DNA of 39,645 nt from Methanosuratincolales archaeon. Its GTDB lineage: Archaea; Thermoproteota; Methanomethylicia; Methanomethylicales; Methanomethylicaceae. The position numbers were made by a program, and so were the translations under genes. Shown piece after piece: positions 1-39,645 of this stretch (within the stretch, counting starts at the first letter, position 1; each line of letters starts with the position of its first letter). A model generated the notes under the pieces. It saw only the letters and a list, made by a program, of their open reading frames with translations. It did no database searches and had not been told where the DNA came from. Location of the stretch: the NCBI GenBank assembly GCA_014361445.1, contig JACIVQ010000002.1, positions 24,939 to 64,583 on the forward strand. Reading direction: 5' to 3'.

Positions 1-715
1 GCAACTCTTTATGCAGATGCCACACGCAGAACCAATATCTCTTAGCTGGTTCCAGTATATCCAGCACCTTCTAACGTCGGTCCCCCCTTCCACACTGATC
101 GCACCTATTGGGCAAGACTTTACGCATTTTTGGCAAGTGTTTGGTCTGATCTTCTCTAAGCAAACCTCTTTAGAGAGCACGTCTCCCTTTACTAGAGGGG
201 CTTCCGTAATTACACTTATCCAGCGCACTCTGGGTCCATATTCTGGAGTCAGCAGTACACCACAAATCCCTTTCTTCCCAAGACCTGCTGCCTCAGCGGC
301 AGCCATGTGGTTGAATGACGGTATAAACTTCGGGTAACCTGCGTCATACTGCCTCCAGAGCGCCTTGTAGTTGTCTGTCTCAGGGAAGTATATGCTGAGG
401 TACCCACGTCTCTGCAGGAACTTTGCGACACCATAGGCCGCAGCATTTAAACATTCATTTACAGTATCATAATGTTTGCTGTATATGGTGCTTGGCGTCG
501 TATGGAGCACGGGTTCTAACAATACCATCCCAAGGACAACCACGGAGTTTGCTCCACTGAGGTAGTCTTGCGGACGGTGACCATCAGGTGCTGCTTGGAG
601 CAATGGGTTAAATGGATCTGCGACGCCGAAGATGTCGACCCCCATAGATTCTGCATTGCTCCTGACAACTTTTGTGATTCTGTTTTCAAGCCCATGTTCA
701 TCTTTTTCGCTCAAT
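1..715 (-). CDS. Double [4Fe-4S] cluster, epoxyqueuosine reductase (QueG)-like iron-sulfur protein, C-terminus cut by window edge
   Basis: Not in ORF track because no stop lies inside the window. Manual minus-strand translation from TTG at 715 (preceded by in-frame TGA) gives LSEKDEHGLENRITKVVRSNAESMGVDIFGVADPFNPLL...AAEAAGLGKKGICGVLLTPEYGPRVRWISVITEAPLVKGD...CQKCVKSCPIGAI...GSACGICIKSC, an uninterrupted frame with ferredoxin-type cysteines. Resembles the 32518-33264 protein. Confidence 0.75.
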
Positions 716-866
716 TTCGTCTTCCCTTCTCAAATTGATACATCAGAATTTAAAGTATTTAATCACTATTATTGTTATCATTATTGTCAATGTTATTGTT
801 ATAGATGTCTTTACGTGAATTATTTGGGGGCTAAATTACACAATATGTGCGCAGTAGGCTAAGCGA

Positions 867-1883
867 TCAAGTGCTCAATTTTGCAACAAGGATATTGTCC
901 TTTACCCTCAAAAACCTGACGCTTACCTCCTCCCCAATAGGTAGCTCGGCTCCCACTATCGTTACCGCCCATCTTTTATCATGTGTTACAGCAAGGGTCT
1001 CACCTTTAAACCAACCTGGTCCAACAACGGTCACATTAACCCGCTCCCATTTACTGTAGGGAGTCTTTAGGCTAGTGGCAGGCCGAATCCCAAAATCCGA
1101 AGCCTTAATTATGAGTCTGGTGTTAGTCTTGAATTCAAGTTCTCTCAGTTTATTGTAGAACTCGAACCAAGTCATGAACTTGATCTCTTTGGATTTCCTC
1201 CCAAACTTGTGGCGCTCACATTTTTGAATGCCTAATGGCGGGCAGTTCTTCCCTGCGCCAATCTGCTTAGCGAGGTTGATAATATTTTCCATCTCTGAGT
1301 CATTCAATGGGTGGACCCAAACAGGCGCAAGGAGTAAATCGATCGAGGTATTTTCTGTGATATACTTTGCCATCTCTATAACTCGATTAACATCGTAATC
1401 TTCACTTCCTGCGAGCCTCTTTGCAAGTTGGGGATTGAGCGCATCTATGGAAAGGTTTATTCTAGAAAGCCCAGCATCGTCTAGGTCTTTGATTAGCTTC
1501 TCGTTAAGTAAGTGACCGTGTGTCTGCATCGAGACCGTGGCGACTTCCTTGAGATCCTTTAATTTGTGAACTAGATCGACAATCCTAGGATACGTCAGCG
1601 GATCTCCCACTGTATCGATGTGTGCTTCTACCCCGCCCCCTTTAATCTTGACTAAATATCTTATCCAGTCTAGCATGTGATCAAGATCAATAATATATTC
1701 AGCCCGTCGCCTCTTACTCTTTGGTCCGGCGTCGGTTGAGCAAAAGATGCAGTTCAGTGGACAGTAAGTTGTTGGTCTAATCTGGAGGACGTTCGTTCCT
1801 CTATCGATTATGCCAAAGTAAACTGTACCAATTAAAGGTATATCCTCAGGCAATTTGAAAAGCTCAGCCATTTTTCTCCACAT
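867..1883 (-). CDS. Radical SAM protein with possible TRAM-like C-terminal beta-barrel
   Basis: CPLNCIFC (CxxxCxxC) motif; C-terminal VNVTVVGPGWFKGETLAVTHDKRWAVTIVGAELPIGEEVSVRFLRVKDNILVAKL reads like a TRAM/OB segment. Confidence 0.8.
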   Translation of the reverse strand: MWRKMAELFKLPEDIPLIGTVYFGIIDRGTNVLQIRPTTYCPLNCIFCSTDAGPKSKRRRAEYIIDLDHMLDWIRYLVKIKGGGVEAHIDTVGDPLTYPRIVDLVHKLKDLKEVATVSMQTHGHLLNEKLIKDLDDAGLSRINLSIDALNPQLAKRLAGSEDYDVNRVIEMAKYITENTSIDLLLAPVWVHPLNDSEMENIINLAKQIGAGKNCPPLGIQKCERHKFGRKSKEIKFMTWFEFYNKLRELEFKTNTRLIIKASDFGIRPATSLKTPYSKWERVNVTVVGPGWFKGETLAVTHDKRWAVTIVGAELPIGEEVSVRFLRVKDNILVAKLST

Positions 1884-2032
1884 ATATATCCATTATTAAT
1901 CCCAAAATAAAAAGTAGGAAGAAAAGGTTCTGGTAAAACTTTCCTCGAATATAAAATGGCATGTTTAGGACAAGATGTGTAAGCTAAGAAATATACTTCT
2001 GGGGAAATGCATCAAATATGAATGGATGATGA

Positions 2033-2719
2033 ATGTTGTTAAAGGAGATACTTGACTGCTACATGGAGAAAGTTAGTGGATTAAAGGAGCATTGCGATAG
2101 ATGCCTTAGAACAGAGAGGTGGGGAGGGAGCGTTGTTTTAATGGTTGTTGATGCTGCCTTTACCTCAATCGGCTTGAACTACTTCACCGCAGTAGTCCCT
2201 AAAGTCGAGGAATTTAACAAAAAGTTTGTGGAGAGTGAGAAGATCAAAGACTTAAGAGGGCTTGCCAAAGCCGAGTTAGATGAGTTGAGAAGTGTTTGGA
2301 AAAATAAAAGATCATGGCACATCGCAAAGAACATAGCCTCATATTTATCAACCTTGAGTAAGAATGATAAAACAGCGCTCAGAACGTGGGCTAAGAACGC
2401 AAAGCTCGAAAGCTGGAGAGAAGATCCTATTGGAAGGATCAAAGGTGTTGGCTTGATCACTTTCCAATACCTGCGAATGATGGGCGGCATAGATACTGTT
2501 ATGCCTGATAAGATAGTTAAAAGAGTGGTAAACGAGATCTTAGTTAAAGCCGGCATAGAACCTGTGAATGACAATATGGAGTTTATTAAGAAAGTAGAAG
2601 AGGTCGCGTTGAACTGCGGTTATAGACCAATAGAGCTTTGCTGGATGACCTGGCTTATTCAGCCTGAAGGAAAAATTATGAGGATGGAGAAATATTCGGG
2701 CTTACTTTCTAAAATATGA
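2033..2719 (+). CDS. Helix-hairpin-helix DNA-glycosylase-superfamily-like protein
   Basis: RIKGVGLITFQYLRMMGGIDTVMPDKIVKRVVNE resembles the HhH-GPD signature (LPGVGxxTAxxxL...xVxxDxHVxRV). Confidence 0.5.
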   Translation: MLLKEILDCYMEKVSGLKEHCDRCLRTERWGGSVVLMVVDAAFTSIGLNYFTAVVPKVEEFNKKFVESEKIKDLRGLAKAELDELRSVWKNKRSWHIAKNIASYLSTLSKNDKTALRTWAKNAKLESWREDPIGRIKGVGLITFQYLRMMGGIDTVMPDKIVKRVVNEILVKAGIEPVNDNMEFIKKVEEVALNCGYRPIELCWMTWLIQPEGKIMRMEKYSGLLSKI

Positions 2720-2868
2720 ATATGAGTGCCCAAGTGTTAGGCATTATTACTATTTCCTCTAATGAGTAATAGAGTAGGGAGAATTAGAGACAGTTTGTGT
2801 ATCCTATGACAAAAAAGCTGTCCCTAAGTTGTTACAACTCAGATCGTAGATTTTTCACTTTCATCCGA

Positions 2869-2893
2869 CCCTTGAAAGGCGTGGGTTTTCTTG
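2869..2893 (-). repeat. Probable solo left-end hairpin remnant of an IS605/TnpB-type element
   Basis: CCCTTGAAAGGCGTGGGTTTTCTTG matches 17040-17064 (CCCATAAATGGTGTGGGTTTCCTTG), next to the intact TnpB element, at 20/25 positions, with a compensatory pair change in the small inner stem. Confidence 0.45.
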
Positions 2894-3048
2894 CGACACT
2901 CATAAATTCCTTTAGATTAAGGTTTTTTGGCTTCATCGCCAACCTTCACGTAGACCTCCCACAAAGTTAAAAGGCGTCTTTAAAATAAGAATTAGGACCA
3001 TATACACTATATTGAAAATGGTACAAATCTATTATCGGGTGCCACCCT

Positions 3049-4437
3049 ATGAGTGATCTCAAGGCACTTTTCTCCCCGAGGAGTATAGCCATAATTGGCG
3101 CCTCAAGAAATCCTAAGAAGATCGGCTATGAACTTGTTAATAATATCATTACTGGGGGTTACGAGGGAAGAATTTACCTAGTTAACCCCGAAGGCGCAGA
3201 GATAATGGGCATTAAGTCATACACATCAGTCAAGCTCATACCTGAAGAAGTGGATCTCGCTGTGGTCGCGGTTCCTGCCGCATATGTCCCCGATATCTTA
3301 GAAGAGTGTGGGGAGAAGGGGGTTAAGGCGGCTATAGTAATAAGTTCTGGATTCAGAGAGGTAGGTAATGTTGAACTGGAGGAGAGAACCCTATCAGTGG
3401 TGAGGAAGTATGGAATTCGGATGCTCGGACCGAACGTCTTTGGACTTTATTATGCTCCCTCTAGGATGAATGCGACTTTTGGGCTTGCAAGGGTTTTTCC
3501 TGGGAGCATCGCGTTTGTGACGCAGAGCGGGGCGCTCGGAATAGCAATGATGGGATGGGCCAACCTGTATAAGATAGGCGTCTCTACGGTTGTGAGCATG
3601 GGAAATAAGGCGGATCTTGATGAGGCAGATATGTTGGACTACTTCGTCTCGGACGAGGAGACCAAGGCAGTCCTGATGTACATTGAAGGAGCGAAGGATG
3701 GGCGCCGCCTCATGTCATCGCTCAAGAATATAACTTTGAAGAAACCGGTCGTGATAATTAAATCAGGTAGAACTGAAAAAGGAGCTGCTGCGGCTGCTTC
3801 TCATACCGGATCTCTCGCTGGAACTGATAGAATTTATGATGTAGCTTTCAGACAGAGCGGGGCTCTCCGTGCCACGGACTTTGCACAGGCGTTCGATTGG
3901 GTCAAGCTAATGACAATGCAGCCCTCTCCTACAAATGACAATTGTCTAATTATTACAAATGGTGGCGGGGTCGGCGTCATGACAACAGATGCATGTGAAG
4001 AGGCAGGAATCAACATCATGCCCCTACCAGAGGACCTCCAGTCAGAGTTTAAGAAAATTATGCCTGTTTTTGGTAACTTTAGGAACCCTGTTGACTTAAC
4101 TGGGCAGGCCTACGAAGAGAGCTATTATAGGGCTCTTGAGTTAGCGCTCAAAGATAACAGGATAGGCTCTGTGATCGTCCTCTACTGCCAAACTGCTATA
4201 ACAGATCCGGTAGCCATAGCAAAAGCTATCGCAGATGCTTCTGAGGCGAATAAGTGCAACAAGACGGTGGTAACGAGTTTCGTTGGCGGTGCACAGTGTG
4301 ACGAGGCAATGCGAAAGCTCGACGAGTTCTCTATACCTTCATATCCAATCCCTGAGCGCGCAGTTTCGGCTCTGGCGGCATACTACAGATGGCAGAGGTA
4401 TAGGTTGATGCAGAGGTCACTACCTCTAAAGATATGA
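3049..4437 (+). CDS. CoA-binding, ADP-forming acetyl/acyl-CoA synthetase alpha-type protein
   Basis: N-terminal SIAIIGASRNPKKIGYELVNNI CoA-binding fold; AAAAASHTGSLAG containing the phosphorylatable His; full-length 462 aa; no beta subunit adjacent. Confidence 0.85.
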   Translation: MSDLKALFSPRSIAIIGASRNPKKIGYELVNNIITGGYEGRIYLVNPEGAEIMGIKSYTSVKLIPEEVDLAVVAVPAAYVPDILEECGEKGVKAAIVISSGFREVGNVELEERTLSVVRKYGIRMLGPNVFGLYYAPSRMNATFGLARVFPGSIAFVTQSGALGIAMMGWANLYKIGVSTVVSMGNKADLDEADMLDYFVSDEETKAVLMYIEGAKDGRRLMSSLKNITLKKPVVIIKSGRTEKGAAAAASHTGSLAGTDRIYDVAFRQSGALRATDFAQAFDWVKLMTMQPSPTNDNCLIITNGGGVGVMTTDACEEAGINIMPLPEDLQSEFKKIMPVFGNFRNPVDLTGQAYEESYYRALELALKDNRIGSVIVLYCQTAITDPVAIAKAIADASEANKCNKTVVTSFVGGAQCDEAMRKLDEFSIPSYPIPERAVSALAAYYRWQRYRLMQRSLPLKI

Positions 4438-4475
4438 AGGTATAAGTTTCAATTTTGCTTTCCACCTATTTCTAG

Positions 4476-4506
4476 GGCTGCATGGTTCGGGGAGAACCGT
4501 TGAGCC
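4476..4506. other. Candidate structured RNA / hairpin in convergent intergenic region
   Basis: GGCT..ATGGTTC-GGGGA-GAACCGT..AGCC: 7-bp inner stem (one G.U) plus 4-bp outer stem. Confidence 0.25.
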
Positions 4507-4628
4507 TCGGGAAACTGGAGAATTTACGAATAACCTAATTTAAAGATGCTTAGGCTACCGCCCAATATGCTTCTTGAGGTAAAAATTTAATCTAGTATCA
4601 TTCTCAATTTGGAAAAATTTACCTTAAT

Positions 4629-5243
4629 TTAATCCCACCACTTTTTTTGGAGTGGCATAGCTATAATCTCCCTTATCTCCAGCCTCTTCTCTTTATCTTT
4701 TGAGAAGACCGTCCCAGGGTAGGTCGATCTCACAACTATTGCTGTGTCGGCACCAGTTCCGCTCCCTCCAACCCCCACAACATCCTTAAATGGCTCCAAA
4801 ACCCCACAGTCCACTGCAGATAGTACAACCTCCACCGCAACTTTCATCCCCTGTCCAAATGCATATAGGGTCTCCTTGAAGACGATCTCAGGGGTTGGAA
4901 AACTGTATTTTGAAGTCTCGTAAAGGAAACCATGGAGTACGTACGGTATTCTGTCTAAAACAATGACGCCCAGTCTCTCCAGCTCCTCCTTGATCTTTGG
5001 GTCCATGCAGGGATACTCATTGCCCCACTCTCTCCTGAATGGACTCTCTGAGACGCAGATAATCCTGGCTTCATCCGTGAGCGCTTTGGCGAATTTTAAA
5101 GCCGTTGCCCCAGAGGTGCTTGCAACTACAATATCCCTTATGTCGCTCCTCTGGATGTATTTTGTGACAGCCTCAACGACGAGATCCGTATTATCTTCCC
5201 CAGGTTTTGTGAAGTAATAGACCTCACGGATTTTGAATGGCAT
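4629..5243 (-). CDS. Stand-alone pyruvate kinase alpha/beta (C-terminal)-domain-like protein
   Basis: IRDIVVASTSGATALKFAKAL...RIICVSESPFRREWG resembles the C-terminal domain of pyruvate kinase; no catalytic barrel. Confidence 0.65.
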   Translation of the reverse strand: MPFKIREVYYFTKPGEDNTDLVVEAVTKYIQRSDIRDIVVASTSGATALKFAKALTDEARIICVSESPFRREWGNEYPCMDPKIKEELERLGVIVLDRIPYVLHGFLYETSKYSFPTPEIVFKETLYAFGQGMKVAVEVVLSAVDCGVLEPFKDVVGVGGSGTGADTAIVVRSTYPGTVFSKDKEKRLEIREIIAMPLQKKWWD

Positions 5244-5279
5244 GAAAACACCATTAAAAAATTTTGATCCCCTGCCTCT

Positions 5280-7649
5280 TTAACTTTCCTCTTTTTTGGT
5301 TGGGGGTCTGTACCTTCTGAGAAGAAGTGAATTGGAGACCACTGATACTGAGCTGAGAGACATTGCTAGGGCTGCGATCTCTGGTCTAAGTACCAGTGTT
5401 GGGTAAAGCAATCCTGCGGCTATGGGTATTCCCAACGCGTTGTACACAAGTGCCCAGAACATATTTTCTTTTATCTTCCTCATGGTCTTTTTACTAAGGT
5501 CTATTGCGAGCACAACCCCCTCCAGACCCCCTCCTGTCAGGATTATCTCGCCAGCCTCCTTGGCTATCTCTGTCCCGCTCCCAATAGCTATTCCAACATC
5601 TGCCTGGGTAAGTGCAGGGGCGTCGTTGATTCCGTCCCCTACCATCGCCACAACCTCGCCCTCGTCCTGAAGTTTTGCTATGACTCCGGCTTTCTCATCG
5701 GGTCGAATATTTGCTAAAAACCTCTCTATGCCAAGCGACCTCGCGACGGCGCTTGCGACCCTCTCATTGTCCCCCGTCAGCATTACCACTTTCAGACCCA
5801 TTCGTTTGAGCTGTGCCACCACGTCCGCCGCCTCAGGCTTCGGCTCATCGAATATCCCTATGGCTCCAAGTACCTTCCCGTCGTAGAAGGATATAACAGT
5901 CATCATCCCATCTTCTTCCAGCTTTTTTATGATCTCGGGGTCGCGAAAAGTTATGTTCAGCTTCTCGAATAGGCCCCTACTTCCAACTATTGCCCGCTTC
6001 CCCATTACCTTTCCTATTACGCCCTCCCCAGGGAGTTCTTCTAATTCATCGAGTCGGTATAATTCCATCCCCTCGGCCTTCTCGACGATTGCCTTTGCTA
6101 CGGGATGTTCTGATCCCTTCTCCAAAGATGCTGCCACCTTTAGAACTTCCTCCTCTCCAACCCCTGCGAGGTCCACTATTTTCACCACCCTCGGTCTTCC
6201 CTGTGTAAGCGTCCCTGTCTTGTCAAATACTATGGTCGTCAATTGCCTTACCTTCTCCAAGACCTCTCCCCCCTTTATCAATATGCCAGTCTCTGCGCCC
6301 TTGCCAAGACCGACCATTATTGCAGTAGGTGTGGCAAGACCTAAAGCACATGGGCAGGCTATGACTAGGACAGAGACTGCCATCATCAGTGAAAAATTGA
6401 TTGGTTTGCCTAAGAGGATCCAAGTGACGAATGTGATTAGTGATATTCCCAATACTGCGGGGACGAAGCGGGATGCGATTCTGTCGGCAAACCTTTGGAT
6501 TGGTGCCTTCCTTGCTTGTGCCTCTTCCACGAATCTTACGACCTGTGAGATGAAGCTGTCCTTACCGACCTTCGTAGCCCTGATAGTTATAAAACCAGTC
6601 CTATTTATGGTCCCCCCTATGACCGTGTCGCCTACTTTCTTCTCCACTGGCATACTCTCACCCGTTACCATTGACTCATCAACAGTTGCCCTTCCCGATA
6701 TTATCACTCCATCCACTGGTATGGACTCACTGGGCTTCACGATAATCATGTCGCCCACAACAACATCGTCCGTGGGTATCTCTTCCTCACTTCCGTCTCT
6801 CAAGACCCTCGCAGTCTTTGGACGAAGCTCCATCAGCTTCCTTATGGCGGACGAAGCTCTGGCTTTTGCCTTCTCCTCAAGATACCTACCAAGAAGGATG
6901 AAGGTTATCAGTAGTGCAGCCACCTCGTAATATACGTCCCCATGGCTGAAAAAAGTGTTGAATATGCTGAAAATATAAGCTGCAGAGACGCCAAGTGCTA
7001 CGAGGACATTCATGTCAGAGTAGCCCCTTCTCAAAGACTTGTAAGCGCCCACATAGATGCTCCTGCCGCCCACCAGTAGGACAGGCGTAGTCAAAATGAA
7101 AAGCACTAACTCCCTGTTCGGGAAGTGCATCATTATCATGCTGATCACGGTTATTGGTATAGCGAGTGCAAGGCTAAAGATGAAGTCTATCCTGCGTCCC
7201 TTTTCCTTTAGATCAGGGCTTAAAGTCTCTTCCCTTAACAAAGGAGTATAGCCCAGGTCTTTTATAATCCCACTCAAGCGCTTTGGATTTATCACTTTCG
7301 GGTCATATTCCACAACAACAGTCTTTGTTGCTAGGTTTGCATTGGCGGCATAGACGCCCTCGTTTTTCATTAGCTCTTCCTCAATCTTAGCTATGCAGGA
7401 CGCGCACCTCATGTCCTCAACAAATATTATAGCTCTCTCCATCAACACTTTGTACCCTGCGTCCTCCACAGCCTTTGCAATATTTCGGAGGTTGACTTTA
7501 TCATCCTCGTACTCTACAAAGGCTGAATTTGACCCAAAGCTCACCTCTACGCTACTCACGCCCTCTATTTTCCTCAATGACTTTTCAATCGAGGCGGCGC
7601 AGGCTGTGCAGTGCATCCCCTCTATTCCTATTATCACTCTCTTTCGCAT
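5280..7649 (-). CDS. copA: Copper-translocating P1B-type ATPase
   Basis: Two N-terminal HMA domains ([18 protein letters not shown]), CPC in [37 protein letters not shown]. Confidence 0.95.
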
Positions 7650-7812
7650 CTATATCGACAAAAGATCACCAATGTAGAGCTTTAACTCTATCGGTACAGA
7701 TTTTGGTATGCTGAAGGTTACATGAGTACTCCCATTTAAGCCGATGACCCACCTTTGGATCTTTGGAGCCAAACCGCCTCAAAATGAGACCCTCAAGAGC
7801 ATATAGCCCATG

Positions 7813-7875
7813 ACCTTCCTTGCTACATTTTTGGATTTGTTCAAATCCAAGGAATTTGATGAGGTATAGGAAGGT
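7813..7875. repeat. Nested inverted repeat upstream of copA
   Basis: Perfect 9-bp arms TTGGATTTG-TT-CAAATCCAA (7831-7850) inside 8-bp arms ACCTTCCT (7813-7820)/AGGAAGGT (7868-7875). Confidence 0.55.
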
Positions 7876-7930
7876 GGTGGATGACCAAGTTTATATCGGA
7901 AGAAAAATCGGGCTCCAGTAGTAAAAGGTT

Positions 7931-8566
7931 TCAAATATTCAATCTCCTATACCCTAGTGATGTCCAAATAGTCTTGGTAGGAGTAACTATCAGATCGACG
8001 GGAACATCCCACTCGTTTCTTGGAACATAATCCAAGATCTGGAGATCGTGGACAGTAGTGATAGCGATTGTTTTTCCGTTAATCGATCCTGCTTTTTTCC
8101 AGATTGTGTATTCAGTATCTGAATATGCCGTCCCCTTGCCAAGCCTGTATCCTTCATTGCTAACAGCTACCGAGCCAGCGATAAATAGGTCAATTTTATA
8201 ATCTCCTGGCACAATAGGCCTACCCCTCTCCAAGAAACCTCTTATTGTAGAATCATAGAACGGATCTTCTGACCTTTCTATTACCATAAAACCTCTCGAG
8301 AGCCTCGGCGTGGCTACTACTAAAATCTTACCATCCCTCAAGACGGCTTCCCGGACAGGCCTCTGGGGGGAGTCAGGGTTGCAAAGAACAACTCTGGCCT
8401 CCTCGTACTCCTTTAACCTCCGCAGCCTATTGGCGGCCTCATCGGCACCTACAAAATTCGGGATCCTCCCAAATACTGGGAAAGGCGGAAGGGCAACGTT
8501 CCTTTCCATCATTGCCCTCCAGACTTTCATCCTTATCTCGTCTTTTAGGTTCTTAGATCCCAACAA
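7931..8566 (-). CDS. 5-formyltetrahydrofolate cyclo-ligase family protein
   Basis: KDEIRMKVWRAMMERNVALPP...GADEAANRLRRLKEYEEARVVLCNPDSPQ...GYRLGKGTAYSDTEYTIWKKAG; MTHFS-like GKGxxYxDxE motif. Confidence 0.75.
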   Translation of the reverse strand: MLGSKNLKDEIRMKVWRAMMERNVALPPFPVFGRIPNFVGADEAANRLRRLKEYEEARVVLCNPDSPQRPVREAVLRDGKILVVATPRLSRGFMVIERSEDPFYDSTIRGFLERGRPIVPGDYKIDLFIAGSVAVSNEGYRLGKGTAYSDTEYTIWKKAGSINGKTIAITTVHDLQILDYVPRNEWDVPVDLIVTPTKTIWTSLGYRRLNI

Positions 8567-8736
8567 TTATCCCTAGAGACTATTTATTCAATTTTACCAT
8601 TTTATCGTTTAGCATTTGATAAGAGAGACAAAACATTCTTCTTAACAAATTGGCTTTAGGCTCATGAAATTGAGACAAAAAAGAGAGGCGGAAGGATAAT
8701 ATAACACGCTATACTTAAAGATCATAGTGATTAGAT

Positions 8737-8877
8737 TTGGCGATAGATCCAGTCTGCAAGATGGTGGTTGACGAAAGAACTGCAGACTATAAATCTGAAT
8801 ACGGGGGGAAGAAATACTATTTCTGTTCGCTCGGGTGTAAGAAAGAGTTTGACGCAAACCCAGAAAAGTACATTTAA
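8737..8877 (+). CDS. YHS-domain mini-protein (46 aa)
   Basis: Manual translation from TTG: MAIDPVCKMVVDERTADYKSEYGGKKYYFCSLGCKKEFDANPEKYI; canonical YHS pattern (DPVCxMxV...YxFCSxxCkxxFxxxPxkY). Missed by the track because it is under 60 aa. Confidence 0.85.
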   Translation: MAIDPVCKMVVDERTADYKSEYGGKKYYFCSLGCKKEFDANPEKYI

Positions 8878-8964
8878 AGCACAGGCATTTATATCTCACA
8901 GGCGAAGAATCTTGTTGTTTTGGATGGGGTTGTTTTGAGTTTGCCAAATTTTTATTCCAGTGCT

Positions 8965-9930
8965 TTAATCTACCCTCGAGGACCCTTGTCCGTATAGCTC
9001 TCTTCTTCTTGCCTCCAATAACTCGACCTCCTTTCCCATGTACTCAGCCGCTGTGCAGATCTTTGCCCCTGGGAAAGCCTCCTCCAAACTTTTCATATAT
9101 TGAGAGTATCTCTTATCCCTTAAGAAGTGATGGTCAATAATAAGCTCTTCAACACCACCCTCCAGCAGCTTACTGAGGTTTCTCATGGAGGATTCCAAGT
9201 TTTCGTAAGAGTAGCGGTAACCCAGCATATAGACCATGGGTCCGTCTACTATTATTAGTCGGGGTTTTTTATTCAATAAAAACTCCATCTGATCCTCATA
9301 GATAGGTCCCTGCACGTCAGATGTATGAATTATCCTGTCGCCATCAGCCTCCACCATGACCTCTATTACGTATCCAAGTAGGCTGCTCGAGCCGTGAAAG
9401 ACGGCCTTGGAGAACTCTATCTTCGTCTTACCGATTTGGAATGAGCGCCCATCTGCGACCTCCACTTTCTGGGCTTTTTCCTTGATTATGCCCAAGAAGA
9501 GGGGTGCCCTGAAGTCTCCTTGGCTCCGGTTAATATTACTCTTTGGATCCTTAATTAGGACGACTTTTTTGTCGTATATCTCTAGGGGGATTATGTCCCC
9601 AAGATCGTGGTGATCGTAGTGATAGTGTGTTATGATTATTACATCAGATATTGTTGCTTTTTCGGTGATTATCTTTGCGAGTCTTTCAAGCATCTCCAAC
9701 TCCAGCCTATGGGGCGGTAGCCCAAACCTTCTCGGCGCTAGAGAGACTCCCGGGTCGATGATCACCCTTAGATCCCCGGTATCAACAAATGTGCACATGG
9801 ATCTGACGCCCATGCTGTCGAAGGCGAGTAGCTCTACATCCAATGTGCATACCCCTTTTACACCATTATACTGCAAAGAATAAAAAATTTTAGAAATGCC
9901 ATCCGGTTTCCAAATAAAATAAATACCCAC
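8965..9930 (-). CDS. MBL-fold metallo-hydrolase, UPF0282-like
   Basis: IITHYHYDHHDLG (HxHxDH-type) and DSMGVRSMCTFVDTGDLRVIIDPG. The true start is likely internal, e.g. TTG at 9843 (LDVELLAFDSMGVRSM). Confidence 0.8.
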   Translation of the reverse strand: MGIYFIWKPDGISKIFYSLQYNGVKGVCTLDVELLAFDSMGVRSMCTFVDTGDLRVIIDPGVSLAPRRFGLPPHRLELEMLERLAKIITEKATISDVIIITHYHYDHHDLGDIIPLEIYDKKVVLIKDPKSNINRSQGDFRAPLFLGIIKEKAQKVEVADGRSFQIGKTKIEFSKAVFHGSSSLLGYVIEVMVEADGDRIIHTSDVQGPIYEDQMEFLLNKKPRLIIVDGPMVYMLGYRYSYENLESSMRNLSKLLEGGVEELIIDHHFLRDKRYSQYMKSLEEAFPGAKICTAAEYMGKEVELLEARRRELYGQGSSRVD

Positions 9931-9948
9931 CGACTGATAGAATACTCG

Positions 9949-11247
9949 ATGAAAGACCTTTATGCCTCAATGCTTCCCGAGTCCATAAAGTTAAGGGTGG
10001 CGTCCAAGGTAGCCTCTTTATGTTTGCTGTGTAGAGGGGGGCGTCGCCTCTGCGGCAAGTCGGCTTGTCCCATCGATCTCAAAGCTAAAGCTTTTATTAA
10101 AAACATGAATGTCATTGATAAGAAAGAGTTCGTGGGATCTTCCCCACCATCGGTTTTTGTGGGTCGCTTTGGATACCCGAAGGTTTTTGTTGGTCCCATG
10201 GTCCCCCCAATACAGGGAGACACAGAGATTATGGACCTCCCAGAGAGATGGATGGGGGAAAGGGTTGAGAATATTGTCAGCTATAGATATTCTCTGATAA
10301 GGGGGAAGGTTTTAGTCCCCATCGAGTCAGCCAAGACGGGGGGGAAGCTCATAGAGAGCCTCCAAGAACTTGCGATGAGCGCCTCGGCAACAGATACCGA
10401 GGTTCAGTTTCTCAAGGTGCCGTTTGGCTCTATCACGATAGACGACAACTCACAGCCTTTTGGACCATCTGCCCCCCTTAAGCACTTTGAGGTCTCTTCA
10501 GTTAAAATTGACCATAGAATAGAGAAGGCATACTATGATGGAGATCTAAGGGCAGGAGACGCCGTCATGGATCTTTATGCAAAAGGCACCCCAGTTTCAA
10601 AGATACAGAGGGCATTCAGTATGGGCATTTTTGGGACTCTCAGGAACAGGAGGCTTGTCCCGACGCGTTGGTCCATAACGGCGGTCGATAGCACAATATC
10701 TCAAAGACTCATTGATGAGATAAAGAACTATGATACAGTTGACAAATATTTGGTCTTCACCCATTCCTATATGCACAATAACTTCGCTGCAATATTCATT
10801 CCTAGGAAGTGGTCATTTGAATGGATGGAGGCATGGTTCCCTGGAACATTCTGGAACCCCTCTTCATCGTCTTTGTCTGTGATTGGTGATTATGAGGGTT
10901 ACTGGGGTAGAACCACATATCCCGAGATTGGCGGATGCTATTTCGCAACAAGGCTTGCGGTCACTGAGTACCTGAGGTCAATAAGAAGGCAAGCTACGGT
11001 AGTCGTTATTAGAGAGATAATGCCAGAGTTCCCTCTCCCGCTTGGGGTCTGGTTCGTCAGGGAAAATGTCAGATCTATGCTAAGAACCAAACCTGTCGTT
11101 TTTGAAGGGCTTAGATCCGCGCTCCTACACGTTAAGAAATTCATGAGTACCCCTCTCATGAATTGGATTGAGAAGAGCTACATACTAAAAGACTCTATGC
11201 TCCAAAGACGAATTGATGAGTACTTAAAAAGGGTAGATTTGCTTTGA
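9949..11247 (+). CDS. nreA: NreA-type DNA repair protein
   Basis: N-terminal CLLCRGGRRLCGKSACPID zinc-finger-like motif; archaeal Nre-type core; C-terminal QRRIDEYL (11203-11226) fits a PIP-box (Qxx[ILM]xx aromatic). Confidence 0.8.
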   Translation: MKDLYASMLPESIKLRVASKVASLCLLCRGGRRLCGKSACPIDLKAKAFIKNMNVIDKKEFVGSSPPSVFVGRFGYPKVFVGPMVPPIQGDTEIMDLPERWMGERVENIVSYRYSLIRGKVLVPIESAKTGGKLIESLQELAMSASATDTEVQFLKVPFGSITIDDNSQPFGPSAPLKHFEVSSVKIDHRIEKAYYDGDLRAGDAVMDLYAKGTPVSKIQRAFSMGIFGTLRNRRLVPTRWSITAVDSTISQRLIDEIKNYDTVDKYLVFTHSYMHNNFAAIFIPRKWSFEWMEAWFPGTFWNPSSSSLSVIGDYEGYWGRTTYPEIGGCYFATRLAVTEYLRSIRRQATVVVIREIMPEFPLPLGVWFVRENVRSMLRTKPVVFEGLRSALLHVKKFMSTPLMNWIEKSYILKDSMLQRRIDEYLKRVDLL

Positions 11248-12017
11248 TAGAGTCACGCCCCTGTAAGACAGCACTATCAAGGAGCACACTTCCTGGGCTG
11301 GAGTATTCATTTAACCCATACTGGGGATGCGGGCATGGTTGCCTGTACTGTTATGTGCCAGACGTCATGAGAAATGTCATGCCCAGTCTAAGATGGGGAC
11401 AAGACGTCTTTGTTAAAGAGAACATACTCGAGATATTGAGGTTGGAGGTCAAGAGAAAGCCCAAAGGGGTGGTAGGGGTGAGTACGGCCACAGATCCCTA
11501 CCAGCCGGCTGAGAAAGGGCTCGAGATAACTAGAAGGGCGCTGATGATTTTGTGCGAGGCAGGCTTTCCTGTGTCAATACAGACAAAATCGCCATTAGTA
11601 ATTCGGGACCTTGACTTGATAAAGGGGAAAAAAATTGATGTTGGGTTCACAATTACATCCACCGAGAAAGAGTTCCAGAAGAAGTTTGAGCCAGGGGCCC
11701 CGCCTCCCGAAGAGAGGATCTCGGCTTTGGAGACGCTCTCTTCGCAGGGTATAATGACTTGGATCTTTTATGGGCCAATTATACCTGGGTATAACGACTC
11801 TCTAGATGAGATGGAACGCATCGTCCGCCTTGGAGCAAAGACAAAAAGCAAGATAATATACGATCGCTTGAACATAAAACCCACAGTCGTTAAGCGGCTG
11901 AAGATGATTATGGAAGAAGACGAATTCAATCGTAGGCACTCAATGCGTGAACAGTTCGCCCAGCTAGAAGCATTATGCAAGCAACATGGCGTGCGTTGCG
12001 AGTTTGCATTTCCTTAA
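11244..12017 (+). CDS. SPL (spore photoproduct lyase)-like radical SAM protein
   Basis: FNPYWGCGHGCLYCYVPDV (CxxxCxxC), GVSTATDPYQPAEK, PVSIQTKSPLVIRDLDLI; overlaps nreA by 4 nt. Confidence 0.85.
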   Translation: MIESRPCKTALSRSTLPGLEYSFNPYWGCGHGCLYCYVPDVMRNVMPSLRWGQDVFVKENILEILRLEVKRKPKGVVGVSTATDPYQPAEKGLEITRRALMILCEAGFPVSIQTKSPLVIRDLDLIKGKKIDVGFTITSTEKEFQKKFEPGAPPPEERISALETLSSQGIMTWIFYGPIIPGYNDSLDEMERIVRLGAKTKSKIIYDRLNIKPTVVKRLKMIMEEDEFNRRHSMREQFAQLEALCKQHGVRCEFAFP

Positions 12018-12173
12018 TATTACGAAATTTTTACACTATGGGGATCGTTCTAACCCTTAGGGGTAAAGTAATTTAAATTTATTAATAAACATCAAAGTAA
12101 ATTGAAGGATTAGAGGATTAAAGAAAATAAGAATGATAACAAGGAATAAGAAACGTCGAGGTGTCAATGGTGG

Positions 12174-12740
12174 GTGACTTGTATGGATGCTTTTGAGGCC
12201 ATAATCACGAGGCGATCAGTAAGGTCCTATCTGCCGGATCCGATCCCTAGGATGGTCTTGGAGCGGATTTTAGAAGCAGGCAGGTTAGCCCCATCGGCGA
12301 TGAACCTACAACCTTGGCATTTTATTGTTGTTACCGACAAAGAAAAGCGGAGGACGCTCTCATCCGGAAAATTTGCAAAATTCCTCACGGAGGCTCCGGT
12401 TGTAATAGTAGGATGTGGGAACGAGTATCTATCGCCCAAATGGTATGCCATAGATACTGCCATAGCACTTGAGAATATGGTGATTGCGGCCACGAATGAA
12501 GGGCTGGGATCTTGCTGGATAGGTAGCTTTGACGAGGTGGAAGTCAAGGAGCTGTTAAAGGTCCCTGAAGGGTACCGCGTTGTAGCGATGTTAGCTATAG
12601 GGTACCCGCGCAAGGACGTAGACCTAATGGGGAGATTTGTCAAAATTGTGAGGGCAAAGAAGAGTCTCAATGAGATAGTTAGTGCTGAGGAGTTCGGCGC
12701 TCCCTTCGAGAGAACGAGCGACTCGGCTCAACAACCTTAA
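12174..12740 (+). CDS. Nitroreductase family protein
   Basis: FEAIITRRSVRSYLPDPIPRMVLERILEAGRLAPSAMNLQPWHFIVV; GLGSCWIGSF. Confidence 0.92.
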   Translation: MTCMDAFEAIITRRSVRSYLPDPIPRMVLERILEAGRLAPSAMNLQPWHFIVVTDKEKRRTLSSGKFAKFLTEAPVVIVGCGNEYLSPKWYAIDTAIALENMVIAATNEGLGSCWIGSFDEVEVKELLKVPEGYRVVAMLAIGYPRKDVDLMGRFVKIVRAKKSLNEIVSAEEFGAPFERTSDSAQQP

Positions 12741-12766
12741 AACTTGGATATGAGCTAAATCATGGT

Positions 12767-14179
12767 ATGCAAGGCCGTCCCATGGGATCTCTGCAAAGGG
12801 AAGTAAAAATAATAGCGATCCTCACCACAACATCTGCATCATTCTTGACTCCTTTTGTATCTTCTGCCACAAACATCGCTTTGCCGAATATAGGACTTGA
12901 GCTCGGTCTCGACACAGTTATGCTAGGATGGGTTCAAACCTCTTTTCTGCTCACTACGGCCATATTCCTTTTACCTTTAGGTAAAGTTGCGGACATTACG
13001 GGTAGAAAGATTGTTTTTCTTGTGGGGCTGGTTGTATATACCGCTTCATCATTTCTTGCATCTATCGCAAACTCCGCCACAATATTGATCATGTCCCGGA
13101 TCTTTCAGGGCATAGGAGGGGCCATGCTTGCCGCGACCTCCGTGGCTATATTGAGTTCAGTTTTCCCACCTCAGGACAGGGGAAAGGTTCTGGGAATAAA
13201 CGTTGCCTCGGTATACACTTCCATAGCATTAGGCCCTTTTATCGGGGGAATTTTGACACAATACTTTGGATGGAGAAGCATATTTTCCATGAATGTACTT
13301 GTGGGCCTCCTCACATTATTGTTGGCACTGCGCCTCAAGCAAGAGTGGAGGGGCACCCCGGGTGAGCGCTTCGATATTTTTGGATCTTTGCTCTATGGAA
13401 CTTCGCTGGCAGCCATCATGTGGGGGACGCTATCTATATCGTCGTATGGCGGAGGGTTTTCTAGTCCACCGTTTTATGCCCTTTTAATGGGCGCTTTCAT
13501 TATGATCTGCCTCGTGATCTGGGAAGGACGAACAAAGTATCCCGTACTTGATGTTCGACTTTTTTTAAATAACCTGAATTTCTCGCTCTCCAATCTATCT
13601 GCGCTCATAAATTACGCAGCGACCTATGCGCTCTCATTTCTCCTCAGCCTATATCTTCAGGTAATTAAGGGATTCACCCCACAGGTTGCCGGGACAATAT
13701 TGATGGCGCAGCCTGTGGTGCAAGCCTTGCTCTCTCCGTTGGCAGGCTGGTTGTCGGACAGAATTGATCCAAGCAAGGTAGCTTCGGTGGGGATAGCTCT
13801 GAATGCTATTGGTCTATTTGTCCTCTCCACAATAAATGGCGAGACCGAAATTTTTTCTATAGTCGTGATCCTCATTCTGATGGGAATTGGTTTTGCTCTG
13901 TTCAGTTCTCCAAACACAAACGCGATAATGTCCTCTGTTGGAAGGGAATTATTTGGAGTGGCCTCCGCCACACTTTCAACTATGAGAACGTTAGGGCAGA
14001 CATTTAGCATAGCATTGGCAACCCTTGTACTTTCGGTCTTTGTGGGATCAGAGATCCTAAAGCCTCGTAGTTTGGGCGATTTTATTGCAGGAATACATGT
14101 TGCCTTCCTGATATTTGGAGTGTTGTGTGTCCTCGGAGTTTTCACCTCTTTGTCGAGGGGCAAAAAGAAACAAGTTTAG
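12767..14179 (+). CDS. MFS transporter, DHA2-like (about 14 TM)
   Basis: ALPNIGLELGLDTVMLGWVQTSFLLTTAIFLLPLGKVADITGRK; multiple hydrophobic segments over 470 aa. Confidence 0.88.
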   Translation: MQGRPMGSLQREVKIIAILTTTSASFLTPFVSSATNIALPNIGLELGLDTVMLGWVQTSFLLTTAIFLLPLGKVADITGRKIVFLVGLVVYTASSFLASIANSATILIMSRIFQGIGGAMLAATSVAILSSVFPPQDRGKVLGINVASVYTSIALGPFIGGILTQYFGWRSIFSMNVLVGLLTLLLALRLKQEWRGTPGERFDIFGSLLYGTSLAAIMWGTLSISSYGGGFSSPPFYALLMGAFIMICLVIWEGRTKYPVLDVRLFLNNLNFSLSNLSALINYAATYALSFLLSLYLQVIKGFTPQVAGTILMAQPVVQALLSPLAGWLSDRIDPSKVASVGIALNAIGLFVLSTINGETEIFSIVVILILMGIGFALFSSPNTNAIMSSVGRELFGVASATLSTMRTLGQTFSIALATLVLSVFVGSEILKPRSLGDFIAGIHVAFLIFGVLCVLGVFTSLSRGKKKQV

Positions 14180-14395
14180 AAATGCGTTGGATTGATAATG
14201 GATGTGAGATTTAGTTAGCAAGAATTGATGAAATAATCAATATTCGGATTTTTAATGGCGGCTTAATTAAGGTAGACCTAGAGAATTTGGCTAAAATTAA
14301 ACCCTTGAGCAGGGAAAACTCGCGACTGAAAATATAAAAACAGGCTCTTTAATCTGAGTATCTCGCTCTGGAGGGCGGATGCGGGGTGGTCAGGT

Positions 14396-15532
14396 ATGGA
14401 TCCTTTGTTCATTCGGTTCTACGTAGGCGTATTTTCCATATCCGTAGGCTTTGGCATAATGACCCCCCTCGTGCCTCTATTTGCAACTCTAAAGCTCTCG
14501 GCTAATGAGTTGGAGCTCGGTATCATTGGAACCCTTGTGGCCCTGCCGTATGTTTTTGCATCATTTATATTTGGTAGGATGTCCGACAGAATTGGACGGC
14601 GCCCACTCATACTAGCTGGGATACTCCTTTACCTTTTGACGTCTTCCTTGTACGTGGTCTCAACAGGTTTAGAACAAATCGCCATCCTCAGAATATTAGA
14701 AGGGATCTCCTTTTCCATGGTCTGGCCCTCTACAGAGGCTTTCGTTGGCGACGTTTCTAGATGTGTATCGCGGAATAGGGCGGTTGGACTTTACAGTGTT
14801 TCATGGAGCTCTGGATACATGCTCGGGCCTATGCTCATGGGGCTGATGGTCCATTTTATCGACCTCACGTACCTCTTCTTTTTGGTAGGGTTTTTGATGG
14901 TGGTTGGGATCGGTGCATTCTTTTCCTTAAAAATAAACAACTCGGATCCCGAAGAGGTTTCAAATGTCAGACCTTCTAGGTCCTTGGTAATCGTAGTATC
15001 CTACGTGATGTTAATTTGGGGCTTTTCCATCCTCTCCTTCTTCTCATTGTTCCCCTCCTATGCAACGAAGAACGGGATCTCTCCATCCATGATAGGATAT
15101 CTAATCGGCACAGTCGGACTGGTTAGGACGCTCGTCTTCTTTTTCTTTTCAAGGGTAATTTCATTTACGGGGAGTATTACAATGCCGATCGGCATGGCAC
15201 TGTTGAGTTTGTCGATGTTTATATCATGGGCTAGTACCTCAGAGATCGGGTTTTTTGCATCCGCTTCTATCCTAGGCTTATCGCTCGGTCTTTTGTATTC
15301 CTGTTCGCTCGTATTGGTGCTCTCGCTTCCCTCGAGGGGGTTGTACGCAGGTATTTTCGAGTCTTCAATAGGTATAGGAGAACTCTTGGGGCCGATAGTT
15401 ATGGGGTACTTTGGCTTTGTGGTCTCGCCTTCATTTCCATATATGTGTCTATCCTTACTTGGAGGGGTTTCCTCACTATTTGCCTTCTTATTCATCACGC
15501 GCGGACAAAAGAAGCGCTTTGAGGTCTCTTAG
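14396..15532 (+). CDS. MFS transporter
   Basis: FGRMSDRIGRRPLILAGILLYL motif-A-like loop; 378 aa, multi-TM. Confidence 0.88.
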   Translation: MDPLFIRFYVGVFSISVGFGIMTPLVPLFATLKLSANELELGIIGTLVALPYVFASFIFGRMSDRIGRRPLILAGILLYLLTSSLYVVSTGLEQIAILRILEGISFSMVWPSTEAFVGDVSRCVSRNRAVGLYSVSWSSGYMLGPMLMGLMVHFIDLTYLFFLVGFLMVVGIGAFFSLKINNSDPEEVSNVRPSRSLVIVVSYVMLIWGFSILSFFSLFPSYATKNGISPSMIGYLIGTVGLVRTLVFFFFSRVISFTGSITMPIGMALLSLSMFISWASTSEIGFFASASILGLSLGLLYSCSLVLVLSLPSRGLYAGIFESSIGIGELLGPIVMGYFGFVVSPSFPYMCLSLLGGVSSLFAFLFITRGQKKRFEVS

Positions 15533-15805
15533 CCTCAGCCCATCCGGCGAACTTACTCTCTTGATCTCCTTTCCGTCCTTGTAGAGGACTGCTGTTGGTA
15601 CTAGCTCTACTCCAAAATCGTCCCAGCAACCCTCATCGGATATATCAACTAATATTAAGCGAAAGTCAGGATTCGCCTGTTCAAGCTCTCTGATAAGACG
15701 TCTGCAATATCCGCACCAGCTTGTAGTGAAGACTGCTATGAATTTGCCCCTACCACTCTCCACCTCGAGGAGTCTCTTGAAGGCGGAGCAGTCAACAATG
15801 TCCAT
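15488..15805 (-). CDS. Thioredoxin-fold protein
   Basis: AVFTTSWCGYCRRLIREL (CxxC) and VELVPTAVLYKDGKEI. Start placed at ATG 15805 because the longer ORF (to 15862) runs into the transposon end. Confidence 0.82.
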   Translation of the reverse strand: MDIVDCSAFKRLLEVESGRGKFIAVFTTSWCGYCRRLIRELEQANPDFRLILVDISDEGCWDDFGVELVPTAVLYKDGKEIKRVSSPDGLRLRDLKALLLSARDE

Positions 15806-15817
15806 TATGCTCACTTC

Positions 15818-17074
15818 GTCAACTACCCACGGCTGAAGCCTGTGGGCTTGCAGGCGAGTCATAATGGTTCATCTTAAAATCGCCATTCATCCCTGCATTG
15901 GGCTCGTTGACTGGAGCCCGTCCCGGTGGAGCCAGCTCCAACCGAGAAAGGTTTAGGGAGGCGACATAGTCGGCGTTGTGCTGGAACCCGCATTTTGTGC
16001 ATCTGAAGAGGCTCTGGCTTTTTCTGTTGGCCTTATCGACATGCCCACATCTGGGGCATGTTATGGAAGTGTTCCTCGGCTCAACGTAGACTACTGGAAC
16101 TCCTCTTTCGAGGGATTTATATTCGATAAAGGACTGGAGTCTTCTGAATGCCCAGCTATGGAAGTCCCCGTTCTGGCTCTTCCTATGCTTAGCATTATTT
16201 CTTATTCCAGTTAGCTTCTCCATTACAACTATGTCGCCTTCTTTGAGGCTGTTCACGAACGCTCTGCTGACTTGGTGCAGAATCGTGTTAACCCATCTCC
16301 TCTCTCTTCGGCTGAGCCGTTTCAGACTCCTTTTTGCGGAGGCTGTGCCTTTAGCTTGGAGGGAGGAGCGGAGCCCTCTAAAATGGTGCCTCTTACGGAG
16401 GGTCTCTCCGCCTTTAACCTTGAATCCATTGGAAGCCGCGAGGAGGTTTTTCATCCCAACGTCTACACCAACGGGGTTGTTGCCTTTGGGCTCTGGGATT
16501 TCTTTAGTTACAGTGATGTGGAGAAAGAACTTATTGTTTCTGTAGACGAGGACTGCATGGGTGGGCTTAGCGTCTTCCAAAAGCCTTCTTTGGTACTCTC
16601 CAATATCAAGCGGGGGCTTAACCCTCTTCTGGAGCGTGGAGATGGACGCAAAGATCCTCTCAGGCTTGTAGATGAGCCTAAAGATCCTCTCATCCAGATC
16701 CATCGAGAGGGCTTTAAACTGAAGGAGCGTATCTCTTCTAAGCTTATAGGCTTTGGCGACCCTATCTCTCGCCCTTATGGCGAGGTTCGCTGGAAGCTTG
16801 AACATTTGCCTCGTCTCCCGGTAAACCATGTGGTGAAGGGCTACTGGGTTAAACACCTTCCTCTCAAAAGCTACCTTAGAGATATAATTGCATGCATCCT
16901 TGAAAGCCTTAAGCGTAGCGAGAAGTTTCTCCGACTCCTCTGGTGTAGGTTTAAGCTTACACACTACCGTTTTAGGGAGCTCCATACAAAAGCATATATG
17001 CAACTTAAGTATTTAAGGTTAAAACCTCAATTCCTCCCACCCATAAATGGTGTGGGTTTCCTTGAGGTGGTTTG
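15818..17074 (-). mobile_element. TnpB-only IS605/IS1341-type insertion element (boundaries approximate)
   Basis: Right-end hairpin-type sequence (minus strand) CCCACAGGCTTCAGCCGTGGGTAGTTGAC ending near 15818; left-end hairpin CAAACCACCTCAAGGAAACCCACACCATTTATGGGTGGG starting near 17074; no TnpA inside. Confidence 0.75.
15819..17003 (-). CDS. tnpB: TnpB RNA-guided nuclease family protein
   Basis: GVDVGMKNLLAAS, VVMEKLTGIR and HNADYVASLNLS RuvC-type segments; zinc ribbon CPRCG...CTKCG. Start may be ATG of MELPKTVV. Confidence 0.92.
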   Translation of the reverse strand: MHICFCMELPKTVVCKLKPTPEESEKLLATLKAFKDACNYISKVAFERKVFNPVALHHMVYRETRQMFKLPANLAIRARDRVAKAYKLRRDTLLQFKALSMDLDERIFRLIYKPERIFASISTLQKRVKPPLDIGEYQRRLLEDAKPTHAVLVYRNNKFFLHITVTKEIPEPKGNNPVGVDVGMKNLLAASNGFKVKGGETLRKRHHFRGLRSSLQAKGTASAKRSLKRLSRRERRWVNTILHQVSRAFVNSLKEGDIVVMEKLTGIRNNAKHRKSQNGDFHSWAFRRLQSFIEYKSLERGVPVVYVEPRNTSITCPRCGHVDKANRKSQSLFRCTKCGFQHNADYVASLNLSRLELAPPGRAPVNEPNAGMNGDFKMNHYDSPASPQASAVGS

Positions 17075-17118
17075 ATGAGTTGGATTTTAATGGCTTTTGG
17101 ATCTCCTAATTAATAAGA

Positions 17119-18396
17119 TTACTCGTAGATATCTAAACTGACTGCGCAGGAAAGGCACGGGTCGTAGGATCTGACCATGTCCTCAAGTATGAATCTCAGC
17201 TTTTGGCTGCCTATAGGCTTGAACCTCTCGACAAGCTCTACAGCATCGTTCTCTATACTCTTCGAATTTATTGCGGTAGGCGTGTAAACTCTGTAGTCTT
17301 TTACCTTCCAGTCTTCGATCTCGCAGTAATGGCAGAGTGTACCGCGGGGAGCTTCGGCCACAAAAAACCCTGTACCCTTGTCCCTGTGCGCCTTGATGTC
17401 CTCAGGCTTTAAGTTTTCCGGAGATATCTCTGCCAGTTCCCCACCCAGACTGATTAGTTCATCAATGTAGTGCAGGACCTCAATGGCCTGTGCCTTTATG
17501 TTCAGGAAGGGGTTCAGACCCCATTCCACCTCCTCAGCCAACTCCCTAGCCCTCCTGCTAAGGTACCTCTTATTCAGCATTATCCTGGAGAGGGCCCCAA
17601 CAGTGATCTCAGACTTCTTGAAATAGACGTGCTTGGAGGTTGAGTAATCCTTCGCGACTTCTTCAAGACCCTCATAGTACTCTGATGGAGAAAGCGCAGA
17701 GCCGTCCGAGAAGGCAACGTTAGCCTCCTCTGCATAGATTGGGTATGAGCCTGGGCTCTTTAGAGCTACCAAAAGCCGGTATCGCTCAATCTCGGGGAGT
17801 TCCAAGTTGAGCGCATACCTAACTAGTTGCTCAGCATCATTCGAGAGTGTTGCCAGATCGTGTATGGGACGGAGTAACTCCTTACATTTTATTGCCTTAC
17901 CAAATCCCCCCACAATGACGTTAGGGACGTGAACTGATCTCCCTCCCCAAACCTCTATGAGTTCTGTCGCTTTACTGAGGATGTTGGCACCCATCCTTAC
18001 GATGTTCATGTCTCTCATCCTGAGGGCGCTAATCAAACCCTCTACCGGAGGTATTGAAAGGAAGAGCAAGTGTACTAAGTGGCTCCTTAGATTGTTTGCC
18101 ATGTAAAGTACGTTCCTTAGTTTTTTTACATCCTCTGAAATTTTCATACCGAGAGCTCTTTCTACAGCCTCTGCGGAACTTATAGAATGGACTGTGTAGC
18201 ACAATCCGCATATCCTAGACGCGACCCTTGGAGCTAGTTCTACAGGCTTTCCTCTCAGGTATTTTGTGAGAAATCTAGGTCCTTCCAAATTGTGGAACTC
18301 CGCCTCAATCCTTCCACCGTGGCTCTTCACAACCAGCTGTCCGTGGCCTTCTATGAAGCGAAGGTCCCCGGTATCTATTAAGATGCTGTCGCTCAC
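17119..18396 (-). CDS. hydA: [NiFe] hydrogenase large (alpha) subunit, sulfhydrogenase / group 3b-like
   Basis: RICGLCYTVH and DPCLSC nickel-ligand motifs; at the end of a four-gene hydrogenase cluster. Confidence 0.88.
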   Translation of the reverse strand: MSDSILIDTGDLRFIEGHGQLVVKSHGGRIEAEFHNLEGPRFLTKYLRGKPVELAPRVASRICGLCYTVHSISSAEAVERALGMKISEDVKKLRNVLYMANNLRSHLVHLLFLSIPPVEGLISALRMRDMNIVRMGANILSKATELIEVWGGRSVHVPNVIVGGFGKAIKCKELLRPIHDLATLSNDAEQLVRYALNLELPEIERYRLLVALKSPGSYPIYAEEANVAFSDGSALSPSEYYEGLEEVAKDYSTSKHVYFKKSEITVGALSRIMLNKRYLSRRARELAEEVEWGLNPFLNIKAQAIEVLHYIDELISLGGELAEISPENLKPEDIKAHRDKGTGFFVAEAPRGTLCHYCEIEDWKVKDYRVYTPTAINSKSIENDAVELVERFKPIGSQKLRFILEDMVRSYDPCLSCAVSLDIYE

Positions 18397-19139
18397 TCTT
18401 TGAGAACCTCCTTTATCTTCTTCCCCATGAACATCTGAAGCAAAGGTTTTGCGTCCTCAACCTTCAGTCCCTTATTCTCCAGTGTTTTGAAGTATGCCTT
18501 TAGGTCTGCCTCGATGTATGGTCCTCTGCAGGCCAAGCAGGGGGACCCAACTGAGGTACAGGCAGCGTCGCACCCACCCATTGCAATAGGACCGAGACAG
18601 ACCTGCTTTTTATCGAGGAGGCATGCGTTACCTGCTAATTTGCATTGATAGCAAACGCTGAAATCTGGCTGAATGGGTTCAAGTCCGTTGACGAGCCTAA
18701 GAAGCCCGTCTACGAACTCATCGGCATTCACGGGGCAACCATTGAGTTCATAATCCAACGCAATCACGGAAGAGAGGGGCTCAGCCTCCCTAACCTCCAA
18801 CACTGAAAGGGCCTTCTTCCCTAATTTTATATTCCTTGAGGCTGTGTAGGCGATATTCCCAGTAGATGCGCAAGTGCCTATGGCAACAACAAACCTGGAA
18901 TTCTTTCTAATCTCCTGTAGATGCTCCCTGTCGAGATTCGTGACCACTGCGCCCTCCACGAATGCTATGTCCGCCTTTGGGAACTTACTGCCTCCTACTG
19001 GTTCCCTTACCAGTTTGAAGTAGTCTATGTCGAAGTTGTTCCATAAACCCTCTATGTCAGGTCCCAGCTTAGTTATCAGTGTGGTCAAGCAACCTTCACA
19101 GGAGGTTAAGGAATAAAATGCTAATTTCATATCACTCAC
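18393..19139 (-). CDS. hydD: [NiFe] hydrogenase small (delta) subunit
   Basis: LTSCEGCLTTLI, GTCASTGNI, further cysteines (CYQCKLAGNACLLDKKQVCLGPIAMGGCDAAC). Confidence 0.88.
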   Translation of the reverse strand: MSDMKLAFYSLTSCEGCLTTLITKLGPDIEGLWNNFDIDYFKLVREPVGGSKFPKADIAFVEGAVVTNLDREHLQEIRKNSRFVVAIGTCASTGNIAYTASRNIKLGKKALSVLEVREAEPLSSVIALDYELNGCPVNADEFVDGLLRLVNGLEPIQPDFSVCYQCKLAGNACLLDKKQVCLGPIAMGGCDAACTSVGSPCLACRGPYIEADLKAYFKTLENKGLKVEDAKPLLQMFMGKKIKEVLKE

Positions 19140-19950
19140 CGACCTCCTCTAGGCTTATCTCACTAGCACTGAAGACGGGACCGTCCTTGCATACCAAAAA
19201 GCCTCCAGGGATCATACATCTGGCACACTTACCTATCCCGCATTTCATGTGCCGCTCCATGGATAGGTAAACGTCTTTGGGATCGAGTCCTTTACCAATC
19301 AGAGACTGTGCAACGCTCACCATAACAGCTGGCGAACCACAGATCACCGCTAATGAGTTCTTCCCAAGGTTTATCGCATCCAGATGGTCGGTTACCCTGC
19401 CTTTAAGACCATTCCATCTTTCAGAGGGTTTGCTCAGAGTTACTATGACGTTTATCTTCTCAGCCCAGCCCCTCAACTCGTCGCGGTAAACCAGATCTTC
19501 AACAAACCTTGCACCGTAAAGCAGTGTGGTGTCCCCAAAATCTTTTCTGTTTTCGATTATGTAGAGTATAAGAGAACGTAGCGCTGCTATCCCGATACCC
19601 GTTGCAACTAATAACAGGTCTCTTCCCTTAAAGTTCTCTACCGGGAAAGGTCTTCCAAAAGGCCCCCTTATCCCTACTGCGTCGCCAGGTCTCATGTAGT
19701 GGGCAGCATTTGTGACCAGCCCTCGTCTCATTATTGTCAATTCTATATGTTTTGAGTCGCTAGGCGAGGATGTTATGCAGAAAGGCGCTTCCCCAACACC
19801 GGGCAATAATAATTGAACGAACTGCCCCGGTAAAAAATTCGCCCTCCATTTGACCAGTGAAAGTTTGAGGGTTTTTGTTTCAAGGCTCTCATCCCTCACA
19901 GCGTTTACAATTGCAGGTCTGGGGAGGAACGGGTTGTACTCCATAGACAT
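19132..19950 (-). CDS. hydG: Sulfhydrogenase gamma subunit, FAD/NAD(P)-binding (FNR-like)
   Basis: FLPGQFVQLLLPGVGEAPFCITSS, LLLVATGIGIAALRSL, C-terminal CGIGKCARCMIPGGFLVCKDGPVF [2Fe-2S] motif. Confidence 0.88.
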   Translation of the reverse strand: MSMEYNPFLPRPAIVNAVRDESLETKTLKLSLVKWRANFLPGQFVQLLLPGVGEAPFCITSSPSDSKHIELTIMRRGLVTNAAHYMRPGDAVGIRGPFGRPFPVENFKGRDLLLVATGIGIAALRSLILYIIENRKDFGDTTLLYGARFVEDLVYRDELRGWAEKINVIVTLSKPSERWNGLKGRVTDHLDAINLGKNSLAVICGSPAVMVSVAQSLIGKGLDPKDVYLSMERHMKCGIGKCARCMIPGGFLVCKDGPVFSASEISLEEVGE

Positions 19951-20978
19951 CAGGCGACCCTCCTTCCAAGGAAGGATCTAAAGTCGATCCTTGAGGGGCA
20001 GAAGGCTATGCAGTTTCCACAGCCTACGCAGCCAGACATTCCGTACATCTTCTCCGAGAATGGGAATTTGTGCTTCATTCGCCATTTGAAGCGGTCATTT
20101 TTAGTCTTTAAGAAGAGTACGTTTCCGGCTATGCTGCTGTAACTCCTCCTTTGACACGACATTCTCATCCTAACCCTCTCCACATTACTGGGGTCCATGA
20201 GGCTGAACCGGTCCTGTATGTCAGAACAGTAACAAGTTGGGCAAACAACGGTGCAGGATGAACAAAGCGTGCAGCCCTCTAAAAGAGTGGTCGGATCTTT
20301 GGTCTCTATGGTCTTTTCGTCGGTGGCATCGATGACATACTCCTCCTTCATCTTTGGCGAGGGTTCCTCGATCTCTTCAACACTCTCCTCCATCAGAAGA
20401 CTGCTCCCCATTGGAGAACTTGCTTTTACAATGAAGTCGTCTCCTTCCTTCCTGATGGAGAGATCCGCATAGCCTTTTGGTACTTTGTCGCTACCCACAC
20501 TTTTGCATAGGCAGTATTCGTCACCCTCAGCGCATTCGAGAACTGCAATAAATAGACCGTCCCTCCTTGCCTTGTAGTACGGGTCAGCAGGATCTGAGAG
20601 CATCACTTTGTCGAGATATTTTATCGAATTTGCCATGCATGGATGGATCCCGAAGAACGCAAGTTTGCCTATTGGGGGCGAATATTCTGGAACAATAGTG
20701 ATTGGGCATGGTCCCTCGACTGTGGGAAATCTTATCTTCAGGCCGTATGATGTTATCGTTGCAGTACTCTTGTATCTAAAGAGCCTCTCCTTATCAGGAA
20801 GTAGAAAATCCTTTGGGGAATTTAGTGTCCTAACATAATCGGTCTCAAGCTTTGTTTCGTCTTCAAGTGGTACTAATTTTACAACCCCGCCCTCTGAGGA
20901 CGGACCCACCACCTGGAAGCCCCTTTTCCGTAACTCCTGGATGAGGCCCAAGATCTCTTGCCAAGATAATTTAGCCAA
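19950..20978 (-). CDS. hydB: Sulfhydrogenase beta subunit, Fe-S protein
   Basis: CTLCSSCTVVCPTCYCSD and CVGCGNCIAFCPS ferredoxin motifs; start of the hydBGDA cluster. Confidence 0.85.
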   Translation of the reverse strand: MAKLSWQEILGLIQELRKRGFQVVGPSSEGGVVKLVPLEDETKLETDYVRTLNSPKDFLLPDKERLFRYKSTATITSYGLKIRFPTVEGPCPITIVPEYSPPIGKLAFFGIHPCMANSIKYLDKVMLSDPADPYYKARRDGLFIAVLECAEGDEYCLCKSVGSDKVPKGYADLSIRKEGDDFIVKASSPMGSSLLMEESVEEIEEPSPKMKEEYVIDATDEKTIETKDPTTLLEGCTLCSSCTVVCPTCYCSDIQDRFSLMDPSNVERVRMRMSCQRRSYSSIAGNVLFLKTKNDRFKWRMKHKFPFSEKMYGMSGCVGCGNCIAFCPSRIDFRSFLGRRVA

Positions 20979-21108
20979 GGATCCTCGTCTCGTGATGGAA
21001 ATCGTTACGGTGCTAATATATCTTTCTATTCACAAGTTAATGCTCAATTTTTGTGAGTACACTTTCAGCTAGAACTGTTATTCAAAATGTAAAGCAATAC
21101 ATTTTTAA

Positions 21109-22551
21109 ATGTACATGACCTTTTTGATCATTCCGTTGGTGTACGCGTTGCTCAAAGTCATAGACACGACCATTAGGGATGGGCAACAGTCTCTATTTGC
21201 TACAAGGTTAAAGATTGAAGACATCTTACCAGTGTTGGAGAGGATGGACCAAGCAGGTTTTTATGGTCTCGAGGCCTGGGGCGGGGCCACTTTTGACGCG
21301 TGTATGAGGTATTTAAACGAAGATCCTTGGGACAGACTCCGGAGAATAAAGAGAGGCCTGAAGAGGACCAAGGTAGTCATGCTACTAAGAGGTAAAAACC
21401 TTGTTGGTTACAAACATTACCCCGATGAAGTTGTTGAAGAGTTTGTGAAAAAAGCATTCGAGAACGGCGTAGACGTTTTTAGGATATTTGATGCCTTGAA
21501 TGACGTCAACAATCTGAAGAAGGCAGTTTCCTCTGCGAAGAGTGTTGGAGCAGAGGTCCACGGAGATGTAGTTTACACCACAAGCCCAATACATACAGTG
21601 GACCATTTCATAGAAGTGGCAAAGAAGATAGCAGAGCTGGGAGTGGATGCTATCAGGATAAAAGACATGGCTGGACTGCTGGCGCCGAGGGTAGCCTATG
21701 ATATTGTGAGGGGCATAAGAAAGGAGACTGGTTTGCCTGTCGGTCTCCACTGCCACTACACTTGTGGCTTGGCGTCTTTGTCTTATATGAAGGGCATAGA
21801 GGCAGGCGCTGAGTTCATAGATACGGCGCTGTTTCCTTTTGCCTTTGGAGCATCCCAGCCAGCCATAGAGACAATATATGAGGCGTTGCGGGGTACTGGA
21901 CATTTGGCACATCTCAACATTGAGGTGATAAATGAGTGTGCAGACTTTTTTGAGAGTGTTAGAGAGAAATACAAAGGATACACTTCGGATGCGACGGAAA
22001 GGATCGATCCAAGGGCTTTGAGGCACCAGATACCCGGAGGGATGCTCTCCAACCTGGTGGTTCAGCTTAAGGAATACAACGCACTTTCAAAGTTGGATTT
22101 GGTTTTAAAGGAAGTCCCAATAGTCAGGAGAGATCTCGGATATCCGCCTCTGGTCACTCCCATGAGCCAGATTGTAGGAACGCAGGCTGTCATGAATGTG
22201 ATAACTGGTTCAAGGTATGGAATGTTAATAAAGGAACTGGAGAATTACGTAAGGGGTTTTTACGGCAGACCGCCGGGCGAGATCAGCAGAGAACTGATGG
22301 ACAGAGTCAAGCCAGCAGTTCCTCCAAAAGAGTTGTCTTTCAAAGACATCCCCGAGGACGTTAGAACCCTATTCAAAAAAGAGGAGGACGCGCTAACTTA
22401 TCTTCTCTTCCCACAGATCGCCGTTCCATTCCTCAAAGGCGATCTCAGAACTTTACAGCCAAATGCAAAGAAAAATAGAAAGGACATTAAATGGTTCAGG
22501 GTGAAAATAGGCGACGAGGAGATTGAGGTCAGGATTGAGAGCGAGAGCTGA
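21109..22551 (+). CDS. pycB: Carboxyltransferase subunit, pyruvate carboxylase B / oxaloacetate decarboxylase alpha-like
   Basis: KVIDTTIRDGQQSLFATRL, LHCHYTCGLASLSYMKGIEAGAEFIDTALFPFAFGASQPA. Start probably downstream at GTG/TTG before LKVIDTTIRDG. C-terminus lacks an MKM biotinyl domain. Confidence 0.85.
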   Translation: MYMTFLIIPLVYALLKVIDTTIRDGQQSLFATRLKIEDILPVLERMDQAGFYGLEAWGGATFDACMRYLNEDPWDRLRRIKRGLKRTKVVMLLRGKNLVGYKHYPDEVVEEFVKKAFENGVDVFRIFDALNDVNNLKKAVSSAKSVGAEVHGDVVYTTSPIHTVDHFIEVAKKIAELGVDAIRIKDMAGLLAPRVAYDIVRGIRKETGLPVGLHCHYTCGLASLSYMKGIEAGAEFIDTALFPFAFGASQPAIETIYEALRGTGHLAHLNIEVINECADFFESVREKYKGYTSDATERIDPRALRHQIPGGMLSNLVVQLKEYNALSKLDLVLKEVPIVRRDLGYPPLVTPMSQIVGTQAVMNVITGSRYGMLIKELENYVRGFYGRPPGEISRELMDRVKPAVPPKELSFKDIPEDVRTLFKKEEDALTYLLFPQIAVPFLKGDLRTLQPNAKKNRKDIKWFRVKIGDEEIEVRIESES

Positions 22552-22614
22552 ATCACAGAAGTTTAATATGCTAAACACTAAATACTTGGATTATTTATCA
22601 TTCCTCAGTGGCAG

Positions 22615-23670
22615 GTGTTAAGTTTGGAGATGGACCTATTAAGAAAAGTGAGCGAAGCTCCAGGCATATCGGGGTTTGAGTATGGCATAGCAGAGATCAT
22701 CAAGAGAGAGCTTGAGGGCTGTGTCGATAAAATAGAAAAGGATGCCTTTGGGAATTTGTATGCCCATAAGGGCAAAGGATCTAAAACAATAATGATAACG
22801 GCCCATACAGACGAAATAGGGCTGATAGTGAAACATATTGACGAAAAAGGGTTTATCAGATTTGCAAAGGTTGGAGGAGTCCCAGATCACGTGCTCCTCG
22901 GACAGAGGGTCCAAGTTCATGGGAGAAACAAGAGGCTAAGCGGCACCATAGGTTGCAAGGCAATACATGTGATGAAAGAAGACGAGAGAAAGCAGTTGGT
23001 GACTTATGACAAAATGTTCGTGGACACCGGTGCTACAAAAGATCAATTAGTCAAGTACGGTGTGAGGGTCGGCACCCCAATAACTGTGGAGAGGGGGGTC
23101 ACAGAGCTTGAGAACGGCCTGATAGTGGGAAGAGCGATGGACGATAGAGCAGGCTGCTACATGCTCATGGAGTCCCTGAAGAAAGCAGACCCTGTAAACA
23201 GAATTGTGGCGGTATTTACGGTCCAGGAGGAGGTCGGGCTTAGAGGAGCGACTGTGAGTTCTTTTCTGGTGAGACCGGACTTAGGAGTCGCGATAGACAC
23301 AACCATCGCAGGAGACCATCCTGAGATCGGGGAGAGCGAAGCCCCTGTTAAACTGGGATCAGGTCCTGTTCTTGTTGTCGCGGACGGAAGGAGAGACTCT
23401 TTAGGGGGAGGGCTTATAGCCAATCCTATGGTCGTGGGCTGGTTGACGGATTTGGCGGATAGGCTAAACATAAAATGCCAATTTGAGGTGCTGGAGGGTG
23501 GGACGACAGACGCAACAGCCATACAACTTTCCAGGGAGGGCGTTCCGTCTGGTTGCATAGCAATCCCAGCCAGGTATGTTCATAGCTTCAGCGAGGTCGT
23601 TTCCAAAAATGACATCGAGTCTGGCGTAAGGTTACTGTTAGGAATCATGGAGAATCCTGTACCAATCTAG
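22615..23670 (+). CDS. M42 family metallo-aminopeptidase (TET-like)
   Basis: ITAHTDEIGLIVKHI, GRAMDDRAGCYMLME, FTVQEEVGLRGA, ARYVHSFSE. Confidence 0.92.
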   Translation: MLSLEMDLLRKVSEAPGISGFEYGIAEIIKRELEGCVDKIEKDAFGNLYAHKGKGSKTIMITAHTDEIGLIVKHIDEKGFIRFAKVGGVPDHVLLGQRVQVHGRNKRLSGTIGCKAIHVMKEDERKQLVTYDKMFVDTGATKDQLVKYGVRVGTPITVERGVTELENGLIVGRAMDDRAGCYMLMESLKKADPVNRIVAVFTVQEEVGLRGATVSSFLVRPDLGVAIDTTIAGDHPEIGESEAPVKLGSGPVLVVADGRRDSLGGGLIANPMVVGWLTDLADRLNIKCQFEVLEGGTTDATAIQLSREGVPSGCIAIPARYVHSFSEVVSKNDIESGVRLLLGIMENPVPI

Positions 23671-23671
23671 A

Positions 23672-24382
23672 GTGTCGAAAATGCCGATAGAGCGTGAACT
23701 TTACTTCGACAGGGTTAACGAGGCGCATGAGAAGGGAAAGATAGGTGACGATGTTCTAAGGAGGTTCTTCGAGAGGTTGCCAACTCTTGAAAGATCAGTC
23801 TCATCAGTTGAAAGGGCTTTCGGTTTGGACTACCCGCCCATATCTTTCAATCCAAATCTCGTTATACTGAAATACCCCAATGGCTTCTCTCAAACGGTAA
23901 TCTACGCCTCAACCCAGATCCAAAAGTTAAACGACAAATTTAGGCTGTGTGTCGAAGTAACGCTGCCCTTCCTTCTCTTTGCCAAAGAGGACCTTCTAAG
24001 GGCATGTTTGGCACATGAATTCTTACATTATATTTTCATAACCTTAACTCTGGGTAACAGATCCCTTGAAGGGCTCTCCTCTGGAAAACCAATAACACCG
24101 GATCTTCAGCTCGTTTTGGATGAGGCTCACACAGTAAAGGCTGAAGAGTGGATTAGTGATAACGAGCTGCTCAGTATAATTAAGAAATATTTCACTCCGA
24201 TTATATCAGACCCAGAATTGGAAGAGAACATCAGAGAGAATTGGATAAAGAGGATGCTTCCTATAAAAGAGATATCGGTAGACGATAGTATGCTGAGAAT
24301 ACCCGTCCTAGAGTTGGACAAAATTCCCCTTGACAAAAAAATAATAGAATTATCAAAGGTAAAATCCAAAAAATCGAGTTAA
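23672..24382 (+). CDS. Predicted HExxH metallopeptidase-like protein of unknown family
   Basis: LLRACLAHEFLHYIFITLTLGN contains HEFLH in a helical context; TTG start immediately after the M42 stop. Confidence 0.6.
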   Translation: MSKMPIERELYFDRVNEAHEKGKIGDDVLRRFFERLPTLERSVSSVERAFGLDYPPISFNPNLVILKYPNGFSQTVIYASTQIQKLNDKFRLCVEVTLPFLLFAKEDLLRACLAHEFLHYIFITLTLGNRSLEGLSSGKPITPDLQLVLDEAHTVKAEEWISDNELLSIIKKYFTPIISDPELEENIRENWIKRMLPIKEISVDDSMLRIPVLELDKIPLDKKIIELSKVKSKKSS

Positions 24383-24527
24383 AGTGAGGTGCCTGCAAAG
24401 GACCTGTTTTGAATTTTGAGGTATTTGCATTATAAGGGATTTTTACTATGTTTTGTGGAGGTCCAAAACCTCGCATTCTCATATCCATATCCATATATTT
24501 ATACCCTGAATTATTTAACGTAGTTAG

Positions 24528-25787
24528 GTGCCCTTTATGGACTACATGGTGAAAGATATCGGACTGGCAGAAAGAGGTAAAAATTTACTAAAATGGGCAG
24601 AGGATCACATGCCCGTCTTAATGGAAATTAGAAGGCGATTCTCTGTTGAAAAGCCCTTTGAAGGGGTCAGAATTGGTGCGTGCCTCCATGTGACGAAGGA
24701 GACTGGCGTGTTGGTGAGAACTCTAAAAGCAGGTGGAGCCAGTGTTGCTCTCGCTGCTTCCAATCCCCTTTCGACACAGGATGAGGTCGCGGCGGCCCTA
24801 GCAGTTGAGGGAGTAAATGTCTACGCATGGAAGGGCGAGAAAAAAGAGGAGTATTACAACTGTATTACCTTGGTCCTAAAACATCAGCCTTCAATAACTA
24901 TGGATGATGGTGCTGATCTTGTAACCGAGCTACATTCTGGGAATTGGAACTTCAAGGTTATAGGGGGCACAGAGGAGACCACAACCGGCGTTATGAGGCT
25001 CAAGGCTATGGCAGATCGGGGGGTCCTTAAGTACCCTATAATAGCAGTCAACAATGCTGAAACAAAGTGGGATTTTGACAACGTTTATGGGACTGGTCAG
25101 AGCACTATAGACGGTATTATGAGGGCTACCAATGTGCTCTTGGCAGGTAAGAAATTCGTTATAGCAGGGTATGGACACTGTGGCAGGGGCCTCGCAGCCA
25201 GGGCGAGGGGCATGGGCGCACATGTGATAATCACAGAGGTTGACCCCATAAGGGCTTTAAAGGCAGTCATGGACGGGTTTGACGTTATGCCAATGGAGGA
25301 GGCTGCAAGAGTGGGAGATATATTTGTGACCGCCACTGGTAACAAGAACGTCATAAGGAAGGAGCATTTCGAGGTTATGAAGGACGGCGCGATCTTGGCT
25401 AATACTGGGCACTTCAATGTCGAGATAGACCTGAAGGGGTTAGAGGAGTTAAAAGTTGGTAAGTTAAAGATAAGGGACTCCGTCGAAGAGTACTCTATGA
25501 AAGATGGGAGAAAGTTGTACCTGCTAACAGAGGGCAGGCTTGTAAATCTTGCCGCCGCAGAGGGACACCCCAGCGAGGTGATGGATATGAGTTTTGCCAA
25601 CCAGGCACTCTCAGTGGAGTATTTGCTGAAGAATGCAAAGAATATGAGACCAGCAGTTTATGACGTGCCAAGGGAGATAGACGAGGCTGTAGCAAGGCTA
25701 AAACTCAAAATGATGGGTATCAAAATAGACAGAATGACCGATGAACAGTTGAGCTATATAAGAGGATGGTGGGAGGGAACAGAGTGA
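24528..25787 (+). CDS. ahcY: S-adenosylhomocysteine (or S-inosylhomocysteine) hydrolase
   Basis: [21 protein letters not shown]-type start, [50 protein letters not shown]. Confidence 0.9.
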
Positions 25788-26563
25788 TGGATATGAAAGA
25801 GGCAGCAGAAAAGATCTACAAGTATGTCAAACCCAAGTCCCGGGTAGTTGGTATAAAGTTTTTGAAAAGTAGGGGAGAGGCAGAGGGAATACTTAAGGTT
25901 TTGAGGAGGCCTAGAAAGAGGCTCACCATCTGTCAGATCATAAATACTGCGAGGCTTTACGGATGGACTTGGACGGTATTTCCTGAGGACGCAGATTGTG
26001 TGCTTGGATGTTCGGTCCTTGGGCTGAGAGAGCTTGATGAAAGTTTTCAGAGCGGGGAGATCTTCACAAAGCTCGGATATGTTAAGGATAGAGAAGTCGC
26101 GAAGAAGTTTGCGGATTCAGTGCCTAAAATTAAAGAGAGAAAAGAGGGGTTTGTAGTCGGGCCTCTGGAGGGGCTCGAAGTTGAGCCTGACCTGATACTC
26201 ATATACGGCAACGGCGCTCAGATGATGAGAGTCATTAACGGGGCAGTCTATGCGACTGGCGAGAGGCTCACCTTTGGTGCCATAGGCGATATAGGTATAT
26301 GTGGTGATGGCGTTGCTGAGGCTTACAACACACAAAAACCACAGTTGGTCGTTGCTTGTTACGGAGAGAGGAGGTTCGGGCACACTTCGGACGACGAGAT
26401 AGCCATGGTCATACCATTCAGGTACTTAGAAAAAGTTGTGGAGGGGTTGGAGAAGACACACAACGCAGGGATCAGGTACCCGATCCCCATAGCCGCAACC
26501 ATTGCCGAATTGGAAATGCCGGAAGTTTTGAAAGTCCAGCCTAAGGAGAAAGGGCAGCCCTGA
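25787..26563 (+). CDS. DUF169 family protein
   Basis: SRVVGIKFLK...KRLTICQIINTARLYGWTWTVFPEDADCVLGCSVLGL. Start placed at ATG 25787, which overlaps the ahcY stop (TGATG); the track start is 25766. Confidence 0.75.
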   Translation: MDMKEAAEKIYKYVKPKSRVVGIKFLKSRGEAEGILKVLRRPRKRLTICQIINTARLYGWTWTVFPEDADCVLGCSVLGLRELDESFQSGEIFTKLGYVKDREVAKKFADSVPKIKERKEGFVVGPLEGLEVEPDLILIYGNGAQMMRVINGAVYATGERLTFGAIGDIGICGDGVAEAYNTQKPQLVVACYGERRFGHTSDDEIAMVIPFRYLEKVVEGLEKTHNAGIRYPIPIAATIAELEMPEVLKVQPKEKGQP

Positions 26564-27545
26564 CCATAGCCTTGAGGTTCCTTGTGGGTGTGCGCGGTGC
26601 TATCCCGCAACTCGGTGCCAGGATGTCAACCCCTGAAGCTATCGCCTGCTTTGAGGCCTTGAAGACCTCTTCCTCTGTACCTGTCAATAGAACGCCTGCA
26701 GAGGGGATGTTCCCAACAATTGCAACCCTTTTGTCCTTTAGGATGGATTTTGCGGTTGACAAGTCGACCTTTTCCTCTATGCTCAGAGCGGAGAACCCAC
26801 AGTCTGCCATGTGGTTCAGAATAGGTGTGGCGTTCCCACATATGTGCAGGATTGACTTCCCTGCTGCACTTGCGACGTTTTTAAGGGGATTTTTGGAGAA
26901 CTTCTCGAACATCCTCGGGCTTAGAACAGAGGGTGATGCTGTTGGGTCAGCAGGAGCGATAATATCTGCGCCCTCTTTTACGAGGGCTTTGGTGTAAATG
27001 ACACAAGCCTCCTCTGCGGCAGCCATGTATTTCATGACCTCGTCTGGTTTTTTAATCATCATTAGGCAGAGGCGCTCCACGCCAAGAAGGTGACCTGCCA
27101 ATGTGGTGGGACCTTCGAACCCCACGATGAGTGGTACGTCAAACTTCATATCTTTAATTTTGTGTATGGCTTCGAAGATTGTCTGGACCCTTCTGCTTTC
27201 CAAGATTTTTTCTGCAGTAGGGGTTTTGCCTTGGTCATATAGGCTTTTTGCGATCGCGGGCTGGCGATCGTTCCTCCCCCGATCTATTATGCACCCCATA
27301 GACTCGGCCAAGACTGTAAGGCAGAAGGGTATCCGGACTCCTTCAAGACCAGCTACAGTGTGAGCGGCAGATGCCAATTTTGCCATGAGATCTGGATCAA
27401 AGCTTGCATCGGGCCAATAAGCCCCAGAAGCCTCCATCAGTTCACAGGTTCCAGTTTGAGTCGCCGAAAGGACGGACGGACGGTCGACGCTTTCATGATT
27501 CAAAATTCTGAATGTGCGTTCTTTTGGTGTCATATTTCTCACCAA
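26541..27545 (-). CDS. MtaA/CmuA-type methyltransferase (uroporphyrinogen decarboxylase fold)
   Basis: MTPKERTFRILNHESVDRPSV, ILHICGNATPILNHM (HxC zinc ligands), GVDILAPSCGIAP (distal Cys). Confidence 0.88.
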   Translation of the reverse strand: MVRNMTPKERTFRILNHESVDRPSVLSATQTGTCELMEASGAYWPDASFDPDLMAKLASAAHTVAGLEGVRIPFCLTVLAESMGCIIDRGRNDRQPAIAKSLYDQGKTPTAEKILESRRVQTIFEAIHKIKDMKFDVPLIVGFEGPTTLAGHLLGVERLCLMMIKKPDEVMKYMAAAEEACVIYTKALVKEGADIIAPADPTASPSVLSPRMFEKFSKNPLKNVASAAGKSILHICGNATPILNHMADCGFSALSIEEKVDLSTAKSILKDKRVAIVGNIPSAGVLLTGTEEEVFKASKQAIASGVDILAPSCGIAPRTPTRNLKAMVRAALSP

Positions 27546-27566
27546 ATAGAAAAAAAAAGGAGTATT

Positions 27567-29255
27567 TTAGAATTCCTCGAACTTAAGGAACTTCTCCTTC
27601 TCTTCTGGCGTGTATCCGCGTCTCCACCTGCGCCTAGCCCACTCAAATACGTATATTAGGGTCACTATGGCAGCAACCAGCGAGACTGTACCTGGAACTA
27701 CGGCGCCCGCGCTGTAATTCCACCAAGCACCGTAGATAGAGGCCGGAAGAGCTATACCCACCAGCGTGATCAACATAGCAATCCTCCAGAATATCGGGTT
27801 CTTATCGTGCAGTCTGCACCACTCGCCAACGATGATGAACGAGAAGACGGCAAGCGCTGTTGAGAGGATCGGGAATAGAGCCCATATTTGAAGGTACGCA
27901 CCGCTCAGTGCAAGAGCGATAACCAAGACAGCCGTTATTATGGCAGCGATCCACCTAGATGCAGTCACATATCTTGTTATTTTCTTCTTCGTCACCAGTT
28001 GTACGAATTCTATGCCTAAAACGCGCATATTCCTGAAGCCCGAGTAGAAGGTGCTCATGACGAATACCATGACTATCCACATGCCAAAGAGTTTAAGAAG
28101 GGCGGGATCGACAAAAGGCATAATCACGCCTACGATCTTTGCGAATCCGATTCCAAATGCCGCCGTCCAACCTGCCTTCAATGCAGGGATGTATACGCTC
28201 ACAGGGAGTACAAGCATTGCCAAGTACGCAGTCCATAAACCGACACTCTCAAGAATTTCACCACCGTAACCGATTATCCGAACCCATTTCTCCTCAGGGA
28301 ACCTCTTGCAGGTGTATGCGCCGATCCAGAAGACGTGCATTCCAGTCAGGGCTCCACAGGAGACCATCATGGTTATGCCAGGGTAGAACCACCCGCTGGG
28401 CGTGAGAGCCTTATCGTAAAAGATCAAGGCGGGAAAATCCGTTATTGGGAAGTTTCCAATGAGTGCGCCAAGGAACAGTAAAATTACGCCTGTTGCCATG
28501 TAAAGGAACATCATGAAGTTTGAGGGTTCGGAGTATAGCCAGTTGGGAAGGCATGCTGCCAAGATCCCAACAATTGCAAGGAAGACGTACCATCCCTCGG
28601 CGGGCAAAAGATAGGGGTTCATCAGACCGATATAGATAGCTATGAGAAATATCACATATTGAACTATACCAACAAGCCAGATGGGCCACCCTTTTCTGTA
28701 GAGTAGGTAACCAGATGGTGGACCGATGACTGCCAACAACATCAGAGGGATGAACAGGGAGGGGTTGGAGGTCCCTCCGACAACAACTAGTTTCGCAAAT
28801 GCGGCGCAGAAGCTAACTATAGCGAGATAGCCAATGAATGTGAATAGAACTCCGGAGAGGGGAGTTATCCATCTATATGACACTTCGCTTGCCGTTTGCC
28901 CGCGCTCCCGCATCATTACGAATCCTGTTGCATAGTCGTGAACAGAACCCAAGAAAATGTTGACGGGCAAAACGTACAGTATACCTGACGCCCATCCCCA
29001 CTGGGCGATAGCTACACCTCCAGACAGCGGCGCGCCGCCTGCGGTTGCGGCCCAATGGTCGCCAAACAGAGAGATGGGATTAGCAGGGTAGAAGTCGAAG
29101 TCGTCTCTAAATGCTACAGCGGGCGTCTTTCTTGAAGGATCTGGTGTGAAATAGGCCTTCTCGAGTCGCTTGGAGACCACGAAGATTCCGAAGAGATAGA
29201 ATGCTATGGCGATAATCACTAAGTAGGCAGTCGTCATTTCCATAGGATCCTTCAC
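27567..29255 (-). CDS. cstA: CstA-family (carbon starvation) transporter
   Basis: SKRLEKAYFTPDPSRKTPAVAFRDDFDFYPANPISLFGDHWAATAGGAPLSGG; multi-TM, 562 aa. Confidence 0.9.
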   Translation of the reverse strand: MKDPMEMTTAYLVIIAIAFYLFGIFVVSKRLEKAYFTPDPSRKTPAVAFRDDFDFYPANPISLFGDHWAATAGGAPLSGGVAIAQWGWASGILYVLPVNIFLGSVHDYATGFVMMRERGQTASEVSYRWITPLSGVLFTFIGYLAIVSFCAAFAKLVVVGGTSNPSLFIPLMLLAVIGPPSGYLLYRKGWPIWLVGIVQYVIFLIAIYIGLMNPYLLPAEGWYVFLAIVGILAACLPNWLYSEPSNFMMFLYMATGVILLFLGALIGNFPITDFPALIFYDKALTPSGWFYPGITMMVSCGALTGMHVFWIGAYTCKRFPEEKWVRIIGYGGEILESVGLWTAYLAMLVLPVSVYIPALKAGWTAAFGIGFAKIVGVIMPFVDPALLKLFGMWIVMVFVMSTFYSGFRNMRVLGIEFVQLVTKKKITRYVTASRWIAAIITAVLVIALALSGAYLQIWALFPILSTALAVFSFIIVGEWCRLHDKNPIFWRIAMLITLVGIALPASIYGAWWNYSAGAVVPGTVSLVAAIVTLIYVFEWARRRWRRGYTPEEKEKFLKFEEF

Positions 29256-29414
29256 CTACTTTGCTCCAGTATTAATAGTATTTGTACACTATATAATATT
29301 TTTGAAAAAATTTATATTCTAGACGCCATCATAATATAAATGGAATATATAATCTAGATATAAAATTAAAATTCAATCTATTAAGAAAATTAAAGTCACA
29401 TAAAATGCATGGTA

Positions 29415-30023
29415 TCAAAATAAGATCTTAAAAATTATAATCATAAGCCAGATGAGTAGAACCCCTGCAGAGATCAATTCCATATACTTTTCCAAATTCA
29501 GTCTCTTAAATATCGACTCGAAGACCTTGCCACCATCCATCAAGGGCGCAGGGATGGCGTTCATAACCAGGAGCCAAAAGTTGACAACCGATATGATGTG
29601 TAAGTATGGGTTTATTTTGGCGAAGGGCAGGAAGAGTAGAAATATCAATAAGTTGGAGCCAAGACCACTTGAGTAAAATGGCAATTTGATCTCAGAGTAG
29701 GTTTCCGGAGATACATCCGCCTTTACAAACCCTCCCCAGATACCTGATATTGATATTCCAACGGAGATATTTTTGACCCCTCTGTTTGCAAGAACGATTA
29801 TGTGAGAAAACTCGTGTAAAACGAGACCTAAGATGAGGGATGAGATTAAAAATACGAAGGATAAGGAGTCCTTAAAAGAGGGCAAGAGGAGGTCAGGGAT
29901 AGACCCGTAGGCAAAGAATAAAGTTATGGATAGTAGGACAGAAGGAACCGACAGTGCCCCAAGTCCACCAACGGCGAGTTCATAGAGATTGAATATTTTT
30001 TTGTTTGACTCGCAGACCCTCAC
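29415..30023 (-). CDS. Site-2-protease (M50)-like membrane metalloprotease
   Basis: LVLHEFSHIIVLANRG (HExxH) and NAIPAPLMDGGKVFE (LDG-type motif) in a compact multi-TM protein. Confidence 0.82.
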   Translation of the reverse strand: MRVCESNKKIFNLYELAVGGLGALSVPSVLLSITLFFAYGSIPDLLLPSFKDSLSFVFLISSLILGLVLHEFSHIIVLANRGVKNISVGISISGIWGGFVKADVSPETYSEIKLPFYSSGLGSNLLIFLLFLPFAKINPYLHIISVVNFWLLVMNAIPAPLMDGGKVFESIFKRLNLEKYMELISAGVLLIWLMIIIFKILF

Positions 30024-30058
30024 TATTGCCTTTGTGATCAGGAGACCTCACTTTCCGA

Positions 30059-30382
30059 TTATGTTGATTTCTTGTACTCTTTGTATGCGTCCAGACCTGC
30101 CTTCGTCAGGGTGAGCTTTGATGTGATTAACCCCTTCTTCTCTTTCAAATATCCCATCGCCACAAGATCTTTAACTGCCAACCTGAACATGTCAGCCCAT
30201 CCCTTTGTGCCGGCAGCCGCGCCCTTTACGCCACTATCCTTTCTCTTTGTCATTTCACTCGAGACGTACCCGAGGATGTCGCCGCTTCCAACCTCAACAG
30301 ACTCTATCTTGCTCTCGTCCCCAACTTTTTTAAGTATACCTTCAATTATCAGCTCCTGCATTACTGTGAACTTCTTTTCCAT
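30059..30382 (-). CDS. Small winged-helix-like protein
   Basis: MEKKFTVMQELIIEGILKKVG...AVKDLVAMGYLKEKKGLITSKLTLTKAGLDAYKEYKK; wHTH-like pattern. Start set at ATG 30382 (track 30448). Confidence 0.5.
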   Translation of the reverse strand: MEKKFTVMQELIIEGILKKVGDESKIESVEVGSGDILGYVSSEMTKRKDSGVKGAAAGTKGWADMFRLAVKDLVAMGYLKEKKGLITSKLTLTKAGLDAYKEYKKST

Positions 30383-30485
30383 TTTGAAAACCCGATTAAC
30401 TATATATTGGTAGAAGATATAAAAAATTTTAAGTTCGGAGAGGATCACTATAGACTACTTTTCTTTATTCAAGCTGACAATAGTA

Positions 30486-31499
30486 ATGGCATTCCCGTCA
30501 GCCATAGTGGTCCACTATCTCATGCCGTTGATTGTTTGGTTTAAGAATTACGACTTGCTCATAGTGGCTTTGGCACTGACCTCTTACTACTTGGGATTTA
30601 CGATGGGCACATATTACGGTCTTTGGTCAAAAGCAACATGGTCAAGAACAGCAGGTACCTTCATGACCGCGCATGTAATCACCACACTGCTACTTGGAGC
30701 CTATGGCTACGGCTACATGGCACCAATTTTTTCATTCTTGGTAGGTGCGACCACGGGCGGGCTACTGTCGTTGCCTTACTCCAAGGTAATGAACTTCCTA
30801 ACGGCAACTACGTTTTCAGTATTTCCTCTCTTAGGAACTGTTTTAATGGATCTTTATGGGCCAGATTCGGTATTAGTCGCATCTGGAATGTTGGCTTTTG
30901 TCTCTTCGATTTTATCACTTATCTCGCTTAAAGTAATTGTACCAAAACCAAAGATGGCTGAAGGGGGCAGATCAGGGCTCCCATTGGATGGATGGATGCT
31001 CGCGATTGGAATAAGCCTTGGGGGGACTATGGGAACTGTTTTGATACCAATAATAGCGGTTACTGCCATAAGTGCCGATGTGATTAATGTTGGACTAACC
31101 ATCACCGTATCTCTTTTAGCAATTCAATTAATTGCCCGGAGGCTGCAAAAGCAGAGCGTAATATACAAAGGAATTGGGACTATAACAATTTTGTCGACCT
31201 TCTTTGTTTTTTTGATAATGGGGCTCGTGGATAATTTGATCGTTTTTCTTGCTTTATGGTTCTTGGTAATTGTAGACCTAAGTTACTGTAACTCCTTTTT
31301 ATTGGTCGCCAACAGAACCCTCAAGAAGTTTGACGAAAAGACCTTCAGCCTAGTCTCAAATGTTTTGTCAATTTTTGGACCCATGCTTGCGGTCCTAATT
31401 TGGGCAATGGGCGCTTATCAATTAATCTTTTACTTTAGTGCTTTCCTAATACTGATTGGATGGATAGGCATGCGAAGGTTCTTGAAAGAGGTAAAGTAG
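30486..31499 (+). CDS. MFS-like polytopic membrane protein
   Basis: 337 aa with about 10 hydrophobic segments; no diagnostic motif. Confidence 0.55.
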   Translation: MAFPSAIVVHYLMPLIVWFKNYDLLIVALALTSYYLGFTMGTYYGLWSKATWSRTAGTFMTAHVITTLLLGAYGYGYMAPIFSFLVGATTGGLLSLPYSKVMNFLTATTFSVFPLLGTVLMDLYGPDSVLVASGMLAFVSSILSLISLKVIVPKPKMAEGGRSGLPLDGWMLAIGISLGGTMGTVLIPIIAVTAISADVINVGLTITVSLLAIQLIARRLQKQSVIYKGIGTITILSTFFVFLIMGLVDNLIVFLALWFLVIVDLSYCNSFLLVANRTLKKFDEKTFSLVSNVLSIFGPMLAVLIWAMGAYQLIFYFSAFLILIGWIGMRRFLKEVK

Positions 31500-32432
31500 A
31501 TGGGTTTATTGGATCAAATTTTTGGTCCAAAGAACGCCACGATATTAATGATAGTTTTTAAAAAAATAGCCCAAAGGGTGCCATTGACTCTTTGCTTGGC
31601 TTTCAGTGTGGCGCTATTGACTTACACATTTATTTTTGCAGAGACGATTGTTGGTGGGTTGTCGCTCATGTTTATGTTGCTACTGACGTTTTTTTTGGCG
31701 GTAACGATGTCTTTTGCATTGGAATACGACAGTAAGGAAGAACTTATGGTTTTAGTAAATCTAGGCGTCTCACCTTCGGACATCTTTAAACTTGGAATCA
31801 TTAGGGTTTTGATTATTTCCTTAATTGGATACATTGTGGGGGTTTCAATTTCTCTATTATGGCCACTCTCGACAATAAAGAATGTGATGTTATTTTATTC
31901 ATTTTTAATGGCTTTAGCTTTAGGGGTTCTGCCCCCAATCTATTCATCGCTCAGGTCTATGCGGGTGAGCCTTCTAGGAAGAGCCGCTTTTAAGCCTTTG
32001 ACAGAAAAGGAGGTGCCAGTAGTATTATTGCCATCTGAATTGGAGGAGGTTAAAGACTTTGTCAAGGAAAGGTTGAAGGACCGCCAGGATCTCCTGATTG
32101 TGGATTGCTATGTCCGTGGGGCAGAGCTCAACTTGGTTTGTAGGTATCTTGGAGACTTTGGGAGGGAGACCTTTGCCTGGCTCGCAACACTGGGCATAAA
32201 TCCAGACGAAGCCCTTAGAAATGATGAGACATTACCAATAGTTAGACTGAAGGTCAGCATAGAAGAAGGAAGAAACCCTATCATGGACTGCTGGGAAGGG
32301 AGTGATGAGAAGCGCAAAAAAAGATCAGCCATTTCCTTGAGCTTCCAAGCCCTTCTGCGTCAGCTCTTGATAGAGTATAAGGTTTACAAGGGTAAGCTCA
32401 GGGGTGCAGAGTACCATACTCAATCAACTTGA
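31500..32432 (+). CDS. FtsX-like ABC permease-type membrane protein with C-terminal soluble domain
   Basis: ELMVLVNLGVSPSDIFKLGIIRVLIISLIGYIVGVSISLLWPL resembles the FtsX coupling region; about 150 aa polar C-terminal domain. Confidence 0.5.
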   Translation: MGLLDQIFGPKNATILMIVFKKIAQRVPLTLCLAFSVALLTYTFIFAETIVGGLSLMFMLLLTFFLAVTMSFALEYDSKEELMVLVNLGVSPSDIFKLGIIRVLIISLIGYIVGVSISLLWPLSTIKNVMLFYSFLMALALGVLPPIYSSLRSMRVSLLGRAAFKPLTEKEVPVVLLPSELEEVKDFVKERLKDRQDLLIVDCYVRGAELNLVCRYLGDFGRETFAWLATLGINPDEALRNDETLPIVRLKVSIEEGRNPIMDCWEGSDEKRKKRSAISLSFQALLRQLLIEYKVYKGKLRGAEYHTQST

Positions 32433-32517
32433 ATTAGTTAGCAAAAAAGAAGATCAATACAAATATTCATCAATGTTATTTCTTCTTTGATGTGACCCGT
32501 AACTAATTTCATGTACT

Positions 32518-33264
32518 TTATTTTTGTGTGTGGGCGTGCGGTCTCCCTATTGGACAGACCTTAATGCATATGCCACAAATTGGTGCGGCGTATGCTGCTT
32601 GGTAGGTCTTTTGGGCGAACATCTGCTTGAATCTGTCCAATCTTGCTGCACATTTCTGGTGATCAAAGATCTCTTCACGAGCTGAAGGGTAAAAGTCAAA
32701 TTCTGAGTACTTTAAGGCTCCAGAAGGGCATGATTCTACACATAGTCTGCAATTACCACATTGGTTCTTTAGAGGTTTGCCAGGTTTGAGGGGCATATCG
32801 GTTAGTACTGTTCCTAGACGCAACCGTGGACCATAGACAGGGTTTACCAGGAGACCGTTGCGACCGATCCACCCGACCCCGGCGGCGCATGCAAAGGCTT
32901 TGTGCGAGGCGTGCCCGAGTTCATTCAAAAGGTCTACCCTAAGCGAGGCAGGGATGACAAGAGCAGAATACCCATTCTCCATGATCCACCCGGATAATTT
33001 CAAGGTTATCGAATCGATCATTGCGTTGGCAGAATGGTACGCGTGGGCGTACAATATTCCAGGATCTTCGATGGTTATGCCATCCACAGCCCTGTTGGGA
33101 AGAGGGACGCCAACGGATATCGCATATCTGTAATGGTCTAACAAGACGCCTCCGAAAGTTGGAAGACCGCGTATCAGTGAGAGGTCTGCGACGCCAACCA
33201 CGCCAGCGCCTGAGGATCTCGCGAGAGAGAGAACCTCCCCAGTATTTTTAGAACGGTTTTCCAA
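32518..33264 (-). CDS. Double [4Fe-4S] QueG-like iron-sulfur protein
   Basis: AAGVGWIGRNGLLVNPVYGPRLRLGTVLTDMPLKPGKPLKNQCGNCRLCVESCPSGAL...CGICIKVCPIG. Confidence 0.8.
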   Translation of the reverse strand: MENRSKNTGEVLSLARSSGAGVVGVADLSLIRGLPTFGGVLLDHYRYAISVGVPLPNRAVDGITIEDPGILYAHAYHSANAMIDSITLKLSGWIMENGYSALVIPASLRVDLLNELGHASHKAFACAAGVGWIGRNGLLVNPVYGPRLRLGTVLTDMPLKPGKPLKNQCGNCRLCVESCPSGALKYSEFDFYPSAREEIFDHQKCAARLDRFKQMFAQKTYQAAYAAPICGICIKVCPIGRPHAHTQK

Positions 33265-33300
33265 AGGGAGTTGCCCCCCATAACAAGTCTGCTCGAGAAA

Positions 33301-33310
33301 GATTTATACC
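33301..33310 (-). promoter_or_regulatory. Putative archaeal TATA box for 32518-33264
   Basis: Minus-strand GGTATAAATC, about 40 nt upstream of the start. Confidence 0.35.
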
Positions 33311-33385
33311 TTTGTTGAGCCTGCTTTGATCGTCGATTTTATTGAATGTACCACTTTTTGTTTTGCACTTGATTTAATTTAAAAC

Positions 33386-34048
33386 TTAAATAACTTTAAC
33401 CAACCGTCCGTTCATCAGGTTAAATATTTTGTCTGCCCCCTCAATTAGAGATTGCTCTAGTGTGGTGACTATGAAAAGTGATTGAGTCTCTCTTTGCTTC
33501 CTCTTTATAATGCTGGCTATTTTTTTCGAGTTCTCTAGATCCAGATGGGCTGTTGGCTCATCAAGTATGACAATCGGTGGAGAACCTATAATTGTTTGGG
33601 CGAGGCAAACACGCTCATACTCGCCACCGCTAAGTTGTGCTGGTTTGTGGTCCATCCTAGCAGATAGACCGACCTCATCCAGAAGCTCCTTAGCGGATTG
33701 AATAGCTTTATCCCTATCAACGAAATTGAAGAGTAGCGGCAGGGCTACGTTCTCCAAGATTGTCAATTGGGGTATTAATACTGGGTCTTGTGGCTTGAAG
33801 CCAATTTTCTTTCTCCTGAACCATGCAAGCTCGTAGGCACCTAGACGAGAAATCTCTAACCCATCTATGAAGACCGAGCCAGATGTAGGACTCTCAAGTC
33901 CAGAGATTATGCGGATCAGTGTGGTCTTTCCAGCACCAGATGGCCCTGCTATGACAACGATCCCCCTCTCTGGAAAATCAATAGTTAAAGAGTCTAGTGC
34001 TATAACCTCCTTTCCCGCAACCACATAGCGCTTGGAGACTGAGTCCAC
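33386..34048 (-). CDS. ABC transporter ATP-binding protein (LolD/MacB-like)
   Basis: GPSGAGKTTLIRIISGL Walker A, LSGGEYERVCLAQ signature, IVILDEPTAHLD Walker B. Confidence 0.93.
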   Translation of the reverse strand: MDSVSKRYVVAGKEVIALDSLTIDFPERGIVVIAGPSGAGKTTLIRIISGLESPTSGSVFIDGLEISRLGAYELAWFRRKKIGFKPQDPVLIPQLTILENVALPLLFNFVDRDKAIQSAKELLDEVGLSARMDHKPAQLSGGEYERVCLAQTIIGSPPIVILDEPTAHLDLENSKKIASIIKRKQRETQSLFIVTTLEQSLIEGADKIFNLMNGRLVKVI

Positions 34049-34086
34049 AAATACCTTCGGTATAAGACATCCTCCAAAAAAAAGGG

Positions 34087-34737
34087 TTATTTGGCGGTTA
34101 AGCTCCTCACTATCCCAACTGCCTCTGAGGCATCCTTCCCCCAGCTGTCCGCGCCTATAGATCTGGCGTATTCCATCGTCGTGGGCGCTCCGCCTATCAT
34201 GATCTTAACCTTGTCCCTGTACCCTTCGCTCACTAGGAGGTCGACCACCCTCTTCATGCCGGGCATTGTGGTGGTCATAAGGGCGGACATCCCTATGACC
34301 TCGGCCCCGTGCTCCTTGACAGCCTTCACGAACTCCTGCAGTGGGACATCCTTACCCAAGTCAATGACCCTGAACCCAGCGCTGTCGAGCATTATCTTGA
34401 CCAAGTTCTTGCCGATGTCGTGTATGTCACCCTCCACAACCCCAAGTACCACTGTTATGGGCTTCGCTGTCTTGTCCACTTTGATGTGGGGCTTTAGTAT
34501 CTCCACAGCCACATTCATGGCGCTCGCAGAGAGTAGGACTTCAGGGACATAGTACTCGCCCTTCTCGTAGAGCTCGCTAACAACCTTCATGCCCTCGGCT
34601 AGTCCCTTCATTATAGCCTCGTATGCGTCTATGTTGTTCTTGATGGTCTCCTCAGCCCATTTCTTAGCCCCTTCCTCGTCGCCGTCGACCACACACTTTG
34701 CAAGGTTCTTGAATATTTCCTCTTTATCCATATTCAC
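34087..34737 (-). CDS. Methyltransferase cognate corrinoid protein (MtbC/MtaC-like)
   Basis: VEGDIHDIGKNLVKIMLDSAGFRVIDLGKDVP (DxHxxG cobalamin-binding motif); N-terminal helical cap domain. Confidence 0.93.
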   Translation of the reverse strand: MNMDKEEIFKNLAKCVVDGDEEGAKKWAEETIKNNIDAYEAIMKGLAEGMKVVSELYEKGEYYVPEVLLSASAMNVAVEILKPHIKVDKTAKPITVVLGVVEGDIHDIGKNLVKIMLDSAGFRVIDLGKDVPLQEFVKAVKEHGAEVIGMSALMTTTMPGMKRVVDLLVSEGYRDKVKIMIGGAPTTMEYARSIGADSWGKDASEAVGIVRSLTAK

Positions 34738-34751
34738 ACCTCCTATTGATT

Positions 34752-35762
34752 CTAAATCTCTTTAGTGCTATCACAAAGCGACTTCACGTTCTCAATCGGT
34801 GAATCTATTGGTATATCGCAACCCGCTCCTAACAAGAAACCTATTTTGCCCGCTCGTCTAATACATTCTTTCGAGGCAGCGATGATGTCTATTGGTTTTT
34901 TCATCAATATGTCAGTAGTACTAACATTGCCCATTATTGGCACTTTCTTATTCAAAATGTCCTTTGCAACAACAAGATCTACTTTTGTATCTAAACTCAT
35001 GAGATCAGGCGAGAGATCCAATATTACATTAAGCCTATCTGATGTGTTTCCGCAGATGTGAAGAAATGCCTTTAGACCTAAATCTCGCGTCTTCTTTAAT
35101 ATCGCTTTAGTATATGGTGCTACAAAATTTTTAAAATGCCTTGGGGATATTAAGTCGGCCGATGCTGTAGGATCACACCAAAATATTGCATCAACTCCAA
35201 TTTCTGCCGAAAATTTTGCGTATTCTCTTAATACCTCAGTGGCAAAACTGAGAAGTTTATGTACGTCTTCTGGTCGTTTAAGGATATCTAACATTAGTGC
35301 TTCTACTCCTCTCAGTTCACCTGCTAGAGTAAAAGGAAGTGTAAGCGTCACATATACATAGCGTTCTGCACCTAATGTTTTTTTAAGATGATGTGCTACC
35401 TCAAAGTTATTTTTGGTTCTTGAGTGCTTGCTCAAGTCGGGCATAGAAAGCCTATCAATATCTTCCGGAACTTTGACTATGCGGTCAATCGTTACAGGGT
35501 TACCTCTATCTGGAAAATGCACTTTACAGCCACATGCTTCAACGGGGGCTAACCAGTCCCATAGTACTTCAAGTCCATCAAAAGGCACTTTGTTAAGGAT
35601 ATTGAGTTGCGCCTCTGCTCCTCTCATTGGATCTTTGAAGATCTCCGAGATCTTTGTCTCATATACCCCAACTGCCCAAAAACCCTGAAAAGGTGGAAGT
35701 ACTGGGACAAAATCCACTCCCTCAAAAGAAAGCGCTGCCTCAACTCTTTCCCGCGGTGTCAT
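34752..35762 (-). CDS. MtaA/CmuA/UroD-like methyltransferase
   Basis: MTPRERVEAALSFEGVDFVPV, FLHICGNTSDRLN (HxC), GFLLGAGCDIPIDSP (distal Cys). Confidence 0.88.
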   Translation of the reverse strand: MTPRERVEAALSFEGVDFVPVLPPFQGFWAVGVYETKISEIFKDPMRGAEAQLNILNKVPFDGLEVLWDWLAPVEACGCKVHFPDRGNPVTIDRIVKVPEDIDRLSMPDLSKHSRTKNNFEVAHHLKKTLGAERYVYVTLTLPFTLAGELRGVEALMLDILKRPEDVHKLLSFATEVLREYAKFSAEIGVDAIFWCDPTASADLISPRHFKNFVAPYTKAILKKTRDLGLKAFLHICGNTSDRLNVILDLSPDLMSLDTKVDLVVAKDILNKKVPIMGNVSTTDILMKKPIDIIAASKECIRRAGKIGFLLGAGCDIPIDSPIENVKSLCDSTKEI

Positions 35763-35785
35763 TATATCACCTTAAAAAAAAGAGA

Positions 35786-37024
35786 TTAAAGGGATTTTTC
35801 AATTAACTCTAGTAAATCGGCGACTTGAATTTTTGCTCCGATTGCCTTTGCAGAGTCGTCTAAGTTTCTCCAACAGAACGGGCATGTAGATACTAACATT
35901 TCTGCGCCTGTCTCTAAAGCTTCTTTGATTCGCTCTTCTCCAGTCCAAAGTGCAAAATCAGGGAATGCTGATTTTACACCACCGCCTGCACCACAACACC
36001 ATGCGACATTTCTATTTCGCTCCATTTCAACAAGCTCGACTCCAGGAATCGCCTTTAATAATTTTCTAGGTTCTTCATAAAGGGCTTTGTCTCCGAGGTT
36101 TCTCCCAATGTGGCATGGATCGTGATATGTTACTTTAACGTCTACTTTGCTATTTAGATTAAGCTTTCCTTTATTTAGTAAATCGACTAACAGTTGCACG
36201 GAATGCAAAACTTTAAGGTTATGCTCTATGCCAAGAACTTTGCCGTATTTTTCATTGGTTAAGTCATAAGACCAGACTTTGTAGCAACCAGCACATGACG
36301 TTACTATAGTTTTAGCCCCTGTATTCTCAATCTCCGAAATGTTATGTTTTGCAATGTCAGAGACAAGATCCCAATGTCCTGTTCTCAGGAGAGGCGAGCC
36401 ACAACAATACTCGTCATCCAAGACAGTAAAGTTTAGTCCAAGTTCTTTAAATACTCTCGCAGTAGCTATTGCAATGTTTTTCTGTCTGTAAGATGCGGTA
36501 CATCCAACAAAGTACACAAAATCGGGTTTTTTAGAGAGCTTCGTATCGCCAATGGCTTCCTTTAGCCAAGCAGTTCGCTCCTCGTGTTTCTCGTCATACG
36601 GATTATGTTTATTAGCTATCGCCTGCGCGAATCTTTTGTGTGCTTCTAGACCAAATCCATTACAAATGGCATCCCTTCGAATGGCTTCCAATAAAGGTAT
36701 TGCCAGTTCGTATATTGGGCGTGTCCCATTGGTCTCGAAGACATGGCACTGTTCGGCACAATTACCACATAAAGTGCATTCAAAGAATGGATTGACTATA
36801 TCTTTTGACCACTTTATTCTTCCTTGGATTAGGCCCATTGCCAATTGCATCTTTCCACTCAAATAATAAGGATCGAACTTCTTCCACTCTCCACTGGGGC
36901 ATACTGGATTCCAGAACTGCGACTGGTACCAAGTTCTACATGTGCCGCAGTGTATGCATTGCTGTGGAACGTTGCTAGCCTTTAGCTTGCTTTCAATATG
37001 TTGGAACGTTTTTGGGTAACTCAT
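35786..37024 (-). CDS. HdrD/GlpC-like (Fe-S)-binding protein with two CCG domains
   Basis: CIHCGTC and CTLCGNCAEQCH ferredoxin motifs; DDEYCCGSPLLRTG and NVAWCCGAGGGV CCG motifs. Confidence 0.9.
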   Translation of the reverse strand: MSYPKTFQHIESKLKASNVPQQCIHCGTCRTWYQSQFWNPVCPSGEWKKFDPYYLSGKMQLAMGLIQGRIKWSKDIVNPFFECTLCGNCAEQCHVFETNGTRPIYELAIPLLEAIRRDAICNGFGLEAHKRFAQAIANKHNPYDEKHEERTAWLKEAIGDTKLSKKPDFVYFVGCTASYRQKNIAIATARVFKELGLNFTVLDDEYCCGSPLLRTGHWDLVSDIAKHNISEIENTGAKTIVTSCAGCYKVWSYDLTNEKYGKVLGIEHNLKVLHSVQLLVDLLNKGKLNLNSKVDVKVTYHDPCHIGRNLGDKALYEEPRKLLKAIPGVELVEMERNRNVAWCCGAGGGVKSAFPDFALWTGEERIKEALETGAEMLVSTCPFCWRNLDDSAKAIGAKIQVADLLELIEKSL

Positions 37025-37036
37025 TTTTATACCTCC

Positions 37037-38527
37037 TCAAAAATCCAATTGACCTGGATTCATAATTCGGTTCGGATCTAGGATCTTTTTTATTGTTCTT
37101 ATGATGTTCATAGCTGCTGGGTCTGTTCCTAACCAGTTAAGTCTTGCGAAGTACGGTGGTGCTTTGTATAGAATTGTTCCATGGGCTCTCATGACCTCGC
37201 CAATCTCTCTTAGGCATTTTCTATGTTTTTCAACGATTTCTGGCGAGTCATCTTTACTACCGAAGATGTTGTAACGAATGATACCCTCATGTCCATGATC
37301 CATTAATCTGTTATATGCCTGTATAGGATGTCCTGCTTGCGTATATCCGTATTTGTCGTAAACCTTCTCGACTGCGCGATATATTTCTGCATTTTTTGAG
37401 GGTGGCGCATATCCTCCGACCCATTGCGCCCTCCCTCCTCTCGCTCCGCTAATATCATTGGAAAGTTGTACTGGTAAATATTTAAAGTACCTTATTTGAT
37501 CCCCCTTACTAAAGCTTTTTATGCCCTCCTCGAACAGTGTGAGTTTTCCGCCACCTTTCTCCGTAATACTTTTGACAATTTCATCTTTTGCCTCCAACTC
37601 TTTTTCAGTATTTGCAGTAAACGATACCCACGAAGATAGTTCAGGCTCACCAGGTCTGCGTCCCTCTGAAAAAGGCAATTTCTCTCCTGCTTCCACTCTT
37701 CCCCAAGCCCAATTATTTGAGGCAATATCGTCAATTATCCCTGTACGCGCCAATTCCCGCTGGATCTTGAAACCCCTTTCTACGGTGTCTGCATCCATAA
37801 AATAGTCCAATCTGTACGGTCTTTTAGGATATAGTTTTATACTCGCTTTCGTTACAATCCCCGTGGTTCCTGCCCATCCTATAAATAGACCAATAAGTCC
37901 GAAATCTGGAAGAGCAGCATGGTGATTCCAGTGAGGCGAAGACATGGCAGAACCAGTTCTGATTATTTCTCCAGTTGGAAGAACTGCTTCGAATGCATTC
38001 ACAAAATAGGAAGCGTCTCCATAGGCCATAGATAAATCAGTCATACCATACATCAAAGATGACGCAACGTATCCTGTGGCAGGTGGTGCGTAAGTAACAG
38101 GGACTCTTAGGTGTGGATAATGTCTATTGACGTACCCCACAACGTCCGCATAAGTAATTCCTGCTTCAACAAGTATGTATTGATCTTCCTCATTCACCTC
38201 AAGAACTTTATTCATTCGCCTCATATCTAAAACTATTCCGCCTTCACGGGGAGTTGCAAGGGCACCAACGCTCAAATTTGCAACCCATGGCACTACGGGT
38301 ATATGTTCCCGATTTGCGAGTCTAACAATGTCCTGAACTTCTTCTGTTGTTTTAGGCATTACCACAAAATCTGCCTTTCCTGACCGTTCAAACGTTATGA
38401 AGTCCTCGGAGTATGTGTATAGAACAGCTTCGGAATCGCTGACATATCTTGATCCAACAATCGCTGCTAACCGTTCGTAGATTTTAGAGTTCTTGGCTCC
38501 GGATTGCACATAAGAAGATTCCCCCAT
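37037..38527 (-). CDS. FAD-linked oxidase (PCMH-type, GlcD / 4-cresol dehydrogenase-like)
   Basis: DFVVMPKTTEEVQDIVRLANREHIPVVPWVANLSVGALATPREGGIVLDMRRMNKVLEV; C-terminal KKILDPNRIMNPGQLDF. Confidence 0.9.
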   Translation of the reverse strand: MGESSYVQSGAKNSKIYERLAAIVGSRYVSDSEAVLYTYSEDFITFERSGKADFVVMPKTTEEVQDIVRLANREHIPVVPWVANLSVGALATPREGGIVLDMRRMNKVLEVNEEDQYILVEAGITYADVVGYVNRHYPHLRVPVTYAPPATGYVASSLMYGMTDLSMAYGDASYFVNAFEAVLPTGEIIRTGSAMSSPHWNHHAALPDFGLIGLFIGWAGTTGIVTKASIKLYPKRPYRLDYFMDADTVERGFKIQRELARTGIIDDIASNNWAWGRVEAGEKLPFSEGRRPGEPELSSWVSFTANTEKELEAKDEIVKSITEKGGGKLTLFEEGIKSFSKGDQIRYFKYLPVQLSNDISGARGGRAQWVGGYAPPSKNAEIYRAVEKVYDKYGYTQAGHPIQAYNRLMDHGHEGIIRYNIFGSKDDSPEIVEKHRKCLREIGEVMRAHGTILYKAPPYFARLNWLGTDPAAMNIIRTIKKILDPNRIMNPGQLDF

Positions 38528-38787
38528 TAATATCCCTCCTTTTTTGTAAGGAAAATATTACGGTGAAAATTTAAAACATTTTTCCTGTTGGTCCACCTTA
38601 TCATTGTTTGTGTACTAAATCCCAAATGATTTAACTTGCACACGATTTGACTTCACCACCGAGTAATAATAAGTGGATAAATTATCTGGATAAATTAATA
38701 AATTATTTTACCTATTTTTAATTCAATATTTATAATTTTTCTATTTTTTTTATCTATTATAAAAAATAATATAATTTTTTTAAATTT

Positions 38788-39174
38788 TTATTTATTAATA
38801 TGTGTTATACTTAATAATTTTAAATCAGAAGCTGTTAATATTATGCTTAATTCTTTATCTGATTTTATTAGTTCTTTGCTCGATTGTATTAAAGGATCTA
38901 ACTCCGACTTAATGATACGTCGTCTTAGTCCAGAATAATCTCCATATGGTAAACCCGTGATTTCACTCAAACGTTTGGCAAAAATCTCCAATTCTCTATA
39001 AGGCAAACCATAAAGTTGTCTAATTAAGGCTAGTAGTTGTATATACCTTTCAGATAATTTGAATGGTCGTCCTTTTTTCCCTTTGTTATTTAATTTTAGT
39101 GATTGGTGATATTTTCGAATAAACTCTGCTTCGATTACCAACACTCCTCTAATTATGTTTTCTTTCTCATTCAT
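38788..39174 (-). pseudogene. Degenerate N-terminal fragment of a DDE (IS5-like) transposase
   Basis: KGRPFKLSERYIQLLALIRQLYGLPYRELEIFAKRLSEITGLPYGDYSGLRRRI then truncation (ILTASDLKLLSITHINK*) where a DDE catalytic core would continue; followed by extremely AT-rich sequence. Confidence 0.65.
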
Positions 39175-39243
39175 TTCTATCTAGTTCTCATTAAGAATTT
39201 AGCTAAACTAAAATCTTTCTCTTATGATGCTTAAAATTAGATT

Positions 39244-39516
39244 TTATCCTCCGATGACCGGTAGTAATATATCTACAATGTCTTCAGTCCTAATCTTTGT
39301 CCTCAATCCATTTATAAACATGCAGTGCCTGCCATTAATAAGGATATTTAAGTCGCTTCTAACACTTTCCTTTTCCATCAAAAGTTCTTTATAAATAGTG
39401 TTCCTGTCCGATATAAATTTTATTAAATCTTCAATATTTCCTTCCCACGAATCCAACCGCACCTCTCTAAATTCTCTTGGAATATTGGGTCCATGGAGCC
39501 TAACTATCATTAGCAT
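39244..39516 (-). CDS. MoaD/ThiS-like ubiquitin-fold protein with C-terminal Gly-Gly
   Basis: 90 aa; ends ...GLRTKIRTEDIVDILLPVIGG*; adjacent to the AOR C-terminus. Confidence 0.75.
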   Translation of the reverse strand: MLMIVRLHGPNIPREFREVRLDSWEGNIEDLIKFISDRNTIYKELLMEKESVRSDLNILINGRHCMFINGLRTKIRTEDIVDILLPVIGG

Positions 39517-39521
39517 GTCCT

Positions 39522-39645
39522 CTATATTTTTAAATCTAAATTCTTTATGGTATCTTCTGTTGGAATGCCCTCTTTATTCCAACCCCTTATCTCATAATAT
39601 AAATTGAGAAGCTTCTCAAAATCCTCAGCACTTATTCGCCATTTT
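39522..39645 (-). CDS. Aldehyde:ferredoxin oxidoreductase family, C-terminal end only (window edge)
   Basis: Manual translation KWRISAEDFEKLLNLYYEIRGWNKEGIPTEDTIKNLDLKI*; typical AOR C-terminal LLxxYYxxRGWxxxGIPTxxxxxxLxL pattern. Confidence 0.75.
   Translation of the reverse strand, partial: KWRISAEDFEKLLNLYYEIRGWNKEGIPTEDTIKNLDLKI

Follow-up and report, generated by a model that had tools for sequence, protein, structure and literature searches.

On balance, we favour the explanation that a cluster of four genes in a methanogen of the class Methanomethylicia joins parts of two homologous modules of one design, and that it belongs to a module in which a methyltransferase of the thiol type is coupled with a heterodisulfide-linked oxidation of a substrate. 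The cluster lies in the window, i.e., the whole stretch of 39,645 nucleotides that was analysed (C12:24939-64583 of the draft genome), and had been read from the sequence alone as one compact operon of an FAD-linked oxidase, an HdrD-like protein, a UROD-like methyltransferase and a corrinoid protein. That these four genes form one unit was not borne out: the corrinoid gene comes from a neighbouring module, and the conserved partners of the other three are genes for an aldehyde:ferredoxin oxidoreductase (AOR), a MoaD-like protein and a permease. Our description of the locus draws on genes, motifs, folds, synteny and phylogeny, and in these the swap of partner at the corrinoid gene is seen.

The four genes and their upstream neighbours

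All four open reading frames lie on the minus strand, separated by gaps of 12, 23 and 14 nt, and Pfam matches uphold the protein families to which they had been assigned. The first gene (37037..38527, 496 aa) encodes an FAD-linked oxidoreductase of the VAO/PCMH-D-lactate dehydrogenase fold, identified by Pfam (FAD_binding_4 and FAD-oxidase_C), profile and fold matches. It is followed by the gene for an HdrD-like protein (35786..37024, 412 aa; two CCG domains and Fer4 in Pfam) with an N-terminal Fe-S ferredoxin part and two complete CCG motifs, then by that for a UROD-fold methyltransferase of the MtaA/CmuA family (34752..35762, 336 aa; URO-D) and finally by that for a corrinoid methyl-carrier protein (COR; 34087..34737, 216 aa) with B12-binding and B12-binding_2 domains and a DIHDIG motif. 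An in-frame ATG at 34731, which has a good Shine-Dalgarno sequence and lies directly 3' of AGGAGGTG, is probably the start of COR, and the gap between UROD and COR would then be 20 nt. Upstream of FAD the operon extends beyond the genes that the sequence-only reading had listed, with a fragment of an IS5-type transposase, a MoaD/ThiS-like gene (39244..39516, minus strand) and the 3' end of an AOR gene (39525..39645, minus strand; AFOR_C profile 355-385) that is cut by the contig end. The truncated IS5-family transposase gene (38788..39174, minus strand), between MoaD and FAD, sits in an AT-rich stretch of about 35% GC and is a trace of mobility beside the module.

A neighbourhood search confirmed FAD-HdrD-UROD, in which FAD is the first gene, as a conserved cluster that is kept in two other genera of the family, in the genomes G006 (73, 69 and 58% identity for FAD, HdrD and UROD, respectively) and G011 (about 74-75, 70 and 63%). 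A single-sequence query against the genome contigs gave two related loci; an alignment query would have reached further. Upstream of the trio, G006 carries MoaD (52% identical to the MoaD-like protein of the window), AOR and a divergent amino-acid permease. The AOR gene that is cut in the window continues on the host contig C11, which shares 39 bp with the contig of the window; joined across the two, its frame is open for about 590 aa and its product is 69% identical to the AOR of G006, and the permease encoded next on C11 is 60% identical to that of G006. In both G006 and the host, the conserved module is larger than the trio and comprises an amino-acid permease and, divergently, AOR-MoaD-FAD-HdrD-UROD (module A). 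Module A is patchy in the family. Among 400 sampled Thermoproteota genomes, this FAD subtype was found in no other species at more than 50% identity, and its looser relatives in G395 (50%) and G036 (42%) belong to FAD-HdrD pairs without UROD. In a different Thermoproteota family, an FAD-HdrD pair adjoins two AOR-family genes, again without UROD (G359 C3, L159, 2326-9230), and the association of AOR with FAD-HdrD may be a wider one.

Two upstream contexts of the corrinoid gene

The paralogous module B has the layout AOR-MoaD-UROD', continued by COR-ABC where the contig goes on, in eight genomes including the host (C27, C86 and C12). Its full design, AOR-MoaD-UROD'-COR-ABC-RDH-like, is spread over several genera; in most genomes an arginase-family gene and a further pair, FAD3-HdrD3 (FAD'-HdrD'), lie nearby, and G018 and G021 carry UROD'-COR-ABC without AOR. 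Near module B there is also a gene for an aminotransferase, classed as branched-chain-type by its sequence alone. The COR of the window falls within a 9-member clade (support 98 in a quick tree without bootstrap), the other members of which all stand beside UROD' and ABC. Phylogeny and synteny therefore point to UROD', not the trio UROD, as the partner of COR, and the two genes 3' of COR in the window are the remainder of module B. These are a gene for an ABC ATPase (33386..34048, minus strand), found 3' of COR in 8/8 relatives where the pair was seen and assigned to the ancestral module, and one for a small Fe-S protein resembling the C-terminal part of reductive dehalogenase/QueG (RDH-like; 32518..33264, minus strand), which is kept near COR in relatives.

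A true, vertically inherited operon of four genes, as implied by the earlier reading, would agree with the shared strand and the short gaps, yet it is most improbable, as the relatives that bear the trio lack an adjacent COR and those that bear COR have UROD' instead. UROD adjoins COR in the host; in G006 and G011 no corrinoid gene is found 3' of the trio UROD, and that place is taken by genes for an EamA transporter and AA_synth. This arrangement in G006 and G011 also counts against our favoured explanation.

In the assembly, UROD of module A stands directly upstream of the corrinoid gene of module B, and the ribosome-binding site of COR is intact. The host contig C86, which carries MoaD-UROD', ends in 67 bp identical to window positions 34743-34677, the 5' part of COR, so that COR has two upstream contexts, UROD' and the trio. 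These reflect either two copies of COR, a strain mixture or a false join by the assembler. Contigs of G001 and G011 likewise end within about 110 bp after UROD', and such ends fit a repeat or fork at this place but prove nothing. We consider it unlikely that the trio-COR junction is an assembly artefact or the product of a strain mixture, in which the assembler crossed at the shared 5' end of COR. The two contexts with their 67 identical bases, the presence of just one COR of this type in the bin and the contig ends in G001 and G011 would all agree with such a crossing; however, at the join the ribosome-binding site is still correctly spaced, by a spacer of different sequence, and no run of N occurs, and even a chimera would need the sample to contain a copy of the trio with this COR sequence after it.

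Zinc site of the UROD-fold protein and the FAD-HdrD pair

In the UROD tree, the trio UROD forms a clade of its own with those of G006 and G011 (support 100, in a quick tree without bootstrap), outside the 45-member MtaA-type clade. Its scores fall below the curated cut-offs for MtaA (146.6 of 400), MtbA (138.5 of 600) and the mtaA_cmuA subfamily (185.5 of 235.4). The structural model (mean pLDDT 93.6) has its best fold match in MtaA of Methanosarcina mazei (4ay7/4ay8, TM 0.92), and the zinc ligands H235, C237 and C315, which align with those of MtaA 4ay7, are invariant in 16/16 aligned sequences; relative to MtsA, MtpA and OdmB, the protein was placed by zinc ligands only. It is 23-24% identical to the chloromethane methyltransferase CmuA, which likewise has a UROD-like methyltransferase domain and is fused to a corrinoid domain. 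Within the UROD superfamily, His-Cys-Cys marks S-methyltransferases, whereas O-methyltransferases have one or both Cys replaced (PMC10418091). As to the earlier suggestion of a substrate-activating UROD, the zinc site disfavours an unusual O- or N-methyl compound as its substrate, and it is best read as that of a putative thiol-methylating enzyme. Plain CoM methylases that depend on a separate B protein, e.g. MtaA, have a His-Cys-Cys site as well, and this weakens the explanation that we favour.

It had been pointed out that canonical methylotrophic modules carry a dedicated B protein and that the locus has none. The latter holds, with no B protein beside UROD and none in the genome shown to pair with COR, and UROD-corrinoid pairs without a B protein are the rule in this family. 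The former overlooks MtsAB and MtpCA, in which UROD and corrinoid proteins are functional without one (PMC7374477). The MtsAB/MtpCAP systems of Methanosarcina resemble the locus in combining a UROD-fold methyltransferase and a corrinoid protein without separate B and in their His-Cys-Cys site (MtsA was compared by zinc ligands only), and MtpCAP also has a transporter; unlike here, FAD-HdrD, AOR and MoaD are not described with them. MtaA/MtbA (SCMT) and the type 1 mlp gene clusters (type 1 MGCs) share with the locus an MtaA-like enzyme of the UROD superfamily, a corrinoid protein and a thiol-type zinc site, but these clusters contain several Mlps and a Ram/RACE protein, and the core components given for them include neither AOR nor HdrD (PMC10418091). 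A gene of 347-401 aa near both modules was considered as the missing B protein and rejected, as it encodes an arginase-family protein and not a methyltransferase.

Both CCG motifs of the HdrD-like protein (CX31CCX35CXXC and CX38CCX36CXXC) are complete with a spacing that fits the HdrD/HdrB pattern CX31-39CCX35-36CXXC, their cysteines are invariant among 13 homologues, and the closest NCBIfam match is TfrB (221 of 385 bits). The profile of the FAD family matches 4-cresol dehydrogenase (236 bits) and vanillyl-alcohol oxidases better than D-lactate dehydrogenase (180) and LctD (146), and the FAD protein remains below the GlcD equivalog cut-off (91.9 of 567.9 bits). In fold comparisons with its model (pLDDT 78.9), D-lactate dehydrogenases and VAO members score alike, with the best E-values for D-lactate dehydrogenases. 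By these profiles and folds, the protein is nearer to the VAO/4-cresol/D-lactate dehydrogenase group than to glycolate oxidase. Of the phenol-binding triad of PCMH, which we take to be Tyr95, Tyr473 and Arg474, one Tyr is apparently kept, Lys replaces Arg and the first Tyr is missing. This bears on the possibility that UROD is a substrate-activating demethylase of an O- or N-methylated compound, e.g. a lignin-type methoxy aromatic that the FAD protein and AOR also process. The profile neighbours of the FAD protein and the presence of AOR in the same module would suit such a role, which we nevertheless hold to be very unlikely in view of the incomplete triad, the D-lactate dehydrogenases as best fold matches by E-value and a His-Cys-Cys site in place of the carboxylate-substituted site of UROD O-demethylases (PMC10418091). 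Aromatic O-demethylation by a VAO-like FAD protein, AOR and UROD was accordingly rejected as a leading idea on the zinc site and the missing triad.

For this lineage, re-reduction of the heterodisulfide by a complex of GlcD and HdrD has been proposed (PMC6783470, PMC10667645). The proposal is echoed by the earlier suggestion, which remains the best reading, that the FAD and HdrD proteins act in connection with methyl transfer and oxidise either a substrate or a thiol cofactor. As in the GlcD-HdrD complexes proposed for Verstraetearchaeota, Bathyarchaeia and Korarchaeia, an FAD-linked dehydrogenase directly precedes an HdrD with intact CCG motifs; in contrast to these, the pair sits in an AOR-MoaD-UROD module and its FAD profile is nearer to 4-cresol dehydrogenase/VAO than to GlcD. 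It is also a separate subtype from the common FAD2-HdrD2 pair (about 32% identity to FAD2 and 43% to HdrD2), which occurs in nearly all family members and is followed by an arginase-like gene in G022 and in the host (contig C30, L076, 3131-7182). Arginase-family genes are likewise found close to FAD3-HdrD3 of module B and, in G006, close to the trio. It seems doubtful that FAD-HdrD is a general heterodisulfide-recycling complex of the proposed GlcD-HdrD kind, loosely clustered and with no dedicated link to a methyltransferase. FAD-HdrD stands alone in G395, G036 and G304, FAD2-HdrD2 is found in most family members and the literature proposes this very role (PMC6783470, PMC10667645); yet each of the three genera that have this FAD subtype carries UROD directly 3' of HdrD, and the paralogous module repeats AOR, MoaD and UROD.

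Methyl transfer in the host and the proposed route

The host is a methyl-reducing methanogen, and our checks of its genome comprised family searches and selected contig stretches. The genes mcrB, mcrG and mcrA are all located on C11, where mcrB begins the set some 15 kb beyond AOR; an MCR alpha match is present in 22/22 genomes of the family, and a RamA-type corrinoid activator in the host and every family member. The host genome has one MtrH homologue, and the MttB, MtaB and MtbB models gave zero matches anywhere in it. A canonical MtaA is encoded in the same window (26541-27545; 393.8 of 400 bits) with no MtaB found in the genome, and may serve other corrinoid proteins. Two MtmB-type genes on contig C53 adjoin their own corrinoid gene and have no in-frame stop, and hence no pyrrolysine; the stretch (L073, 282-8826) also encodes a possible transporter, an S-Me-THD-like protein and a hydantoinase/oxoprolinase, and could be a candidate cluster for an N-methyl hydantoin or creatinine-like substrate. 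On contig C21 (L077, 9669-12697), an HdrD-like protein gene directly precedes the genes of a corrinoid-UROD pair, the third case in which a CCG protein is associated with UROD. A second, divergent mcr cluster is carried by four relatives: COR-UROD-(96 aa)-mcrA-mcrB-mcrG, which was read up to and including mcrG in G011 (C212, L081) and was partly seen in G013 (C3, L082), G018 (C23, L028) and G021 (C112, L113). A second, ethane-type McrA has been reported from LCB019-004 (PMC10033731), and the corrinoid and UROD genes adjoining the second mcr cluster suggest a putative alkyl transfer to CoM.

For the thiol-type module that we favour, we infer an electron path, its direction and a class of substrate as follows. 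The permease would import a small, probably amino-acid-derived compound, which the FAD subunit would dehydrogenate, and HdrD would pass the electrons to CoM-S-S-CoB or a similar disulfide; AOR would oxidise the resulting aldehyde and yield reduced ferredoxin. At its His-Cys-Cys zinc, UROD would methylate coenzyme M from the methylated corrinoid protein, and it may in addition demethylate an S-methyl substrate itself, as MtsA does, and methyl-CoM would then be supplied to MCR. This mechanism is supported by the recurrence of AOR-MoaD-UROD as module B in eight genomes, most of which have FAD'-HdrD' close by, by the position of mcrBGA beyond the joined AOR on C11 and by the family-wide RamA-type activator. 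On the other hand, FAD-HdrD pairs without a methyltransferase occur across Thermoproteota, so that their tie to methyl transfer may be a loose one; methanethiol was not used by the isolate Methanosuratincola petrocarbonis (PMC12244365); and the draft genome is fragmented (1.46 Mb in 87 contigs, about 90% complete). Module A, together with its paralogue B, might even be a self-contained route to methane from one S-methylated, amino-acid-derived compound, e.g. methionine or its hydroxy or keto acid, an idea that we regard as quite unlikely. UROD and the corrinoid protein would take the methyl group to CoM, FAD-HdrD and AOR would oxidise the rest of the same molecule, and the electrons would flow to heterodisulfide and ferredoxin, so that no external H2 would be needed. 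It is speculative that methyl donor and electron donor are one and the same S-methylated, amino-acid-derived molecule, which the permease and the aminotransferase near module B would fit.

Two questions about methyl-reducing Thermoproteota methanogens meet at this locus: which substrates their many corrinoid and UROD-type genes serve, and what donates the electrons with which the proposed GlcD-HdrD complexes would reduce the heterodisulfide. The recurring AOR-MoaD-UROD arrangement, with FAD-HdrD inside or next to it, connects the two and offers a defined set of proteins to test, and the reading of the zinc site limits the methyl chemistry to transfers of the thiol (or selenol) type. The locus also serves as a warning that what looks like one operon on a single draft contig can be pieced together from different modules. 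Both modules are undescribed variants of known methane chemistry, and module A is a transferable gene set that is likely to take electrons from a small organic compound and to pass methyl groups to the methane cofactor.
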